Assembly (NCBI RefSeq): GCF_003058365.1
Contig: NZ_CP028858.1
Coordinates: 2,654,836-2,718,835 of the forward strand
Direction of reading: 5' to 3'
Source of the DNA: Halococcoides cellulosivorans
Lineage (GTDB): Archaea > Halobacteriota > Halobacteria > Halobacteriales > Haloarculaceae
Length of the DNA stretch: 64,000 nucleotides
The position numbers and the translations under genes were made by a program. Within the stretch, counting starts at the first letter, position 1. Every line of letters begins with the position of its first letter. The notes under the pieces are model-generated. The model had not been told where the DNA came from and ran no database searches. It saw nothing but the letters and a program-made list of their open reading frames with translations. Of this stretch, positions 1-64,000 are shown piece by piece.

Positions 1-315
1 AATTGAACCAGTGTTGATGACGATATTCTCGTAGGAATCAGCCCGTTCGCGAAGGCCAGTTTTGACTTCTGGGGCCAACTCCGCAGCTCGCTTGGCGTCC
101 ATTCGTCTATCATACCATCCTATCTCAGTGCTACCCGTAACCAAGCCATGTTCCGCTGAGAGTATTGCAATGTCTATCTGCTCATCAAACTCTCCCTCAC
201 GCATAGACTTTTTTATAATTTTAAAGAAGTACCCAGAGTACAAATCGAGCGCCGGTAGACGGGCTTCTGTCTCAGCTTTGCTTTTTGAGCAACTCTGTAC
301 CAGCAGTACTGCCAT
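1..315 (-). CDS. DUF6884/YaaA-like protein, C-terminus cut by window edge
   Basis: An open reading frame runs from an ATG at 315 to the window edge without a stop (105 codons). Its start, MAVLLVQSCSKSK, followed by LYSGYFF (residues 26-32) and LSAEHGL (about 56-62), then a YDRRMD segment, matches the pattern of DUF6884/YaaA-related proteins: a hydrophobic strand, a CSKxK motif, LYxGxxF and LSAxxGL. Such proteins are recurrent in clusters for DNA or tRNA base modification, including 7-deazaguanine pathways, but the exact reaction here is unknown. The gene diverges from the helicase gene at 770 and shares the low-G+C composition of the island. The family call comes from motifs only; the missing C-terminus could change it. 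Confidence 0.6.
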   Translation of the reverse strand, partial: MAVLLVQSCSKSKAETEARLPALDLYSGYFFKIIKKSMREGEFDEQIDIAILSAEHGLVTGSTEIGWYDRRMDAKRAAELAPEVKTGLRERADSYENIVINTGSI

Positions 316-769
316 GGGTAGTTGTTGAGATCACTCTGGTTTATGTTTTGGGTATGATCCCTAAGGAACAGTCACTGCCACTTGACTCGACCTTAATCGC
401 CTGAAACCCAGACAAAGAGCGTCGAACAATACGCCAGAATCACAAAACCCATTACTATTTGCGAGTTACTACAGAATAACGAAAAATTTGGGTATGGAGG
501 CGATGACCCGCTCCCAACCACTAAACGAATATTTTACCGTTTGGCGGTGCCGTAAAATGGTTATATAGCCAATATAAATGGACGCACACTATAATTTGAT
601 CGTTATATTTCCGTCGGAGTAGTAACATTAAATCAGAACAGGACATCCATTTATGTGTGTTGAGGTAGCTCATCAGGATAGGAATAGTGGATATTTCCAC
701 GCCTCCGCGATATCCAGAGAGGACGGATACAATCAAAAATCAACACCATCGGTTTGATAAAGACCCACA
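316..769. other. Divergent intergenic region of the defence island
   Basis: No convincing gene is visible in these 454 bp. The stretch is A+T-rich and separates two divergent genes, so it should hold both promoters. A TATA-like TATAAAT occurs near 572-579 and another T/A-rich patch near 733-740. ATTTTAC at about 530-536 is matched by GTAAAAT at about 551-557, a 7-bp inverted repeat with a 14-nt spacer that could be an operator. The one minus-strand frame across 521-736 gives a low-complexity hydrophobic peptide and is not credible. Confidence 0.4.
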
Positions 770-3766
770 ATGACAGGAGGGAGCAATTGGGATGATTTCG
801 TTGACAACAGTCCGATATTCAAATCGTCGGAGCTCTCGGATTACGACAAGGCCGAGTGGCCGCGAAAAATCGACTACATCGCAAAGCGGGTCTCAGAGGG
901 CGAATACGTCGTTGGCAACATAGACAACCAGCAATTATTATCCGACGGATGGGACGTGGAAGACAAGGCCCGAGACTATTATCTTGAGGGAATCGCAGCA
1001 CTCACGGGAGACAGAACTCGGGAAACAGCACTGCCAGATACCTTCGATATCGGAGCGTTGCTCGTGGAGTTTCAGGAGTTGCGAGGCGGACTTGCCGACG
1101 TAAATAGAGATGAGATACCGGCAGGCGAGATCTTATCTCGCCTGCTAACCCGCACAATTCAACGACAGTCAAGTGGAAGTCGAGCTGATTTGGCCAGCCA
1201 ACTCCGACCAGACACGGAGACACCACGGGAGCTGGTTGCCGAACTGACTTCGGCACCGGAACTTGCTGACGTCGTATCGGACGCAGTACCGGACACTGAT
1301 AACCCATCAACACTCGCAAAAGAGCTTGCATCGCTAGATTTGTCGACCGAGCTGTGGGACCATCAGCTCGAGAGCCTTGCGCTGTGGCTACACCACGGGT
1401 CGAACGGCTACGTTGATATGGCGACAGCAACTGGAAAGACAGTTCTCGGTCTAGCGGCGGTGGCTCACACCGTTGATAGTGGTTCGTTGCATCCCGCGGA
1501 CCAGCACCGGCTCGAAGACATTTTCGATGGCGCTGTTCCCGAACCAGACAGCCAGCGTCCAAATAACGTCCTCATTGTCACGACAGACGATCTCCTTGGG
1601 ATCCAGTGGTCCCGGCTATTCCAAGAGCACTGTCACACGCCAGAGGAGTTTACCCGGGTCACGAATCGAGGTATCCAGCTTCCACGAATGGAGATTGAAA
1701 TCAGGTCTGCAGGAAGCCTCGACGACCTTGACCCGGCCGACTACGGACTCGCCATCTTCGACGAGGTACACAACTATGGTTCGAAGTCTGGGTGGGGAGA
1801 TAACCTCGTATCCTTCGTCGATTCCGTATGTCCAGTTTTAGCGCTTACAGGAAGTGTTACGGAGCCATTTAAATTGACCGTTCGTCGGGCTAACAAGAAT
1901 TTTCCTGTCCTCTATCGGTACACTCACGAACTCGCACTGGCGGACGGCGTTATCCCGGACTTCGAATGGACGCTGTGGTTTACGGACGTCATTGAGAGCG
2001 ATGCGCTGGACCGGTTGCGCACAACTTCTGACCGCATCCAGGAAATGATAACATATGAGGAAGGAAAACTTCATGTTGAGCGGTCGGCGGTGGCATCAGT
2101 GGCTCCAGAACTGGAAGAGGAGACGTGTGAAGCCATCGCAGGAAAGTATACGTCCGGGACTGCACTTGCGAACCAGCTGCGAGAAGTTGGTGGCGGTGAA
2201 ACAGCCCCGACCGAGTGGCTTGAGTCACTGGCCAAAGGCCTTTCTGACCGAACCCTCGACCGGCTAAACCTGTCGGCCGACCTCGACGCTATCGTTACCG
2301 AAGCTGAACGCTCGCTAGCGGAGAAACGACCGACATTGGTGCTGACACGGACATATGGGGAAACAAAAGCGCTGTGGCAACAGCTCTACGATGGGAGTGA
2401 CGATCGAGTCGTCGAACGGCTCGAAGCTGGAGGGTCAGCCGAAGAGCACGCGTCGACCATTCGGGAGTTTGACGAGGCTGAGACAGAAGAGAAGGTTCTC
2501 ATTGGGCCTGGAAACCGTATCGGACAGGGGAACGACATCCACTCTGTCGAAGTCGGCATCAACATCGCCAAGCCGGGGAGTGGCGTCAACGCAACACTGG
2601 TACAGCGGCTAGGACGATTACTCAGGGACGCGGGAAGCAAGGATACCGTGGATTTCTACCACGTTATGGGGGTACAACCCAGGGACACTGCCGTTGAGCC
2701 CGACGGCGAGTCATTCGTCCAGACCGTCTCGGAATTCTTTGGACAAGTCATTGAGCCGGATACTGATGGGATCCTTAAATCGCCGACTGTAAGAGTCAAT
2801 AATACTGTCTCGAAAGACGTTGCAGCGTTGGAACGGCTCGGTGCTGACAGTCTCAGACTTGACGCAAGGGGGACAGTCATTGAGGCCGCTTACGCAGCGG
2901 CAATCCAAGAGACACCTCTAGACAAACCTGCCGTTGAGACAGACTGGTTCTCAGCTGCCTACGGCGTCACTACACCAAGCCAGGAGATGGTTTCAACAGA
3001 CGACCAGCAGCAAGACGAGGATGACAGAGAGAACGATAACCAAACCCCGCTCTCACCCCTAGCCGAACACTACGATGCCTTCCGCAGCCTCGGGATTATC
3101 CACCGCGGACTGCAGAACATCGGTCTGAGCGAGATTGACCACGAAGACCCGTTCCAACAGTGGGTAAGGTTAGTCAAGAGAATATTGAATGAAGAGGGGT
3201 TCGGTGAACAGTCGGTCGGGTATGGCTCCCAGTTAGCTGCGAGCGAGGCCGTCGATATCGACGACTATCGAGAATTCTATGGCGACGGAAAGCGGATTAC
3301 CGAGTTTGAGACGGTGACCGTCACACAGCCACCGTCAGCCGTGTTAGCGTTGATCGGCGATAGGTTCGCAAATCTGGATACGTGGTACGTACCGCTGGCA
3401 CCGGATAGCGAGACTCCACTCCCTGTCCTCGTCGAATCACAGGCAGAGCTTCGGCGCGCAAAGGCCCTTCTCGAGGAGTTCGCTTCAATGCCCCCGGAAC
3501 AGTCGTTCACTGAGGATCAGGAAAACAGAGACACCAGTCAGTCCGTCAAAAAGCAGCCCGAAAATACGCAAGCTGAGAACGAGCTCGCGGATACTCCCGT
3601 CGCTGACGTCAGAGGCGTTTCTTCGGCTGCTGCTGAGGCATTCTCCGCGGCCGGGTTCGAGACGTTGAGTGATCTCCAAACTGCCACGGACGAGGAATTA
3701 GTGTCCGTTGAGGGACCGTCAGAGCAACGAATCAAACTCATTCGCGCATCGATTGGACGGATATAG
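770..3766 (+). CDS. Large SF2 DEAD/DEAH helicase with C-terminal helix-hairpin-helix
   Basis: This 998-aa protein has a superfamily II helicase core: an ATPase loop ATATGKT at about 218-224, DEVH at 331-334, an LTGSV motif III, and the helicase C-lobe motif VI QRLGRLLR. The first 190 residues match nothing I recognise. After a charged linker (about 915-940) the last 60 residues read as a helix-hairpin-helix DNA-binding unit, of the kind seen at the N-terminus of RadA. It probably unwinds or translocates on DNA as the effector of a defence system. A second helicase follows 56 bp downstream on the same strand, so they may be co-transcribed. The ATG at 770 is the first usable start. The family is clear; the system it belongs to is inferred from neighbours. 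Confidence 0.75.
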   Translation: MTGGSNWDDFVDNSPIFKSSELSDYDKAEWPRKIDYIAKRVSEGEYVVGNIDNQQLLSDGWDVEDKARDYYLEGIAALTGDRTRETALPDTFDIGALLVEFQELRGGLADVNRDEIPAGEILSRLLTRTIQRQSSGSRADLASQLRPDTETPRELVAELTSAPELADVVSDAVPDTDNPSTLAKELASLDLSTELWDHQLESLALWLHHGSNGYVDMATATGKTVLGLAAVAHTVDSGSLHPADQHRLEDIFDGAVPEPDSQRPNNVLIVTTDDLLGIQWSRLFQEHCHTPEEFTRVTNRGIQLPRMEIEIRSAGSLDDLDPADYGLAIFDEVHNYGSKSGWGDNLVSFVDSVCPVLALTGSVTEPFKLTVRRANKNFPVLYRYTHELALADGVIPDFEWTLWFTDVIESDALDRLRTTSDRIQEMITYEEGKLHVERSAVASVAPELEEETCEAIAGKYTSGTALANQLREVGGGETAPTEWLESLAKGLSDRTLDRLNLSADLDAIVTEAERSLAEKRPTLVLTRTYGETKALWQQLYDGSDDRVVERLEAGGSAEEHASTIREFDEAETEEKVLIGPGNRIGQGNDIHSVEVGINIAKPGSGVNATLVQRLGRLLRDAGSKDTVDFYHVMGVQPRDTAVEPDGESFVQTVSEFFGQVIEPDTDGILKSPTVRVNNTVSKDVAALERLGADSLRLDARGTVIEAAYAAAIQETPLDKPAVETDWFSAAYGVTTPSQEMVSTDDQQQDEDDRENDNQTPLSPLAEHYDAFRSLGIIHRGLQNIGLSEIDHEDPFQQWVRLVKRILNEEGFGEQSVGYGSQLAASEAVDIDDYREFYGDGKRITEFETVTVTQPPSAVLALIGDRFANLDTWYVPLAPDSETPLPVLVESQAELRRAKALLEEFASMPPEQSFTEDQENRDTSQSVKKQPENTQAENELADTPVADVRGVSSAAAEAFSAAGFETLSDLQTATDEELVSVEGPSEQRIKLIRASIGRI

Positions 3767-3822
3767 CAGGTGGGGAGAAGCCTCAAGATGACGTACCTAT
3801 TTTTTCCAGCACCGAACTACAG

Positions 3823-5238
3823 ATGGCTAACCTGACAGCGCCCGAGTGGGTCGAGGCACGAGATTACCAGCAAGAGGCAATTCAGAACTGGATGGGGGCT
3901 GAGGGGCGTGGCATCCTTCGTATGGCGACAGGGACGGGAAAGACGGTGACCGCGTTGTTAGCGGCCAGTAGCGTCGCAGAGATGACTGATGGACCGCTTC
4001 TGCTCGTTGTTGCCGTTCCTTATCAGCACCTCGTTGACCAGTGGGCTGCTGATATTCGAGAATTCGGAGTGAATCCCGTTCTGGCCTACGAATCCAGACG
4101 CAACTGGCAACCACAGCTGGAGCGGGAACTTCTCGAACAGAATTCTGGAAATCGAAATGCCACTGTCATGGTCACCACCCACCGTACACTCTCTGGCCAA
4201 AGCCCCCAACAAACGATTCTACGGGCCCAGGCGCCGTCTATGCTCATCGGCGATGAAGTGCATCATATGGGGGCCCCACAAACGCAAAAAGCCCTCATGG
4301 ACGAGTTCGACCTTCGTCTCGGCCTTTCCGCAACACCAGAGCGCTGGTACGACGACGAGGGAACAGATGCTCTCGATGACTATTTCAACGGGACGATATT
4401 CGATTACGGGCTCGACCGTGCAATCGAGACGGGAATCCTCTGTGAGTACTATTACATCCCACATATCGTAGAGCTGGGTGACGACGAGATGGAGGTCTAC
4501 ATGCGCCTAACTCGAAAGATAGGGCGCTTGATGGCCAAAGCAGATGGCGACAGCCCTTCCATGGTGTTAGAGGGAAATGAGGCACTCCAACAGGCGCTGT
4601 TCTCGCGTGCCAGGTTGATCGGGACAGCCCAGCAAAAACTTGACGTCCTGGTGGACCTTTTCGATCGGCAGGCCACTCACAGCCACTCACTGGTCTATTG
4701 CAGCGACGGGACAACAGGTGTTGATGAAGATGGCGAGCGCCACGTAGACGCGACTACTCATCGACTCCGGCAAGAGACAGACCTGAATATTGAACGATTC
4801 ACCGCGAGAGAGGATCAAGCCGAGCGCGAACGATTGCTTTCGGCGTTCGAAAAGGGAGAGATAGAAGTGCTCACATCTATTCGGTGTCTCGACGAGGGTG
4901 TCGACGTGCCTGCGACCCGGACCGCCTATTTACTCGCCAGCACATCGAATCCCCGACAGTATGTGCAACGGCGCGGACGGATCCTTCGCCGCCACGCTGA
5001 CAAAGACTTCGCAGTCATCCATGATTTCGTCACTGTACCGGATACCTCACGGCATCCGAAAATCCTCTCTGACGGGCAATATGAGGTGGAGCGTACGTTA
5101 ATTCGCAAAGAACTCGAGCGAGTATCCACATTTACGGACTCTGCACGCAACCACCCTGATGCGGAGGTTGATGGGGTGCCCACAACCGACGGCACACTCC
5201 AGAAAATCAAACGTCGGTACAACCTACTCGGTGCCTAA
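3823..5238 (+). CDS. XPB/UvrB-like SF2 helicase
   Basis: A compact 471-aa SF2 ATPase starting with RDYQQEAI (Q-motif-like), Walker A ATGTGKT (about 35-41), DEVHH (about 143-147), motif III LSATP, and motif VI QYVQRRGRILRR. The layout is like archaeal XPB/type III restriction-like helicases and like the helicases found beside phosphorothioation (Dnd) genes in haloarchaea. No nuclease or methylase domain is visible. It lies 56 bp after the larger helicase and 184 bp before the operon promoter at 5392. It is probably a motor in the same DNA-targeting machine. The product class is secure; a substrate cannot be read from the sequence. Confidence 0.75.
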   Translation: MANLTAPEWVEARDYQQEAIQNWMGAEGRGILRMATGTGKTVTALLAASSVAEMTDGPLLLVVAVPYQHLVDQWAADIREFGVNPVLAYESRRNWQPQLERELLEQNSGNRNATVMVTTHRTLSGQSPQQTILRAQAPSMLIGDEVHHMGAPQTQKALMDEFDLRLGLSATPERWYDDEGTDALDDYFNGTIFDYGLDRAIETGILCEYYYIPHIVELGDDEMEVYMRLTRKIGRLMAKADGDSPSMVLEGNEALQQALFSRARLIGTAQQKLDVLVDLFDRQATHSHSLVYCSDGTTGVDEDGERHVDATTHRLRQETDLNIERFTAREDQAERERLLSAFEKGEIEVLTSIRCLDEGVDVPATRTAYLLASTSNPRQYVQRRGRILRRHADKDFAVIHDFVTVPDTSRHPKILSDGQYEVERTLIRKELERVSTFTDSARNHPDAEVDGVPTTDGTLQKIKRRYNLLGA

Positions 5239-5391
5239 TACGAGGGGTCTTCGTAGTAACTCGACCATCACCTCCAAAGAAATTGTACCAAACTCAGTCC
5301 TACAGATAATAAGACCGCAGGATCCATTTAAGTACCAAATCGTATGGGTCGCGTGCGGAAAAAATTGCGAGCTAGAAGTCTGCGGCTAACA

Positions 5392-5399
5392 TATAAATA
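5392..5399 (+). promoter_or_regulatory. TATA box for the microprotein-ATPase operon
   Basis: TATAAATA is centred about 27 bp upstream of the ATG at 5423, the spacing expected of an archaeal TATA box driving a leaderless transcript. It supports both the reality of the 53-codon gene and an operon that starts there, independent of the upstream helicases. Confidence 0.6.
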
Positions 5400-5422
5400 C
5401 ATGCAGTTACCCACATAGCGTA

Positions 5423-5584
5423 ATGACGGAGATCCCAGGCGAAGGCGACGTTTCAATCGATGCGGACAAGCGGAAACGAATCCGGGAACGCGTATTACAG
5501 GCCGAGAAAGATAAACTCCATCTCGATAACCCTCGCGGGGTAATTAACAATATTGAAGAAATTATTCGAGAGGAAATAAACTAA
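5423..5584 (+). CDS. 53-aa microprotein, first gene of the ATPase operon
   Basis: An ATG at 5423 opens a 53-codon frame beginning MTEIPGEGDVSIDADKRKR and ending EEIIREEIN, with a stop at 5582-5584 sharing a base with the ATPase start (TAATG). The TATA box at 5392 sits at leaderless spacing. The peptide is charged and predicted helical, without a signal or membrane segment. Its position and size resemble the small proteins annotated next to DNA-modification ATPases. I infer a subunit or regulator of the ATPase. The gene is easily missed because of its length. The frame and coupling are directly visible; the function is not known. Confidence 0.65.
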   Translation: MTEIPGEGDVSIDADKRKRIRERVLQAEKDKLHLDNPRGVINNIEEIIREEIN

Positions 5585-7617
5585 TGCAGTTAGAACGTAT
5601 TGAGCTCGAAAACTTTCGGCAGTTTCGAAGCGAAAGTATCGAGTTCGCCAACGACGCTGATAAGAACGTAACCGTTGTGCACGGTTCGAATGGATCAGGC
5701 AAAACGACAATCCTCAATGCATTTACGTGGTTGTTCTACGATGAGGTGGATTTTGATACACGCCCAGAACGACTTGCTAGTGAGGGGGCCATGGCCGGAG
5801 CAGAGTCTGGGAATCGAGTACAGGTATCGGTACGCCTCTCTTTTGAACATGACGGAACAGAATATGTCGCTGAGCGAGTAGCGGTGTACGAAAAGCGCAC
5901 TCCGGACGATTTCGACGGTGAAATCGTCGAGATGGACCTGCGCGTGAAATATCGAGAGAACGGTTCGTGGAACGAGCGTAACAATCCCTCGAATACGCTC
6001 GACCAAGTACTTCCCGAACGACTCAGTGGATTGTTCTTTTTCGACGGAGAGGACATTGACGAGCTTGCGGGAATAGATAATCAGGGCCGCATTCAGGAAG
6101 CAATCCAGAACATTATGGGTCTAACCATCTTGGAGCGAGCAACCCACCACCTTGACGAAGCGGCCGGTCGCTTCGAGGACGAGACCCAGGATAGCGCGAG
6201 TGAAGAGCTCACGGACCTCATTTCGAAAAAACAGGGGGTCGAAGAGGAAATTGAAACGCTAGAGCGCGACCGCGACGATACAAAGCGCAATAAAGACCGA
6301 ATCGAACAAGAGATCGACGATATCGATCAGAAGTTAGAGCGGCTCGACGAAAGTGCCGCACTCCAAGAGCGGCGATCGGAGTATCAGGGTGAAATTGATG
6401 AACTGGAGCATGAAATTGAGGATATAAACGAACAAATTCGGTCGAAACTCTCCGATGAGGGCGTGGTCCCCATGGCGATGCCACTAATCAAGGAAACGGC
6501 CGAGCAGATTGATGGAATGCGTGAACGGGGTGAAATTCCATCGGAACTCAGCAATTCCTTCATCGAGTCACTGCTGGCGGCCGAGCAGTGTATATGCGGG
6601 CGCCCATTGAACCAAGGAACAGATTCGTATGAGCGAGTTGTCGGCCGACGTGGAGAAGTAATCGAAGACGGCGTCGAGCAAGGAGCACTCCGCATAGTGG
6701 GCCAGCTCAACCGGATCGTTGATATCGAAGCAACGTTCTTCGATGAAATCGAGGAGCTGACCGCTGATCGACAAGATCTTCACGATGAGATTGGAAAATT
6801 CGAGGAGAAAATTGACGAGGTGAGTGCCGAGCTCCAGGAAATGGACGCTACCACGGAGGAAGGCCTCTCAGTCAAAGACCTGGAGAACAAACGAAAGGAG
6901 AAACTCGGCACCCGAGACGACCTTATCGGTGAAAAAGCGACCTATGAAAAACAGATCGAAGAAAAACAAGACCGCGTCGACGAGCTCGAAGATGAGATTG
7001 ACGACCAGGAAGACGAACATGAAGAGACCCTTTTGGCAAAGCGACGACGCAAGGCCGCCAAGGAGATCGAACGAGAACTGCAAACGGTATTCGACGAACT
7101 CAAAGACAAAGTCCGACGGTGGTCAAACGAACGAATCCAGTCGGAGTTCAGTCAGATTGCCAGCAAAGATCTCGAGGCCGAGATCTCCGAAGACTTCGAG
7201 CTGAAAATCTGGCAGGACGTCGGCGGCGAACGAATCGAAGTCGACAAGTCGCGAGGAGAGCGCCAGATAGCGAGCCTGGCCTTTATCGGGAGTCTAGTCG
7301 ATATCGCTCGCGAACGGTACGAGTCCAACAATGACGCGGAATACTTCGACACTGGGGGCATCTACCCCATCGTGATGGACTCACCGTTCGGCGCACTTGA
7401 CAAATCACATACGCGGGAAGTCAGCCGTGCCATTCCGAACTTAGCAAACCAAGTTGTCGTCTTCGCGACTGACGCACAGTGGGACGGCCCAGTAAGTGAA
7501 GAGATGGACAGTGTCGTCGGAGATCGATATTCGCTGAACTTCACCGACGGCGACGGGAAGCATAACTACCCCCAAACGACAATAGAAACTGGCCGACTAC
7601 CTGTGGGGGATGAGTAA
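5584..7617 (+). CDS. DndD-like SMC/Rad50-type ATPase
   Basis: A 677-aa split ABC-type ATPase. Walker A GSNGSGKT is at 34-41, long charged coiled-coil arms span about 205-290 and 375-500, a CICG turn at 336-339 resembles half of a zinc hook, an ABC signature-like SRGERQ lies near 555-560, and Walker B with D-loop MDSPFGALD is at about 597-605. The terminal layout and DSPFGxLD motif match DndD, the ATPase of DNA phosphorothioation, and related RecF/Rad50-like defence ATPases. DndC, DndE or a cysteine desulfurase is not nearby, so it may be a restriction-side relative rather than DndD itself. It overlaps the upstream microprotein gene by one base and precedes the next gene by 2 bp. Confidence 0.75.
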   Translation: MQLERIELENFRQFRSESIEFANDADKNVTVVHGSNGSGKTTILNAFTWLFYDEVDFDTRPERLASEGAMAGAESGNRVQVSVRLSFEHDGTEYVAERVAVYEKRTPDDFDGEIVEMDLRVKYRENGSWNERNNPSNTLDQVLPERLSGLFFFDGEDIDELAGIDNQGRIQEAIQNIMGLTILERATHHLDEAAGRFEDETQDSASEELTDLISKKQGVEEEIETLERDRDDTKRNKDRIEQEIDDIDQKLERLDESAALQERRSEYQGEIDELEHEIEDINEQIRSKLSDEGVVPMAMPLIKETAEQIDGMRERGEIPSELSNSFIESLLAAEQCICGRPLNQGTDSYERVVGRRGEVIEDGVEQGALRIVGQLNRIVDIEATFFDEIEELTADRQDLHDEIGKFEEKIDEVSAELQEMDATTEEGLSVKDLENKRKEKLGTRDDLIGEKATYEKQIEEKQDRVDELEDEIDDQEDEHEETLLAKRRRKAAKEIERELQTVFDELKDKVRRWSNERIQSEFSQIASKDLEAEISEDFELKIWQDVGGERIEVDKSRGERQIASLAFIGSLVDIARERYESNNDAEYFDTGGIYPIVMDSPFGALDKSHTREVSRAIPNLANQVVVFATDAQWDGPVSEEMDSVVGDRYSLNFTDGDGKHNYPQTTIETGRLPVGDE

Positions 7618-7619
7618 CA

Positions 7620-8087
7620 ATGATTACACAGAAATACAATAAGTCTGAGCTTTACGACCGGGTCGTTGAAAGGCACGGTATCTTCGAAAACTCGTATGAC
7701 TTCATGGTATTCCTAGCGGTAATGGGCTACCGGGAAAACCGACGAATTACCTCCGAGTACCTTGGGAACGACGGGATGTCTGGCGAGATTGGTGTTGACA
7801 ACCTGAAGAAAAACGAGCTCTACCGAACGGTAATGGCGTGTCTGGCGTTTCAGGAGACGAATGATCCAACTGCCTTGGTCAATGAAAGAAAGCAAGCAAA
7901 AATCCTCGCACAATACGCGGCGGGTGGTCTCGAAATAGCCGAGCAAGAGTTTGGAACTGTTGCTGGCGATCCGACCGACGCGGTCGTCAACTACATCCGA
8001 TCGGCACAAGACGAAGACATAAATCCAAGTGGCGAACTTGGAAAAATCGTCAGTAGTTTCGACGAGGAAATGATGCAGGATAACTAA
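7620..8087 (+). CDS. Dnd-associated protein 4-like small protein
   Basis: A 155-aa soluble protein two bases after the ATPase. The pattern of a start-proximal region with GIFENSYDFMVFLAVMGYR (about 20-38) and a later ILAQYAAGGLEIAE segment resembles the family called DNA phosphorothioation-associated protein 4, whose members sit beside dnd genes and have no proven activity. No catalytic motif is evident. The tight spacing on both sides (2 bp before, 1 bp after) says it is made with the ATPase and the following duplicated-domain protein, probably in one complex. The family assignment is from remembered pattern only and could be tested by profile search. Confidence 0.55.
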   Translation: MITQKYNKSELYDRVVERHGIFENSYDFMVFLAVMGYRENRRITSEYLGNDGMSGEIGVDNLKKNELYRTVMACLAFQETNDPTALVNERKQAKILAQYAAGGLEIAEQEFGTVAGDPTDAVVNYIRSAQDEDINPSGELGKIVSSFDEEMMQDN

Positions 8088-8088
8088 A

Positions 8089-8760
8089 ATGAACGATTCC
8101 ATCGAGACGCCTCCAGTCGACGATTCGCTGACTGTCCTTAGTTCCAAATCAATTTATCGGACTGACGAATGGTGGAAAGTCGTCGTTCGATATCAATACG
8201 AGGACAGCGCCGCGGAGACAGCGGTCTACCTTTGGCACCGTGACGATTCCGAGTGGACTCGGAAGAACAAGTACGTCATCAAGACGAAGGATGCCTGGGA
8301 GACAGACCGTCGTGTCATTGCGTCCCTGCTCAACGGAGCGATGTCGGAAACGGAAAATGAGTTTCCGGTCAGTGATTACTATCACGTCGACGCCGGGACG
8401 ACCATCTCAAAGTCAGACGACTGGTGGAAAGCAATCGTTCGCATCGACCAGAAGGGGTCCTACGAAACGGAGGAAGTTGTCGTCTATCTCTGGCAGAACG
8501 AGGACGGTCAGTGGTTCCGGCGCCAGAAGTACGCGGTCAAGAATTGGGACAGCTGGGATGACGAACGTACGGCAATCTCATCGATGCTGACCACCGAGAC
8601 TTCAGGACAACCTGACGACAGCGACGAGTCAGTAAGCGACAGGGAAAGCGGCGAAGATACTACTGACACTGCCGAGCCTGTTGATACGGACATCAAATCC
8701 GACCTTGAGCAGATCGGTGACGAAATCGAGGATCATCTCAGCGAGACGTTCGAGACATAA
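8089..8760 (+). CDS. Duplicated-domain protein of unknown function, last gene of the ATPase operon
   Basis: A 223-aa protein made of two copies of a roughly 64-residue domain at about 18-81 and 104-167. Both follow the pattern WWKxxVR, then VYLWxxxDxxW, then KYxxKxxDxW, then an RxxIxSxL helix. The tail (170-223) is an acidic serine/aspartate linker ending in a probable amphipathic helix. The aromatic-rich strand pattern suggests a small beta domain that binds an extended ligand, perhaps modified DNA or a peptide, but I do not recognise the family. The single-base gap to the preceding gene makes it part of the operon. It ends 55 bp from the convergent PLD gene. Confidence 0.6.
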   Translation: MNDSIETPPVDDSLTVLSSKSIYRTDEWWKVVVRYQYEDSAAETAVYLWHRDDSEWTRKNKYVIKTKDAWETDRRVIASLLNGAMSETENEFPVSDYYHVDAGTTISKSDDWWKAIVRIDQKGSYETEEVVVYLWQNEDGQWFRRQKYAVKNWDSWDDERTAISSMLTTETSGQPDDSDESVSDRESGEDTTDTAEPVDTDIKSDLEQIGDEIEDHLSETFET

Positions 8761-8815
8761 CTGCCAGGTGGCGCCGACCAATTACATTACAGAGCCGGAT
8801 TTTTGCAGATACCAG

Positions 8816-9265
8816 TTATGTTGAGTCCAGAGTGATGTCGAGTTCAGTTTCGAGGTACGTGTCCACATCACGGTACTCGTTCTCGACGACATTACATAGT
8901 TCGCGGTTCAGGGACAGCCCACCGTGAGTGATGTTGGCTGACCCAACATAGGCGAATTCGTCACAAACAACGACTTTGGCGTGGAGGTCGTCAACTTCCA
9001 GTACCGTTACCGTGTCTGGCAGCTGCTCACAGACGGACGCATTGTGTTCTTGTCCCGTCTGTATGACGAAGGTGACGACTGTATCTAACTGTGTGACTGC
9101 CTCGACCAAACTCGGGTGACGGTTCTCGACGGAGTCAGTGACTGGCAACCGAAGCGAGACGTCACTCACCCACGGCGAGACGAAAGCGACCTTATCTGCA
9201 TGAACAAGCGTGTACCCGAGGAAGTACCCCAGGCTCTCAGAGGTTAAGGAAAACGCTCGTCCCAT
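8816..9265 (-). CDS. Single-HKD phospholipase D-like protein (DpdK/DrmC-like)
   Basis: I take the ATG at 9265, giving 149 aa; a longer in-frame start at 9385 lies inside the helicase gene and adds non-homologous sequence. The catalytic HxKx4D motif is LHAKVVVCD followed by GSAN, as in PLD-type nucleases, and only one copy is present, so a dimer would be needed for an active site. The gene overlaps the end of the DUF1998 helicase by 29 bp. A helicase followed by a short PLD protein is the arrangement of DpdJ-DpdK in 7-deazaguanine DNA modification islands and of DrmA/B-DrmC in DISARM. A nuclease effector role is therefore likely. Confidence 0.7.
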   Translation of the reverse strand: MGRAFSLTSESLGYFLGYTLVHADKVAFVSPWVSDVSLRLPVTDSVENRHPSLVEAVTQLDTVVTFVIQTGQEHNASVCEQLPDTVTVLEVDDLHAKVVVCDEFAYVGSANITHGGLSLNRELCNVVENEYRDVDTYLETELDITLDST

Positions 9266-12200
9266 CCGTCTCACCACCTGGTGGCTGTTCTCGGTCGAAC
9301 ATTTCATTTGCCGCGTCCTCCGAGTTGACCATCTCCAAAAGGTAATCCCGAAGCGCCTCGAGGAGAATGTAACTGAGTGTTTCACTCTGATCGTCCGTCG
9401 CTATACATTCCATCAGATGAAGATTCTCGACACAGCCATCGATGTCTGGCGAGTAGAAGGCCGTCCTCACGCGCTCGTAATCCGCGATGTCAGCGGGGTG
9501 GTCGTCGACCTCTGCAGCCGGGAACTCATTGCAGCCACGCACTTGAGCCGCTGCAACCGTGTGTTTGAGTGCATAGCTGGCGGCATGTTCAATACCTTGG
9601 TCGATTGCTAGCTGATGAGCCTGGTCGACAGTTGCAACAACTTCCTCAGTCACACGTTCGACGACGTCATCGAACGGGACAGCGAGATTCTCGAAGACGA
9701 CGGTTTCAATAGCAGACGTGCTAATGTCGTCGATCGGGAGGGCCGCTACGAATTCCTGGTCAGCCCACAGCCGTTCGTTGATGACCTGCTCGTTGTATAG
9801 CAGCCGGTGCATGGATTCCAAAACGGACCCGGGATCAGACTCGATTTCTTGGTAGACTAGATCAACAATGCCTTGACCGCCTTCTGTCCGTTCAAAGACG
9901 TATACTTCAGCGAGATGCTGATCGTATCCATAGAACACCCGCTGGGCCGTAACGCTACTCACGTCCGTTACCAGTTGAAGGAAGAAGTGAGCAGCAGTGT
10001 GGTATGCGAGAAATTCGAGGCTGTAGTCGTCGGTATCATGATAGCGCCGGACTAGGTCACCTATTTTATCTTCCAATCCGTCGAGAAATCCGTCCATGTC
10101 GAACACCAAACCCCGAGTCTGCGTGGTGAATCCCAGCGGAATGTCCGGACTCTGGAGCTCCTGTGTGACTCGATCTCCCTCCGAGGCGTAGATGACGCCG
10201 ATGTCGGGACCGGCGTCTTGTCCCGGTGTAATTTCGAGTGTAACACTCTCCAACGTGACTTGTGCTTTCAGGTCCGCCAGGGTCAGATCCCCGCGTGACT
10301 CAACCGGCGTCCGGTCAGTGACAGTCGTATCGATGTGTGGCTCGGAATGGATCTTTCCGTATGCAGACGTATCGTGGCGCAAGCAGCTATCGAGGTTTGG
10401 AAGGATCTGGAAACACTCCGGACAGTACCGCACCATCTCCATCGCTTTCTGGCCGGAGAGGTCGCGGATCTCAGTGAGCGAAATAGTGTCCGGCACGAGG
10501 AGTCCATCGTGTTCCTCGCCGGCGACGTCGCCAGTATACTCCATCACGACACCATCTTCCGTGACCTCTGTCCGGGGGAGGAACGCGTGCATTACCCCAG
10601 ATTCGGACTGGTACTCGGAGCGATATGGGCTATAGGTGCTGACAATTTGGTCCATCGATTCTTCGGGGCGACTGCCAGTCGATCCCTCACGCTGGATGGT
10701 GACAAACTGACCAGCGCCCCCGAAGTAGTCTGGGGGGACGAACCAAACTGTATCTCCAAGCTGCTCGTCGACGGTCCGAAGGAACCGATCGACATAGTAC
10801 GCCCCTCGAAGAAGGTCTTTGACCCGAAAAAGGGAATTATACGGGCTACCGGGGGAATCAAGATAGGAAGCATACTCATCGAGCGCCCGGTCGAGATAGT
10901 AAATCTGCTCTTCGAGAGTATAGTACGCTTCCAACCGGTCATCCTCAGTTAGAGTCTCCAATTGCGTGACGACGGATTTAAGGGCTTGAATCTCACCGTC
11001 GTCGACCTGTGGAACCGGTTGGTCGGCGACGACGTTTGCCTGCTGTCGGAGCCCCATCAGTTGGCCCATTATCTGGTACAGATCCGCCACGAGCGAACCA
11101 AACAGTTGGACAGCTTCGCCATTGTCATCCGGAACGTCTGTTGCTGACGATCTGATATCCGCGAGCGAGGTTTGAAGCCTCTCGACCATCGACTGATATT
11201 CGTTCGCATCCTCCGCATCGAGTTTCGCCGCAAAACCGGATACCTGTCCATCGAAAGTATTGGTTGTACGTAGCGTCTGCTCCTGCACTTCCAAGACGAA
11301 CGTTTCAACGGAGTCGACACCGCGAACCACGTCGCCACCATCCATATCGAAGTACACCTCGATGTCAGCGACGTCCTCCCGTTGTTGCTCTTTGTACTGC
11401 TGGAGAGAGTTTCGCACCTCGTCGACAGATCGGGGCGAAATAAGCCGGTTGGAATCAACCTCTACTCCAAGCCGCTCCTCAAAGAACGTCCTGGGCTCCA
11501 GCAGCATTTCGTAGTACGTCTCGTATCCCAAGTCGTCACAGAGATACTCCTCGAGGAACGTCGTGTGTCTCCGTAGGTCGGATCTGATGGTACGGCCCGA
11601 GATATCATTGAGTCGGTGGTAGTAACGATTGAACCGTTCATGCATCCACTCGACCACCCGGTTGTTCGTATTTACGGGAGTCCTGATGTCCGATGCAAGA
11701 AATCGATCAGCACGATAGAACATGTTGGCATCTCCAGTTAGAGTTGACAGATACACCGCCACGTGTGAATCCATGCCGGGCTTTCTCGCAGCCCTACCAG
11801 CTCGCTGGAGAAATGATGAGAGATTCCACGGTGTCCGGTGTTGGGTGACAAGCTTGATATCGCCGACGTCGATACCGACTTCGAGGAAGTTCGTCGAGAG
11901 CAAGATATCGCTCTCACTGGCTCGTTCGCGGTCGAACCCTTCCTCCGAGTAAACGGGCATGAACGACAGTGGTTCGTCGATGAACCGCTGGCCCATCGCC
12001 GTCGCGACGCGTTGCCAGTCCTCCTCGAACTCATCGTTAAGGTGGAACTCCCAGAGCTGATTCGTCCGGTCAGCGTCTTCCAGTTGTACCCTTTGTTGGT
12101 TGATTTGGGAGATACTATCGATAAACGAGAGCTGTTTGGCGCGGCTTCCGTCGTTACTCGCAAGCATCGTGTGTCCGAGAAGCATCGACTGCTGAATGGA

Positions 12201-13322
12201 CATCGAGGTGACTCCGGGACCATCCTCACGAGCAATCATGAAGTAGTAATGTTCGTGATCGTCGTGAGTATCATCGAAGTCCGACGGTGGTGGGGCAGTT
12301 GTCACGATATCCACGGATTCGAGGCCAAAGATTTGTTGTCCAAACCGCGCGGGGTCATCGATAGTCGCACTCGACCCCACCCACAATAGAGGACCTGACG
12401 AGATGTCGTCGACGTTCTGGATAATCTTCGCTGCATGCGCACCGCGTAGGCCAGTGTTCAAATGGACTTCGTCCAAGACAATGGTTCCGAAGTTGTCCAG
12501 GAGGTCGTAATGGGGCTTATGTGCAAAGTTCTCCATTGACTCGAGGGTTGTCAAGACAATATCTGGTGTCTCTTCGAAAACCATCTCCTTGCGGGCCAGT
12601 ACGAGCTCGTCCTGCGTGAAGCGGTGTGTCGAATCGTTCTCGCACTGAAGGAAATAGGACTCACTGTTCTGATGGAGTTCAAACGAGTTTGTCTGGCCGT
12701 CGGAACTACACCAGCAGTTGCACGGGGTGAACCGCTTCCGGCCGTCACCGGAGTGGAAGAATCCTCGGTCACCGACATCCGATAGATTCCAGGCCATGTT
12801 CCCGACGTAGCAGCCGACAGATAACTGGTCACCGCAGGATTGTTTGATAGAATGGACGTGTTCTAAAACACGTCCAAGCTGGTCTTGCAAGAGCGCACGG
12901 CGTGGATAGACGATGGCGACAGAATCCTGGCGACCACTCCGAAGGAGTTGATAGAGTGGTCCCAAGAACGCTTCCGTCTTCCCGAATCCCGTTGGTGCAG
13001 AAAGAACTGCTGCCTTGCTCTGGTTCTCCAAACTGCAAGTCTGTGCCATCCTATCTATCAATTGCCAGCTCGTGACTTGGAAATCCAGAGGATCAAACCC
13101 AAAGATGTCTACAATCGATTCGACGAACGAATCCGAGCCGGAATACGGACTCGTCTTTCGACGCTGCTGCCGTTTACGTTCGTATTTGATTGCTTGGGTG
13201 ACCGGAGGCGGATCTTCCTGATCTACATAGCGGATCTGTTTGTTCGCCAGCATCGCCTCCAACAACGTGTCGACGTCGTCCGGGAACCTGCCCGGGTTCG
13301 TATTCGAATCGATGTACTGCAT
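9237..13322 (-). CDS. DUF1998-type giant helicase (DpdJ/DrmA-like)
   Basis: A 1361-aa superfamily II helicase. Walker A APTGFGKT is at about 109-117, a cysteine cluster (CNCWC near 201-205 and a further Cys near 227) is inserted between the first motifs, DEVH is at 284-287, SSAT at 317-320, and motif VI QRAGRAARKPG at about 506-516. A second cysteine pair (CPEC) follows mid-protein. A C-terminal region with an HTAAHF helix and ERTEGGQG turn fits the DUF1998/MZB fold. Such proteins occur as DISARM DrmA/DrmB, MrfA and DpdJ. It runs toward the ATPase operon and overlaps the PLD gene, so the two are co-expressed. Start ATG at 13322 is followed by an ordinary N-terminus. Confidence 0.75.
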   Translation of the reverse strand: MQYIDSNTNPGRFPDDVDTLLEAMLANKQIRYVDQEDPPPVTQAIKYERKRQQRRKTSPYSGSDSFVESIVDIFGFDPLDFQVTSWQLIDRMAQTCSLENQSKAAVLSAPTGFGKTEAFLGPLYQLLRSGRQDSVAIVYPRRALLQDQLGRVLEHVHSIKQSCGDQLSVGCYVGNMAWNLSDVGDRGFFHSGDGRKRFTPCNCWCSSDGQTNSFELHQNSESYFLQCENDSTHRFTQDELVLARKEMVFEETPDIVLTTLESMENFAHKPHYDLLDNFGTIVLDEVHLNTGLRGAHAAKIIQNVDDISSGPLLWVGSSATIDDPARFGQQIFGLESVDIVTTAPPPSDFDDTHDDHEHYYFMIAREDGPGVTSMSIQQSMLLGHTMLASNDGSRAKQLSFIDSISQINQQRVQLEDADRTNQLWEFHLNDEFEEDWQRVATAMGQRFIDEPLSFMPVYSEEGFDRERASESDILLSTNFLEVGIDVGDIKLVTQHRTPWNLSSFLQRAGRAARKPGMDSHVAVYLSTLTGDANMFYRADRFLASDIRTPVNTNNRVVEWMHERFNRYYHRLNDISGRTIRSDLRRHTTFLEEYLCDDLGYETYYEMLLEPRTFFEERLGVEVDSNRLISPRSVDEVRNSLQQYKEQQREDVADIEVYFDMDGGDVVRGVDSVETFVLEVQEQTLRTTNTFDGQVSGFAAKLDAEDANEYQSMVERLQTSLADIRSSATDVPDDNGEAVQLFGSLVADLYQIMGQLMGLRQQANVVADQPVPQVDDGEIQALKSVVTQLETLTEDDRLEAYYTLEEQIYYLDRALDEYASYLDSPGSPYNSLFRVKDLLRGAYYVDRFLRTVDEQLGDTVWFVPPDYFGGAGQFVTIQREGSTGSRPEESMDQIVSTYSPYRSEYQSESGVMHAFLPRTEVTEDGVVMEYTGDVAGEEHDGLLVPDTISLTEIRDLSGQKAMEMVRYCPECFQILPNLDSCLRHDTSAYGKIHSEPHIDTTVTDRTPVESRGDLTLADLKAQVTLESVTLEITPGQDAGPDIGVIYASEGDRVTQELQSPDIPLGFTTQTRGLVFDMDGFLDGLEDKIGDLVRRYHDTDDYSLEFLAYHTAAHFFLQLVTDVSSVTAQRVFYGYDQHLAEVYVFERTEGGQGIVDLVYQEIESDPGSVLESMHRLLYNEQVINERLWADQEFVAALPIDDISTSAIETVVFENLAVPFDDVVERVTEEVVATVDQAHQLAIDQGIEHAASYALKHTVAAAQVRGCNEFPAAEVDDHPADIADYERVRTAFYSPDIDGCVENLHLMECIATDDQSETLSYILLEALRDYLLEMVNSEDAANEMFDREQPPGGETDGTSVFLNL

Positions 13323-13482
13323 TACTGGTGGTCGATACTAACTCGTGAAGAGGCCGCTTCTTAGTAGTTCCCATGCCAGCCAGACAAGACAATCGACCAC
13401 CCCGACCACGAAATTCGGATCACTATTATAGGAAATCTACGGAGGACACTAAAATACACATATATAAGATATAGGGCCGTGT

Positions 13483-13506
13483 TTAGACGCTAATAAGAGC
13501 GTCTAA
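13483..13506. repeat. Subterminal palindrome in the left IS end
   Basis: TTAGACGCT at 13483-13491 is followed by a 6-nt loop and the perfect complement AGCGTCTAA at 13498-13506. The left end of the element therefore contains both the terminal inverted repeat and a 9-bp hairpin, directly upstream of the transposase start. It may be a transposase binding site or a structure limiting transposase translation. Confidence 0.6.
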
Positions 13507-13525
13507 TTGTCGAAGATACTAGGAA

Positions 13526-14386
13526 GTGAAGCGGGAAACGGAGTTTGTGCCTACGAAACTCGCCCGCTTCACTAGTCGCGTCGTTTCGCTCGCTCAAAAA
13601 GCCGTCGTCGGTGAGCCAGATCCAGCGTACCAAGCCGGTGACGGAGGGTACGCAGACTGGGTGATCGTGGCAATTCACGGTCTCAGAGAATATCTCGATC
13701 ACCCGTACCGGCGGCTGCTGGACGTGCTGCACGAGATGCCTGGAATCGTCGCGAAACTCGACCTAGCGGTGACTGAGCTGCCCGATTTTACCACCGTTTG
13801 TACGCGCAAGCAGGACCTCAAAATGCGAATCTGGCGCGTCCTCCTGCGGTTATCGGCGGAACTGCACGACACTGGTGACGTTCAGGCGATCGACGCAACC
13901 GGCATGGATCGGATCGCTGCCAGCCAACACTACGCAAAACGGACGAACTACACGTTCCAGGCGGTGAAAGTGACCACGTTGATCGACTGCGATACAAATG
14001 CGATTCTCGACATACATTGCTCGATGAAACAACCGCACGACTCCAAGATCGGCTGGCAAATGGTGAAGCGGAACCTCTACAAACTGAGCATTCTTACCGC
14101 CGACAAAGGGTACGACTGGTGGCTCCTTCGCCAACGACTGCGTGCAGAAGGCGTTAAACCAGTGATTCGTCACCGCGAATTCGGCTGGTACGGCGTCGCG
14201 AACAATATCTTGCAAGATGATACGATCTACCATCAACGCTCGAACGTCGAGTCGACATTTTTCGCGCTCCGGCGCAAATACGGCGAGATCGTTCGCGCCC
14301 GAACCTGGTTCGGTCAGTTCCGCGAACTCGTCCTGAAATGCGCTGTCAGAAACATCGAAGTGAGTGTGAGCCACTCAGGACCGTGA
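13526..14386 (+). CDS. IS5-family DDE transposase
   Basis: A 286-aa transposase starting at GTG 13526. The DDE triad is visible: first Asp in AIDATGMDR (about 119-127), second in LTADKGYD (about 190-197), and the Glu in NVESTFFALRRKYGE (about 240-254), the last matching the YREK-like pattern of IS4/IS5 enzymes. No frameshift is seen, so the element may be active. Its reading frame is more balanced in G+C than the core genome, as for other haloarchaeal insertion sequences. Confidence 0.85.
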   Translation: MKRETEFVPTKLARFTSRVVSLAQKAVVGEPDPAYQAGDGGYADWVIVAIHGLREYLDHPYRRLLDVLHEMPGIVAKLDLAVTELPDFTTVCTRKQDLKMRIWRVLLRLSAELHDTGDVQAIDATGMDRIAASQHYAKRTNYTFQAVKVTTLIDCDTNAILDIHCSMKQPHDSKIGWQMVKRNLYKLSILTADKGYDWWLLRQRLRAEGVKPVIRHREFGWYGVANNILQDDTIYHQRSNVESTFFALRRKYGEIVRARTWFGQFRELVLKCAVRNIEVSVSHSGP

Positions 14387-14388
14387 AA

Positions 14389-14649
14389 TTAGGCGTCTAA
14401 ACAAGCCCAAGTATTCAATAGATATTGGACAAGGCCGTTGTTGCCGACCTGAGTGAAAGCCTCGTCTATTGTATCCGGGTCCTGCAGACTGACGTATCCA
14501 GTCGGAGTGATTGCGATCTCGTAATCACCATCGGTCGCGACATCGTCGTTCCACTTGGACTGAGTCTCTTCGGCTTCATTATAAGGATAATCCGCGAACA
14601 GACCCTTGAATTCTTCCGTGGCCACGAACGCGGCAGTGGTCGTAGTCAT
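14389..14649 (-). pseudogene. Small gene truncated by the insertion sequence
   Basis: The frame begins with ATG at 14649, overlapping the stop of the upstream gene (TGATG), and runs 86 codons. Its last residues and its stop come from the right end of the insertion sequence, so the natural C-terminus is lost. The remaining protein begins MTTTTAAFVATEEFKGL and has no clear domain. The pair with the Tat-exported protein implies a joint extracellular or surface role. I cannot name the family. Confidence 0.65.
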
Positions 14650-15470
14650 CAGGCATCACCTCCGATCGGGGAGACACTCGATTCGTAGAGGACGAACGCT
14701 CCGTACTTCTGTGAGTGTTCGACGCGAACGTCTTTGGTGTCGAGTCGAAGCGTCCCGTTCGTCGGTTGTTCGGACATGAGATGTCGGGCCTGATTGGCCA
14801 ATCGGTGGTTCGATGGCAGAATCCGATAACTAGGATGATCGACTACGTTCCGCGTGCCGAGATGTTCGACCGTGGCAACCAACACCGTCTCGAAGACCGC
14901 CCAGTTGCCATCTGAATCCTGATATCGGATCCGGACGGGTGAACGCTCCTTTGCAGACTCCCGGTGATGGAGCGTCGTCTCACGATTGCCGATCCGAAGT
15001 GTGACAGCCGGAGACGATCCACCCTCGCCATTCGTTCCGGACCGCTGTGCGGCGACATTGAGGTGTACTTCAGTTTGGAGTTCGCCGATCAGGTCGCCTT
15101 CGACGCTTCGAAACGAGCGAATGCCCTCCGAGAGCGAAACGTCCTCGCCGACCGCCGCCGAGTGAAACCGTTGATTTGAACCAGCGATGACGACATCTGC
15201 TCCCCGAGAGAAGTTCGGGGAATGATCGGATTCCGAGACGAAGACCGTCCCGCCTTCTCCGATCTCGATCGGGGGTGATCCCGAACTGCCCGAGACCCGG
15301 GGGCTGTCCTCAGGTCGATCCTCGATCCGAAGATCGACCGTGACGACGGTCGACCGCGTCTTCGAGAGATCCGCCCGTAGTCCATCGTCCTCGGCCGCCA
15401 AAACCGATGGCGCGAGGAGAGTTCCAGCACCGACACCGACGTTCTGTAACACCGTCCGTCGTGACCTCAT
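14649..15470 (-). CDS. Tat-exported protein of unknown function
   Basis: A 273-aa protein with a twin-arginine signal (RSRRTVLQNVGVGAG at 2-16) and a likely cleavage after a short hydrophobic stretch ending LAAEDD near 28. The mature part is rich in beta-strand patterns and charged residues and contains no recognisable domain. It is translationally coupled to the small gene broken by the insertion sequence. Its composition is intermediate between the island and the core, and it is the last gene before the core region begins. Confidence 0.65.
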   Translation of the reverse strand: MRSRRTVLQNVGVGAGTLLAPSVLAAEDDGLRADLSKTRSTVVTVDLRIEDRPEDSPRVSGSSGSPPIEIGEGGTVFVSESDHSPNFSRGADVVIAGSNQRFHSAAVGEDVSLSEGIRSFRSVEGDLIGELQTEVHLNVAAQRSGTNGEGGSSPAVTLRIGNRETTLHHRESAKERSPVRIRYQDSDGNWAVFETVLVATVEHLGTRNVVDHPSYRILPSNHRLANQARHLMSEQPTNGTLRLDTKDVRVEHSQKYGAFVLYESSVSPIGGDA

Positions 15471-15821
15471 AGGAATGGAGTCAAGTGGATAGTTGAAAAA
15501 AACTAATGCAAACTGCCAAACCTATTTTGCGATTGAGTTTCATGCGGTATATTGGGTGGTGAAAACTACCCGACTACGGCCGTTTGTAGATTTACTGTCA
15601 GATATTACAGGATGATTATTGACTTATTGTTCGTTCACAACTGGTTGGAGACGCAATTCCGCCGATATCGTCTGCTTTGAGACGAAAACCGGCCAGTTTC
15701 CACGAGACGTGATCAGTACAGATCCGGCACTGCGACAACCCCCGTCACTCGGTGTGATCCACCGCTCGGTGTTGTGCGGTGTCGCCGTTCACTCCGATCG
15801 CTTCCAGCAGCCAATTTATCT
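15471..15821. other. Non-coding junction between island and core
   Basis: I see no credible gene. The first part, to about 15,620, is A+T-rich and should contain the promoter of the Tat-exported protein. The remainder rises toward core composition. Plus-strand frames crossing it are continuous only because they run antisense to the 3-dehydroquinate synthase gene. Confidence 0.4.
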
Positions 15822-15897
15822 CGATATCCGGAGGATATCGCTATTTCTCGATGCCCGGAGCGCATCGCTATTTCTCGATTCTCGGAGAGAATCGCTA
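15822..15897. repeat. Three 27-bp hairpin repeats abutting the aroB' stop codon
   Basis: Three units follow the stop of the minus-strand gene. Each has the form CTATTTCTCGAT, variable arm, CGGAG, variable arm, ATCG. Stem 1 pairs 15822-15829 with 15833-15840 (8 bp). Stem 2 pairs 15849-15856 with 15860-15867 with one C-C mismatch. Stem 3 pairs 15876-15883 with 15887-15894 (8 bp). The loop is GGA in all three. The arm sequences differ but stay complementary within each unit. Read on the minus strand, every unit ends in ATCGAGAAATAG (the first-acquired, most distal one slightly altered), which is also the last 12 bases of the gene, and the 27-bp period keeps frame. A tandem terminator or mRNA 3'-end stabiliser is possible. 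Confidence 0.75.
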
Positions 15898-17052
15898 TTT
15901 CTCGATGATCGACTCCTCGATGGCCTCGCCGAAGTGCCGCGCGGTGTCCTCGTAGTAGACCAGAATCTTGTCGCCTTCCTCCAGATCGGGCACGGCGGTC
16001 CGGCCGTCGCGGGTCGCGACCTTGATCGTCTCGGCGTTCTGGAGCAAGGTTTCGATCGTGTCGCCCTCGATCTCCGCTTCGATGCGGAACATCGGGCGGT
16101 GTTCGATCTTCACGCGCCCGACGATCACCTCGCGGGTCTCGCCGTCACGGGTGAGGACCTGGACCTCGTCGCCACTCTCCAGTTCCGAGAGGTAGGTCGT
16201 CTCGCCGCCGGGCGTGCGGGCGTAGGCGTGCACCGCGCCGGCGTTCACGCGGAACGGTCGCGACGCGACGTAGGGCGACTCGGCGGTCTCGGCGTGGACG
16301 AAAAACAGGCCGCGCGCCATCGACCCGACGAGCATGCCCTCCTCGTGGTCGAGCAACGATCCGGTGTCGACACAGACCCGGTCGGCGCTGCCGGTCTCCT
16401 CGACGGCGGTGACCTCCGCGAACGACAGGTCGAGGGTCTCCCGATCGACGCTGTCCCGGACCTCGACGGTTTTGCGGATCTCGTCGACGTCGTCGGTGTC
16501 GAGGAGGACGCCGTCGGCCCCGATTTCCAGCGTTTCGTAGGCCGTGCGGGCCTCCTCGGCGGAGGTCACGCCCGCGATCAGGTCGGTCTCGGCTCCGATC
16601 CGGGCGATGAGATTTTCGAGGGGGATGATCTGCCAGTCCTCACCGATGACGAGCGTGTGGTCGGCGGCCTGGGCGACCGCTTCCGCGAACGCTTCGTAGT
16701 CTTTCCCTCGAATCTCGACGTAGCCCGCCGACGGCCCGTCGGTCTGGAGGGCCGCTAGATCACCCGACGACGACAGATCGCCGGGGAGATCGACGGTGCC
16801 GTCGCCTTCGCCGCGTTTGCCGACGACGGCGATATCCGGGTTGGCGTCGTCGCTCTCGGCGTCGATCACGTCCACGTCGTCGCCGGTGAAGGCCGCGACG
16901 TCGACCGCGCCGAGTTCCCGGACGCGCTCGATGTCGCTTTCGTCGACGAGGACGGCGTCGACCCCGGCTTCGAGGCCAGCAGTGATGCGAGCCTTGCGAT
17001 CCTCCCAATTGCCGACCGAATCGTCGGCTTTCAGCCAGACGGAGCGTGTCAT
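15895..17052 (-). CDS. aroB': 3-dehydroquinate synthase II
   Basis: The 385-aa protein starting MTRSVWLKADDSVGNW is the archaeal-type enzyme that converts 2-amino-3,7-dideoxy-D-threo-hept-6-ulosonate to 3-dehydroquinate, the second step of the archaeal route into the shikimate pathway. The C-terminal half has the expected GxMARGLFFVHAET and HAYARTPGG-like segments. A longer frame back to 17265 exists but the added residues are alanine/proline-rich and family members start at MTRS, so I take ATG 17052. The gene diverges from pntA1. It ends directly at three hairpin repeats. Confidence 0.9.
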   Translation of the reverse strand: MTRSVWLKADDSVGNWEDRKARITAGLEAGVDAVLVDESDIERVRELGAVDVAAFTGDDVDVIDAESDDANPDIAVVGKRGEGDGTVDLPGDLSSSGDLAALQTDGPSAGYVEIRGKDYEAFAEAVAQAADHTLVIGEDWQIIPLENLIARIGAETDLIAGVTSAEEARTAYETLEIGADGVLLDTDDVDEIRKTVEVRDSVDRETLDLSFAEVTAVEETGSADRVCVDTGSLLDHEEGMLVGSMARGLFFVHAETAESPYVASRPFRVNAGAVHAYARTPGGETTYLSELESGDEVQVLTRDGETREVIVGRVKIEHRPMFRIEAEIEGDTIETLLQNAETIKVATRDGRTAVPDLEEGDKILVYYEDTARHFGEAIEESIIEK

Positions 17053-17387
17053 GGCATGCGGTCCGCGCGCCGCGACCATGAGCGTGGCGCTCGTCGCCGG
17101 CGCGGAGTGGATCGTCCCCGGCGCAGCGATCGCAAGGCCCAAGCCCACGGCCGTCGGTCTCTCGGTCCCCTCGACGGCCACCTGCTCGCCTGAGGGTGCG
17201 TTCGATTGTTCGCCCTCGATAGCGGTACAATTTGACGCTCTCACGGTACCCATATCAATCCCCACGCGAATATTGCGGATATGGAGCGAGTCATACCGAT
17301 GCCCCGATCGGGGAGTGGCGAGCGATCGCCCGCGACCGCGACCGATCCGGGAGCGACGCTTCGAGGAGTCGGGAGGCGTGGTGAATC
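17053..17387. other. Divergent intergenic region aroB'/pntA1
   Basis: No supported gene lies here. The minus-strand frame is open back to 17265 and could extend the synthase N-terminus, but it looks like antisense or leader sequence rather than protein. Both promoters must lie here; an A+T-rich patch around 17,255-17,280 (TCAATC...CGAATATTGCG) is the only obvious candidate. The plus-strand gene starts at GTG 17388. Confidence 0.4.
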
Positions 17388-18668
17388 GTGATCGTCGGCG
17401 TACCGAGTGAGCCAGACGGCGAGCGGCGAGTAGCGGTGACCCCCGAGGTCGCCGGCGAGTTGAGCGCGGACGGCCACGACGTACTGGTCGAATCCGGCGC
17501 GGGGACCACGGCCGGCATCGACGACGCCGCCTATCGCGACGCCGACTGCGAGATCGTCGACCGGGCAGAGTTGACGCGAGCGGACCTCATCGCCGCGATC
17601 GACGGATCCGCCGCCAGCGAGATCGGCGACGGCACAGACGGAGCGACCGTCGTTGGCGTCTTCGGCGCGTACGAGCAGTCCGAGGCCGATCTCGCTGCGC
17701 TCGCCGACCGGTCGATCGACGCGATCGCACTCGAACTCATCCCCCGGATCAGCCGGGCCCAATCGATGGACGTGCTCTCCTCGATGGCGAGTCTCGCGGG
17801 CTATCAGGCCGCGCTGCTCGGCGCGAGCGAGGCCGATCGACTATTCCCGATGGAGATGACCGCCGCGGGGACGATCCAGCCCGCCGAGGTGTTCGTCATC
17901 GGCGCGGGCGTCGCCGGCCTGAAGGCTATCTCGACGGCCGATCGGCTCGGCGCGTCCGTGCGAGCGTACGACGTTCGTCTGGAGGCCCGCGAAGAGGTCC
18001 AGAGTCTCGGCGCGGAGTTCGTCGAACTCGACCTCGAAACCGAGGGCGCAGGCGACGACGAGGGCTACGCCCGCGAGATGGACGAAGAGTTCTACGCGGC
18101 CCAGCGCGAGGCGCTCGCGCGCGTCGTCCCCGAGTCCGACGTCGTGATCACGACCGCCGCGATCCCGGGCCAACCCGCGCCCGAACTCGTGACCAGTGAG
18201 ATGGTCGCCGCGATGGACGACGGCTCCGTGCTCGTCGACTGTTCGGCCGACACCGGCGGTAACTGCGCGCTGACAGAGCCAGACCAGCGCGTGACTCACG
18301 AGGGCGTCACCGTCCTCGGTCCGACCGATCTGGCCGGCCAGGTCGCCGCGACCGCCAGCGATCAGTTCGCGCGCAACGTCGCGCACCTGCTCGAACTGAT
18401 CACCGACGAGGGCGCGCTCGCGCTCGATCTCGACGACGAGATCGTCGCCGCGACGCTGTTGACTCACGAGGGACGAGTCCGTGCGCCACACCGAGACGAT
18501 GGAGAGAGTTCCGAGAACGGCGCAGACGATGACGGCGGCGCGGACGAGACTGACGGCGCGGACGGCACCGACACGAACGGCGGAGACGCCGACGACGCCG
18601 GTGCAGACGACGGCGACGCCACTGACGAAGCGGCCGCCGATACCGCCAACGACGGAGGTGACGCATGA
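17388..18668 (+). CDS. pntA1: NAD(P) transhydrogenase alpha subunit 1 (domain I)
   Basis: The N-terminal soluble NAD(H)-binding domain I of proton-translocating transhydrogenase, starting at GTG 17388 (MIVGVPSEPDGERRVAV, a typical start). The second Rossmann fold is visible as VIGAGVAGLKA (about 169-179), and the TTAAIPG and SADTGGNC motifs follow. With pntA2 and pntB it forms the three-subunit form of the membrane enzyme that couples hydride transfer from NADH to NADP with proton movement. After residue 366 the protein has a roughly 60-residue Asp/Gly/Ala/Glu tail absent from bacterial relatives. It overlaps pntA2 by 4 bp (ATGA). Confidence 0.9.
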   Translation: MIVGVPSEPDGERRVAVTPEVAGELSADGHDVLVESGAGTTAGIDDAAYRDADCEIVDRAELTRADLIAAIDGSAASEIGDGTDGATVVGVFGAYEQSEADLAALADRSIDAIALELIPRISRAQSMDVLSSMASLAGYQAALLGASEADRLFPMEMTAAGTIQPAEVFVIGAGVAGLKAISTADRLGASVRAYDVRLEAREEVQSLGAEFVELDLETEGAGDDEGYAREMDEEFYAAQREALARVVPESDVVITTAAIPGQPAPELVTSEMVAAMDDGSVLVDCSADTGGNCALTEPDQRVTHEGVTVLGPTDLAGQVAATASDQFARNVAHLLELITDEGALALDLDDEIVAATLLTHEGRVRAPHRDDGESSENGADDDGGADETDGADGTDTNGGDADDAGADDGDATDEAAADTANDGGDA

Positions 18669-18946
18669 CCCTCGTCGAAAACCTGACGCTGTTCGTGCTC
18701 GCGGCGTTCGTCGGCTACGAGATCATCACGAAGATCCCGACGAACCTGCACACCCCGCTGATGAGCGGCGCGAACGCCATCTCGGGGATTACGCTGCTCG
18801 GATCGGTCGTCGTCATCGCCGGATCGGGCGAGACGACGCTGCTCGCGACCGTACTGGGCTTTATCGCGGTCGTGATGGCGACGATCAACGTCGTCGGCGG
18901 GTATCTCGTGAGCCACTTCATGCTCGCCGAATTCGGGGGGCAATAA
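18665..18946 (+). CDS. pntA2: NAD(P) transhydrogenase alpha subunit 2 (membrane part)
   Basis: A 93-aa protein with three hydrophobic helices and the conserved segment NLHTPLMSGANAISGI (about 36-51), the hallmark of the PntA C-terminal membrane domain. It provides part of the proton channel. Start overlaps the pntA1 stop and the pntB ATG follows its stop by one base, so all three are translated from one message. Confidence 0.92.
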   Translation: MTLVENLTLFVLAAFVGYEIITKIPTNLHTPLMSGANAISGITLLGSVVVIAGSGETTLLATVLGFIAVVMATINVVGGYLVSHFMLAEFGGQ

Positions 18947-18947
18947 G

Positions 18948-20390
18948 ATGGTGAGTGTCCTCGAAGGACTTCCCCAGAGCGGACTCGAACTGATGTATTT
19001 GGTCGCGGCAGTCATGTTCATTCAGGGCCTCCGCGACATGACCCATCCGCGGACGGCCGTTCGCGGAAACGGTCTCTCGGCCGGCGGGATGGCCCTGGCC
19101 GTCGTGGTGACGGTCCTGTATACCGGTCTCTTCTCGCTCCCCCTCCTCGGAGCCGCACTCCTCATCGGGACGGCGGTCGGCGTCTGGCTCGCAGTGAGTG
19201 TCGAGACCACCGAGATGCCTCAGCTGGTCGGCCTGTTCAACGGATTCGGCGGTGGCGCGTCCGCGCTCGTCGCGGGTGCAGAACTCGTCGACATCGCTGG
19301 CCCCTCGTCGGCCGCACTCACCGTCGAACTCACCACGACCGCCGCCATCGCAGGGATCATCGGATCGGTCACCCTCGTCGGCAGTTTCGTCGCGGCGGGC
19401 AAACTCCACGGCCTCGTCGGCGACTGGCCGTTCGACGCGCGGTTGGGTCACGCGATCAAGGCCGCGCTGTTCGCCGTCGCGGTCCTCGCGGGTCTCGCGC
19501 TGGTCGTCCGCACCGCGCTCGGGACGGCCCCGCTGGCCCCGTGGGTGCCGACCTACTGGCTGCTCGTCGGAGCCGCGGCGCTGCTCGGCGTCGTCCTCGT
19601 CTATCCGATCGGTGGCGCGGACATGCCGGTCGTGATCGCCCTGCTCAACTCCTACTCGGGGCTCGCGGCCGCGACGACCGGGTTCGTCCTGAACAACACC
19701 GCGTTGATCGTCGCCGGGACGCTCGTCGGCGCCTCGGGGCTGATCCTGACGGTGATCATGTGCGAGTCGATGAACCGCTCGCTGACGAACGTCCTCTTTG
19801 GCGGCCTCGGCGGGAGCGAGTCGAGCGAGGACCAGCCGGATATCTACGAAGGCAACATTACGGAAACGTCGCCCGAGGAGGTCACGATGATGCTCGAAGT
19901 CGCCGATCGCGTCGTGATCGTGCCGGGGTACGGCATGGCGGTCGCCCAGGCCCAGCACGCGGTCGCGGATCTGGCCGCGACGCTCGCCGACAACGGCGTC
20001 GACGTGGAGTTCGGCATCCACCCCGTCGCGGGCCGGATGCCCGGGCACATGAACGCCTTGCTCGCCGAGGCCGACGTCCACTACGAGAAGATGCGCGAAC
20101 TGGAGGAGGTCAATCCGACATTTAGCGAGACCGACGTGGTGTTGATCACCGGCGCGAACGACGTGGTCAATCCCAGCGCGAACGAGGACAGCGACAGCCC
20201 CATCGCGGGCATGCCCGTGCTGGAAGTCTGGGACGCGGGATCGGTCATCGTCAACAAGCGTAGCCTCTCCCATGGCTTCGCGGGCATTCCGAACCCGCTG
20301 TTCGCGAAGTCGAACACGAGCATGCTGTTCGGTGACGCCAAGGACTCGATGCAGGAACTGCTCGCGCAGTATCAGGAAGCGACGGAGTGA
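18948..20390 (+). CDS. pntB: NAD(P) transhydrogenase beta subunit
   Basis: A 480-aa subunit with eight or nine membrane helices followed by the soluble NADP(H)-binding domain III. Domain III is recognisable by VIVPGYGMAVAQAQH, GRMPGHMN, and VNKRSLSHGFAGI, the last being the flexible NADP loop. The length is normal for the family. Its last 61 codons are duplicated at 22501-22683 and its last 12 at 21687-21722, separated by foreign genes, so this 3' end appears to be a recombination site. Confidence 0.93.
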   Translation: MVSVLEGLPQSGLELMYLVAAVMFIQGLRDMTHPRTAVRGNGLSAGGMALAVVVTVLYTGLFSLPLLGAALLIGTAVGVWLAVSVETTEMPQLVGLFNGFGGGASALVAGAELVDIAGPSSAALTVELTTTAAIAGIIGSVTLVGSFVAAGKLHGLVGDWPFDARLGHAIKAALFAVAVLAGLALVVRTALGTAPLAPWVPTYWLLVGAAALLGVVLVYPIGGADMPVVIALLNSYSGLAAATTGFVLNNTALIVAGTLVGASGLILTVIMCESMNRSLTNVLFGGLGGSESSEDQPDIYEGNITETSPEEVTMMLEVADRVVIVPGYGMAVAQAQHAVADLAATLADNGVDVEFGIHPVAGRMPGHMNALLAEADVHYEKMRELEEVNPTFSETDVVLITGANDVVNPSANEDSDSPIAGMPVLEVWDAGSVIVNKRSLSHGFAGIPNPLFAKSNTSMLFGDAKDSMQELLAQYQEATE

Positions 20391-20436
20391 GCGAATCGGC
20401 GTCCGCCGACCGTCTCGCGGGTCCGTCGTTCACAAA

Positions 20437-20931
20437 TCAGAATTCGTCACACCGGCACTCGTGGCCGTGTCTCGAACGGCCGACGACGAAGGCGTGGAGT
20501 TCGTGGGCAAGCGCCAGCATTGCGTCGGCGCGATCCGCCGTCGCGAGTCCATCCCGATAGTACGTTTTCGCGCGGTGGTCGCGCCAGAGATCCGCGAGAT
20601 CGTTCGCCGTCTCTTCGGAGACGATCCCTGCGGACGCCGCCTCGCGATAGACCCCCGGATGGGTGCCCGGGAGATCACTTGGCTGCGTCCGCCCGCGTTC
20701 GAGGAGTCGGAACTCGATCGTGCGTTCGATCGCGACGAACGAAGCCTCGATGACGATCGTATAGTAGCCATCCTCTCGGAGGGTTTCGGCCCCGTCGAGC
20801 AATCGACAGCCCTTCCGCAACTGGAGGAGTGATCCGCTGTCGACATCCAGCCCCGTTTCGACCTCGGTGGGCCGACGGTCGAAGGCCGCGTGCGCGGCCT
20901 CGACGAGGCGCTCGATCTCTGTGCTACTCAT
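20437..20931 (-). CDS. HEPN-domain toxin of a HEPN-MNT pair
   Basis: A 164-aa helical protein starting MSSTEIERL at 20931, a start chosen because it overlaps the MNT gene by 8 bp. The C-terminal RDHRAKTYYRDG segment resembles the conserved basic-aromatic stretch of HEPN RNases and of haloarchaeal HEPN proteins that accompany nucleotidyltransferases. In this kind of toxin-antitoxin system the HEPN protein cleaves RNA and the MNT partner inactivates it, often by AMP transfer to the tyrosine near the catalytic site. The gene faces pntB and lies within a block bordered by copies of the pntB 3' end. Confidence 0.7.
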   Translation of the reverse strand: MSSTEIERLVEAAHAAFDRRPTEVETGLDVDSGSLLQLRKGCRLLDGAETLREDGYYTIVIEASFVAIERTIEFRLLERGRTQPSDLPGTHPGVYREAASAGIVSEETANDLADLWRDHRAKTYYRDGLATADRADAMLALAHELHAFVVGRSRHGHECRCDEF

Positions 20932-21613
20932 CGTCGAACACCCGCCGCCGAACGGCATCCAGTCGATCAGTCGTAACGATCGTCACGCCCTCCTCGAAGA
21001 TCGGTCGGAGCTTCGATCCGGCACGTCGAGCGCTCTCGACGGATTCGACCTGCGCCTCGATGGCGAACCGGTCCCCGTCGAACCGGCGGCGCTCGATCTC
21101 GTCTGCCACGTCGGCAACGGCGCGGCGCGCCGCCGTTCGATCGCCCGCCACGAGGACGAACAGATCGATGTCACTTCGGCGGTCGGCATCGCCGCGAGCC
21201 ACACTCCCGAAGACGACGAGGCCAGCCAGTTCAGAGACTCCCTCGATCTCGTCGATCGACGCTCGGACGGCCTCCCAAAAGGCCTCGATCGGAGCGCGAA
21301 ACTCCGATTGCTCGATCGCGAACAGTGGATCGTCCTTCTGGAGGCGGTCGTGATCGACGGCCACGTAGTTCCGCTGGGGCGTCTCACGAACGGTGATAGC
21401 GCCGATCTCCGCGAGAAGGTCCACGGCCCGCCACACCGTCGAACGGGACGCGCCCGTCGCCGCGATAAGTTCGCCGATCGTAAACTCCGTGTCGTCGGCG
21501 TCGGCGACTAGAGCGAGAATGTCGTCGGCGGCCTCGACGCGGAACACTCCCGTCTCGGGGTCGGCGTCCACGTCGATGCAGATTTTTATCCCTTGTTTTG
21601 TCTCGTCGGACAC
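20924..21613 (-). CDS. MNT nucleotidyltransferase with N-terminal winged helix
   Basis: A 229-aa protein with two parts. Residues about 40-80 form a winged helix-turn-helix (IGELIAATGASRSTVWRAV). Residues about 130-200 form a minimal nucleotidyltransferase with GS at 136-137 and SDID supplying D148 and D150. MNT proteins pair with HEPN toxins as antitoxins by nucleotidylating them. The fused DNA-binding domain suggests that the operon is also autoregulated by this protein. The first gene of a two-gene operon, with a TATA box at leaderless distance (21636-21643). Confidence 0.8.
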   Translation of the reverse strand: MSDETKQGIKICIDVDADPETGVFRVEAADDILALVADADDTEFTIGELIAATGASRSTVWRAVDLLAEIGAITVRETPQRNYVAVDHDRLQKDDPLFAIEQSEFRAPIEAFWEAVRASIDEIEGVSELAGLVVFGSVARGDADRRSDIDLFVLVAGDRTAARRAVADVADEIERRRFDGDRFAIEAQVESVESARRAGSKLRPIFEEGVTIVTTDRLDAVRRRVFDDE

Positions 21614-21635
21614 CGTCCGATGTTACGGGACGAGG

Positions 21636-21643
21636 TATAAATA
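21636..21643 (-). promoter_or_regulatory. TATA box of the HEPN-MNT operon
   Basis: On the minus strand the sequence reads TATTTATA, centred about 27 bp before the ATG at 21613. The distance fits a leaderless haloarchaeal transcript. An operator for the HTH-containing MNT protein might overlap it. Confidence 0.6.
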
Positions 21644-21686
21644 GATAGTGGGAGGTCTCCCTGCAATCCCGTTACCACGGTGCAAA

Positions 21687-21722
21687 GAGTTGCTCGCGCA
21701 GTTTCAGGAAGCGACGGAGTAG
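21687..21722 (+). repeat. 36-bp copy of the pntB 3' end
   Basis: The bases aligned to 20355-20390 differ at 5 of 36 positions and, in the pntB frame, read ELLAQFQEATE then a stop. It lies just upstream of the HEPN-MNT promoter region and two bases before the stop codon of the next minus-strand gene. It looks like a residual border of an integrated block. Confidence 0.75.
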
Positions 21723-21724
21723 AC

Positions 21725-22291
21725 TCAGAGGTCTTCGGAATCGGGAGATTCCGGCAGTGTAGAATTCTCGACCATCACCTGGGCGTGCGACGCCGATCGC
21801 AGATTCATCGTCCGTGCCTGGATGACCCTCGGTGTGTGGTAGTTGTGACCATCACCGGCGCGAACGACGTAGTCTATGCTTAAAGTCAAAGCGACGTGTT
21901 CGAAGTTGACATTCTCGAACGTGAATTCATTCCACGACGATTGATCACGTAGGCGATATCGAACGCGGTAGTTCGCCTCGGAGGGGCCCCATGTTGGCGT
22001 AATCCGTCGCGGATTGACATCCGAGATGTCCCATTCGTAGGGGTAGTCCCGAAGGTACGGATTAATTGAGTCCTGAAGGCTCGGCAAATGATAGGTGTCG
22101 TCCAACACTAGTTCACCATTTTTCAGGAGTTCGAGGTCGACCGACACTGCAGGTCCGTAATTTATAATCCGAATAAGCCACAATCGCACCGTCGGATCTC
22201 CGCGACCGAAAAAGTAGTACGACCCGACCGACACGCCACCGAGCCCTGCAAGCGCCGCGAGTACCGCTCGTCTGGAAATCTTTTCCTTCAT
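21725..22291 (-). CDS. Tat-exported or membrane-anchored protein of unknown function
   Basis: A protein of 188 aa starting MKEKISRRAVLAALAGLG, a twin-arginine signal; an upstream ATG at 22303 is also possible. The mature part is aromatic-rich and beta-like, with no recognised domain. Base composition is lower in G+C than neighbours, indicating transfer. The gene is oriented against pntB and ends two bases from the 36-bp pntB copy. Confidence 0.65.
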   Translation of the reverse strand: MKEKISRRAVLAALAGLGGVSVGSYYFFGRGDPTVRLWLIRIINYGPAVSVDLELLKNGELVLDDTYHLPSLQDSINPYLRDYPYEWDISDVNPRRITPTWGPSEANYRVRYRLRDQSSWNEFTFENVNFEHVALTLSIDYVVRAGDGHNYHTPRVIQARTMNLRSASHAQVMVENSTLPESPDSEDL

Positions 22292-22362
22292 AGATTCGTC
22301 CAATCGATTACCGTCGATGAGCGGTTCTGCGTTGCGAGCCGTCCGTAATCTTCTTTTCCCAT

Positions 22363-22488
22363 TTAATCTCCATGGGGAACGCTCTCCAGGCAGACACGCT
22401 CGCGAGCCGCCTGCCAGAAGAGATAGGTCTCGCCCCGAAACACGGCCCTTACCGAATACGGTGCCAGCGGGGATTCGACATCCAGCGC
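22363..22488 (-). pseudogene. Remnant of an alpha/beta-hydrolase C-terminus
   Basis: On the minus strand a short frame ends GETYLFWQAARERVCLES...D at a stop at 22363-22365. It resembles the final residues of the intact hydrolase at 22702-23565 (GESHILSAAARERVCRE). At DNA level the two share GGCAGAC-CG-TCGCG-GCCGCC. The upstream limit of the remnant is uncertain. It shows that a second pntB/hydrolase junction once existed here. Confidence 0.6.
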
Positions 22489-22500
22489 ATCGCGGTCACG

Positions 22501-22683
22501 GGCATGCCCGTCCTCGAAGTCTGGGACGCGGGATCGGTGATCGTCAACAAGCGCAGCCTCTCGCATGGCTTTGCGGGCATTCCGAACCCCCTCTTTGCCA
22601 AGGACAACACGAGCATGCTGTTCGGTGACGCCAAAGACTCGATGCAAGAACTGCTCGCGCAGTACCAGGAAGCGACGGAGTGA
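22501..22683 (+). pseudogene. 3'-terminal fragment of pntB (61 codons)
   Basis: The fragment is collinear with 20208-20390 without gaps. Fourteen codons differ and only one changes the residue (Ser to Asp in FAKSNTS/FAKDNTS). The reading frame and stop are kept, but there is no 5' part of the gene. The nearly all-synonymous divergence means the fragment derives from a functional pntB of another lineage, or is the original resident end while the present pntB end was imported. Confidence 0.85.
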
Positions 22684-22701
22684 GCCAGACCGTCCCGACG
22701 G

Positions 22702-23565
22702 TCACCCGTCGACGAACGCCGCAATCTCCCGGCAGACCCGTTCGCGGGCCGCCGCCGAGAGAATGTGTGACTCGCCGTCGAGCGTGGTGACGCCCACGAG
22801 ATTCGTCAGGCGCTCGCGGGCGCGAGACGCGACCGACGACGGCGGGAAGAAGGGGTCCTCGCTCGCGAGAAAGAGTGCGACGGGCGCGTCGAAGCCCGCG
22901 ATGTCGGCGGCCGTGGCCTCGGGAAAGCGCGTTTCGAGGTTGACGTGGCGCAGCGACGCGGCGACGGTCTCGCGAGCGATCGGATCGCCGTCGGGATCGG
23001 TCATCAGGCGACCGAGTGCGTGATCGAGCGCGAAACCGTTCCCCGAGAAGCAGTACGTCAGCGACGAGGCGCCCAGGCTTGCCATGCCGACCATCGACCC
23101 CGTCCCGAACCCCGCAGGGACCACGAGCGCCGCGCGGTCGAGGCGGTCGGGGGCGACCGCGGCCGTCCGGAGGAGAATCCCCGCGCCGTAGGAGACCCCG
23201 ATAGCGGGGGCGCTCGTCACGCCGACCGCGTCGAACAGATCGACGATCCACTCACCGAACGCGTCACCACGGGGGTCGGGTCGCGTCGTCGCGCTGTACC
23301 CGGGCTGGCCGATCACGTCCGGCGCGATCAGGCGATAGTCGTCGGCCAGACCGGCGACCCACGAGAGCGTCATCGGATTGGTCGCGTTCGCGCCGTGGAC
23401 GACGAGCACGGGCGGGGCGGCGTCGGGGCCAGCGCACAGGAGATGGGTGTCGCCGTGACGGGTCGAGACGGTCCGCTCGGAGACGTCGAGCGAGAGGTCG
23501 TCGAGCGCCGCATCGTAACACGATAGCAGAGTATCCCGACCAGAGTCGGTACGGTAGACGGACAC
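22702..23565 (-). CDS. Alpha/beta-fold hydrolase
   Basis: A 287-aa hydrolase. The oxyanion region VHGANATN lies near 53, the nucleophile elbow GVSYGAG near 123-129, the acid in SEDPFF near 235, and the His in DGESHIL near 260. Members of this class cleave esters or similar bonds; substrate is not evident. Convergent to pntB and probably its original neighbour, as fragments of both genes occur together at 22363-22683. Confidence 0.8.
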   Translation of the reverse strand: MSVYRTDSGRDTLLSCYDAALDDLSLDVSERTVSTRHGDTHLLCAGPDAAPPVLVVHGANATNPMTLSWVAGLADDYRLIAPDVIGQPGYSATTRPDPRGDAFGEWIVDLFDAVGVTSAPAIGVSYGAGILLRTAAVAPDRLDRAALVVPAGFGTGSMVGMASLGASSLTYCFSGNGFALDHALGRLMTDPDGDPIARETVAASLRHVNLETRFPEATAADIAGFDAPVALFLASEDPFFPPSSVASRARERLTNLVGVTTLDGESHILSAAARERVCREIAAFVDG

Positions 23566-23649
23566 GACCGTCGCTCGGGCCGGTGGCCGAAAGGGCTTGT
23601 CGACTGCCGCCGTCCCGGCGCTCTTTGGCCTGGGCCGTCAACGCCCGCC

Positions 23650-24231
23650 ATGAAGATCAAACAGGGCCTCAAACACTGGGCGGCCAAACGGGCGCTGACG
23701 GCGCCGATCGTCGGAGACGCCGTGCACGCGAAACTGGTGAGCTATCATACGGACGTCTTCACCGACCGGGCCGACGCTCCCCACCGGGCCGAGCGTCGCG
23801 ACCACCTCAACGCGCTGTTCTCGGCGACAATGGACACGTACGTCGCGGCCCTTCGCGCGGGGCTGAGCGAGGCCGAAGCCCGCGAGATCACGCACATCCA
23901 GGCCAACTTCGACTTTTTCAATCACGGCTGGACGGAGATGATGGAGATCCCGACCGACGAACTCGACGCCCATTACGACCGGTACGCCGACTTCTTCGGG
24001 ACGCACGGCATCACGATCGCAGACCCGCTCGGCGCGTTCGCGCCCGCGGGTGGGCTCCCCGAGGCCCCCGCGACGCCCGAGCGCCTCGACGACCCCGAGC
24101 ATCCCCACGCCGAGGGCGGGTTCGCCGACGACGTGTACGTCGAGACCGACGCGGGCGAGACGGTGATCGGCGGCGGCGAGGAACCCGCTGACGTTCCGAC
24201 CGAGGCGGCCCCGGGCGTCGAGGAGGACTGA
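23650..24231 (+). CDS. DUF6149-like haloarchaeal protein
   Basis: A 193-aa acidic soluble protein beginning MKIKQGLKHWAAKRALTAP. Patterns such as ADAPHRAERRDHLNALF and HIQANFDFFNHGW are shared with a haloarchaeal family of unknown function. The C-terminal 60 residues are an acidic, low-complexity tail. It diverges from the hydrolase gene, with 84 bp between starts. Confidence 0.6.
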   Translation: MKIKQGLKHWAAKRALTAPIVGDAVHAKLVSYHTDVFTDRADAPHRAERRDHLNALFSATMDTYVAALRAGLSEAEAREITHIQANFDFFNHGWTEMMEIPTDELDAHYDRYADFFGTHGITIADPLGAFAPAGGLPEAPATPERLDDPEHPHAEGGFADDVYVETDAGETVIGGGEEPADVPTEAAPGVEED

Positions 24232-24286
24232 CCGCTCTGGGGTGAGCGACCAGCACAGCTTTGGGACGACCCATCGATCGCGAGGC

Positions 24287-24700
24287 ATGGACCCCCGACT
24301 CACGGTGATCACGCTCGGCGTCGACGACCTCGGCCGCGCGACGACCTTCTACCGCGACGGCCTCGGGTTTCCGGTCCTCGACGAGTCCGACTCGTTCGTC
24401 AGCTTCGACCTCGACGGGATGGCGCTCGCTCTGTACCCCCGCGAGGCCCACGCCGCGGGCGCGAATCTCGATCCGAGCGAAACCGGAACGGGCGACGTCT
24501 CCTTGGCCCACAACGTCCGGTCGCGCGAGGCCGTGGACGCCCTGATCGACGAGGCCGAGGCGGCCGGCGCGACGGTCACACACCCGCCCGACGAGACGTT
24601 CTGGGGCGGGTATTCGGGCTATTTCACCGACCCCGACGGGCATCTCTGGGAGGTCGCGACCGGCGCGGACGTCTTCGAGCAGTTCGTCCCCGAGGACTGA
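24287..24700 (+). CDS. VOC/glyoxalase-family protein
   Basis: A 137-aa protein with the vicinal oxygen chelate fold pattern: TVITLGVDDLGRATTFYRDGL near the start and YFTDPDGHLWEVA near the end, the latter containing the usual metal-ligand Glu. Starts at ATG 24287 rather than the longer frame. Such proteins include glyoxalase-like enzymes and dioxygenases; the substrate is unknown. Confidence 0.8.
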   Translation: MDPRLTVITLGVDDLGRATTFYRDGLGFPVLDESDSFVSFDLDGMALALYPREAHAAGANLDPSETGTGDVSLAHNVRSREAVDALIDEAEAAGATVTHPPDETFWGGYSGYFTDPDGHLWEVATGADVFEQFVPED

Positions 24701-24740
24701 TCCCGCCAGGTTGAAAGCCGCCTCGCGCCGAACGCGGGGT

Positions 24741-27440
24741 ATGACCGAGGCCGATGGCATCGTCGGCGAGTTCCTCGCGCTGGCCGAGGAGGCCGACGCA
24801 GACGTACTCACGATGCAGGTGGGCGATTTCTACGAGTTCTTCGACGATCACGCCGAGCGGGTGGCCGAGGAGTTGGATCTGACGGTCTCACAGAAGTCCT
24901 CGCACGGATCGTCGTTCCCGATGGCGGGCGTTCCCGTCGCGGAACTCACCCCGTATCTCCGCGCGCTCGTCGAGCGGGGCTATCGGGTCGCCGTCGCCGA
25001 GCAGTACGAGACCGAAGACGGTCACGCCCGCGAGATCGATCGGATCGTCACGCCCGGAACGCTGCTCGCGACGCCCGACGAGCGCTCGCGCTATCTCGGG
25101 GCGATCGTCGACGGCGAGGAGTGTGGGATCGCACTCGCGGACGTCACCACCGGCCGGTTTCACGTGACGAGCGCCGAGGACCCGGCGACGGCGATCGGCG
25201 AACTCTCGCGGTTCGACCCCGTCGAAGTGCTGCCCGGGCCAGATCTCCGCGGCGAGGACGGCGCGCTCGAACGGATCCGCGCGGAGACCGACGGGCGGGC
25301 GACGCTGTTCGACACCGAGGCGTTCGCGCCCGGGCGCGCGAAAGCACGCCTGCGCGAGCAGTTCGGAGATGGGGCCCTGGACAGCGTCGGCCTCACGAGT
25401 GCGGCGACGATCCAGGCCGCCGGGGCCGTCCTCGCGTACGTCGAGGCCTCGGGCCAGGGCGTCCTCGCCTCGATCACCCGGATCGAACCCTACGGCGCGA
25501 GCGAACACGTCGACCTCGACGCGACCACCCAGCGCAATCTGGAGTTGACGGACACGATGGACGGCGAGTCGACGGGGACCGTCCTCGCGACGCTCGATCA
25601 CACCGTCACCGCGGCGGGGCGGCGCTGTCTGCGCGAGTGGCTCTGTCGGCCACGCCAGGATCGCGCCGAGTTGGAGCGGCGCCAGGACGGGGTCAGCGCG
25701 CTCGCGAACGCGGCGATGGCTCGCGAGGCGATCAGCGACGAACTCGACGGGACCTACGATCTGGCGCGGCTGGCGAGTCTCGCCGTCTCGGGGACGGCCG
25801 ACCCACGCGATCTGGACGCGGTCCGCGAGACGCTTCGCGTGCTCGACCCGCTCGCGGAGATCTGTGAACGCCACGCGATCGACGACTCACCGATCGCCCG
25901 ATTGCTCGACGCGGGCGATAGCGAGACGGTCGCGACGCTCCGTGCGGAACTCGACCGGGCGCTCGTCTCGGATCCGCCGGGGACGATCACCGAGGGCGGC
26001 ATCATCGCCCGCGGGTACGACGAGTCGCTGGATGCGATCGTCGCGGATCACGAGGCCGCTCTGGAGTGGATCGAGACCCTGCCCGAGCGCGAACAAGAGC
26101 GCACGGGGATCACCCACCTCTCGGTCGATCGGAACACCACCGACGGCTACTACATCCAGGTGGGCAACAGCGAGGCGAGCGACGTTCCCGACGACTATCG
26201 ACAGATCAAGTCGCTCAAGAACAGCGAGCGGTTCACCACCGACGCCCTCGACGAACGCGAACGCGAGATCCTCCGCCTGGAAGAACAGCGCCACGAGCGC
26301 GAGCGGGAACTGTTCGAGGCCGTCCGCGAACAGGTCGCCGCCGCCTCGGAGGTGCTGCAATCAGTCGGGCGCGCGCTCGCGGAAATCGACTGTCTGGCGA
26401 GTCTGGCGACCCACGCCGTGCGCAACGACTGGGTCCGACCGGAGCTGGTCGACGGGAGCGAGAGGGGCGATGGGAGCGAAAGCGGCGGGAGGAGCGAGGG
26501 GAGCGACGGCGACGGGGAGAGTGGCGACGACCTGTCGATCGACGCCGGTCGACACCCCGTCGTCGAGCAGACGACGGAGTTCGTCCCCAACGACTGCCGC
26601 CTGGGGGCAGATCGCCGAATGTTGATCGTGACGGGCCCGAACATGAGCGGGAAATCGACGTACATGCGCCAGACCGCGCTGATCGTCCTGCTCGCCCAGA
26701 TCGGGTCGTTCGTCCCCGCCGACGCGGCACGGGTCCCGCTGGTCGACGGTATCTACACGCGCGTCGGCGCGCTCGACGAACTCGCGGAGGGCCGCTCGAC
26801 GTTCATGGTCGAGATGCAAGAACTCGCGCGCATCCTCCACGCCGCGAGTGCGGACTCGCTGGTGATCCTCGACGAAGTCGGCCGCGGCACGGCAACCTAC
26901 GACGGCATCTCGATCGCGTGGGCCGCGACCGAGTACCTGCACAACGAGACGCGCGCGAAGACGCTCTTTGCGACCCATTACCACGAACTCACGGGGCTGG
27001 GCGATCGCCTGCCCGGCGTCGCGAACGTCCACGTCGCCGCCGAGGAGCGCGACGGGTCGGTGACCTTCCTTCGGCAGGTTCGGGAGGGCGCGACCTCGCG
27101 ATCGTACGGCGTCCACGTCGCGGATCTGGCGGGCGTGCCCGACCCCGTCGTGGATCGCTCCCGGGACGTCCTGGAGAAGTTGCGCGCGGAGAAGGCCGTC
27201 GAGGTCCGCGGCGGCGGGTCGAGTGACACCACCCAGGCCGTCTTCGATCTCTCCTCGGGGACCTTCGGCGGGTCGGCGTCGGCTGACGGCGGCCGCGAAC
27301 CCGATCGGATCGCCGACCGGTTCGGGGCGGACGCCGAGCGCGTGCTGGAGGCCCTGGAATCGGTGGACGTCGATTCGACGCCGCCGGTCGAACTGCTCGC
27401 GCAGGTCCAGGCGTGGCAAGAGCGGATCGACGGCGAATAG
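24741..27440 (+). CDS. mutS: DNA mismatch repair protein MutS
   Basis: An 899-aa MutS of the mismatch-recognition type: the GDFYEFF motif (28-34) carries the Phe-x-Glu that inserts at mismatches. The Walker A is GPNMSGKST (about 631-639), the Walker B LVILDEVGRG (about 706-715), and the ATH motif FATHYHEL follows. A roughly 35-residue Gly/Ser/Asp/Glu linker precedes the ATPase domain. Start at ATG 24741. The 3' end, encoding LAQVQAWQERIDGE, is duplicated at 29266-29307 beyond two foreign genes. Confidence 0.92.
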   Translation: MTEADGIVGEFLALAEEADADVLTMQVGDFYEFFDDHAERVAEELDLTVSQKSSHGSSFPMAGVPVAELTPYLRALVERGYRVAVAEQYETEDGHAREIDRIVTPGTLLATPDERSRYLGAIVDGEECGIALADVTTGRFHVTSAEDPATAIGELSRFDPVEVLPGPDLRGEDGALERIRAETDGRATLFDTEAFAPGRAKARLREQFGDGALDSVGLTSAATIQAAGAVLAYVEASGQGVLASITRIEPYGASEHVDLDATTQRNLELTDTMDGESTGTVLATLDHTVTAAGRRCLREWLCRPRQDRAELERRQDGVSALANAAMAREAISDELDGTYDLARLASLAVSGTADPRDLDAVRETLRVLDPLAEICERHAIDDSPIARLLDAGDSETVATLRAELDRALVSDPPGTITEGGIIARGYDESLDAIVADHEAALEWIETLPEREQERTGITHLSVDRNTTDGYYIQVGNSEASDVPDDYRQIKSLKNSERFTTDALDEREREILRLEEQRHERERELFEAVREQVAAASEVLQSVGRALAEIDCLASLATHAVRNDWVRPELVDGSERGDGSESGGRSEGSDGDGESGDDLSIDAGRHPVVEQTTEFVPNDCRLGADRRMLIVTGPNMSGKSTYMRQTALIVLLAQIGSFVPADAARVPLVDGIYTRVGALDELAEGRSTFMVEMQELARILHAASADSLVILDEVGRGTATYDGISIAWAATEYLHNETRAKTLFATHYHELTGLGDRLPGVANVHVAAEERDGSVTFLRQVREGATSRSYGVHVADLAGVPDPVVDRSRDVLEKLRAEKAVEVRGGGSSDTTQAVFDLSSGTFGGSASADGGREPDRIADRFGADAERVLEALESVDVDSTPPVELLAQVQAWQERIDGE

Positions 27441-27472
27441 CGACAGCCGAGCGGTGAGGATACGAGGCAGAG

Positions 27473-27985
27473 TCAGTTGTTTCCGTCGAAACACGTGACC
27501 AGGTCGGGGCGTTCGATCGGCCCGGCGTACGAGACGCGGTCGTCGAGTCGAGGTGCAGCGGACGGGACGAGGTCGATCGAGACGACCCAGTAGTTGAGTT
27601 CGCCCCGAACCTCGTCGGGACGTTCGATCCGAATCAGTCCCTGAAACCCCGCTCGAACGTCGAGAACGTCCACGAAGCCGTCGACAGGGTCGGGAGTTCG
27701 CAACGCCCACATCGCGCAGGTGTCGAGTTCGGTCTGTTCGGCCACGAGTTCGGCCCCCGTCGGATCGAGCACGCGGGCCTCGACCGTCCGCGAGACGGTG
27801 GTCCGATTGAGGATCCGGATGCGAACGGCTGTGGAGTCTTCACACGGTCCGGATCCGACGGGTCGCGGTGGACCGGTGTCGTTCTCGGCGTGGCGGCCCT
27901 CGCAGTCGACCGCCGATTCAGTACACCCGGCGAGACCGCCGATCATGGACGAACTCGTGCCCAGGAGGAACGTTCGTCGGTTCAT
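27473..27985 (-). CDS. Tat lipoprotein of unknown function
   Basis: About 170 aa with MNRRTFLLGT and a lipobox LAGC, so probably exported by Tat and lipid-anchored. The mature domain has a PSVAR-like immunoglobulin pattern with three cysteines and is otherwise unknown. An alternative start at 28003 overlaps the stop of the protease gene (TGATG), indicating coupling. Together with the protease it forms the cargo inserted behind mutS. Confidence 0.65.
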   Translation of the reverse strand: MNRRTFLLGTSSSMIGGLAGCTESAVDCEGRHAENDTGPPRPVGSGPCEDSTAVRIRILNRTTVSRTVEARVLDPTGAELVAEQTELDTCAMWALRTPDPVDGFVDVLDVRAGFQGLIRIERPDEVRGELNYWVVSIDLVPSAAPRLDDRVSYAGPIERPDLVTCFDGNN

Positions 27986-28002
27986 CGTGGATTCGATTCG
28001 CA

Positions 28003-29190
28003 TCACCGTTTCGAGGGGTCGGAGTATAGTTTCATCGAATAGACCGCCGGCCCCACCGTGAAGGTACCTCTCACCCAGAAATCGTCGCTATAACAGACCC
28101 CTTTATTGGTCTTTGTTCCATTAGAACTCGCAGAAGTCATATACAACAGCCATGCCTCCCCCTCAATGACATCGTACGCTGGTCCACCAGAATCGCCACC
28201 TGCCGAATCCGCTTCGCCCTCAACCCCCTCACCTTTGTAATGTCTCCAATCGTCCTCATATGCCGTATTGAATCCACCGTAATCAGCTTTGTAATTTCTG
28301 ATTGCACCCTTCAAATCTCCGGTACTCGTCCCCATCTTCCGGTTTGTATCCCAGAGTTGTCCAGCACGATCCGATATCCCAAGTTTATTAATATACCCAG
28401 AGATCGATATCGAGTCAGATTCTCTTTTAATGTTATCCTCGAAATTGTCAATATTGTGTGATTCCCCAATATATGCGACATCTAGATCAGGGAAACTGTG
28501 TTCAACACGACCAATGTACTGGTCAGCATCGTAGACGGTATTTCCTGTATTGTCTTCCCATGCTTCCCCAACGACGTGGTTGGCGGTAACAAGATACCTC
28601 ACTCCGTTGTGAGTGAATGCAAAGCAGGATGTTCCCCATGAATCGTCTAGCGTTGATTGCTGAAGGACGCACCCTCCGCTTACGGTGTCGGTGCTAATAT
28701 TGTTATAACACGGATACATATCTCCGCCAATCAGACGGGGCCGTTCCTTTTGTGACACGGACTGTTTCGTAACCGGAACGCCCCGGTATATCGATGGGAG
28801 ATCGGTTTCAGGATCGAATCCAGCTTTTCGCGCCACCTCCGGATCTACTTTGACCTCATACTGGAACTTCTGTCGACCGTTCGATCCGCCAATCTTCTTG
28901 TCTGTATTAGTAATGCTTACCGCACAGACACCTGGTTTTGAGAGAAATTCCCCCTTGAATGAGTAGAGTTTCCGTTCTACGTTTTTTCGATGAGACAACC
29001 AAGAAGTATTCAGTTTCTTGCTCCCCCCTACCCGATGCTTTCCGTTGTTGACCCTAACTCGTGTAACACGTTTTCGAGCGCGGTGGAGAGTGCCCTTTCC
29101 AGTGATTGCTGTAACTGGGAGAGCACCCGCCACACCCATGAAAGTCCTGCGTGAAATGGTTCTTTTCCGATCGGGCTCTGAATTGGTCAT
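28003..29190 (-). CDS. Tat-exported chymotrypsin-like serine protease
   Basis: A protein of 395 aa with an N-terminal TISRRTFMGVAGAL Tat signal. A trypsin-fold triad is visible: His in VTANHVVG (about 204), Asp in DLDVAYI (about 235) and Ser in GGDSGGPAYD (about 333). It is therefore a secreted endopeptidase. Starts upstream at 29202 (ATG) or 29226 (TTG) are possible; a TATA-like TTATAA lies near 29250. The gene is markedly A+T-rich against its mutS neighbour, pointing to recent transfer. Confidence 0.75.
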   Translation of the reverse strand: MTNSEPDRKRTISRRTFMGVAGALPVTAITGKGTLHRARKRVTRVRVNNGKHRVGGSKKLNTSWLSHRKNVERKLYSFKGEFLSKPGVCAVSITNTDKKIGGSNGRQKFQYEVKVDPEVARKAGFDPETDLPSIYRGVPVTKQSVSQKERPRLIGGDMYPCYNNISTDTVSGGCVLQQSTLDDSWGTSCFAFTHNGVRYLVTANHVVGEAWEDNTGNTVYDADQYIGRVEHSFPDLDVAYIGESHNIDNFEDNIKRESDSISISGYINKLGISDRAGQLWDTNRKMGTSTGDLKGAIRNYKADYGGFNTAYEDDWRHYKGEGVEGEADSAGGDSGGPAYDVIEGEAWLLYMTSASSNGTKTNKGVCYSDDFWVRGTFTVGPAVYSMKLYSDPSKR

Positions 29191-29265
29191 CTCTTCAGGC
29201 ATACAATCTGTCTCGTTAATCCCCAAATTAAAAAAATATCTAAATATATCTTATAATTTGAGATT

Positions 29266-29307
29266 CTCGCGCAGGTCCAGGCGTTCCAAGAGCGTCTGGA
29301 CGGCGGG
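29266..29307 (+). repeat. Copy of the mutS 3' end
   Basis: The bases match 27396-27437 with few changes and read LAQVQAFQERLDGG in the mutS frame, against LAQVQAWQERIDGE in the intact gene. Substitutions are conservative, as between MutS proteins of two species. It has no stop at the expected place and runs into the next remnant. Confidence 0.8.
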
Positions 29308-29311
29308 CGAC

Positions 29312-29446
29312 TCACTCGACGCCCGTCTCGCGGAACCGCTCGATGTCGACGGGCACACCCTCGAACTCGCTGTTGGTCCCGACCACCGCCGTCGCGCGCA
29401 CAGTAGGCCGACCGAGCCAGGAGGAGTGCGCGGCCGACAACGTGGT
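29312..29446 (-). pseudogene. C-terminal remnant of an unidentified gene convergent to mutS
   Basis: On the minus strand a protein-like frame ends ...AVVGTNSEFEGVPVDIE..GVE with a stop at 29312-29314. It begins without a start and has core-type G+C. I infer the original 3' neighbour of mutS, broken by later insertion of the VapBC module. The upstream limit is approximate and the family is not recognised. Confidence 0.5.
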
Positions 29447-29511
29447 GATGAGTAATAGAGTCACCACACTATTTGGTGATCGAGTTCGTCAGTATTATCT
29501 GGTGTGAATAG

Positions 29512-29766
29512 ATGAGTCAGTCTGACGACGACGCATACGGCGAGGCCACGGTCAACGACCGCGGTCGGCTGACGATCCCGAAGACGCTCCGGAAAGACCT
29601 CCAGATCGACGCTGGCACGACGTTTCGAGTCGTTCGTGACGGAACCGACGTGCGACTCGTTCGAGAGTTGCCCGACCTGGAGACCCTCTCGACGGGCAAA
29701 TCCGACGAGGAGTGGGAGGGCGTCGCCTTCCGTGACGCTGGCGAGGCCACCTTCGGAGGGGAGTGA
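29512..29766 (+). CDS. vapB: AbrB-family antitoxin
   Basis: An 84-aa SpoVT/AbrB swapped-hairpin protein: TVNDRGRLTIPKTLRKDL near the N-terminus is the DNA-binding strand-helix pattern. The stop is directly followed by the toxin ATG, the usual antitoxin-first layout. The C-terminal half should wrap the PIN toxin. It likely represses its own promoter. Confidence 0.82.
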   Translation: MSQSDDDAYGEATVNDRGRLTIPKTLRKDLQIDAGTTFRVVRDGTDVRLVRELPDLETLSTGKSDEEWEGVAFRDAGEATFGGE

Positions 29767-30219
29767 ATGCGCGTCCTTCCCGACGTGAACGCACTCGCGA
29801 TCCAGCTCGTCGAGGACCACCCTGGCCATCCCTCCATCGCAGAGGCACTCGCACCGGCGCTCCGTGGACCCGACACCCTCGTCGTGTTCGGCTATCAGCC
29901 ACTCCGGGTGCAGTGGATTCTGGAGGATCTCGGAGTCTCGACGATCGACGCGCGCAATGCCGTCGGATCGCTCTTGCAGTATCCGATGGAGAACGCACCG
30001 ATCGACGCCCAGACCATCATGGACGCCTACGAGATCAGTAGCGAGTACGATCACGACGTCTACGACTGCTTTTATCTCGCACTCGCACGGCAAATCGACG
30101 CCGACCGGATCGTCACGACCGACCGCGATTTCGCGGCGCTGTGTGCCGACGGACGAGTCGAGTACCACAACCCGGTCCCCGAAGACGTCCTCACGTCCTT
30201 CGACACCGCTGGCGAGTGA
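29767..30219 (+). CDS. vapC: PIN-domain toxin
   Basis: A 150-aa PIN RNase. Acidic metal ligands are seen in LPDVNALA (Asp near 6), the Glu/Asp cluster around YDHDVYDCF (near 97-103) and TTDRDF (near 118-123). VapC toxins cleave tRNA or rRNA when freed from VapB. The stretch directly behind is non-coding. Confidence 0.8.
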   Translation: MRVLPDVNALAIQLVEDHPGHPSIAEALAPALRGPDTLVVFGYQPLRVQWILEDLGVSTIDARNAVGSLLQYPMENAPIDAQTIMDAYEISSEYDHDVYDCFYLALARQIDADRIVTTDRDFAALCADGRVEYHNPVPEDVLTSFDTAGE

Positions 30220-30492
30220 CGTGACGAGCGCGTCGTCCACCCCGATCGAACGTCTCCCAGCGAGTGCGCGCTCGGGTCGCGGCCCCGATCGGCTCCCGTC
30301 GCGGCGCCGACCGGGTCGACGAACGTCCAGATAGAGGCCCACGATCGATCGATTTCGCCACGTCCGACGACCTTATACAGATTATATTCTCACCTATTTT
30401 GTCCATATGTGTTCTGAGCGGTCGAAAAATGAGTTATTGTCAAGCCAACCCTTATTGGCTGTGATCCTCACGGTTCTCGCGTAGGAAGCACC
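30220..30492 (+). promoter_or_regulatory. Promoter region of the ammonium transport operon
   Basis: A TATA-like element TTATACAGATTATAT lies at about 30373-30387. AGCCAA at 30443-30448 is matched by TTGGCT at 30455-30460 (6-bp arms, 6-nt spacer), lying some 32 bp before the leader start, where it could be an operator or an mRNA hairpin. The first ~130 bp are G+C-rich with no gene. Confidence 0.5.
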
Positions 30493-30567
30493 ATGAACGA
30501 CCACTCGCGCAATGTAGATTCGACGTTCGAACAGTTCGAGAGCGTAATCAACGAGGACCACGCATGA
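30493..30567 (+). CDS. 24-aa leader peptide upstream of amt
   Basis: ATG at 30493 starts a 24-codon frame (begins MNDHSRNVDS, ends NEDHA) whose stop overlaps the amt start in ATGA. The peptide is acidic and hydrophilic with Glu, Gln, Asn and His. Overlap of this kind implies that translation of amt depends on the leader. Small proteins regulated by nitrogen are known to bind GlnK or Amt in some archaea, so a functional peptide is possible. Confidence 0.55.
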   Translation: MNDHSRNVDSTFEQFESVINEDHA

Positions 30568-31976
30568 CGGGGACTGTCATGCAGACCGACCCGGCGACGC
30601 TCGCAGAGGGGGTCAACCTGCTGTGGGTGCTGGTGGTGACCTTCCTGATCTTCTTCATGCACGCCGGGTTCGCGATGCTCGAAGCGGGCCAGGTCCGGGC
30701 GAAAAACGTCGCCAACCAGTTGACGAAGAACATGCTCACCTGGAGTGTGGGCGTGACGGTCTTCTTCCTGATCGGCGCCGGCATTTCGAGTCTGGCCGGC
30801 TGGCTCACCGCGGGCATGAGCGGTGAGGCCCCCGGTCTGCTCGCCACCTGGACGATGGGGTCGAGTGGCCTGGTCTCGTGGCTGTTCGGGGCGGTCTTCG
30901 CGATGACCGCCGCGACCATCGTCTCCGGGGCGGTCGCCGGCCGCGCCCGATTGCGGGCGTACGTCGGCTACACCATCCTGCTCGCCGCGGTGATCTACCC
31001 CGTCGTGGCCGGCCTCGTCTGGGGCGGCGGCCTGCTCGCTGGAAGCGGCCCGCTGGGGAACCTGCTCGGCGTCGGCTTCCACGACTTCGCGGGCGGGATG
31101 ATCGTCCACGGCATGGGCGGACTGGCGGGGCTGACCGCCGCCGCGGTGATCGGCGCACGCCTCGGCCGCTTCGAGAAGGGGAGTGTGAACGTCATTCCGG
31201 GCCACTCGATAACGTTCGCCGTGCTCGGGACGCTCATCCTCGCCTTTGGCTGGTACGGATTCAACGTCGGGACGGCCGCGACCGTGTTCGCACCCGGCAG
31301 TGATACGCTCGCACTCGGGGCCTTTGCCAACGTCGGAGCGGTCGCACTCGCGACGACGCTCGGCATGGCCGCCGGCGCGATGGGCGCTGGCGCGGCCGCC
31401 TGGTACAAGACCGGCAAGGTCGACACGCTGTACGTCGCCAACGGCATGCTCGCGGGCCTCGTCGGCGTGACGGCCATCGCGGACGCCATCGTCTGGCCCG
31501 GCGCGCTACTCGTCGGCTTCCTCGCGGGCGTCCAGTTGCCGATCGTCTTCGGGTTCGTCGAGAAACGCCTGCACATCGACGACGTCTGTGCAGTGTTCCC
31601 CGTCCACGGCTCGGCGGGCATCCTCGGCGCGCTCGCCTTCCCGTTCGTCGCGACGGAGTTCTGGAGTGGGGCGTCCGGCGTCGCCTGGCTCGCCAGTCAG
31701 TTCGCCGCCCAGGTGATCGGCGTCGGCGTCATCGCCGCCTGGACGGTCGGCGCGACCGCCGCGGTGTTCTACACGTTCAAACTCGCCGGGCAGGCGCGTG
31801 TCACGCCCGAACACGAACGTGAAGGCCTCGACAGTTCGGAACACGGCGTCGAGACCTACCCCGAGTTCGGCGTCGGAGACGAGGCCCCGATCATGGCCGA
31901 CGGCGGGATGGTGGCCTCCGAGCGCTCGCGGACCGCCGACGATAGTGTCGTCGAACACGGAGGTGACCACGAATGA
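30564..31976 (+). CDS. amt: Ammonium transporter
   Basis: A 470-aa Amt/Rh-family channel with about 11 membrane helices and the family motif [15 protein letters not shown] (about 171-185) and a [11 protein letters not shown] segment carrying the second pore His. It moves ammonium/ammonia across the membrane. A C-terminal soluble tail of some 60 acidic residues follows, longer than in bacteria. It overlaps glnK by 4 bp (ATGA), which is the normal partner. Confidence 0.92.
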
Positions 31977-32326
31977 CCGACGCTGACATCGAGATGGTCG
32001 TCGCGATGATTCGTCCGGACAAACTCGGCGCGGTCAAACAGGCGCTGGCGGAGGCGGGCGCGCCGTCGCTGACGGTAACCCAGGTCTCGGGCCGTGGTTC
32101 ACAGGCCGCGAAAAAGGGCCAGTGGCGCGGCGAGGAGTACGTCGTCGACTTACTCCAGAAGGTCAAAGTCGAGTGTGTCGTCGCCGACACCCCGACCGAC
32201 GACGTGGTCGAGGCGATCCGCGAGGCCGCCCACACCGGTGAGAAAGGCGACGGGAAGATCTTCGTCCTCCCGGTGTCGGACGCCATCCAGGTCCGCACGG
32301 GCGAGCGCGGCCCCGACGCGGTGTAA
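31973..32326 (+). CDS. glnK: PII nitrogen regulatory protein
   Basis: A 117-aa PII protein: start [21 protein letters not shown]-loop with Tyr 56 in GEEYVVDLL, and [12 protein letters not shown] followed by the B-loop [11 protein letters not shown]. GlnK trimers close the Amt channel in nitrogen sufficiency, signalled by 2-oxoglutarate and ATP. It sits between amt and an Lrp-type regulator in one operon. Confidence 0.95.
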
Positions 32327-32773
32327 ATGGTCGACGCGACCGACCGCCGATTGATCGACGCGATGCTCGCGGACGGTCGCGCCAGCCTGCGTGAGATCGG
32401 CGAACGGAGCGACGTCTCACCGACCACCGTCTCTGCGCGACTGGAGGGACTCGAAAGCGTGGTCGGGTCGGTCGTCCCGCTGATCGACTACGAACAGCTG
32501 GGCTACGAGACCGCGATCGTTCGCCTCCGGGTCGACGGGCCGTCCCGAGAGGGCGTGCTCGACCGTCTCGACGAGCGTCCCGAACTCACCTCCGTCTACG
32601 CGGTCACCGGCCCGACGGACGTGATCGCGATCGGGAGCTTCGAGAATCGGGAGGCGCTCGACGACACGCACCGGGAGATCCTCGCGCTCGACGGCGTTCG
32701 CGACGTCGAAGTCGCCGTCGTTCGGTCGGTCGCCGCGTCGTTCGAGCAGTTCCCGGTGGCCGATCGGGCCTAA
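32327..32773 (+). CDS. Lrp/AsnC-family transcriptional regulator
   Basis: A 148-aa protein with an N-terminal HTH (DRRLIDAMLADGRASLREIGERSDVSPTTV pattern within residues 5-35) and a RAM-type C-terminal effector domain. The ATG follows the glnK stop without a gap. It probably controls nitrogen or amino-acid genes, possibly this operon. No ligand can be assigned. Confidence 0.85.
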   Translation: MVDATDRRLIDAMLADGRASLREIGERSDVSPTTVSARLEGLESVVGSVVPLIDYEQLGYETAIVRLRVDGPSREGVLDRLDERPELTSVYAVTGPTDVIAIGSFENREALDDTHREILALDGVRDVEVAVVRSVAASFEQFPVADRA

Positions 32774-32835
32774 CGGAACGGACCGCTCGACCACGCGGTC
32801 GACGCTCTTTTGGGCGATCCGCGTGCCGTGTCGCC

Positions 32836-33477
32836 ATGGCCCAGTCGAGCTGGCGCGACGCGCTCGCAGTGGAGACCGACCGCCCCCGACTCGCTGGCGG
32901 CGCGCTGGCAGGCGCTGGACTCGTGCTCACGACCGGCATCACCGTGTCGGGCGCACTGTATCCCGACTACTCGATTCACGCCCAGACCATCAGTGCACTG
33001 GGCGGGCACGACGCGTCTGGGCAATTGGTCCAGCCTGCCGCGCTCGTCTTTACGCTGGCGCTGGCTCTCACTGGCGTGCTCCTGATCGTGGCGGGTGTGA
33101 CCGGGTGGCCGACGATCGATCGGCCCGTCGCGGGCGGACTCTGCCTGACCGGACTGGGCGTCCTCGGCGTCGGAGCGTTTCCCGAACACCTCGGCGCCCC
33201 GCACGCGATCAGCGCGCTCGTGGCCTTTGCGGGCGGCGGGGCGACGGCACTGGGCGCCGCCCGTGCGACGCGCGGTCCGATACGGTGGCTCTCGGCGCTC
33301 CTCGGGACGTGGGCGCTGGGCGCACTGGTGGCCTTTCTGGTGTTCTTTGGGGACACCCCACTCGGCGTCGGCGGCCTCGAACGGCTCATCTCGATTCCGA
33401 TCCAGGGCTGGGCAATGGTGTTCGGTGGGTGGCTGATCGGGGGAGCGGACAACCGATCGTCAGTCAAAACGCACTAA
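32836..33477 (+). CDS. DUF998-family membrane protein
   Basis: A 213-aa protein with six hydrophobic helices. Starts with a short charged segment and has ALYPDYSIHAQTISALGG near 41-58, typical of DUF998. The function of this family is unknown. It is 62 bp after the regulator gene. Confidence 0.8.
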   Translation: MAQSSWRDALAVETDRPRLAGGALAGAGLVLTTGITVSGALYPDYSIHAQTISALGGHDASGQLVQPAALVFTLALALTGVLLIVAGVTGWPTIDRPVAGGLCLTGLGVLGVGAFPEHLGAPHAISALVAFAGGGATALGAARATRGPIRWLSALLGTWALGALVAFLVFFGDTPLGVGGLERLISIPIQGWAMVFGGWLIGGADNRSSVKTH

Positions 33478-33504
33478 TTTTCGTCGTCCAAACACTGACG
33501 AAAT

Positions 33505-34245
33505 ATGTTCGATTGGAACGGGCAGATCCGCGGCTGGCCCGTCGCGGGCGACCTGCTGCTCGTGATCGGGGTCCTTCTGGTCGTCAATGCGGCTGGCGGA
33601 TTCGTCCTCGACGTCGGGTCACCCGCCTATCGCTACGACACGGTGCAGGTGACGGACGGAGATCAGTTTCTGGAGACGATCCCCAACGAGGCGACCACGG
33701 TTGACTGTTTGCACGTGGCGGACCGACTGTGTGTCCTGGAGTCCTGGGTCGTCCGATCGGGGGCTGGCACCGTCACCGACGGGACGCGTTTCGTCCAGAG
33801 CGACCGGGGAACCGTTGCCGACACGGCCGGTTCGATCGCAGTGCTCGACGGGAGGCTGTATCAGCGGTCGCTGGAAATGATGCCACGCGACGACGGACCC
33901 GCCCGAGCGGCGCTCACCTACCGCCCGATCGACGAACGGGCGGCACTCGACGAACTCGCCGTCCCGCAGGACGCCCCGTGGCTGTCGCCAGCGGCGCGTC
34001 GGATCGTCACGAACGGCCCGATCACCCGGTCGTCGCCACTCGATCTCTCCGAGACGGTCGTCGAGACCGACGACGGCTACGCTGTGATCTACGGGTACCA
34101 GACGGACGATAGCGATCCGCTCGTCGGTGGGGCCGTGCGGGCCGTTCAGGCCATCCTCGGCGCCGTCGCGATCGGACGCGGACGAACGAGGGACTCGGTG
34201 ATCGACCCCATCATCGAAGCGAGGAGTCTACGAACGGTGGGGTAG
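33505..34245 (+). CDS. Membrane-anchored protein of unknown function
   Basis: A 246-aa protein with one hydrophobic helix near 15-35 and a soluble domain facing outside by charge rule. No family motif is visible. It follows the DUF998 gene by 27 bp and might be expressed with it. It converges with the cyclase gene. Confidence 0.6.
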   Translation: MFDWNGQIRGWPVAGDLLLVIGVLLVVNAAGGFVLDVGSPAYRYDTVQVTDGDQFLETIPNEATTVDCLHVADRLCVLESWVVRSGAGTVTDGTRFVQSDRGTVADTAGSIAVLDGRLYQRSLEMMPRDDGPARAALTYRPIDERAALDELAVPQDAPWLSPAARRIVTNGPITRSSPLDLSETVVETDDGYAVIYGYQTDDSDPLVGGAVRAVQAILGAVAIGRGRTRDSVIDPIIEARSLRTVG

Positions 34246-34306
34246 GACCTGTTCCGGAGAGCGAACGGACCGGGAGCGGCTAATCCGATCGCTCGACCGG
34301 CCGCGC

Positions 34307-34999
34307 TCACCGTTCGACACCCACCGCCCGCACGGGCGACCCGCCGCCGTCGAGTCGGAGCGGCAGCGCCCGCAATTCGAAGGTCGTGCCGACGGCCCCG
34401 AGATTCCGCAGATTCTCGACGATCGGTTCGCCCGCCCCCAGAATCGCGCGATGGGCCGGCCAGTTGGCGTCGCCGTCCGCGGTCGTCTCGCTCGACGCGT
34501 CCGCCACACTCGCAGTGTCCGCGGGTGCACCGTCCACGGGGGGCGTCGGGTCCGGACCCGCGGTGTCGAGTGCGACCGCGAGTCCCGCATCGGCGATCCG
34601 CTCGGCCGCGGCGGGCACGAGGTGGGGATGGTCGCGATAGGCGGGCGTCCCCCAGTGGGTGTCCCACCCGGTCCAGACGGCGAGGCAGTCGACTGCGTCG
34701 TCGAGAGCGTCGAGATCGGGCAACCGATCGGCAGTGATGGCCGCGCGCGGGCCCAGATCACGACAGTCGACCCGCCGACAGACCCGGACGAACGCGCTCA
34801 CGTCGAACTCGTCCAGCGTCCGCCCGTCGGGGAGGATGTGCGCTGGTGCGTCGATGTGCGTGCCCGCGTGCGTGCCACAGGACAGTCGGGCGAGGCGATA
34901 CCCGTCGGTGGCGTGCGTGGCGACCGCGTCGGTCGACACCGGCGGATCGCCCGGATACGTCGGCATGCCGTCGACGACGGGATGTGAGAGGTCGTGCAC
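34307..34999 (-). CDS. Cyclase/kynurenine formamidase-like metal hydrolase
   Basis: I take GTG at 34999, giving 230 aa that begin VHDLSHPVVDGMPTYPG, the usual family start; a longer frame to 35242 adds non-homologous residues. The metal-binding motif HAGTHIDAPAH (about 48-58) is present. Members hydrolyse N-formylkynurenine or related cyclic amides. A 45-residue Pro/Thr/Asp-rich insertion follows ALDTAGPDP and is unusual. Confidence 0.8.
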   Translation of the reverse strand: MHDLSHPVVDGMPTYPGDPPVSTDAVATHATDGYRLARLSCGTHAGTHIDAPAHILPDGRTLDEFDVSAFVRVCRRVDCRDLGPRAAITADRLPDLDALDDAVDCLAVWTGWDTHWGTPAYRDHPHLVPAAAERIADAGLAVALDTAGPDPTPPVDGAPADTASVADASSETTADGDANWPAHRAILGAGEPIVENLRNLGAVGTTFELRALPLRLDGGGSPVRAVGVER

Positions 35000-35353
35000 G
35001 ATCGATCGTCGGCCCGACGCGACGAAAAGCCGGCGAGCCACCGTCGTCGCGACATCGAACCGGAACGGATGGCCGCCGGACTGGCCCAGACACCCCGACC
35101 GGAGTGAAAGTGTGATCCGGTCGCGTACGACGCGAGTACGGTGGTATCGGGGCCTGCGCACCTGAAACAGAGGGGTTCGCGGCGACCGGGTGATCGCAGC
35201 GATCGCGACGCCAGTCGACACCGTGTGCTCCCATCGCACCACGAGTCACCGCCGTGGGGTGTGTCGGCGCGCCGTCCGTGATATTGGTGGACGTCACCAC
35301 ACCACAGAAGGGCCCAAACCATCAAGTCGCCCACGGGTATAGACCCGCCTGCT
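35000..35353. other. Divergent intergenic region cyclase/SDR
   Basis: Nothing that I would call a gene. The minus-strand frame is open to 35242 because of high G+C and continues the cyclase frame without homology. Promoters for both flanking genes should lie here; the TATA-like TATAGAC at about 35338-35344 is too close to the SDR start to be its TATA box. Confidence 0.4.
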
Positions 35354-36118
35354 ATGGTAGACTACGACTTCGAGAACGACGTCGTCGCGATCACCGGTGC
35401 AGCGTCGGGTATCGGTGCCGAGACCGCCCGAGAGTTCGGAGCGGCGGGAGCCAGCGTGGTCGTCGCGGACGTCGACGACGACGGTGGCGAGAGCGTCGTC
35501 GACGAGATCGAGAGCGCGGGCGGCGAGGCCGTCTACGTGAACACGGACGTGACCGAGATGGGCGACGTCGAGGCGATGGTCGAGACCGCCGTCTCCGAGT
35601 TCGGTGGCCTCGATTATGCCGTCAACAACGCGGGCATCGGCGGGCCCGCCGAGGCCGCCGGCGGGATCGACGAGTCGGACTGGGAGCAGACCGTCGACAT
35701 CAACCTCAACGGCGTCTGGCGCGCGATGGCCGCCGAACTCGACGCGATGGGCGAGAGCGGCGGTGCGATCGTCAACATGGCGTCGATCATGGGCCAGATC
35801 GGCATGGAGAACACCGCGGCCTACGTCGCCGCCAAACACGGTGTCCTCGGGCTCACCAAGACCGCCGCCTGGGAGTACGCCGACGACGACATCCGCGTGA
35901 ACGCGGTCTGTCCGGGCTTCGTCGAGACCCAGATGCTCGCCGACGCGGGCATCACGACCAACGAGGGCGTCCGCCAGCACATCGAGGGCAAACACTCCCA
36001 GGACCGCCTGGCTCAACCCGAAGAGATCGCCGCCGCCGTGCTCTGGCTCTGTTCGGACGACGCTTCCTTTACCAACGGCGAGGGCCTGACCGTCGATAGC
36101 GGCTACACCGCGGTGTAG
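35354..36118 (+). CDS. Short-chain dehydrogenase/reductase
   Basis: A 254-aa classical SDR: TGAASGIG (14-21) for the dinucleotide, VVVADVDDD pointing to NAD(H) preference by its Asp, NNAGIG (about 90-95), active site Ser in NMASIMG and Tyr157/Lys161 in YVAAK. Substrate cannot be deduced. It stands alone between the cyclase and hemL. Confidence 0.9.
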   Translation: MVDYDFENDVVAITGAASGIGAETAREFGAAGASVVVADVDDDGGESVVDEIESAGGEAVYVNTDVTEMGDVEAMVETAVSEFGGLDYAVNNAGIGGPAEAAGGIDESDWEQTVDINLNGVWRAMAAELDAMGESGGAIVNMASIMGQIGMENTAAYVAAKHGVLGLTKTAAWEYADDDIRVNAVCPGFVETQMLADAGITTNEGVRQHIEGKHSQDRLAQPEEIAAAVLWLCSDDASFTNGEGLTVDSGYTAV

Positions 36119-36211
36119 ACGCCGAGTCGGTTCGGTTCGATTCGAATCAGGTGCGCCGATAGTGTGCGCCGACTCCCGAGTGTTCTTCCCGTCGCCAGTC
36201 CAACCCCGGCC

Positions 36212-37543
36212 ATGGACGAGAACTCACGCGCCCTCTACGACCGCGCGCTCTCGGTCGCGCCGGGCGGAGTGAACTCCTCGGTACGAGCCATCCACCCGTA
36301 TCCCTTCTTCGTCGAACGGGGCGACGGGGCCCACGTCATCGACGCCGACGGGAACCGGTATCTCGACTGCGTGATGGGCTATGGCCCGCTCCTCCTGGGT
36401 CACGACCTGCCCGAGCGCGTCCAGTCGGCGATCCAGCGGGAGGCCGCCGCGGGACCGATGTACGGTGCGCCGACCGAACGCGAAGTCGAACTCGCGGAGT
36501 TCGTCACGCGCCACGTCCCGAGCGTCGAGATGCTGCGATTCGTGAATTCGGGGACCGAGGCGACGGTCTCGGCGGTCCGACTCGCGCGGGCCGCGACCGG
36601 CCGCGAGAAGATCGTCGTCATGCAGGGCGGCTATCACGGCGCACAGGAGTCGACGCTCGTCGCGGGCGAGGGTCACCACACCACCCCGTCGAGTCCAGGG
36701 ATTCCAGAGAGCTTCGCCGAGCACACGATCACCGTCCCCTTCAACGACGCCGAGTACGCCCGTGGCGTCTTCGAGAATCACGGGTCGGAGATCGCCGCCG
36801 TCCTGACCGAACCGATGCTCGGGAACACCGGCATCGTCCACCCCGTCGACGGGTATCACGAGACACTGCGAGAGCTCTGCGATACGTACGGATCGCTCCT
36901 GATCTTCGACGAAGTGATCACGGGCTTTCGGGTCGGAGGCCTGCAATGCGCCCAGGGCGCCCTCGGCGTCGACCCCGACCTGACGACGTTCGGCAAGATC
37001 GTCGGTGGCGGGTTCCCGGTCGGCGCGATCGGCGGCCGAACCGAGTTGATCGAGCAGTTCACGCCGTCGGGCGAGGTCTTCCAGTCCGGAACCTTCTCGG
37101 GGCACCCGGTCACGATGGCCGCCGGGCTCGAAACGTTGCGCTACGTGGCCGACGAAGACGTCTACGAGCAAGTGAACGCCCTCGGCCAGGAGGTGCGCGA
37201 GGGCCTGACCGACGTCGTCGCGGATCGCGCCCCCGAGTACACCGTCGTCGGACGGGACTCGATGTTCAAGCTGATCTTCACGCGCGACGGCGCGACCGAC
37301 GAGCGCCACTGCACCGCGGGCTGTCGCCAGGACGAGGACTGTTCGCGCTTCGAACACTGCCCGAAAGACGGGGCGGACGTCGGGCGAGCGGACACCGAGC
37401 GCTGGGAGCGACTGTTCTGGCCGGCGATGAAAGCACAGGGCGTGTTCTTGACCCCCAATCAGTTCGAATCGCAGTTCCTCTCGGCGGCCCACACCGAGGC
37501 AGATGTCGAGACGCTGCTCGACGCGTATCGAGAGGCGCTGTAG
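36212..37543 (+). CDS. hemL: Glutamate-1-semialdehyde 2,1-aminomutase
   Basis: A 443-aa PLP-dependent class III aminotransferase starting [19 protein letters not shown]. It has the hallmark [26 protein letters not shown] and the PLP lysine in TFGKIVGGG (about 261). It converts glutamate-1-semialdehyde into 5-aminolevulinate, the tetrapyrrole precursor. A Cys-rich stretch (HCTAGC..DEDC..FEHC, about 370-388) is inserted, which may bind a metal; it is seen in other haloarchaeal copies as far as I recall. Confidence 0.9.
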
Positions 37544-37550
37544 GCTGCGA

Positions 37551-37883
37551 TCACGGCGTCGAGACCGGCTCGTCGGCCTCGTGATCGGTCGCCGCCTCCG
37601 TCTCCGCCGGGCGATCCACCGGCGCGTCCGACGCCGTGCTCGTCGCGGGTGACGTCGTAAAGACGTACCGGTCGACACGACCGGAGGCGATCGCCGTCGC
37701 GAGCGCGAACACCGCCAGTCCGACGACGAACAGCGTGCCCCCGACGAGAAGCTGTGGTGTCGCCAGGACCGTACTCACGCCGGCGACGATGCTGAGAAAC
37801 CCCGTCGCCATCGTGATCGCGAACAGCACCGACCGGCGCTCGTCGCCGTCGTCGAACCACTGTATCGTGGTATTCGTTTCCAT
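37551..37883 (-). CDS. Small membrane protein of unknown function
   Basis: A 110-aa protein with two hydrophobic helices (about 21-42 and 45-66) and an acidic, Thr/Pro/Ala-rich C-terminal tail. It faces hemL and ends 8 bp from its stop. Nothing specific identifies the family. Confidence 0.6.
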   Translation of the reverse strand: METNTTIQWFDDGDERRSVLFAITMATGFLSIVAGVSTVLATPQLLVGGTLFVVGLAVFALATAIASGRVDRYVFTTSPATSTASDAPVDRPAETEAATDHEADEPVSTP

Positions 37884-37960
37884 GGCATGCGATAGGGCGA
37901 ATATCTACTTATAAGTCACGGTAAAATTCGGTCCGTCAGTGCGTGAATCGACGACACGCG

Positions 37961-40900
37961 TCAGACGTCGCGGAACAGCGCCATCACGTCGCCGAAGTCG
38001 ATCCGGCCGTTCCGGTTGAAGTCGTATGCGATCGGATGGTCGGTCACGACCGGGTCGTCGATGTGCTGGAACAGTACGACGACGTCGGGGAACGCGACCG
38101 TCCCGGAGCCGTCAAGATCCTCGCGCTTCCAGTCGTCGTCGATGTCCTGGGGCGTCGTGCCGTCGATGGGGTCGACGTCGATGTCGATACTCTGGACGGT
38201 CGCCGGGTCACGGATCGGCTGGTACGCACCGCCCTGCAGGCCCTGGATCTCCTCGGCGTGGGGGGCCACCGCGGTGGTCCCGCCCTCGTGAGTCCGAAGC
38301 GTGAAGCGGGCCAGCGTGATCGGGCCCGACCCGGGCGAGATGTCGTCACCGGGGGCGGCGGCCTTGACCTCGACGCGCATGCCCGCCTCGGTGTGGTTAG
38401 TCTCGGTCAGCGCGAACGCATCGGTGACAGACACGTTCTCGACGGTGGCGACACTCGCGTTGCCCGTCCGAACCTCGAACAGCGCCCCCGAGAGCCCGTG
38501 GGGCACGTCGGTCACCACGATTCGGCCCGTGACGGTTGCTTCGTCGGGGACCTTCTCGGCGTCGAGACGAACCGACAGCGTCGGGCGGTCGATCTGTGGC
38601 CCGTCGACGCCGCGCAGCACCGGTCGACCGGCCGTCGTTTGCCAGGTCTCCTCGAAATCAAACGCGAGCGTCGTGGTGGCGTTCTGGCCGCTCAGCGCCG
38701 CCGTGTCGACGGGCGTCGCGGCGTCGACTGGCGCAGAGACGACACCGCGGTCGACGTAGACGTCTTCCAGGAGGTCAGCCCGGGTGGCGTCGTGGTCGAT
38801 CGCCGCGACGACCGCGTGGTCGTCGGCACCGGGCAGCGGCGTCGCGACCACGGACCGGACGACGGTCCCGCCGTCGTAGAGGTTCGCCACCAGGCCAGCG
38901 ACGTCCTCCTCGCCCGTGACACGACCGGTCGCGTAGCTGTCGACGATCGGCGCGCGGGCGTAGCCCACCAGGCCACCGACCGTCTGGCGACCCGACACTG
39001 GCCCGATCGCGTAGGATCGCTCGACGGGCGTCGCCGTGGTCCCGACCAGCCCACCGACGGGGCCACTGGCGGCCTCGACCTGGCCCGCGGCGCCGGAGTT
39101 GTAGATGCCCGCTGGCCGGTAGAACCGGGGCGACCGGGCCTGCTCGTCGGGGAACCGATCGGCCTGACCGACCAGGCCGCCGGTGGCCTGGCCACCCTGG
39201 ACGGTCACGTCGGCGAACGAATCGGCGATCCGACCGCGACTCTTCCCGGCGATCCCGCCCACAGTCGCGTGATAGTCGGCGCCCTCGAGGGTCCCGGTGG
39301 CCTCGACGTTCGTGAGCACGCCCTGATTCTCGCCGACGATCGCGCCGAGGTTGCTCTCGGCAGTCCCCGTGACGTCGGCTCGGGTGTCAGTGATCCGCCC
39401 CTCGTTGACGGCAGCGACGCCGCCAGCCGTCAGGTGGGCCGTCACGGTCCCGGAAACAGTCACGTCGTGAATCTGTCCCTCGTGGGCCCCAACGAGCAGG
39501 CCGGCACCGGCGACCGACCCCAGCCACGCTCCCGACCGCTCGTCGACGGTCGCGTTCGCGAGCGTGAGGTTCCGGATGGTCCCGTCGGGGTCGGTCGCAG
39601 CGAAGAGGCCGTCGACCGCGACGGTCGCGTTATCGATCGTGTGATTGTTGCCGTCGAAGGTTCCCCGGAAGCCGACGGATTCGGGGTCGTCGTAGCGCTC
39701 GTCGTGGAGATCGACCGCACGCTGCTCGTACAGCGGCAGGTCCGAGGGGCCCGCCCAGTCGGCAGTCTCACTCGCGTCGATGTCGGCCGTGAGCGCGTAG
39801 TGGGCGGTGGGATCGCGCTCGACGGCGAGCAGGTCACGCGCCGAGTCGATCCGGTATGGGTCCGTCGCGGTCCCCGACCCCTCCAGATCGCCGAGCGCCT
39901 TCATGACGGTCACCGACCGGCGGGCGGTCGCCGTCGTGCCCTCGGGGCCGGTCGCGGTGACGCGGACGGTGTAGTTCCCGACCGCGGGGAACGCGTACGC
40001 CAGGCTGGCGTTCGACCGGTCGATCGTCTCCTCGACCGGCGTCCCGTCGATGGTCTGGCCGGAGACAGTCCACTCGGTCGCGGTGATCGAGCCGACCAGT
40101 GGCTCGGCGCGCACGCGGACCGGGTCGTCGGTCATCGTTCGGTTCCCGACGGTCCGAAGCTGGATCGATTCGAGTGACTCGGGGTCGCCGGACTCCCAGT
40201 CGAGGACCGGGAACGATGCGGTCGTCCGGTAGCCATCGCCCAGATCGAGGCTCGCAGCCGCCTCACCCGTCAGTGCGTCGCGTGCGACGGCCGTTCCGAT
40301 CCCACCGGGTGCGCCGTCACGGTCGAGATAGTAGCCCGAAATCGGCGTGTCGTCGTTGCGCTGGCCGATCAGCGATCCGGTCGCACGCTCGCCGGAGACC
40401 TCACCGAGCGCGTAAGTGTGATCGACCGGGCCGAGCGATCGCGCCCCGATGGCGACCGGCAGGTCCGATGCAGCGTCGGTCCCGGCGGACTCGACGACAC
40501 CGACGAGGCCCCCGACACCGGCCTGCCCGCGGACCGACCCGGTCGCGTACGCGGCCTCGATCGACCCGTCGAGCCGTCCGACCAGGCCGCCGACCGCGCC
40601 GACGCCTTCGACGCTTCCGGTCGCGGCGCTGGCGTACACCACGTCGTCGGCCTCCCCGACGAGTCCACCCGCGCTGGCCCGCTGGCCGGAGGCTCGCACC
40701 GGCCCGGTCGCCGCCGAGCGGACGATCGGGCCCTGACTCCAGCCCACGAGGCCGCCGACCTGGCTGGTCCCGGTCACCGATCCGTTCGCAGTCGCGTCGA
40801 CGACCCCGCCCTCGGAGAGACGCCCGACGAGGCCGCCGACCTCGCGATCGCCGGTGACGGCGACGCTCGCGGAGGCGTTCCGAACCACGGTGTCACGAGC

Positions 40901-41743
40901 GGTCCCGACCAGCCCGCCGGCGGTCTCGCTCGCGGCGACGCGCCCGGTCGCGTGGGCCTCGGTAATCGAGGCGTTGTCGGCGTCTCTGACCAGTCCACCG
41001 CCGCTCTGAACCCCCTCGATCGTGACGTCGGCCGTCGCGCTATCTATCGTCCCGTCACGATGGGTCGCCACCAGACCGCCAGCGTTCGGCCTGTCGTGGT
41101 CGTCGAGACCGTCGGCCGGGCCAGCGAGCGAGATCTCACCGGTCGCCCGCACGTCCCGGAGCGTCCCCCGGTTTCGCCCGACGAGGCCGCCCGCGTGGCG
41201 GGGCGGCGCCGTCGTCGACAGCGCGAGGTCGACGCTGGTCGTACTCCCGACGATCGACCCGTCGGACCCGGCCACGAGGCCACCCGCCGTCGTGGCAGTG
41301 GTCACGTGCAACCGACCCGAGACGGTCACGCCCGCGATCGTGCCGTCGTTGTATTCGGCGAGCGTGCCCACACCGGTGGTGTCGACGCCCTCCAGCGAGA
41401 GATTCCGGACGGTCCCGTTCGCGCCGATCGTCCCCAGGAGCGCCGGATCGCTCGCAGCCGTCGAGAGGTTCGCGATCGCGTGGCCCTGGCCGTCGAGCGT
41501 GCCCTCGAAGGCCGGTGGATCGGTCCCGATCGGGTCGGTCTCGGCCCCGTCGAGGGTGAGATTTGCGGTCAGGACGTAGTGAGCGTCGGGATCGTCGGTG
41601 ATCGCCGCCAGATCACCTGCCGTCTCGATCCGGTAGGGATCGTCGGCGGTGCCCGCGCCATCCAGCGGTCGGTCAGCACTCGCCGGCGCGGCCAGGCCGG
41701 CCAGGACGACCACGAGGACGACGAAGACCGCCCGTCGTGTCAT
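37961..41743 (-). CDS. Secreted GLUG-repeat protein with cohesin-like and dockerin-like modules
   Basis: A 1260-aa exported protein with a Sec signal ending PASADRPLDG. Two blocks of GLUG-type beta-helix repeats follow (about 40-500 and 600-1080), each marked by patterns such as VGGLVG and YATGSV. After them about 1090-1200 read as a cohesin-like beta sandwich (LSVRLDAEKV to ITLARFTL), and the last 55 residues are a dockerin-like pair of calcium loops (DLDGSGTVAF and DFNRNGRIDF). It probably forms a long surface or matrix-binding rod that can be joined to other dockerin proteins, such as the xylanase at 54584. A Ser/Thr-rich interrepeat domain near 500-560 resembles a PKD fold. Confidence 0.8.
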   Translation of the reverse strand: MTRRAVFVVLVVVLAGLAAPASADRPLDGAGTADDPYRIETAGDLAAITDDPDAHYVLTANLTLDGAETDPIGTDPPAFEGTLDGQGHAIANLSTAASDPALLGTIGANGTVRNLSLEGVDTTGVGTLAEYNDGTIAGVTVSGRLHVTTATTAGGLVAGSDGSIVGSTTSVDLALSTTAPPRHAGGLVGRNRGTLRDVRATGEISLAGPADGLDDHDRPNAGGLVATHRDGTIDSATADVTIEGVQSGGGLVRDADNASITEAHATGRVAASETAGGLVGTARDTVVRNASASVAVTGDREVGGLVGRLSEGGVVDATANGSVTGTSQVGGLVGWSQGPIVRSAATGPVRASGQRASAGGLVGEADDVVYASAATGSVEGVGAVGGLVGRLDGSIEAAYATGSVRGQAGVGGLVGVVESAGTDAASDLPVAIGARSLGPVDHTYALGEVSGERATGSLIGQRNDDTPISGYYLDRDGAPGGIGTAVARDALTGEAAASLDLGDGYRTTASFPVLDWESGDPESLESIQLRTVGNRTMTDDPVRVRAEPLVGSITATEWTVSGQTIDGTPVEETIDRSNASLAYAFPAVGNYTVRVTATGPEGTTATARRSVTVMKALGDLEGSGTATDPYRIDSARDLLAVERDPTAHYALTADIDASETADWAGPSDLPLYEQRAVDLHDERYDDPESVGFRGTFDGNNHTIDNATVAVDGLFAATDPDGTIRNLTLANATVDERSGAWLGSVAGAGLLVGAHEGQIHDVTVSGTVTAHLTAGGVAAVNEGRITDTRADVTGTAESNLGAIVGENQGVLTNVEATGTLEGADYHATVGGIAGKSRGRIADSFADVTVQGGQATGGLVGQADRFPDEQARSPRFYRPAGIYNSGAAGQVEAASGPVGGLVGTTATPVERSYAIGPVSGRQTVGGLVGYARAPIVDSYATGRVTGEEDVAGLVANLYDGGTVVRSVVATPLPGADDHAVVAAIDHDATRADLLEDVYVDRGVVSAPVDAATPVDTAALSGQNATTTLAFDFEETWQTTAGRPVLRGVDGPQIDRPTLSVRLDAEKVPDEATVTGRIVVTDVPHGLSGALFEVRTGNASVATVENVSVTDAFALTETNHTEAGMRVEVKAAAPGDDISPGSGPITLARFTLRTHEGGTTAVAPHAEEIQGLQGGAYQPIRDPATVQSIDIDVDPIDGTTPQDIDDDWKREDLDGSGTVAFPDVVVLFQHIDDPVVTDHPIAYDFNRNGRIDFGDVMALFRDV

Positions 41744-41857
41744 CGTCGCCCTCCGCTCTGCGTGTCGTACTGCTCCTCGGGATCGACAGTGTCGCGTCGC
41801 TGCATGAGTTTCGAGAGGTGAAGGGGCTGAAAAAAGATTTTTCCAACAGCGTTCAGG

Positions 41858-42652
41858 TCAGTCCAGACTCTCTCTAGAGTTCCCCGATCGGTGAGTTGTC
41901 GACCGATCACGACCGGCCTCCCGGGCGTCCCAGTCGATCCAGTCGCGTTCCCACCCGGGCGGTCGCCGTCGGGCGGCGAACTCCCGATTTTCGCGATGCG
42001 TGCGGTTGGCCTCGACGGTGTCCGCGCGTTCGCCGTCGACGAGCATCGGGCGGACGCGAATCGGGCCATAGCGGTCGTGAACGCGGCCCTCGGGCCCGAC
42101 GGCGACGAGCGCCGGGTCGTGGGTGCCCAGGGGCATGACGAGTCGACCGTCGGGGGCGAGCTGGTCGAGCAACGGTCGAGGCGGCCCGACGGCGGCGGCC
42201 TCCAGGAGGATGCGGTCGTAGGGGGCGTACGCCGGCAGGCCGTCGCTGCCCGATCGACAGTCGACGAGGACGTCGCGATAGCCCGCGGCGGCGAGATTCG
42301 ACCGGGCCGCACCGACGAGGCGACGGTCGATGTCGACGGCCTGGACCGCGGTGGGATCGGCCAGTTCCGCGGCGAGCGCGGCGGTATAGCCGACACCCAC
42401 GCCGACGACGAGGACGCTGTCCTCAGGCGTCACGGCCAGCGCTTCGAGCAGTCGAGCGGCGGTGCGGGGCGCGAACACGCGCGTTCCGAGGTGATCGAAC
42501 GAGCGGTCGGCGTACGCGCGGGCGTCCTCGGGGAGAAACGCCTCGCGCGGAACCGCCCGCATCGCCAGCGAAACCGCCTCACTGACGACACAGCCTTTGG
42601 CCTCGTGTTCGAGGCCGTCGACCATGTCCTCGCGCTGGGCCGCCAGGTCCAT
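41858..42652 (-). CDS. pcm: Protein-L-isoaspartate O-methyltransferase-like protein
   Basis: A 264-aa SAM methyltransferase of the PCMT class, starting MDLAAQREDMVDGLEHE. Family features: VPREAFLPEDARAYAD, the SAM loop VVGVGVGYTAAL (about 96-107) and DGLPAYAPYDRI. It repairs isoaspartate in damaged proteins or is a paralogue with another role. The C-terminal 50 residues are Arg-rich and not part of the usual fold. Confidence 0.8.
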   Translation of the reverse strand: MDLAAQREDMVDGLEHEAKGCVVSEAVSLAMRAVPREAFLPEDARAYADRSFDHLGTRVFAPRTAARLLEALAVTPEDSVLVVGVGVGYTAALAAELADPTAVQAVDIDRRLVGAARSNLAAAGYRDVLVDCRSGSDGLPAYAPYDRILLEAAAVGPPRPLLDQLAPDGRLVMPLGTHDPALVAVGPEGRVHDRYGPIRVRPMLVDGERADTVEANRTHRENREFAARRRPPGWERDWIDWDAREAGRDRSTTHRSGNSRESLD

Positions 42653-42720
42653 GGCCCTACTCAGCACCGATCGATAATCAACGCCTCGCTTGGGGAGACC
42701 CGACCACCGGCCTCACCCAC

Positions 42721-43866
42721 TCACGGCGCCGGCGCGTCCGACAGCGCCGACTGAAGCCGATCGATCGCCTGCTCGGCGGCGACGCGCTCGCGCTGGACGA
42801 GCCCCCACTGCAGGCGTCGCCGGTCGGTCGGGTCGAGTGCCACCCGGGCGACGGCGGCCTCGCGACGCCGTGAGTAGTCGTCCGAAAAGGCGAGCGCCCG
42901 CACGCGCTGGAGGGCCGCGACCGTCGCGTCGTCGGCGATCCGATCGACGACCGCGAGCAGTTCGCGCGTGCGATATCGGAGGTCGTCGGCCTCGGGTGGT
43001 GGCCACCCGACGGTCAGCGGCCCGGCGTCGAGTCGGCGGAGATAGCCCGTGTGCGGCCCGACCGCCCGTTTGAGTGCCCCCGGATCGTCGACGTAATGAT
43101 CGAGTTTCGAGTGCGAATAGTCCGCGTACTCTCGGAGTGTGCCCAGCGGTTCGGTCCCGACGGGCGTCCGATCGACGTAGCGCTGGAGGTCGGCGGGCGG
43201 CGGATCGAGGTCGACCAGGGGGTACCACCGACAGTCGTCCAGCCAGTCGAGAAACTCCCTGGCCGACGCCGTCCGGCGAAAGGTCGCGAAGTCCGCTTCG
43301 ATCCGGCGGTCGTAGTCGGTGATCGGCCGGGCGAGGCGGGCGACGTCCGCCGAGAGGTCGGCGTCGGCGTGGGCCTCCAGTGCCGCACACGCCTCGACGC
43401 GCTCGCGGAGGTCCTCGATCGCGCGCTCGATCGCGAAGCGCCGGCGACGGATGCGCTCGGCGGCGTCGCGGCGCTCGTCGAGGACGGCCACCCGGTCGGC
43501 GACGCCGGCGAGCGTCTCGCGGGCGGCCTCGAAATCCGACTCGGTCAACCGGCGCTGGTGGAGGCGCTCGTCGACGCTCTCGAAGGCCTCGCGTTCCGGG
43601 AGGTCGTCGTCCAGGTCCTCGAAGAAGGTCGCCAGCTCGTCCTGAAAGGTGAGATACGACTCGAAGTCGGCGTCGCCGACGGCGGTCTCGTCGTACTGAT
43701 CGAGCAGCGCCGTCACCTCCTGGTGGGCCGCGGCGAGTGCCTGCAGATCACCGTCGGCGGCCCGAATGCGCTCTTGGGCGGCCTCGTGGTCTGCGACCGC
43801 CCGATCGAGGCTGGCGATCAGGCCCGCGGCCCGCGCCAACTGGGGTGACCGTCCGGGATCGACCAT
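42721..43866 (-). CDS. Coiled-coil protein of unknown function (haloarchaeal)
   Basis: A 381-aa cytoplasmic protein, helical through most of its length, with heptad-like Arg/Glu/Asp/Ala patterns from 20 to 200. No catalytic motif is seen. It is co-oriented with hisI and starts 5 bp after the hisI stop, so the two may be co-transcribed. Confidence 0.65.
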   Translation of the reverse strand: MVDPGRSPQLARAAGLIASLDRAVADHEAAQERIRAADGDLQALAAAHQEVTALLDQYDETAVGDADFESYLTFQDELATFFEDLDDDLPEREAFESVDERLHQRRLTESDFEAARETLAGVADRVAVLDERRDAAERIRRRRFAIERAIEDLRERVEACAALEAHADADLSADVARLARPITDYDRRIEADFATFRRTASAREFLDWLDDCRWYPLVDLDPPPADLQRYVDRTPVGTEPLGTLREYADYSHSKLDHYVDDPGALKRAVGPHTGYLRRLDAGPLTVGWPPPEADDLRYRTRELLAVVDRIADDATVAALQRVRALAFSDDYSRRREAAVARVALDPTDRRRLQWGLVQRERVAAEQAIDRLQSALSDAPAP

Positions 43867-43871
43867 GAGTG

Positions 43872-44243
43872 TCAGTCGTCGTAGACCGCGTCGGGGTCGA
43901 ACACCTGCTCTCCGACGACTTCACCGTCGAGCCGGCGGTGAAAACAGGATTCGTACCCCGTGTGACAGGCGCCGCCCTCCTGGTCGATGAGGTAGAGCAA
44001 CGCGTCGCCGTCACAGTCGACGCGAATCTCTTCGACGTGCTGGACGTGCCCGCTGGACTCGCCTTTCTGCCAGAGCGCGTCTCGACTCCGCGAGTAGTAG
44101 TGGGCCAGTCCCGTCTCCCGGGTGCGTTCGAGCGCCTCGGGGGTCACGTACGCGAGCATGAGGACCGCGCCGCTCGATGCGTCCTGGGCGACCGCCGGGA
44201 TGTACTCGACCTCGTCGAAGGCCAGATCGACCGCGTCGCTCAT
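43872..44243 (-). CDS. hisI: Phosphoribosyl-AMP cyclohydrolase
   Basis: A 123-aa enzyme for the third step of histidine synthesis, opening the adenine ring of PR-AMP. It has [29 protein letters not shown] (metal Asp and Cys) and CHTGYESCF (zinc Cys). The single-domain form without HisE is the archaeal norm. Start ATG at 44243. Confidence 0.94.
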
Positions 44244-44282
44244 GGATGGAGTCGGGGCAGCGACGCTATGACTCTTGTGCGA

Positions 44283-45338
44283 CTAGATCAGGCCGACGGC
44301 GTCCATCCCCCAGACCAGGAGGTCGCCCGCCGTCAGGCTCACCACCAGCCCCGCGACCATCGGCACGAGGAACGGGATGCCCGGCGAGACCCAGACCGTC
44401 TCGCGGTCGGCCTCGGTGAGCACGTCGAGCGCCCCTCGTAACTGCTCGGGTGTGGTGCCGTACGCGCCGCCGGCGTCGGTGAGGAATGTCTGAGCGCCCC
44501 ACGGATCGAGTGGCTCGTCGGTCGCGGACGGGTCGCCTCGGGGAGGAGTCGGGGGCGACGCCGCGCCGTCCGTGGCGTCACCCGCGTCCGGCGTCCCGCC
44601 GTCGGTCCGGACCGACCCGTCGCCGGGATCGGCGGGCTGATCGGGGACACTCGCCGGGCGACGCGCCCGGTCGGGGTCGGCCCGGAGCGTCGCCAGATCG
44701 GTCTCGCGCCAGTCGAGATACATCCGGACGGCGTCGATGTCACAGCCCGCCCGGCTGAACCCCGCGGGCGTCTCCAGCAAGCGCCCGTGAGTCGTCGGGA
44801 TGTCGGGGACGGCAACCGGACGACCGACGACCATCACCCACGAGACGCGACCCGCGAGGGCGTTGCGAACCGCGAGCGCGACCGGGTAGGCCAGCCCGGC
44901 GATCACGGTGTTGCCCAGGATCGTCAGCGCGAACAGCCCCGCCATCGGCTGATACAGTGGCAGCGTGAGGACCGCGGTCGCCCCGAGCCCGGGGATGGAG
45001 CCACCCACAAAGGCGTACGTCGGATACGTCGGGAAGAGCACCGCGAGCGTCATCAGGGCCTTCGCGTCGGCCCCGCCGAACGCACCGAACATCCAGAAGC
45101 CCAGCGCGAGCGGGACGATCAGGCCGAGGCTCAGCACGACCTGGATCGTAAAGAGCGGGCCCGTCGGCGTGCCGAGCAGTTGGGAGGCGTCCCACGCCAG
45201 GACGAGGACGCCGAGGGCGACCAGCGGTGGCCAGAGTCGATTCGTGACGCGTCGCGTGCGCACGTCACGCCAGGCCGCCCAGCCGAGAGCCGGGACGGCG
45301 ATCAGGCGCAAGAGATCGGGCGCGGACGCGTCGATCAC
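44283..45338 (-). CDS. Archaeal prepilin/preflagellin peptidase (A24 family)
   Basis: A 351-aa aspartic membrane protease starting at GTG 45338; the longer frame to 45809 lies antisense to the DUF58 gene. The first catalytic Asp is in AWRDVRTRRV (about 24) and the second in the GxGD-type motif FGGADAKALM (about 88). Six or so helices are present. It cleaves class III signal peptides of pilins or archaellins. A 100-residue Pro/Asp/Gly-rich insertion lies before the last helix. Confidence 0.82.
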   Translation of the reverse strand: MIDASAPDLLRLIAVPALGWAAWRDVRTRRVTNRLWPPLVALGVLVLAWDASQLLGTPTGPLFTIQVVLSLGLIVPLALGFWMFGAFGGADAKALMTLAVLFPTYPTYAFVGGSIPGLGATAVLTLPLYQPMAGLFALTILGNTVIAGLAYPVALAVRNALAGRVSWVMVVGRPVAVPDIPTTHGRLLETPAGFSRAGCDIDAVRMYLDWRETDLATLRADPDRARRPASVPDQPADPGDGSVRTDGGTPDAGDATDGAASPPTPPRGDPSATDEPLDPWGAQTFLTDAGGAYGTTPEQLRGALDVLTEADRETVWVSPGIPFLVPMVAGLVVSLTAGDLLVWGMDAVGLI

Positions 45339-45420
45339 GGTCAAGGTTGGACGGGCCGTCCCTAAGCGGTTTCGGCCACCGACCAGCAGTTTGAACTGAG
45401 TGGCCCTCCCCGAATCCGGT

Positions 45421-46689
45421 ATGTACCTCCGTCCCGTCGGCTGGCGGATCGTCGGCGCGGCGGTCGCGCTGGTCGTCGCGGGCGTCGTCGCCGCCCGGCC
45501 GCTCGCCGTCGCGGGGGCCGCCGGGATCGTCGCGATCGGCCTCGTCGTCCAGGTGAGCGTGGTGTTCGCCGGCCGGCGGGCCCGGGCGGCCCTCGACGTC
45601 GCGTTCGATCCCGACCGCGTCCGGGTGACCGCGGGGTCGACCGCCGAGACGACGGTGACGGTCGCGACCGCCGCCCCGATCGGCGCCGATCTGTCCGTCG
45701 AACTCGTCGTGCCGGCGGGGCTCACGTGTCGGCCGGCGACCGTCGCCGTGCCCGCCGGCGAGCGCCAGACGACGGTGCCGGTGACGATCGAGACGAGGGA
45801 AGCGGGCACCTACGCGATCGATGCGGCCCGGGTCAGCCTCACCGACCGGATCGACACCGTCGGCCTCGCGTTCACACACCGGGTCGACGCCGCGGTCACG
45901 GTGACCGCCGCGGACGCGACGCTCGCGGGCGGCGAGGGCGGGCACGGCGACGACCGCTCGGAGGCTGGCGACCGCCGCGGCCTCGAACCCGGCCGGATCC
46001 GGCCGTACGTCGCGGGCGACCCCGTCACGCGGATCGACTGGAAGACCAGCGCGCGCCACGACGACCGCCTGGTGCGCGATCCGGTCCACCGCGGGGGCCG
46101 ACCGCTGACGATCGTGTTCGATCGCCGGACCGTCCCCGGGCACGAGACGGCGTTCCGCCGGCGTCGCGAGGCGGCACTCGCGGTGCTCGGTGGGGCGACC
46201 GGATCGAACGACCGCGCGACGGTGACACTCGTCGACGAGAGCGGCCGGACGACACTCGACTCGGGACGAGACAGCCCCGAGACCACCCTCCAGCGGACCC
46301 GGCCCGCCGAGCGGGTCGACTGGCCCACCGATCCCGGTCGACCGCTGGCCGACCGCTCGCTGCCGCCCGCCGAGACGACGTTCGACCGGGCGATCGAGCC
46401 GTTCACCCATCCCGGCCCGGTCGACGACCCGCTCTCGGCCGCCGTCGACGCCGCGACCCGGCACGGCGATCGGTCACGGATCGCCGTACTCACCGAAGAC
46501 GCCGACCCACAGGCGGTCCGTCGGGCGGCCCGCATCGCGGACGCGCGCGGTCACCGGACGACCGTGCTGTGCTCGCCGGTCCGCGGTGACGACCGCCTCC
46601 GGGATGACCTCGATCGGTTCGACAACGTCGAGTGTGCGTGGATCGACGGCGAGCACCCCAGAGCTCTCGCCGGAGGTGAGCGACGATGA
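45421..46689 (+). CDS. DUF58-domain protein
   Basis: A 422-aa protein beginning MYLRPVGWRIVGAAV with two membrane helices near the N-terminus, a central beta domain, and the DUF58 core PYVAGDPVTRIDWKTSAR (about 195-212) followed by a von Willebrand-like fold. In haloarchaea as in bacteria this class works with MoxR ATPases. The neighbouring genes at 46686-51999 make up that module. Confidence 0.85.
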   Translation: MYLRPVGWRIVGAAVALVVAGVVAARPLAVAGAAGIVAIGLVVQVSVVFAGRRARAALDVAFDPDRVRVTAGSTAETTVTVATAAPIGADLSVELVVPAGLTCRPATVAVPAGERQTTVPVTIETREAGTYAIDAARVSLTDRIDTVGLAFTHRVDAAVTVTAADATLAGGEGGHGDDRSEAGDRRGLEPGRIRPYVAGDPVTRIDWKTSARHDDRLVRDPVHRGGRPLTIVFDRRTVPGHETAFRRRREAALAVLGGATGSNDRATVTLVDESGRTTLDSGRDSPETTLQRTRPAERVDWPTDPGRPLADRSLPPAETTFDRAIEPFTHPGPVDDPLSAAVDAATRHGDRSRIAVLTEDADPQAVRRAARIADARGHRTTVLCSPVRGDDRLRDDLDRFDNVECAWIDGEHPRALAGGERR

Positions 46690-47231
46690 CCGGCGTCCAC
46701 GATCGGATGAACGGGGTCTTCGAGCGGGCGAGCGAGTCCGTCGGGCGTATCTCGCCCGCGCGCGTACGCCAGCGACTGGATCGGCGCACCGCCGCCGGCG
46801 GTGGCCTCGCGACCCTGGGGCTCGCGGCGGTCGCCGGCGGACTGAGTGCTGGCCGCACCGACCCCGAATGGCTCGCGGTCGTCGCGGCGAGCACCGTCGT
46901 CGCCCTGGGTCTGTATCTCGTCGGCTGGGGGCTGATCGCGGTCGTGATCGCCCAGATCGCGGTCGCAGCGGTCGACCCCGGCCTCGCCCGATTGGCCGGT
47001 CTCGAAGCGGCTATCGTCGCACTCACAGTCGGGGCGCTGCTCGCGCGCGGTCTCGACCGCCGGACGATCGCACTCGCGATCGTCGCGGCGAGCGTCGCGG
47101 CGACCGCGGTGCTCGCGGCCCAGTCGATCGCCCCACCGTGGGCGCTGGCCGCCGGGGTGGGCCTCGTCGCGGTGGGACTCGCCGGCCTCGTCCATCGCGT
47201 CGCCGTCGTCACCGTGGGTGATCCGGAATGA
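46686..47231 (+). CDS. Membrane protein of the DUF58-MoxR cluster
   Basis: A 181-aa protein with about five short helices after a charged N-terminus. The ATG overlaps the DUF58 stop (ATGA) and its own end overlaps the next start by 4 bp. A haloarchaeal conserved family of unknown activity, by context a partner of DUF58. Confidence 0.7.
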   Translation: MTGVHDRMNGVFERASESVGRISPARVRQRLDRRTAAGGGLATLGLAAVAGGLSAGRTDPEWLAVVAASTVVALGLYLVGWGLIAVVIAQIAVAAVDPGLARLAGLEAAIVALTVGALLARGLDRRTIALAIVAASVAATAVLAAQSIAPPWALAAGVGLVAVGLAGLVHRVAVVTVGDPE

Positions 47232-47947
47232 GCGCGGCCGACCGGGATCGGCGGAACGACCGGGCCGTCACGCTCGGGTTCGTCGCCGTCGGCGTGATCG
47301 CCGCGGCCGCCGCGGCCGCAGTGCCGGCGAACCGATCGGTGCTGATCGCGCTCGCGGGCACGGCCTGGCTGGGCGCGCTGCTCACCCGACTCGTCGTGCG
47401 GACGCCCGGCCATCCCGCGCTGGTGGCCGAGAGCGTCCACGCCGCTCACGCGAGCACGATCGACCGCCTCGCGATGGAACTCGATCTGGCGGGCCCCGCG
47501 GTGTACGTCCCGACCGGGACGGACGTGCGACTGTACGTCGCCCGAACCGACGGGCCACTGCCCGACGACGTCTCGGACGCGCTCGTGACCGATGCGGGGG
47601 CGCGCGGCCTGTCGGTCGCGCCCGTCGGCGCGGCGCTGCTCGCCCGCCTGGACGACCCGCGATCGGCGGAGTCGACCGACGAGCGGATCCGCCGGCTGAC
47701 CGAAGCGATCGTCGACCGGTTCGAACTCGCGGGCGGGATCGACGTGGACCGCGACGGTGAGTGCGTGACGGTCACGGTCACCGACGCCTCGATCGAGGAT
47801 CTGGGTCGGCGCGACCACCCGATCGGCTCCGTGCTCGCGGTCGGCCTGGCCGAACACCTCGACCGGCCCGTCCGGGTGCGCGTCGAGGGCGACCGCGTGA
47901 TCTGTTCGTGGGATCGACCGGTAGATTCTAACACCGACTCGTCGTAG
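47228..47947 (+). CDS. Two-helix membrane protein with soluble domain, DUF58-MoxR cluster
   Basis: A 239-aa protein with two helices (about 16-33 and 38-56) and a soluble domain rich in Asp/Glu that has the repeated pattern RLTEAIVDRFELAGG. The start overlaps the previous gene by 4 bp. No known domain; its place between DUF58 and DUF4350 genes suggests the same membrane complex. Confidence 0.65.
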   Translation: MSAADRDRRNDRAVTLGFVAVGVIAAAAAAAVPANRSVLIALAGTAWLGALLTRLVVRTPGHPALVAESVHAAHASTIDRLAMELDLAGPAVYVPTGTDVRLYVARTDGPLPDDVSDALVTDAGARGLSVAPVGAALLARLDDPRSAESTDERIRRLTEAIVDRFELAGGIDVDRDGECVTVTVTDASIEDLGRRDHPIGSVLAVGLAEHLDRPVRVRVEGDRVICSWDRPVDSNTDSS

Positions 47948-47955
47948 GCCTCGGC

Positions 47956-48228
47956 GTGTCGACACACCGTCGGACCGGGTTCGTGACCGGCGTCGTCGGC
48001 TGGACAGCCGCGCTGCTGGTCGTCCTGGTCGCACTCGACGCCTATTCCGCGGAGCTGTTTTTCGTCGTCGCGCTGATCGGCCTGCTGGTCGTGACCGAAC
48101 TCACCGCGCCCGTCGCGGTCCGCCCGCCCTGGCGGCGTCGGGTGCGCTGGCTGGTCGTCGCCGGCCTGGTCGTGTTCGGTCTGATCGTCCTCCGGCGCGT
48201 GCTGACGATCCTGGAGGGGTCACTGTGA
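47956..48228 (+). CDS. Small membrane protein, DUF58-MoxR cluster
   Basis: A 90-aa protein from GTG 47956 with two or three membrane helices and a central Arg-rich loop (PPWRRRVRW). Overlaps the DUF4350 gene by 4 bp. No enzymatic motif. Confidence 0.7.
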   Translation: MSTHRRTGFVTGVVGWTAALLVVLVALDAYSAELFFVVALIGLLVVTELTAPVAVRPPWRRRVRWLVVAGLVVFGLIVLRRVLTILEGSL

Positions 48229-49109
48229 ACGAGCGATGGCTCCGGATCGCGCTCGCCGTCGTCGCCGTCGCCGTGCTGGTGGTGCTCGTCGCGACGACCG
48301 CGAGTTCGACCGTGACCTTCGATCCGTACAACCCCGACTGGAACGGCACCAGCGAGTTTCGAGCGCTGGCGGCCGAACAGGGCAGTGCCGAGTTGATCAC
48401 CGACGCGTCCGCCTACGATGGCCTGGACGCCGATCGATCGGTCGTGTTCGTCCTCGCCCCCGAACAGCCACACTACGCCCGTAGCGGCCAGGCGATGCAG
48501 TCGTACATGGACCGCGGCGGGACGGTCGTCGTCGCGGGCGACCGCGGTCGGTCGGCGGACTGGCTGGTCCAGAACCTCACCCGGTATCGCATCGATCGAA
48601 CGCCCGTTCGAGACCTCGCCGCGTTCACCGAGGGGACCGCGCTCCCGCTGGTCCACCCGCCCGCCGACCGCCCGATCGACGGGGTCGATTCGGTCGCGAC
48701 GAATCTGCCCGGATCGATCGACAACGTCCCCGACGAGCAGCGCGTGCTGGTCACCGCCTCGACCGCGTTCCGCGACGCCGACGGTGACGGCGAACCCGAC
48801 GACGACGAACCGCTCGGCCCCTTCACCGTGGCCGCGACCCAGTCGGTCGGTGACGGGCGCATGATCGTCCTGGCCGACCCGAGTCTGTTCATCGATAGCA
48901 TGCTCGACCGGGCGGACAACCGCGCGTTCGTCACCCACCTGTTTGGCGACGCCGACAGGGTCGTCATCGATCGGAGTCACGCGACGAGTGGACGCCCGCC
49001 GCTGTACGCGGCGCTGGACGTGCTCAGATCGTCGCCAGCGGCACAGATTCTGGTGTTCGGCGCGGTCGCGATCGGACTGGCCGCGATCGTGGGCTGGACG
49101 CGTCGTTAG
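48225..49109 (+). CDS. DUF4350-domain protein
   Basis: A 294-aa protein with an N-terminal helix, a periplasm-facing Rossmann-like domain with the pattern GTVVVAGDRGRSADWL, and a final helix near 270-288. DUF4350 proteins accompany MoxR/DUF58/DUF4129 genes. Converges with the DUF4129 gene, overlapping by 4 bp. Confidence 0.78.
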   Translation: MNERWLRIALAVVAVAVLVVLVATTASSTVTFDPYNPDWNGTSEFRALAAEQGSAELITDASAYDGLDADRSVVFVLAPEQPHYARSGQAMQSYMDRGGTVVVAGDRGRSADWLVQNLTRYRIDRTPVRDLAAFTEGTALPLVHPPADRPIDGVDSVATNLPGSIDNVPDEQRVLVTASTAFRDADGDGEPDDDEPLGPFTVAATQSVGDGRMIVLADPSLFIDSMLDRADNRAFVTHLFGDADRVVIDRSHATSGRPPLYAALDVLRSSPAAQILVFGAVAIGLAAIVGWTRR

Positions 49110-50959
49110 CGATCGCGGAGCCAGCGCAGCGCCGCGCGGTGAGCCTCGATCGCGCGGTCGTCGACCCGATCGAGGGCGTACGCCTGTCGTTCGTACGCCC
49201 GCGCGATCGCCGCGACGACCGCCGCCCGCCGGCCCGACAGTTCCGCACGCGCCTGACTGGCGGTCTCGCGCGGGGTCAACGCCGGGTGGCTCCCCGGAAC
49301 GGACTCCCGCGCGGCGCGATACAGCCACGCCAGCGAGGCGGCGTCGACGACGCCAGCGTCGGCGCCGTCGGCCGACGTCCCGCTCGGGGTCGGCCCGGGC
49401 GACCCGCCCGATCGCCGCCAGACCGCTCCGAGCGCGCCGACCGCCAGGATTGCGAGCAGTCCGATCGGCAGCCATCGGGGCGTCGCGGGGAGCGCCCCGC
49501 CGGCGTCGGGCAGCGACACGCGCGTCTCGGTGGGTCCGAGTGCGCCCGTCGCCGCTCGATAGGCGACGGTGACGGACCCACTCCGGCCGGCCACCGAGAC
49601 GTCGAACGCCCCCTGTGCGTCGGTCGTGACCGTCCGGTCGACGCCGCCGATCACGACCTCGCGGTCGGGCAGCGGCCGCCCGTCGGCGGTCGTCAGCCGA
49701 CCCGTGAGTCGGCCGTCCTCGACGGACGCCGTGAGACGCGTCGGCGTCCGCTCGACAGAGAGCTCCTCGACGACCTCGGTCGCGGCCACCGCGCGGTCGG
49801 TCGCCGTCATCGCCACACGAAGCTGGCGATCACCGGGTTCGATTGCCGGGGGAAGCCGTCCGGACAGCGCCACCGTACCGTTCGCGGCGGTCTCGCCCGT
49901 GGCGATCGGCTCGTCCGCGACGAACGCCCGCACCGGCGCGTCGGCCACTGGCTCGCCGTCGATCTGGACCGTCGCCGTGACCGACACGCGGTCACGGTAG
50001 CCGACCGTCGGGACGTCACCGACGAGAATCGCCGGCTCTCGCGACCGAATCGTGATCCCGACGGTCGCCACACTCGCGGCGTAGGGGCGCTCGGGAGCGG
50101 GCTGGAACGCCACCTCGCGGTCGTGGTCGCCGGCGGTCAGCCACAGCGGGCGGTGCTCGATCGAGACGACCGAGCCGTTCCAGGCGGCCGACGTCACCGG
50201 TCGCCCGTCGATCGTGACGGTGCCGTCGTCCGGCGAGAGCGCGCCGTCGGGGCCGGTGAGTCGAACCCGCATCGAGAGTGGGTCGGTCGGTCCGGCCGCG
50301 CTGTCGGCGTCGAGCACCGTCAGCTCCGTGGGCTCGAACGAGCGGTCGAGTTCGTCACCGACGCGCCCCGTCGCGTCCCGTGTGAGCGCCGCGACGCGGT
50401 CGCTCGCCCCGCCGGTGTCGACGCCCGACCGGTTGAGCGCCTCGTAGCCCGACTGGACGCGCTCGCTCTGGGTCGCCAGCGAGCGATTGAGTCGTTCGGC
50501 CCGCCGCAGCGCTTCTCGCGCGGCGGTCTCGTTGCCGCGCTCGCGGGCCTGACGGTACTCCTGGGTCGCGTTCTGCAGGTCACGGCCCGTCGCCGCGAGG
50601 CGACGCTGTTCGGAGCGCGTCAGATCGATCGACGCCGCGATCTCAGCGCGGTCCTCGTCGTCGGCTCGCTCAGCGAGTTCGCGATACCGGTCGAGGTCGC
50701 GGTCGAAGTCGTCTCCGAGCGCCTCACGGGCCGCCGCGAAGTCGCCGCTCGCGAGCGACTCACTGCTGTTCGCCAGGCGGCCCTCCAGTGAGGCGAGCAA
50801 CCGCGTCGAGAGCTCGGACTGATCGGTGGGCTCACCGGCCGCCTCGGGCGGGACGTGATGCGTCCCGTTCCAGTCGCTGGGCGTGGCCGCGCCGGCCCCC
50901 ACAGAGCCCAGCGCGAGGACGAACAGACACCCCACGACGACCGCCACCCCGACTCGCAC
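49106..50959 (-). CDS. Secreted/membrane protein with C-terminal DUF4129
   Basis: A 617-aa protein with a signal sequence, a helical region (about 40-190), several immunoglobulin-like or carboxypeptidase-regulatory-like beta domains (200-480), a membrane helix near 490-510 and a C-terminal DUF4129-like helical domain (LTPRETASQARAEL). It could sense or remodel the surface. It is transcribed against DUF4350 and divergently from MoxR. Confidence 0.72.
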   Translation of the reverse strand: MRVGVAVVVGCLFVLALGSVGAGAATPSDWNGTHHVPPEAAGEPTDQSELSTRLLASLEGRLANSSESLASGDFAAAREALGDDFDRDLDRYRELAERADDEDRAEIAASIDLTRSEQRRLAATGRDLQNATQEYRQARERGNETAAREALRRAERLNRSLATQSERVQSGYEALNRSGVDTGGASDRVAALTRDATGRVGDELDRSFEPTELTVLDADSAAGPTDPLSMRVRLTGPDGALSPDDGTVTIDGRPVTSAAWNGSVVSIEHRPLWLTAGDHDREVAFQPAPERPYAASVATVGITIRSREPAILVGDVPTVGYRDRVSVTATVQIDGEPVADAPVRAFVADEPIATGETAANGTVALSGRLPPAIEPGDRQLRVAMTATDRAVAATEVVEELSVERTPTRLTASVEDGRLTGRLTTADGRPLPDREVVIGGVDRTVTTDAQGAFDVSVAGRSGSVTVAYRAATGALGPTETRVSLPDAGGALPATPRWLPIGLLAILAVGALGAVWRRSGGSPGPTPSGTSADGADAGVVDAASLAWLYRAARESVPGSHPALTPRETASQARAELSGRRAAVVAAIARAYERQAYALDRVDDRAIEAHRAALRWLRDR

Positions 50960-51039
50960 GTGACTCCATAGAAGATCGACGGATTTCAGCGTTGCTCTCG
51001 ACCACTACACTCATTTGCCCGGGGGAACAGGACACAGCA

Positions 51040-51999
51040 ATGACCGTCGGCTCGACCGCAGAGCGGATCCACGAGGAAATCGAGCGCGTGATCGTCGGCC
51101 AGTCCGAGGCGGTCGAGTTGCTCACGGTCGCCCTGCTCGCGCGCGGGCACGTCCTCCTCGAAGGGATCCCCGGGGTCGCGAAGACGACGTTGGCCGAGTC
51201 GTTCGCGAGCGCGAGTGGCCTCGATCGCTCGCGGATTCAGCTGACGCCCGACCTGATCCCCGCGGACATCACCGGCACGACCGTCTTTCGTGAGGACTCT
51301 CGCACCTTCGAGTTTCAGCAGGGCCCGGTGTTCGCGAACCTGGTGATCGCAGACGAGATCAACCGTGCGACGCCGAACGCTCAGTCGGCCTTGCTCGAAG
51401 CGATGCAGGAGCGATCGGTGACCGTCGACGGCACCGCTCACGACCTGCCGCGGCCGTTCATGGTCGTCGCGACACAGAACCCCGTCGAGATGGAGGGGAC
51501 CTACGAGTTGCCCCGCGCCCAGCGCGACCGCTTTCTGTTCGAGGTCAGCCTCGGCCCGCCGACGGCCGACGAGGAACGCGCCATGCTCGATCGGTTCGAC
51601 GACCGCCCCGAACTCGGGCCGAGTGCGGTCGAGACCGTCGTTTCGGCCGACGAAATCGACGACCTCCGGGCCGCCGTCGACGCGGTCACCGTCGCCCCCG
51701 CGATCAGGGAGTACATCGTCGACCTCGCGGTCGCGACCCGTGAGAGCCCGGACCTCTCGATCGGCCTCTCGCCGCGGGCCGCCCTCCAGTGGCAGTGGGC
51801 CACGAAGGCCCGCGCGGCCGTCCACGACCGCGAGTACGTCCTCCCGGACGACGTGAAGGCGCTCGCGGTCCCGATCGCGCGCCACCGGATCCACCTCGAC
51901 CGGGACGCCGCACTGGCCGATCGATCGATCGACGACGTCCTCGACGAGATGCTCGACAGCGTCCCCACGCCGGACGCGGCCGGCCCAGACGGGTCCTGA
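51040..51999 (+). CDS. MoxR-family AAA ATPase
   Basis: A 319-aa AAA+ ATPase starting at ATG 51040. Walker A is GIPGVAKTT (42-50), the substrate-linked segment LIPADITGT follows, Walker B is LVIADEINRA (about 101-110), and sensor 1 is VVATQNPVE. It drives assembly or maturation of von Willebrand-type partners such as the DUF58 protein. It is divergent from DUF4129. Confidence 0.88.
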   Translation: MTVGSTAERIHEEIERVIVGQSEAVELLTVALLARGHVLLEGIPGVAKTTLAESFASASGLDRSRIQLTPDLIPADITGTTVFREDSRTFEFQQGPVFANLVIADEINRATPNAQSALLEAMQERSVTVDGTAHDLPRPFMVVATQNPVEMEGTYELPRAQRDRFLFEVSLGPPTADEERAMLDRFDDRPELGPSAVETVVSADEIDDLRAAVDAVTVAPAIREYIVDLAVATRESPDLSIGLSPRAALQWQWATKARAAVHDREYVLPDDVKALAVPIARHRIHLDRDAALADRSIDDVLDEMLDSVPTPDAAGPDGS

Positions 52000-52090
52000 C
52001 GCGAGATCGCGCGGATCCGTCCGCTCTGCAGGAGACAGATTCGGCTGGCCCACCGCTCCGAGCCATCGGACCGATCACCGGCGCCAGTCC

Positions 52091-53059
52091 CTACGCGGTT
52101 CCGGCGCGGTCCCGGATCAGATCGCGCAACTCGTCGGAGTCGTCGATCGACGCCATCTCCGACTCCTCGACGAGAGCGGTTCCCTCGACGGAATCGCGTG
52201 GCGCTTTCTCGACGACGTACACCGACCGGGTGCGCGTGACCTGGCCGACCGAGGACATGATCCGGGCGCGCTTCTCGGCGGCCTCGGTCAGCGTCGAGTG
52301 GCCCGTCAGCAGGCGATCGGTCACGCCGTCCTGGCGGGCGGTCTCGCCGTCGGTTTCGCTGACGGTCTTGAACGGAGCGCGCTGGGTGACGTGCACGTCG
52401 AAGCCAACCCGCATGAGGACGGAGACGACCGGTTCGTCCTCCGGGTCGGGGTCCTCGGCGGCCTCCTCGTCGTCGATGTCGTCGGCCCCTTCGAGGACGC
52501 TCACGGGTTCGGTCAGCGGTTCGGTGAACAGGTCTTCGAGTTTCGTGGCGACCTCGACGGAGGCGTCCATGCCGTTCTCGTATTTCGAGACCGTCCGGCG
52601 AGACACCCCGAGTTCGTTGGCGAGGCGGCCGAGTGACCAATCGCGCTCCTCGCGGGCGTCCGCGAGCACGTCGCTGTCGATGGTGACGTACAGTCCGCCC
52701 GGGGCGGCGTAGATCAACGGCGGGACCTCCTCGACGAAGGTCTCCATCGCCGTGTCCGGGCTCAACACCGGTACACCGTGTCTGAAGTACACCACCCCTG
52801 GTTTCAGCTCCTCGTCACGCGTCCGGAGTCCGATCACGAGCGGTGTCGCACCCAAAAACTCCCCCAACCGACGCATCTCGACACCGATCCGTCCGTCGAA
52901 GGCATCGATGTTGCCGAGGATCTTCACCAGAATGGTGTCCTCGCCTCGACGAGCGGCGACGTCGAAACTCTTGGGTCGGATCGCACACCGGTCGCTCACG
53001 AGAAAGCCCGCGTCTTCCAGCATCGCGGTGACATTTTCGACCAGCGCCGACCGTGACAT
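52091..53059 (-). CDS. HTH-type transcriptional regulator (archaeal XRE-like)
   Basis: A 322-aa regulator of the conserved archaeal type with an N-terminal nuclease-like or sensing domain (1-120), then an XRE HTH around [21 protein letters not shown] (about 143-162), then an acidic linker and a C-terminal domain. The targets are unknown. Diverges from tiaS. Confidence 0.8.
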
Positions 53060-53227
53060 GTATAATAGTGGTCGGTCGTCGCATAAATGCGTTGTGCCGT
53101 CTCAGCGTTGCTGACACGCCATCTCACCGACAGACACGCCCGTCTCGGTCGGGGGCGACACGGGTGGAGAGACGCGTCCAGGCCCGGACCCACAGGGCTA
53201 AGCCCTCCCGAGTGCGTACCGTCGCCC

Positions 53228-54532
53228 GTGACGATCGTCGGCCTCGACGACACGGACTCCCGCGACCAGGGGATGTGCACGACCTACGTCGCGGCCCGGA
53301 TTGCCGACCGCCTCGCGGATCGGGGCTACGCCGTCGAGCGGTATCTCCTCCGATTGAACCCCGCCGTCGAGCACAAGACCCGCGGTAACGCCGCGCTGGC
53401 CGTCGAGACGGACGCTCCCCGACGCGTCGCGCGCCGAATCGCCCGCGAGCATCTCTCGCTGGCCGCCGACGGCCCACGGACGGACCCGGGAGCCGTCGTG
53501 GCAGGCGATACCGACGAAGGCATCGCTGATTTCGCCCGGCGCGCCATGCGGGCGTACTGTGATTCCGACCGGGCCGCACGCCTGGCCCGCGACCGGGAGT
53601 GGGACGTGCTCGCCACGGGCCGCGGGATCGTCGGCGCGGTCGCCGCGGTGGGCGCGCCCCGCGTCCGGACCCCGACCGTCGAGTGTATCTCCTATCGCGA
53701 GTCCTCGCGGCGCGGCACCGAGCGGTCGGTGGATCACGACACGGTGTTCGCGGCGGCCGAGCGAGCGTATCCCGACGCCTGGGACACCGTCGACCGGACC
53801 GCCGGGCGAGCGGTGTGTGTCCCCCGAGCGCCGGGGCCGATCCTCCACGGGATCCGCGGCGACGACCCCACGACGGTCGCGCGCGTCGCGCGCGCGATCG
53901 AATCGGAACCGGTCGAGCGCCGCGCGATCTTTCGGACGAACCAGGGCACCGATGCGCACCTCCGCGAGGCCACGATCGACGACTGCGAGGACGGCTACAG
54001 CTATCGGGTGACGGGCCAGGTCGTGAGCGCACCCGACACACGCGAGGGGGGCCACGTCTTCGCGACGCTCGGGACGCGTCTGGATCCCGCAGCGGCCGCC
54101 GACGGCGGCGCGGCCGTCGATCACGCCGAGCGGTCGCCGTCCGACGCCGAGACGATCGATCTGGTCGCGTTCGAACCGACCGAGCGGTTTCGCGATCACG
54201 TCCGCGCGCTCCGGGTCGGCGACCGGGTGACCGTCTGTGGCGAGGTCAGTGACGGCACGCTCAAACTCGAAAAGGTCGCGGTCCGCGATCTGCGGCGGAG
54301 TGAGTGGGCGACTCCCGACTGCCCCGCCTGCGGGCGCTCGATGGAGAGTGCGGGCCGCGCGGCGGGCTATCGGTGTCGGGACTGTTCGACGAGTGCGCCC
54401 GGACGCGTCGAGCGCCCGATCGAGCGTGACATCGCGATCGGGTGGTACGAAGTCCCGCCGCTGGCGCGGCGTCACGTCGCGAAACCGCTCGTCCGCGGTG
54501 GGTTCGACGCGCCGATCCATCCCGAGCGGTGA
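53228..54532 (+). CDS. tiaS: tRNA(Ile2) 2-agmatinylcytidine synthetase
   Basis: A 434-aa enzyme that places agmatine on the C34 of tRNA-Ile2 so that it reads AUA, an archaeal-only modification. It starts at GTG 53228 with MTIVGLDDTDSRDQGMC, the TCKD kinase-like motif, contains a Ser/Thr OB-fold near 300-385 and ends in a zinc ribbon (CPACGRS...YRCRDC). An earlier frame start at 53087 lacks similarity. Confidence 0.92.
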   Translation: MTIVGLDDTDSRDQGMCTTYVAARIADRLADRGYAVERYLLRLNPAVEHKTRGNAALAVETDAPRRVARRIAREHLSLAADGPRTDPGAVVAGDTDEGIADFARRAMRAYCDSDRAARLARDREWDVLATGRGIVGAVAAVGAPRVRTPTVECISYRESSRRGTERSVDHDTVFAAAERAYPDAWDTVDRTAGRAVCVPRAPGPILHGIRGDDPTTVARVARAIESEPVERRAIFRTNQGTDAHLREATIDDCEDGYSYRVTGQVVSAPDTREGGHVFATLGTRLDPAAAADGGAAVDHAERSPSDAETIDLVAFEPTERFRDHVRALRVGDRVTVCGEVSDGTLKLEKVAVRDLRRSEWATPDCPACGRSMESAGRAAGYRCRDCSTSAPGRVERPIERDIAIGWYEVPPLARRHVAKPLVRGGFDAPIHPER

Positions 54533-54583
54533 GCGCTCGGAGACTACCGAGACCGATCGAAAGACGGTCCGAACGCGTCCTCG

Positions 54584-56260
54584 TTAGATTCGATCGAACA
54601 GTACGAGGACATCCTGTTGATCGACGCTTCCGTCACCGGTCACGTCGAAATACATCAAATTCGACTGGACGGTGTCGGTCTCGGCGTTTTGAAACAGGCG
54701 ATTCACGTCGGGGAAGTCGAGGCGACCGTTCCCCGAGAGGTCCTCGTAAACACCGTCCTCGTCGAGGTCTCGGGGGACGACCCCGTCGACCGCGGGCGGC
54801 CCGTCGGCGGCGTGCTCGCCGTCGAGGGTGAGCGTCACGCGTGTGGGATCGGCGGCGACCGTGACAGTCGTCGTGGTCTCGGTGCCGTCGGCGCGGGCAG
54901 TGATCGCGTGCGTGCCGTGATCGACGGTCGTCGCGTACACGCCGGTCCCGTCGGTCGCCCCCGACGTGTCGGTCCACCACTCCCCGAAGACCAGATCGCG
55001 GTAGGCGTCGCGAGCGGGCTTGGGCGTCCAGTCGGCGTGATAGAACGGGTAGTCGTCGCTCCCCTCGGGGCCGTCCCAGAGCCCCCAGAGGAGGACGTCC
55101 TCGACGACCGGATGAGCGTAGACGCTCGTGAGGAACTGACGGAGGTAAGTCGCCTGCTCCTCGGGGGTCCAGATCGCACCGCCGACGTCGAGTTCGGTGA
55201 TCCGCACCGCGACGTCGTGAGCGGCGTAGGCGTCGAGTGCCGCCCAGGTCTGGGCTGGCGTCAGCGTCTCGTCGTACGACTCGTCGCGATAGAAGTGACA
55301 CTGGAGGCCGACGCCGTCGAGTCGCACGCCGTCGGTCGCCTGCAGGAACCCGATCTGGTCGTGATAGGTCCGTCGAGTGTCCTCGTACGGTCCGACGAGC
55401 ACGTTGTAGTCGTTGACATCGAGGGCCACGTCGTCGGGCGCACTCGCCGTCGCGCGGGCGTAAGCGTCAGCGATCCAGGGGGCGGTCACCGGATCGGAAT
55501 CCTCGCCGTCGACCACCTCGACGAACCGGGGTTCGTGCTGGGCCTCGTTGACGACGTCCCAGTGCTCGATGGCCGAGCCGTACTCGGTTCCGTCGTGTGA
55601 AAAGTTGGCGTAGTGGTCGAGGATCGTCTCGACGTGATCGAGCGAGCGCTGGCGGACGTGCGCTGGATCGCGATCCGGGCCGGACTCACCGCTCGGGTGA
55701 TCGACGCCCATCGCGTCGACGACGTCGCCGGGGACGGCCCACCCCTCGACGTTCGCCCACAGACAGGTGTGCCCGCGCATCGAGAGGCCGTGATCGAGCA
55801 GCCACGCCGTCGCCGCGTCCGCGACATCGGGGCTCTCCTCGAAGAAGCGCCACTTGTGATGGTTGGTGAGGACGGCCGTCTCGAACAGGTCGGTAATCAT
55901 CGACCGGTAGTTCGCGCGGTCGGTCGCGGACAGCGCGTCGTCCCGGCCGAGCAGACGCGGCGCGTTGACACCGACGCCGAACCCGACGTCGTGAGACTGC
56001 ATCGCGACCTCGACCGTGGCGTCGGGCACCGGCCGACCGGCGGCGTCCTCGACGGTGACCGTCAGTGTCGCCCGCCGGTACTCGTCGATGCGCTCGTCGG
56101 CCCGCTCTTCCCAGTCCGCAGCAGCGTTCGTGACGCCCGACAGCGGCGCCGTCGCCGCACCGACCGTCCCGACGAGAGCGCCCCCCGCGAGTGTCCCCGC
56201 CGCGGTCAGCATCGTCCGACGATCGATTGCTGGCACGTCCCCGTCTCCCCCCTGTATCAT
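54584..56260 (-). CDS. Secreted GH10 endo-1,4-beta-xylanase with dockerin-like tail
   Basis: A 558-aa protein with a Tat-type signal (DRRTMLTAAGTLAGGA at 13-28). The GH10 barrel carries the acid/base Glu in HWDVVNEAQ (about 227-235) and the nucleophile Glu in RITELDVGG (about 341-349). A small beta domain follows, and residues 500-558 hold two calcium loops (DEDGVYEDLSGNG and DVTGDGSVDQ) as in dockerins. It hydrolyses xylan outside the cell. The dockerin may dock on cohesin-like proteins such as the one at 37961. Confidence 0.9.
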   Translation of the reverse strand: MIQGGDGDVPAIDRRTMLTAAGTLAGGALVGTVGAATAPLSGVTNAAADWEERADERIDEYRRATLTVTVEDAAGRPVPDATVEVAMQSHDVGFGVGVNAPRLLGRDDALSATDRANYRSMITDLFETAVLTNHHKWRFFEESPDVADAATAWLLDHGLSMRGHTCLWANVEGWAVPGDVVDAMGVDHPSGESGPDRDPAHVRQRSLDHVETILDHYANFSHDGTEYGSAIEHWDVVNEAQHEPRFVEVVDGEDSDPVTAPWIADAYARATASAPDDVALDVNDYNVLVGPYEDTRRTYHDQIGFLQATDGVRLDGVGLQCHFYRDESYDETLTPAQTWAALDAYAAHDVAVRITELDVGGAIWTPEEQATYLRQFLTSVYAHPVVEDVLLWGLWDGPEGSDDYPFYHADWTPKPARDAYRDLVFGEWWTDTSGATDGTGVYATTVDHGTHAITARADGTETTTTVTVAADPTRVTLTLDGEHAADGPPAVDGVVPRDLDEDGVYEDLSGNGRLDFPDVNRLFQNAETDTVQSNLMYFDVTGDGSVDQQDVLVLFDRI

Positions 56261-56330
56261 CCGACAGTGTAGGCTCTGGAACGATGTACACGTTGGGGTG
56301 GTGGCGGCCGACCGACGACACGAACGAAAA

Positions 56331-56404
<74 letters not shown>

Positions 56405-56430
56405 TCGATGCACTCTCACGGCCGTCGGGT

Positions 56431-57111
56431 CTAAGGGGTTTCGGTCGGGTGGCGCTCGAAGTACTCTCCGAGTGCGGTCGCGACGACCGCGCGCGGACTC
56501 GAATCCTCCAGGGCAGCCCGGCGTCGCAGGCGACTGTACAGTTCGACCGGGAGGGAGAGGTCCATCCGCCCCAGGTCCACGCCCGCGTCCGTGAGCGCCT
56601 CACCCACGGGCGTGCCGTCCGTGATCTCACCGGCGATCGATCGGACCTCACGGACGGTCAGGTCGTGATCGAGCAGCGCCCACGCAAGCAGGAGGCGATC
56701 GGTTCCGCCGACCCGAGCGACGTGTTTGGCCGCCGTGGGGGCGATGTCACCGCTCGCGACGTGACGACGGATCGCCCGCGGGAGGTCGTGGACTCGCGCC
56801 CACTTCCGGACGAACGAAATCGAGACGTCGTCGCCCGCGCGCTCGGCCGCCGCGGTATAGGATCCCTCCCCACGGACGAGCGCCGCACACGCCGCCGCGC
56901 CACGGAGCATGTAGACGGTGTCGTCACCGGGGTCGCCGCCGGCAAACGACTGGACGGTCTCGGCGGCCAGGTCCAGGCTCTCGGGGTCGTCTGGGTCGAA
57001 CGCGACGGCGGCGTCCTCGTCGCGTCCCGTCACCGAGGGGTCGCCCCTGATGACCGGATCACCGACCGGGGACTGACGGCGCGCGGGGAGGTCCTCGGGA
57101 CGTTCGCTCAT
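56431..57111 (-). CDS. Conserved haloarchaeal DUF7119-like protein
   Basis: A 226-aa soluble protein starting MSERPEDLPARRQSPVG, chosen over a longer frame from 57231. It has an HTH-like SYTAAAERAGDDVSISFVRKW pattern in two parts (about 75-95) and a C-terminal helix SLPVELYSRLRRRA that could be a ribbon-helix type dimer. It may bind DNA. No target is known. Confidence 0.65.
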   Translation of the reverse strand: MSERPEDLPARRQSPVGDPVIRGDPSVTGRDEDAAVAFDPDDPESLDLAAETVQSFAGGDPGDDTVYMLRGAAACAALVRGEGSYTAAAERAGDDVSISFVRKWARVHDLPRAIRRHVASGDIAPTAAKHVARVGGTDRLLLAWALLDHDLTVREVRSIAGEITDGTPVGEALTDAGVDLGRMDLSLPVELYSRLRRRAALEDSSPRAVVATALGEYFERHPTETP

Positions 57112-57163
57112 TGACGTGGCGTTCGAGAGTCGGACGCAAAAACCGTTCGTCGCTCGAAACCCA

Positions 57164-57280
57164 TCAGTCGGCAGTCGAGTCCCGGGACTCCGAGAGGTGC
57201 TCCCAGACTTCGGCACAGCCACACCCGTCATCGACGTCGTCCAGGTGGCCGTCGGCTCGCTGTTCGCTCGTGTCGCTCAT
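57164..57280 (-). CDS. 38-aa conserved small protein with CxC motif
   Basis: ATG at 57280 opens a 38-codon frame containing DVDDGCGCAEVWEHLSES. The DGCGCxEVWEHLSE pattern recurs in short haloarchaeal proteins, in my memory, and could bind zinc or a thiol. It overlaps the gene upstream (ATGA). High Asp/Glu content is as for other haloarchaeal proteins. Confidence 0.6.
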   Translation of the reverse strand: MSDTSEQRADGHLDDVDDGCGCAEVWEHLSESRDSTAD

Positions 57281-57486
57281 CGGTCCCTCCGTGACCGGCC
57301 CCAGGTCGCCGGTCGAGTCGTCTCGTAATGCATCGAGTGGCGCTTGGACCGAGACACGCAAAAGGCCGCGCGCTGACGTAATCCTGGCCCGTTCTCCCGT
57401 GCTGCGGCAAGCGCTTCCGAAACCAGTGACGCCCCATCGAGAGCGTCGACCGCAGTCGAGGAGTCGATTCGGTTCGGTCGTGTCAC
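57277..57486 (-). CDS. Possible 69-aa small protein, coupled to the CxC protein
   Basis: A frame from GTG 57486 to a stop at 57277-57279, overlapping the next ATG in ATGA. The middle reads ASLVSEALAAARENGPGL, which is protein-like, but the C-terminus is Arg-rich and the start is weak. I rate it as possible rather than established. Confidence 0.35.
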   Translation of the reverse strand: MTRPNRIDSSTAVDALDGASLVSEALAAARENGPGLRQRAAFCVSRSKRHSMHYETTRPATWGRSRRDR

Positions 57487-57607
57487 TCATTCGTCAACGA
57501 CGGGCCGGCCGCGACGACACACTCGCTGTGGCGTCGATTCGGGTGCAGACCCGACGAGACAGCCAGACCTCGTCGGCGGGTGAAAAGCATGAAAAAACGG
57601 GGAAAGA

Positions 57608-57635
57608 GGGGTGGGGGGTGGGGGGGTGGGGGGGG
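57608..57635 (+). repeat. Perfect G-quadruplex-forming tract
   Basis: Four runs of 4, 6, 7 and 8 guanines are separated by single thymines. The tract lies between the end of the acetyltransferase gene (57768) and the next minus-strand genes, so it is C-rich in the transcript and G-rich on the other strand. The T-run TTTTTTCATGCTTTT beside it on the minus strand could be a terminator. Confidence 0.7.
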
Positions 57636-57767
57636 AATGGCACCGGGCTGACCGATGCCACGTATTATTCAACACGCTCGTTGGTATATAATTGTATCGG
57701 AGGAATTATCACCGGTGAAATTTGGGACTATCCGTGTCACGCAGTCGAACGAGACAGAGAGACACAC

Positions 57768-58307
57768 TCAGCACGCCGCCAGAGACCGTCGCATGCGGAC
57801 GACCGGCACCGAGTGGTCGTCGAACGTCCTGGTGGTACGTTCGATCGGCTCGTAGCCCAGGTCCGCGTAAAACGCCCTGGCGTTGAGCGATGCCGCCACG
57901 GAGAGCGTGTCGAGTCCCGCTACCGACGCCGTCGTTTCGAGGACGCCAACCAACTGACGACCGACGCCCGAGCGTGCGTGGTCCGGGTCGACGAACACCG
58001 CGTCGATCGTCCCGCTCGCACGATTGAGAACGGCATAGCCGACGATCGCACCCGCACGTTCAGCGACCCGGACCTCGTACTCGTCGCCGTCGAGCGCCGT
58101 CTCGAACGCCCCCAGGTCGCGCCCGTCGGGCGCCCACGCGGCCAGTTGATCGGCGTCGTACGCGTCGTGGTTGATCGCGAGGATCGCGTCGCGTTTGCAG
58201 ACCAGCAGGTCGGCGGCGTCGTCCGCCCGCGCGGCCCGGATGCGAAGGTCAGTCACGGCAGAGCAGTCACTGCAACGTGGTTCACCAGCCGCGGGGAAAT
58301 CGTTCAC
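57768..58307 (-). CDS. GNAT-family N-acetyltransferase
   Basis: A 179-aa acetyltransferase (start possibly at GTG 58256). The acetyl-CoA loop is VDPDHARSGVGRQLVG (about 103-118), and the N-terminal IRAARADDAADL and NARAFYADLGYEP segments complete the fold. Substrate unknown. Divergent from serB. Confidence 0.85.
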   Translation of the reverse strand: MNDFPAAGEPRCSDCSAVTDLRIRAARADDAADLLVCKRDAILAINHDAYDADQLAAWAPDGRDLGAFETALDGDEYEVRVAERAGAIVGYAVLNRASGTIDAVFVDPDHARSGVGRQLVGVLETTASVAGLDTLSVAASLNARAFYADLGYEPIERTTRTFDDHSVPVVRMRRSLAAC

Positions 58308-58409
58308 GGCGGCGGCACCGACGGAGAGCCCACTTCGCCACGCGTCTACCCCAGGTGTCTGGCGGGGCTATACCGGGACATTTGTGCCGGTGAGGTCACA
58401 ACCTGCCGT

Positions 58410-59042
58410 ATGCTCGTCGCCTTCGACTTCGACGGAACGCTGTCTGACTCCGAGATGGTGGTCGAACTTGCCGACCGACAGGACGCCGCCAGCGAGGTCG
58501 CTACGATCACCGAGCGCGCGATGAACGACGAGATCGCCTACGCCGAGAGTCTCCGCCAGCGGTGTGGGCTGCTGGAAGGCCTCGAACTCCCGACCGCAGA
58601 GACGGTCTTCGAGGGTGTGCGCCTCCGACCGGGGACTGGCGACGTCCTCGCTGATCTGGCCGGCGCGGGCGTCCGCTCCGCGATCCTGACCGGTGGGTTC
58701 GAACGCGGGGTCCGGGGTGCGCTCGCGGCCGCGGGGACGGACGTCGAGACGATCGTCGCGAACCGCCTCGTCGACGACGGCGAGCGCCTGACCGGGGCGG
58801 TCGAGGGGCCGCTGATCGAGGGGACCAAAGACGACGCCCTCGAAGTCCTCGCCGCCGCAGAGGGAGTCCCACTCGAAGACACCGTCGCCGTCGGTGACGG
58901 CGCGAACGACCTGCCGATGCTCGAACGCGCCGGCCTCGCGATCGGATTCGACCCGAAGCCGGCGGTCGAGCCAGCGTGTGACGTCGTCGTGGAATCGATG
59001 CCCGAGTTGGGCGACGTGCTCCAGGATCGGGGCGTGTACTGA
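58410..59042 (+). CDS. serB: Phosphoserine phosphatase
   Basis: A 210-aa HAD-family phosphatase: nucleophile in FDFDGTLSDSE (Asp 6 and Asp 8), motif II ILTGG (about 92), and motif III GDGANDLPML (about 168-177), the signature of SerB. It removes phosphate from phosphoserine in serine synthesis. The start is at ATG 58410 although the frame is open far upstream. Confidence 0.87.
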   Translation: MLVAFDFDGTLSDSEMVVELADRQDAASEVATITERAMNDEIAYAESLRQRCGLLEGLELPTAETVFEGVRLRPGTGDVLADLAGAGVRSAILTGGFERGVRGALAAAGTDVETIVANRLVDDGERLTGAVEGPLIEGTKDDALEVLAAAEGVPLEDTVAVGDGANDLPMLERAGLAIGFDPKPAVEPACDVVVESMPELGDVLQDRGVY

Positions 59043-59108
59043 GGACGTTCGATCGGCGGATCGGCCGGGATGGCCACCATTGAATATCGGCCACGGAAAC
59101 CATCGTCT

Positions 59109-59273
59109 ATGGACGACGCCACAGCCACCGCCCTGATCGTCGTCGGGGTGGCGCTCTCGACCGTCGGACTGCTGGTGGTCGATCGTGACGCGAACGCGAT
59201 GCTCTCGATCGGACTCCAAACGCTCGGCGTCGGTGTGCTGGCAGTCACGGCCGTGAAAACGATGCGCGACTGA
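59109..59273 (+). CDS. 54-aa membrane protein
   Basis: ATG 59109 starts a 54-codon frame with two hydrophobic stretches (about 7-24 and 31-48), an RD-rich turn, and a basic end. Short but typical of haloarchaeal small membrane proteins. It converges with metY. Confidence 0.55.
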   Translation: MDDATATALIVVGVALSTVGLLVVDRDANAMLSIGLQTLGVGVLAVTAVKTMRD

Positions 59274-59309
59274 ATCGTGGGCGTCGGCGTTCGACCGCCG
59301 GCGCGCCGG

Positions 59310-60599
59310 TCACCGTGTCGCGCGATCGATCGCCTGATCGAGGTCCGCAATGATGTCGTCCGGATCCTCCAGGCCGACCGAGAGGCGCACCATGTCGTCG
59401 GTAACGCCCGCCGCCGTCTTCTCCTCGTCGCTCAACTGCTGGTGGGTCGTACTCGACGGGTGGATGATGAGCGTCTTCGCGTCGCCGACGTTCGCGAGGA
59501 GGCTGGCCAACTCGGTGGACTCGACGGTGTCGCGGGCGGCCTCGTAGCCCGCTTCGAGGCCGAACGTGATCATGCCGCCGTAGCCACCATCGAGATACTC
59601 GCTGGCGGCGTCGTGGGTCTCGTGATCGTCGAGACCGGGGTAGTTCACCCAGTCGACCGCGGAGTGATCCGCGAGGAACGCCGCGACCTGCGCGGCGTTC
59701 TCGCAGTGTCGCTCCATCCGCATCGGGAGGCTCTCGATGCCCTGGATCGTCTGCCAGGCGTCGAACGGTGACTGCTGGTTGCCCAGATCGCGCAGGCCGC
59801 GTGCGATCGCAGCGTAGGTAAACGCGGCGTCGCCGAACCGCTCGCTGAAGTCGACGCCGTGGTAGGCGGGGTTTGCCGCGCCGATCTCGGGGAACTTCTC
59901 GGAATAGTCGGCCCAGGGGAACGATCCGCCGTCGACGAGGATGCCCCCGACGGTCGTGCCCGACCCGTGGATCCACTTCGTCGTGGAGTTCCAGACCAGG
60001 TCCGCGCCGTGCTCGATCGGGTTGCAGAGATACGGCGTCGCGAACGTGTTGTCGACGACCAGCGGGACGCCATTCGCGTGAGCGATATCGGCCAGTCGTT
60101 CGAGGTCGGGCGTGACGAGTGCGGGGTTGCCGATCGTCTCACAATGGACGTAGGCGGTGTCCTCGTCGATCGCCTCCTCGTAGGCCGCGTAATCCAGCGT
60201 ATCGACGAAGCGCACGTCGACGCCCTGGCGCGGGGCCGAATGCGTGTAGTAGGTGACCGTGCCGCCGTAGAGCGCCGACGCGGTGACGACGTTGTCGCCC
60301 GCATCGGCGAGCATGAAGGTTGCGAGGTTGATCGCGCCCATGCCCGAGGCGGTCGCGACCGCGCCGACGCCGCCTTCGAGCGAAGCGAGGCGTTCCTGAA
60401 GGGTCCCGACGGTCGGATTCATCAAGCGTGAGTAGATGTGGCCCTCCGCTTCGAGGGCGAACTGTGCGGCGGCGTCCTCGGCGTCGTCGAAGACGTACGA
60501 GGTGGTCTGATAGATCGGCGGTGCGCGCGCACCGGTGTCGGAATCCGGCACCTGGCCGGCGTGCAACGATCGCGTCGCGAAGCCTGAGTCGTCGGTCAT
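59310..60599 (-). CDS. metY: O-acetylhomoserine aminocarboxypropyltransferase/sulfhydrylase
   Basis: A 429-aa PLP enzyme of the Cys/Met metabolism family, start ATG 60599. It has HAGQVPDSDTGARAPPIYQTTSY, YSRLMNPTVGTLQERLA, VDNTFATPYLCNP, and the PLP Lys in TTKWIHGSG. It makes homocysteine (or methionine) from O-acetylhomoserine with sulfide. The longer frame to 60731 is not supported. Confidence 0.92.
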   Translation of the reverse strand: MTDDSGFATRSLHAGQVPDSDTGARAPPIYQTTSYVFDDAEDAAAQFALEAEGHIYSRLMNPTVGTLQERLASLEGGVGAVATASGMGAINLATFMLADAGDNVVTASALYGGTVTYYTHSAPRQGVDVRFVDTLDYAAYEEAIDEDTAYVHCETIGNPALVTPDLERLADIAHANGVPLVVDNTFATPYLCNPIEHGADLVWNSTTKWIHGSGTTVGGILVDGGSFPWADYSEKFPEIGAANPAYHGVDFSERFGDAAFTYAAIARGLRDLGNQQSPFDAWQTIQGIESLPMRMERHCENAAQVAAFLADHSAVDWVNYPGLDDHETHDAASEYLDGGYGGMITFGLEAGYEAARDTVESTELASLLANVGDAKTLIIHPSSTTHQQLSDEEKTAAGVTDDMVRLSVGLEDPDDIIADLDQAIDRATR

Positions 60600-60763
60600 G
60601 ACGACTCGGCGTTGGTGGACCACGACCGTATACCTTCCACTCCCGGGCGTGTTCCTGCCGGAACCGGTGACGCGGCGATCGAGAGAGGCCACCCTACTTG
60701 CGCCGTGACACTCCAGAGAAGAACGAAACACATATTGTCATGTTGTGAGAACGACGACGCTGT

Positions 60764-61519
60764 ATGCACGTCGAACAGTGGGACGGGCAGCGGACGGGAT
60801 CGATACCACAGTGGGCCCGAACGGGTGGCGCGGCGGTCGCCCTGGCGGTCGCCGGGTTCGTCCTGACGATGGTGATCAGCGTCGTGGCGGGGTTCGGGTT
60901 GGCAGCTGCGGGAGTCACGGTCACGGATCCGACCGCCCCGCCAGTGTTTCTCACCGGGACGGCCGCCGGATCGGTCGCGTTCGCGGTCGTCGGCGGCGGC
61001 TACCTGGCGGTCATGTGTGACCACCTCCCGATCGGAGCCCCCGACCGCGAGGACGTGGGGCTGATCGTCGGGAGTTCGGTCGTCGCCATCGTCCTCGGTC
61101 TCGCCCTGACGAGCGCCATTCAGTTCGTTACCCCCGAACCCGTCGAGAACGTGTTCGGCAACGCCGCGAGCGGTGCGCCGTGGGTGTATCTCGCGATGGC
61201 CGCCCTGTCGGTCGTGTTGATCGCGCCCGCCGAAGAACTGCTCTTCCGGGGCGCGATTCAGGGGCGCATTCGGGCCCAGTACGGCGCGATCGCCGCGATC
61301 GGGGGTGCGAGCGTTCCCTTCATGCTGTTTCACGTGCCGAACTACCTGGCCAGCCTGCCGGTCGCGATTCTGGGCGCGAGTGCGGTCGGCGTGATTTCGG
61401 TCATCCTCGGGGTCGTCTACGAGCGGTCGGGCACCCTCTGGGCCCCGATCGCCGTCCACGCGCTGTACAACGTCGCGTTGTTCGGCCTGGCGTACCTGTC
61501 GGTGACGGGTATGCTGTGA
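60764..61519 (+). CDS. CPBP-family intramembrane metalloprotease
   Basis: A 251-aa protein with seven or eight helices. The Abi/CPBP motifs are EELLFRG (about 162-168), FHVPNY (about 189) and VHALYN (about 230). It probably cuts membrane peptides; in bacteria such proteins protect against bacteriocins or process CAAX-type proteins. Divergent from metY, which starts 165 bp away. Confidence 0.85.
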   Translation: MHVEQWDGQRTGSIPQWARTGGAAVALAVAGFVLTMVISVVAGFGLAAAGVTVTDPTAPPVFLTGTAAGSVAFAVVGGGYLAVMCDHLPIGAPDREDVGLIVGSSVVAIVLGLALTSAIQFVTPEPVENVFGNAASGAPWVYLAMAALSVVLIAPAEELLFRGAIQGRIRAQYGAIAAIGGASVPFMLFHVPNYLASLPVAILGASAVGVISVILGVVYERSGTLWAPIAVHALYNVALFGLAYLSVTGML

Positions 61520-61585
61520 GAGCGCGGACACCACGGCGTCGGGATCGACCCGAACGGTCGAGTATCGGGCGCGCGATGTTCGGGC

Positions 61586-61990
61586 GTGTTCGAGATCGCA
61601 ATCGATCGGTCGCGACTCCGGCGGTGGGCGTTGCTCGCAGTCCTTGCCCAGTTGTCAGTGCGCGCGCTCGCGGGCGGGATCGCACTCGTCGTCGATCCGA
61701 CCGGCGGAATCGTCGGCCGGTCGACGGCCGGACTCGCGGCGCTCCCCATCGCGGACTTCCGGCTTCCGGGACTCGTGCTCGCGGTCGGGATCGGCGGTGG
61801 CGCGCTGCTCGCTGGAGTCGCCGTCTGGCGGCGACACCCGCGCGGGTCCTGGGCCGCTGGCGCGGTCGGCGTCGGACTGCTCGCCTGGATCGGCCTCGAA
61901 CTCGCTATTGGCTACGGCGGGCCGACGATCGCACTCAATCTCGCGACCGGCCTCGCACTCGTTGCCCTCGCGCTGGCCGAGTCCCGGTAA
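61586..61990 (+). CDS. Small membrane protein of unknown function
   Basis: A 134-aa protein from GTG 61586 with four hydrophobic helices. No conserved motif seen. It follows the CPBP gene by 66 bp. Confidence 0.55.
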   Translation: MFEIAIDRSRLRRWALLAVLAQLSVRALAGGIALVVDPTGGIVGRSTAGLAALPIADFRLPGLVLAVGIGGGALLAGVAVWRRHPRGSWAAGAVGVGLLAWIGLELAIGYGGPTIALNLATGLALVALALAESR

Positions 61991-62252
61991 CCGCGATCGG
62001 GGAACGAATGGCCGATACTGGTATGTTCGCATGGTCCACACCGATCTAGACGGTCATCGTCACCGATTGCGGCATCGCCTGCCGCTCGCGCGCACGAGGG
62101 TCAGCATTTTCCGCTTGAACGGGGTTGATCGGTGGGGACGGCGTGTCGATTGTAAGGACGGCCGCAAGGCCGAACAGCACCATGATTCAGGCACGCAGAC
62201 TGGTCGGCGGACGACGCCGTCGGCCCGCGCGGGTGACCGTGGGGTGGTCACG

Positions 62253-63983
62253 ATGAACACAGTCGAACAGTACAAACAGAACAAACATCCGCTCGACGTC
62301 ATCCAGGACGTCCGCGAGTACGCCGACGGTGGGCTCTCCTTCGCAGAGATCGAAGACCGCGCCGGCGACGGTGAATGGGAGCGGCTCAAGTGGGCCGGGC
62401 TGTACGCCCACGGCGAGCACGACGACTACTTCATGAAGCGGACGAAGGCCCCGGGCGGGTATCTCACGCCCGAGCAGGCCGAAGTCATCGGCGAGGTCGC
62501 CACCGAGTACGCCACCGCACCCGAGCGGTTCGGCGGTGCAGAGCAAAACGACATCTGGGGCGACGCGTACCTCGATCTGACGACCCGCCAGGACATCCAG
62601 ATGCACTGGATCGAAGTCGAGGACGTCCCCGAGATCTGGGAGACCTACGAGGAGGTCGGCCTGACGACGATCCAGGGCTGTGGGGACTCCGCACGGAACG
62701 TGCTGGGCTGTCCGGCCGCCGGGCTGGACGGCCACGAGTGTTTCGACGCCCAGCCAGTGATCGACGCCGTCAACGAATTCTTCACCGAAAATCGGGAGTA
62801 CGCCAACCTCCCCCGGAAGTTCAAGATGACGATCACGGGCTGTACCCACGACTGCGGGCAGTCCCAGATCAACGACGTCGGGCTGACGCCGGCCCGGAAA
62901 GAGGTCGAGGGCGAGGACATCTACGGGTTCCACTGCAAGGTCGGCGGCGGGCTCTCGGACGGGCCACGGATGGCCACGCAGATGGACGTGTTCGTCCCGC
63001 CGGGCGACACCGTCGAGTTCTGCCGTGCGATCGCTCAGACGTTCAAGGAACTGGGAGACCGCAACAATCGGGGCGTCTGCCGAATGCGCTATCTGGTCGA
63101 ACAGATGGGCACCGAGGAGTTCGAGGCCGCGGTCCGGCGGCGCTGTTCGGTCGAACTGCCGACGAGTGGCGAGGACCTCACCGAGGGGTACACCGGCGAT
63201 CACGTCGGCGTCCACGACCAGAAGACAGACGGCCTGAAATACGTCGGCTTCAACGTCATCGCGGGCCGAATGAGCGGCGAGGAGTTCGCCGAGGCCGCCC
63301 GTGCCGCCGAGAAATACGGGACCGAGGACGCCTCGGTCCGGCTGGCGACCGATCAGAACTTCCTGATCACCCATATTCCGGCCGAAAACGTCAGTGACCT
63401 GATGAGCGAGCCGTTCGCCCGGAAGTACAGCCCCGATCCCGGGCCGTTCTCGCGGGGCGCGGTCGGCTGTACGGGATCGGAGTTCTGTAACTACGGCATC
63501 ATCGAGACGAAAAATCGCGTCTACCGGTGGGCGAAAGCCCTCGACCGACGCATCGACACGCCCGACGATCTGGACGTCGTCCGGATGCACATGTCGGGCT
63601 GTTCGGCCTCGTGTGCGCAACCCCAGATCGCCGACATCGGCTTCCGCGGCGAGACCGTCAAAGTGGATGATCCGGAAGATTCCAGCAACGTCGAGGGCGA
63701 CGCGATCGTCGAAGGGATGGACTTCGGCCTGGGCGGCGCGCTCGGGGCGGACAACGAATTCCTGGACTGGGTCGAGTCCGCCGTGCCCGCGCGCGCGGTG
63801 ATTCCCGCACTCGAAGAGCTGTTCGACGCCTACAGCGCAGAGCGCGAGGAGAGCGAACGGTTCTACGAGTGGTGTCGCCGCGTCGAGAACGATCGGCTGC
63901 GATCGGTTATGCAGCGGGCCGACGCGCCCGTTGCCGCTGGCGTCGCACAGGAATCGGGCGGCCGGGGGGCCAGCGATGACTGA
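62253..63983 (+). CDS. nirA: Ferredoxin-dependent assimilatory nitrite/sulfite reductase
   Basis: A 576-aa siroheme enzyme with the twofold reductase repeat. Cluster ligands are seen in VGCTGSEFCNYG and MSGCSASCAQPQ (CxxxxxC and CxxxC), and the N-terminal parachute with TRQDIQMHWIE matches nitrite reductases of haloarchaeal assimilation. It reduces nitrite to ammonium (or sulfite to sulfide) with reduced ferredoxin. Start ATG 62253; the frame from 61644 covers another gene. It overlaps the next start by 8 bp. Confidence 0.87.
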   Translation: MNTVEQYKQNKHPLDVIQDVREYADGGLSFAEIEDRAGDGEWERLKWAGLYAHGEHDDYFMKRTKAPGGYLTPEQAEVIGEVATEYATAPERFGGAEQNDIWGDAYLDLTTRQDIQMHWIEVEDVPEIWETYEEVGLTTIQGCGDSARNVLGCPAAGLDGHECFDAQPVIDAVNEFFTENREYANLPRKFKMTITGCTHDCGQSQINDVGLTPARKEVEGEDIYGFHCKVGGGLSDGPRMATQMDVFVPPGDTVEFCRAIAQTFKELGDRNNRGVCRMRYLVEQMGTEEFEAAVRRRCSVELPTSGEDLTEGYTGDHVGVHDQKTDGLKYVGFNVIAGRMSGEEFAEAARAAEKYGTEDASVRLATDQNFLITHIPAENVSDLMSEPFARKYSPDPGPFSRGAVGCTGSEFCNYGIIETKNRVYRWAKALDRRIDTPDDLDVVRMHMSGCSASCAQPQIADIGFRGETVKVDDPEDSSNVEGDAIVEGMDFGLGGALGADNEFLDWVESAVPARAVIPALEELFDAYSAEREESERFYEWCRRVENDRLRSVMQRADAPVAAGVAQESGGRGASDD

Positions 63984-64000
63984 TCGTCGTCCCGGCGTTC
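63976..64000 (+). CDS. Start of a following gene, cut by the window edge
   Basis: An ATG inside the end of nirA opens another frame (MTDRRPGV). The overlap suggests translational coupling. The product cannot be guessed from eight residues; a nitrate assimilation gene would fit. Confidence 0.4.

Follow-up and report, generated by a model that had tools for sequence, protein, structure and literature searches.

Displaced 3' ends of mutS, pntB and other genes in Halococcoides cellulosivorans point to a probable import of gene ends by one-sided homologous recombination

The 64,000-nucleotide stretch of H. cellulosivorans DNA analysed here (the window; positions 2654836–2718835 of the single 2.72-Mb contig) carries an intact plus-strand mutS (24741–27440), whose product matches MutS domains I–V and the mutS1 equivalog above cut-off and has its nearest relatives, at 65–70% identity, in Halorhabdus, Salinibaculum and other Haloarculaceae. 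The first-pass annotation of this DNA had claimed that the end of mutS (27396–27437) recurs at 29266–29307 with conservative residue changes, and alignment bears this out: 40 bp of the working 3' end (27396–27435, repeat D1) return in the same orientation at 29266–29305, with 35 positions identical (88%), an exact 19-bp block at the left and a start-to-start spacing of 1870 bp. The mutS-end peptide LAQVQAWQERIDG and the copy peptide LAQVQAFQERLDG are 75% identical over 16 residues and include two conservative exchanges, W to F and I to L; most relatives have Trp at the first of these positions, and the Phe of the copy is unusual. The copy, putatively the displaced former 3' end of mutS, has no stop codon. 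An opposite-strand reading of it as the C-terminus of another gene (ASSESPAVQTLLERLDLRENLKL) was set aside, with no convincing relatives in 97 genomes.

Two minus-strand genes lie between the repeats. The first (27473–27987, 65% GC) encodes a Tat lipoprotein (MNRRTFLLGTSSSMIGGLAGC...) with no family in Pfam, NCBIfam or PHROG, and the second (28003–29226, 48.5% GC) a predicted Tat-exported trypsin-like protease. The assignment of the latter as a serine protease holds to the extent that the Trypsin_2 profile is matched, but solely below its cut-off (E=0.0022); its relatives are only distant (25–31%), some of them on haloarchaeal plasmids, and none were found when sought in phages. The region upstream of the protease gene (29227–29265) is A+T-rich, with 11% GC over 29227–29262, and the right joint of the insert would fall at its end. 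The cassette had been described as A+T-rich, which is true of the protease gene and of these 36 bp before the copy but not of the lipoprotein gene. Immediately beyond the copy, the reported C-terminal remnant of a convergent gene (29312–29404, minus strand) ends in the peptide FEGVPVDIERFRETGVE, with its stop at 29312–29314. PIN toxin C-termini match it at 48–57% with a coinciding stop, and a full-length relative matches PF01850, identifying the remnant as the C-terminus of a VapC-type toxin. A DNA match of this region to a TnpB-like gene in genome G143 was dropped, as it needs four gaps in 60 bp while the VapC reading has the matching stop. The VapBC module reported after the remnant is also confirmed, with a VapB-type antitoxin of the MazE/AbrB fold (29512–29766, plus strand, PF04014) and a VapC-type PIN toxin (29767–30219, plus strand, PF01850), both above their Pfam cut-offs.

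A companion locus lies at pntB (18948–20390, plus strand), which matches NCBIfam PRK09444 at E=1e-131, below the cut-off of that model, and has orthologues in 32 of 142 family genomes. Behind it stands a first minus-strand cassette (20437–21613), comprising an MNT-type nucleotidyltransferase gene with an HTH (20924–21613; PF01909 and PF18765, with a weak match to MntA) and a partner gene (20437–20958) that would be a HEPN; the pair is likely a toxin-antitoxin. It is followed on the plus strand by 30 bp of a displaced pntB end with its own stop TAG (21691–21722), identical to the working end at 29 of 30 positions, then by a second cassette, a minus-strand gene for a 192-residue Tat-type protein that matches no family (21725–22303, 54% GC), and then by a longer displaced end including the stop codon (22496–22685, plus strand; 173 of 190 positions identical). 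Sites within 3 mismatches of the 30-bp end number three in 1.16 Mb, all at the pntB locus. The pntB case is thus stronger than first claimed, having a second displaced end besides the 190-bp copy, and the occurrence of two such ends in series makes it probable, on sequence grounds, that the two cassettes were added one after another.

The earlier proposal that a second case within 10 kb makes a common mechanism likely can be examined by comparing gene ends with downstream sequence genome-wide. For each gene we compared the terminal 200 bp with the 3 kb that follow it, taking the downstream regions of genes elsewhere as the null (733,824 gene-end/downstream pairs from different places), in the window and in evenly spaced stretches that together amount to 1.164 Mb, or 43% of the genome, with 879 genes called in this analysis. 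Downstream matches of at least 50 bits were found for 21 genes, against 0.66 expected; over 464 kb the figures were 5 and 0.07. Short matches of the mutS kind (at most 70 bp and at least 50 bits, ending at most 10 bp from the stop) occurred four times, mutS included, where 0.008 are expected per 879 genes. These figures bear on whether the 40-bp mutS match could have arisen by chance between G+C-rich coding sequences. No other case is shorter, and the whole genomes of relatives do yield unrelated matches to the region at similar score, but the expectation of 0.008 applies once the search is limited to 3 kb downstream, to the same orientation and to matches ending at the stop, and seven other such copies occur in the genome. 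Together with the poor showing of the opposite-strand reading, this leaves chance highly improbable. A lack of any excess had been named beforehand as the refuting outcome, and the genome shows the opposite. The excess, and the signature described below, support a common mechanism for mutS and pntB; although the window had been selected for such cases, six of the final eight lie outside it.

Several kinds of downstream match were removed from the count: toxin-cassette arrays (loci L152 and L155), full tandem paralogues, C-terminal domains common to adjacent secreted proteins (L157, L158, L161 and L167) and, in relatives, minisatellites that contain a gene end (L207 in Halorhabdus G070 and L211 in G001). 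The G070 minisatellite region (L207+L208) has a gene for a DP2-like polymerase (1676 residues) whose final 39 bp fall within a 147-bp tandem repeat, with nearly identical copies downstream. The array at 140001–180000 of the H. cellulosivorans genome (L152+L172, at ~6.4–20 kb) consists of tandem, partly truncated cassettes, in which a 1158-residue repetitive protein is followed by alternating paralogues of ~385 and 370–410 residues, and resembles a polymorphic-toxin locus carrying orphan C-terminal and immunity modules. That at 560001–600000 (L155+L175, at ~20–47 kb) is a run of tandem paralogues, in which Tat proteins of 600–720 residues are found with proteins of 195–300 residues starting ILGHDEEDCGIEV.

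Eight genes in the 1.16 Mb remain whose 3' end alone is repeated, 0.1–2.3 kb downstream: pntB (190 bp, 91% identity, at +2106), an isoleucyl/valyl-type aminoacyl-tRNA synthetase of ~1100 residues (227 bp, 88%, +107), an XPB-like helicase (139 bp, 84%, +1257), purQ (101 bp, 88%, +1138), a deoxyhypusine-synthase-like gene (68 bp, 91%, +596), a pgi-like gene (62 bp, 90%, +1154), a glycosyltransferase (58 bp, 79%, +627) and mutS (40 bp, 88%, +1826), the names other than mutS and pntB being our readings of the sequences. Extrapolation gives ~19 such copies per genome. No comparable copy of a 5' end was found in this genome (1.16 Mb, with starts re-estimated and with toxin arrays and paralogues set aside), a contrast of eight to none in which the numbers are small. 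In pntB, the synthetase, purQ and the helicase the homology runs as far as the stop codon (+0 to +6), as it does in an infB case from Halorhabdus G070 described below; in mutS and the pgi-like, deoxyhypusine-synthase-like and glycosyltransferase genes it stops 4–5 bp short of it. Some of these loci have further features. In the synthetase case no gene intervenes between working end and copy, and behind that scar (L159+L179, 13403–14203) lies a gene for a 266-residue protein with a Tat-type signal and a hydrophobic C-terminal part, which has no Pfam match and is halocin-like just by eye. Two scars (L152+L172+L357 and L158+L178+L363) hold opposite-strand single-gene inserts encoding membrane proteins of 115 and 145 residues that are alike by eye, as if one membrane-protein family had repeatedly been dropped behind gene ends.

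The differences between working ends and copies are unevenly distributed over codon positions 1/2/3: 4/1/23 in the synthetase, 2/1/9 in purQ, 3/2/16 in the helicase, 2/1/14 in the longer pntB copy, 1/1/4 in the deoxyhypusine-synthase-like gene and 1/3/8 in the glycosyltransferase. Pooled over these six cases they amount to 13/9/74 (p=2e-18 versus an even spread), and neutral change accounts for at most ~34% of them. As the differences fall mostly at third positions (74 of 96), the two ends in the longer cases are shown, at the level of sequence, to be alleles that diverged as working genes under selection and not decayed duplicates. The pgi-like copy (2/2/2) is too short to tell, and the mutS copy (1/1/3) has too few differences for the allele test. 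Residue 455 of pntB points the same way: 28 of 29 relatives have Asp there, as does the copy, against Ser in the working gene, so the copy does not derive from the present gene.

These observations weigh against a simple duplication, in which a 3' end is copied in place by slippage or unequal exchange, genes are later inserted between, and the copy decays without function. Relatives do have tandem repeats containing gene ends, as in the G070 and G001 minisatellites, and the short mutS and pgi-like copies, taken alone, would be compatible with such an origin. The third-position excess, however, limits neutral decay to about a third of the pooled differences, the pntB copy keeps the family residue that the working gene has changed, and copy identities cluster at 79–91% with none near 100%. 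The pattern expected of tandem duplication with decay, a copy made from the present gene with an even codon spread, is absent from the six pooled cases, mutS alone being too short to judge, and we consider in-place duplication unlikely.

Which of the two ends is original can be read where the copy still adjoins an ancestral neighbour. At purQ, the gene after the copy, for a radical-SAM-like protein, stands convergent beside purQ in 8 of 30 loci, while the inserted alpha/beta hydrolase gene is beside no other purQ among the 30. At infB of Halorhabdus G070, a 143-residue gene after the copy is found near infB in 18 of 30 loci (its own included) and pdaD in 12 of 30, and the inserted HTH gene was seen in only three genomes, all of Halorhabdus. 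Judged from gene neighbourhoods, both of these resolvable cases mark the copy as the original end; the working end would have come with its cassette from outside. The opposite polarity, with the copy arriving as part of foreign downstream DNA and the genes between being native, draws what room it has from the lack of any conserved neighbour to set a direction at mutS (compared in 80 relatives) and, on either side, at pntB, the helicase and the pgi-like gene; with purQ and infB pointing the other way, it seems decidedly improbable. For mutS, we take by analogy with the resolvable cases that the copy would be the original end, and that the last 42 bp of the gene, its working 3' end, would have been imported together with the cassette.

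The infB insert is shared by Halorhabdus G067 (89%), whose copy has an internal stop and whose displaced end has a lineage-specific motif (AAACACCGGAATCGGGA) that recurs at its own working infB end. This suggests later gene conversion between the ends; unless that took place, or the event was an independent one, the motif counts against the displacement reading. Other genes stand behind infB in G071–G073, where the infB match is recorded as containing one internal TGA in all three genomes. The 400 kb of G070 contain two 3'-end cases, infB and a photolyase-like gene, and the 400 kb of G001 none, although one short exact 5' repeat was seen there.

It is probable, in our assessment, that the mutS copy is a displaced former 3' end, left when a new gene end was imported by one-sided homologous recombination with DNA of a relative. 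DNA from a related species, carrying a mutS 3' end with the lipoprotein and protease genes downstream, would have recombined homologously into the host mutS. The other side would have been joined near the host gene end without extended homology, either directly, by homology-facilitated illegitimate recombination, or after the fragment had first been circularised, by a single crossover; circularisation is a reported fate of linear DNA in E. coli (PMC3240628). The product would be a whole mutS with a new 3' end, then the cassette, then the old end beyond it. The gene end occurs in two allelic forms, which homologous entry would require but which do not by themselves place a crossover; an original end still beside its old neighbour, and foreign DNA gained at a conserved anchor, are seen at purQ and Halorhabdus infB. 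Who the donor was and how the non-homologous side was joined are inferred. Weighing against this reading of mutS are the shortness of its copy (40 bp), the missing stop codon and the unusual Phe. Nothing in the recombination step itself predicts a 3' bias; the missing 5' counterparts probably reflect selection against promoter-bearing gene fragments and altered promoters.

A small element that uses a gene 3' end as its attachment site and brings a replacement end, as tyrosine-recombinase elements do at tRNA genes, would produce the same architecture, and the core could then be the 19 bp that match exactly at the left of the mutS repeat. Profile scans of the inserts revealed no recombinase or transposase, however, and no tRNA lies nearby; gene and sequence differ each time, with no identical core common to the insertions, the other cases lack an exact left core and have scattered differences, and the synthetase case has no intervening gene. 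We regard site-specific integration as very unlikely. Signs of a transposon or IS were likewise absent, there being no inverted repeat at the insert ends and the repeats being diverged gene ends, not exact duplications.

In Neisseria, minimal mobile elements are sets of accessory genes exchanged by homologous recombination in flanking genes. One-sided import resembles both these elements and additive transfer in Aeromonas (PMC11375855) in that accessory genes lacking mobility functions are swapped at sites between conserved genes through recombination in the flanking genes. Classical flanking-gene exchange relies on two homologous flanks and produces no duplicate, whereas one-sided import has a single one and leaves a displaced end behind. 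It would also share with homology-facilitated illegitimate recombination in Acinetobacter, Streptococcus pneumoniae and Pseudomonas stutzeri, and in E. coli conjugation (PMC3240628), one homologous and one non-homologous side and the placing of foreign DNA beside a conserved anchor. Those were selected laboratory events in bacteria, whereas ours are inferred from genome scars in an archaeon, always anchored at a gene 3' end. Comparable too are the T6SS effector ends and immunity arrays of Vibrio cholerae, and orphan Rhs 3' ends, where a new module entering via homology displaces the former 3' end downstream, more than once at a given locus, the immunity arrays being explained by one-sided homologous entry with non-homologous joining (PMC5361080). 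The pntB locus with its two displaced ends presents the same picture of sequential displacement, although the V. cholerae genes are toxin genes selected for immunity and ours are housekeeping genes that keep just a short, non-functional end.

Among haloarchaea, exchange between cells by fusion is documented. The deletion-coupled insertions of Haloquadratum walsbyi are likewise exchanges of accessory segments in fixed places between conserved genes; no targeting sequence is involved, and the mechanism is called undescribed. They replace sequence, however, and duplicated gene ends are not the feature reported in the part consulted (PMC3119063). Displaced-end scars may be relevant to these insertions. 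It is conceivable, though we think it doubtful, that haloarchaea have a recurrent 3'-directed gene gain in which cassettes are dropped repeatedly behind a gene end, so that displaced ends pile up in order; such a route could explain deletion-coupled insertions and would build the 3' bias into the mechanism and not leave it to selection alone. While the general kind of event is already known, the 3' bias and the recurrence at archaeal housekeeping genes look new; a literature search returned no report of such a pattern in haloarchaea, which is weak evidence of novelty.

Displaced gene ends can be viewed as fossils of single gene-gain events. They tell which side of an insertion is new, which of the gene ends was replaced and the order of cassette arrival, and they do so from one genome, with no need of a close relative. 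Such scars matter for annotation, since gene callers will predict spurious short genes there, and for gene trees, since a housekeeping gene may be foreign in its terminal part. If general in haloarchaea, displaced ends would offer a way to test how genomes acquire accessory genes, such as the toxin-antitoxin pairs, secreted proteins and small membrane proteins seen here, in the absence of mobility genes.
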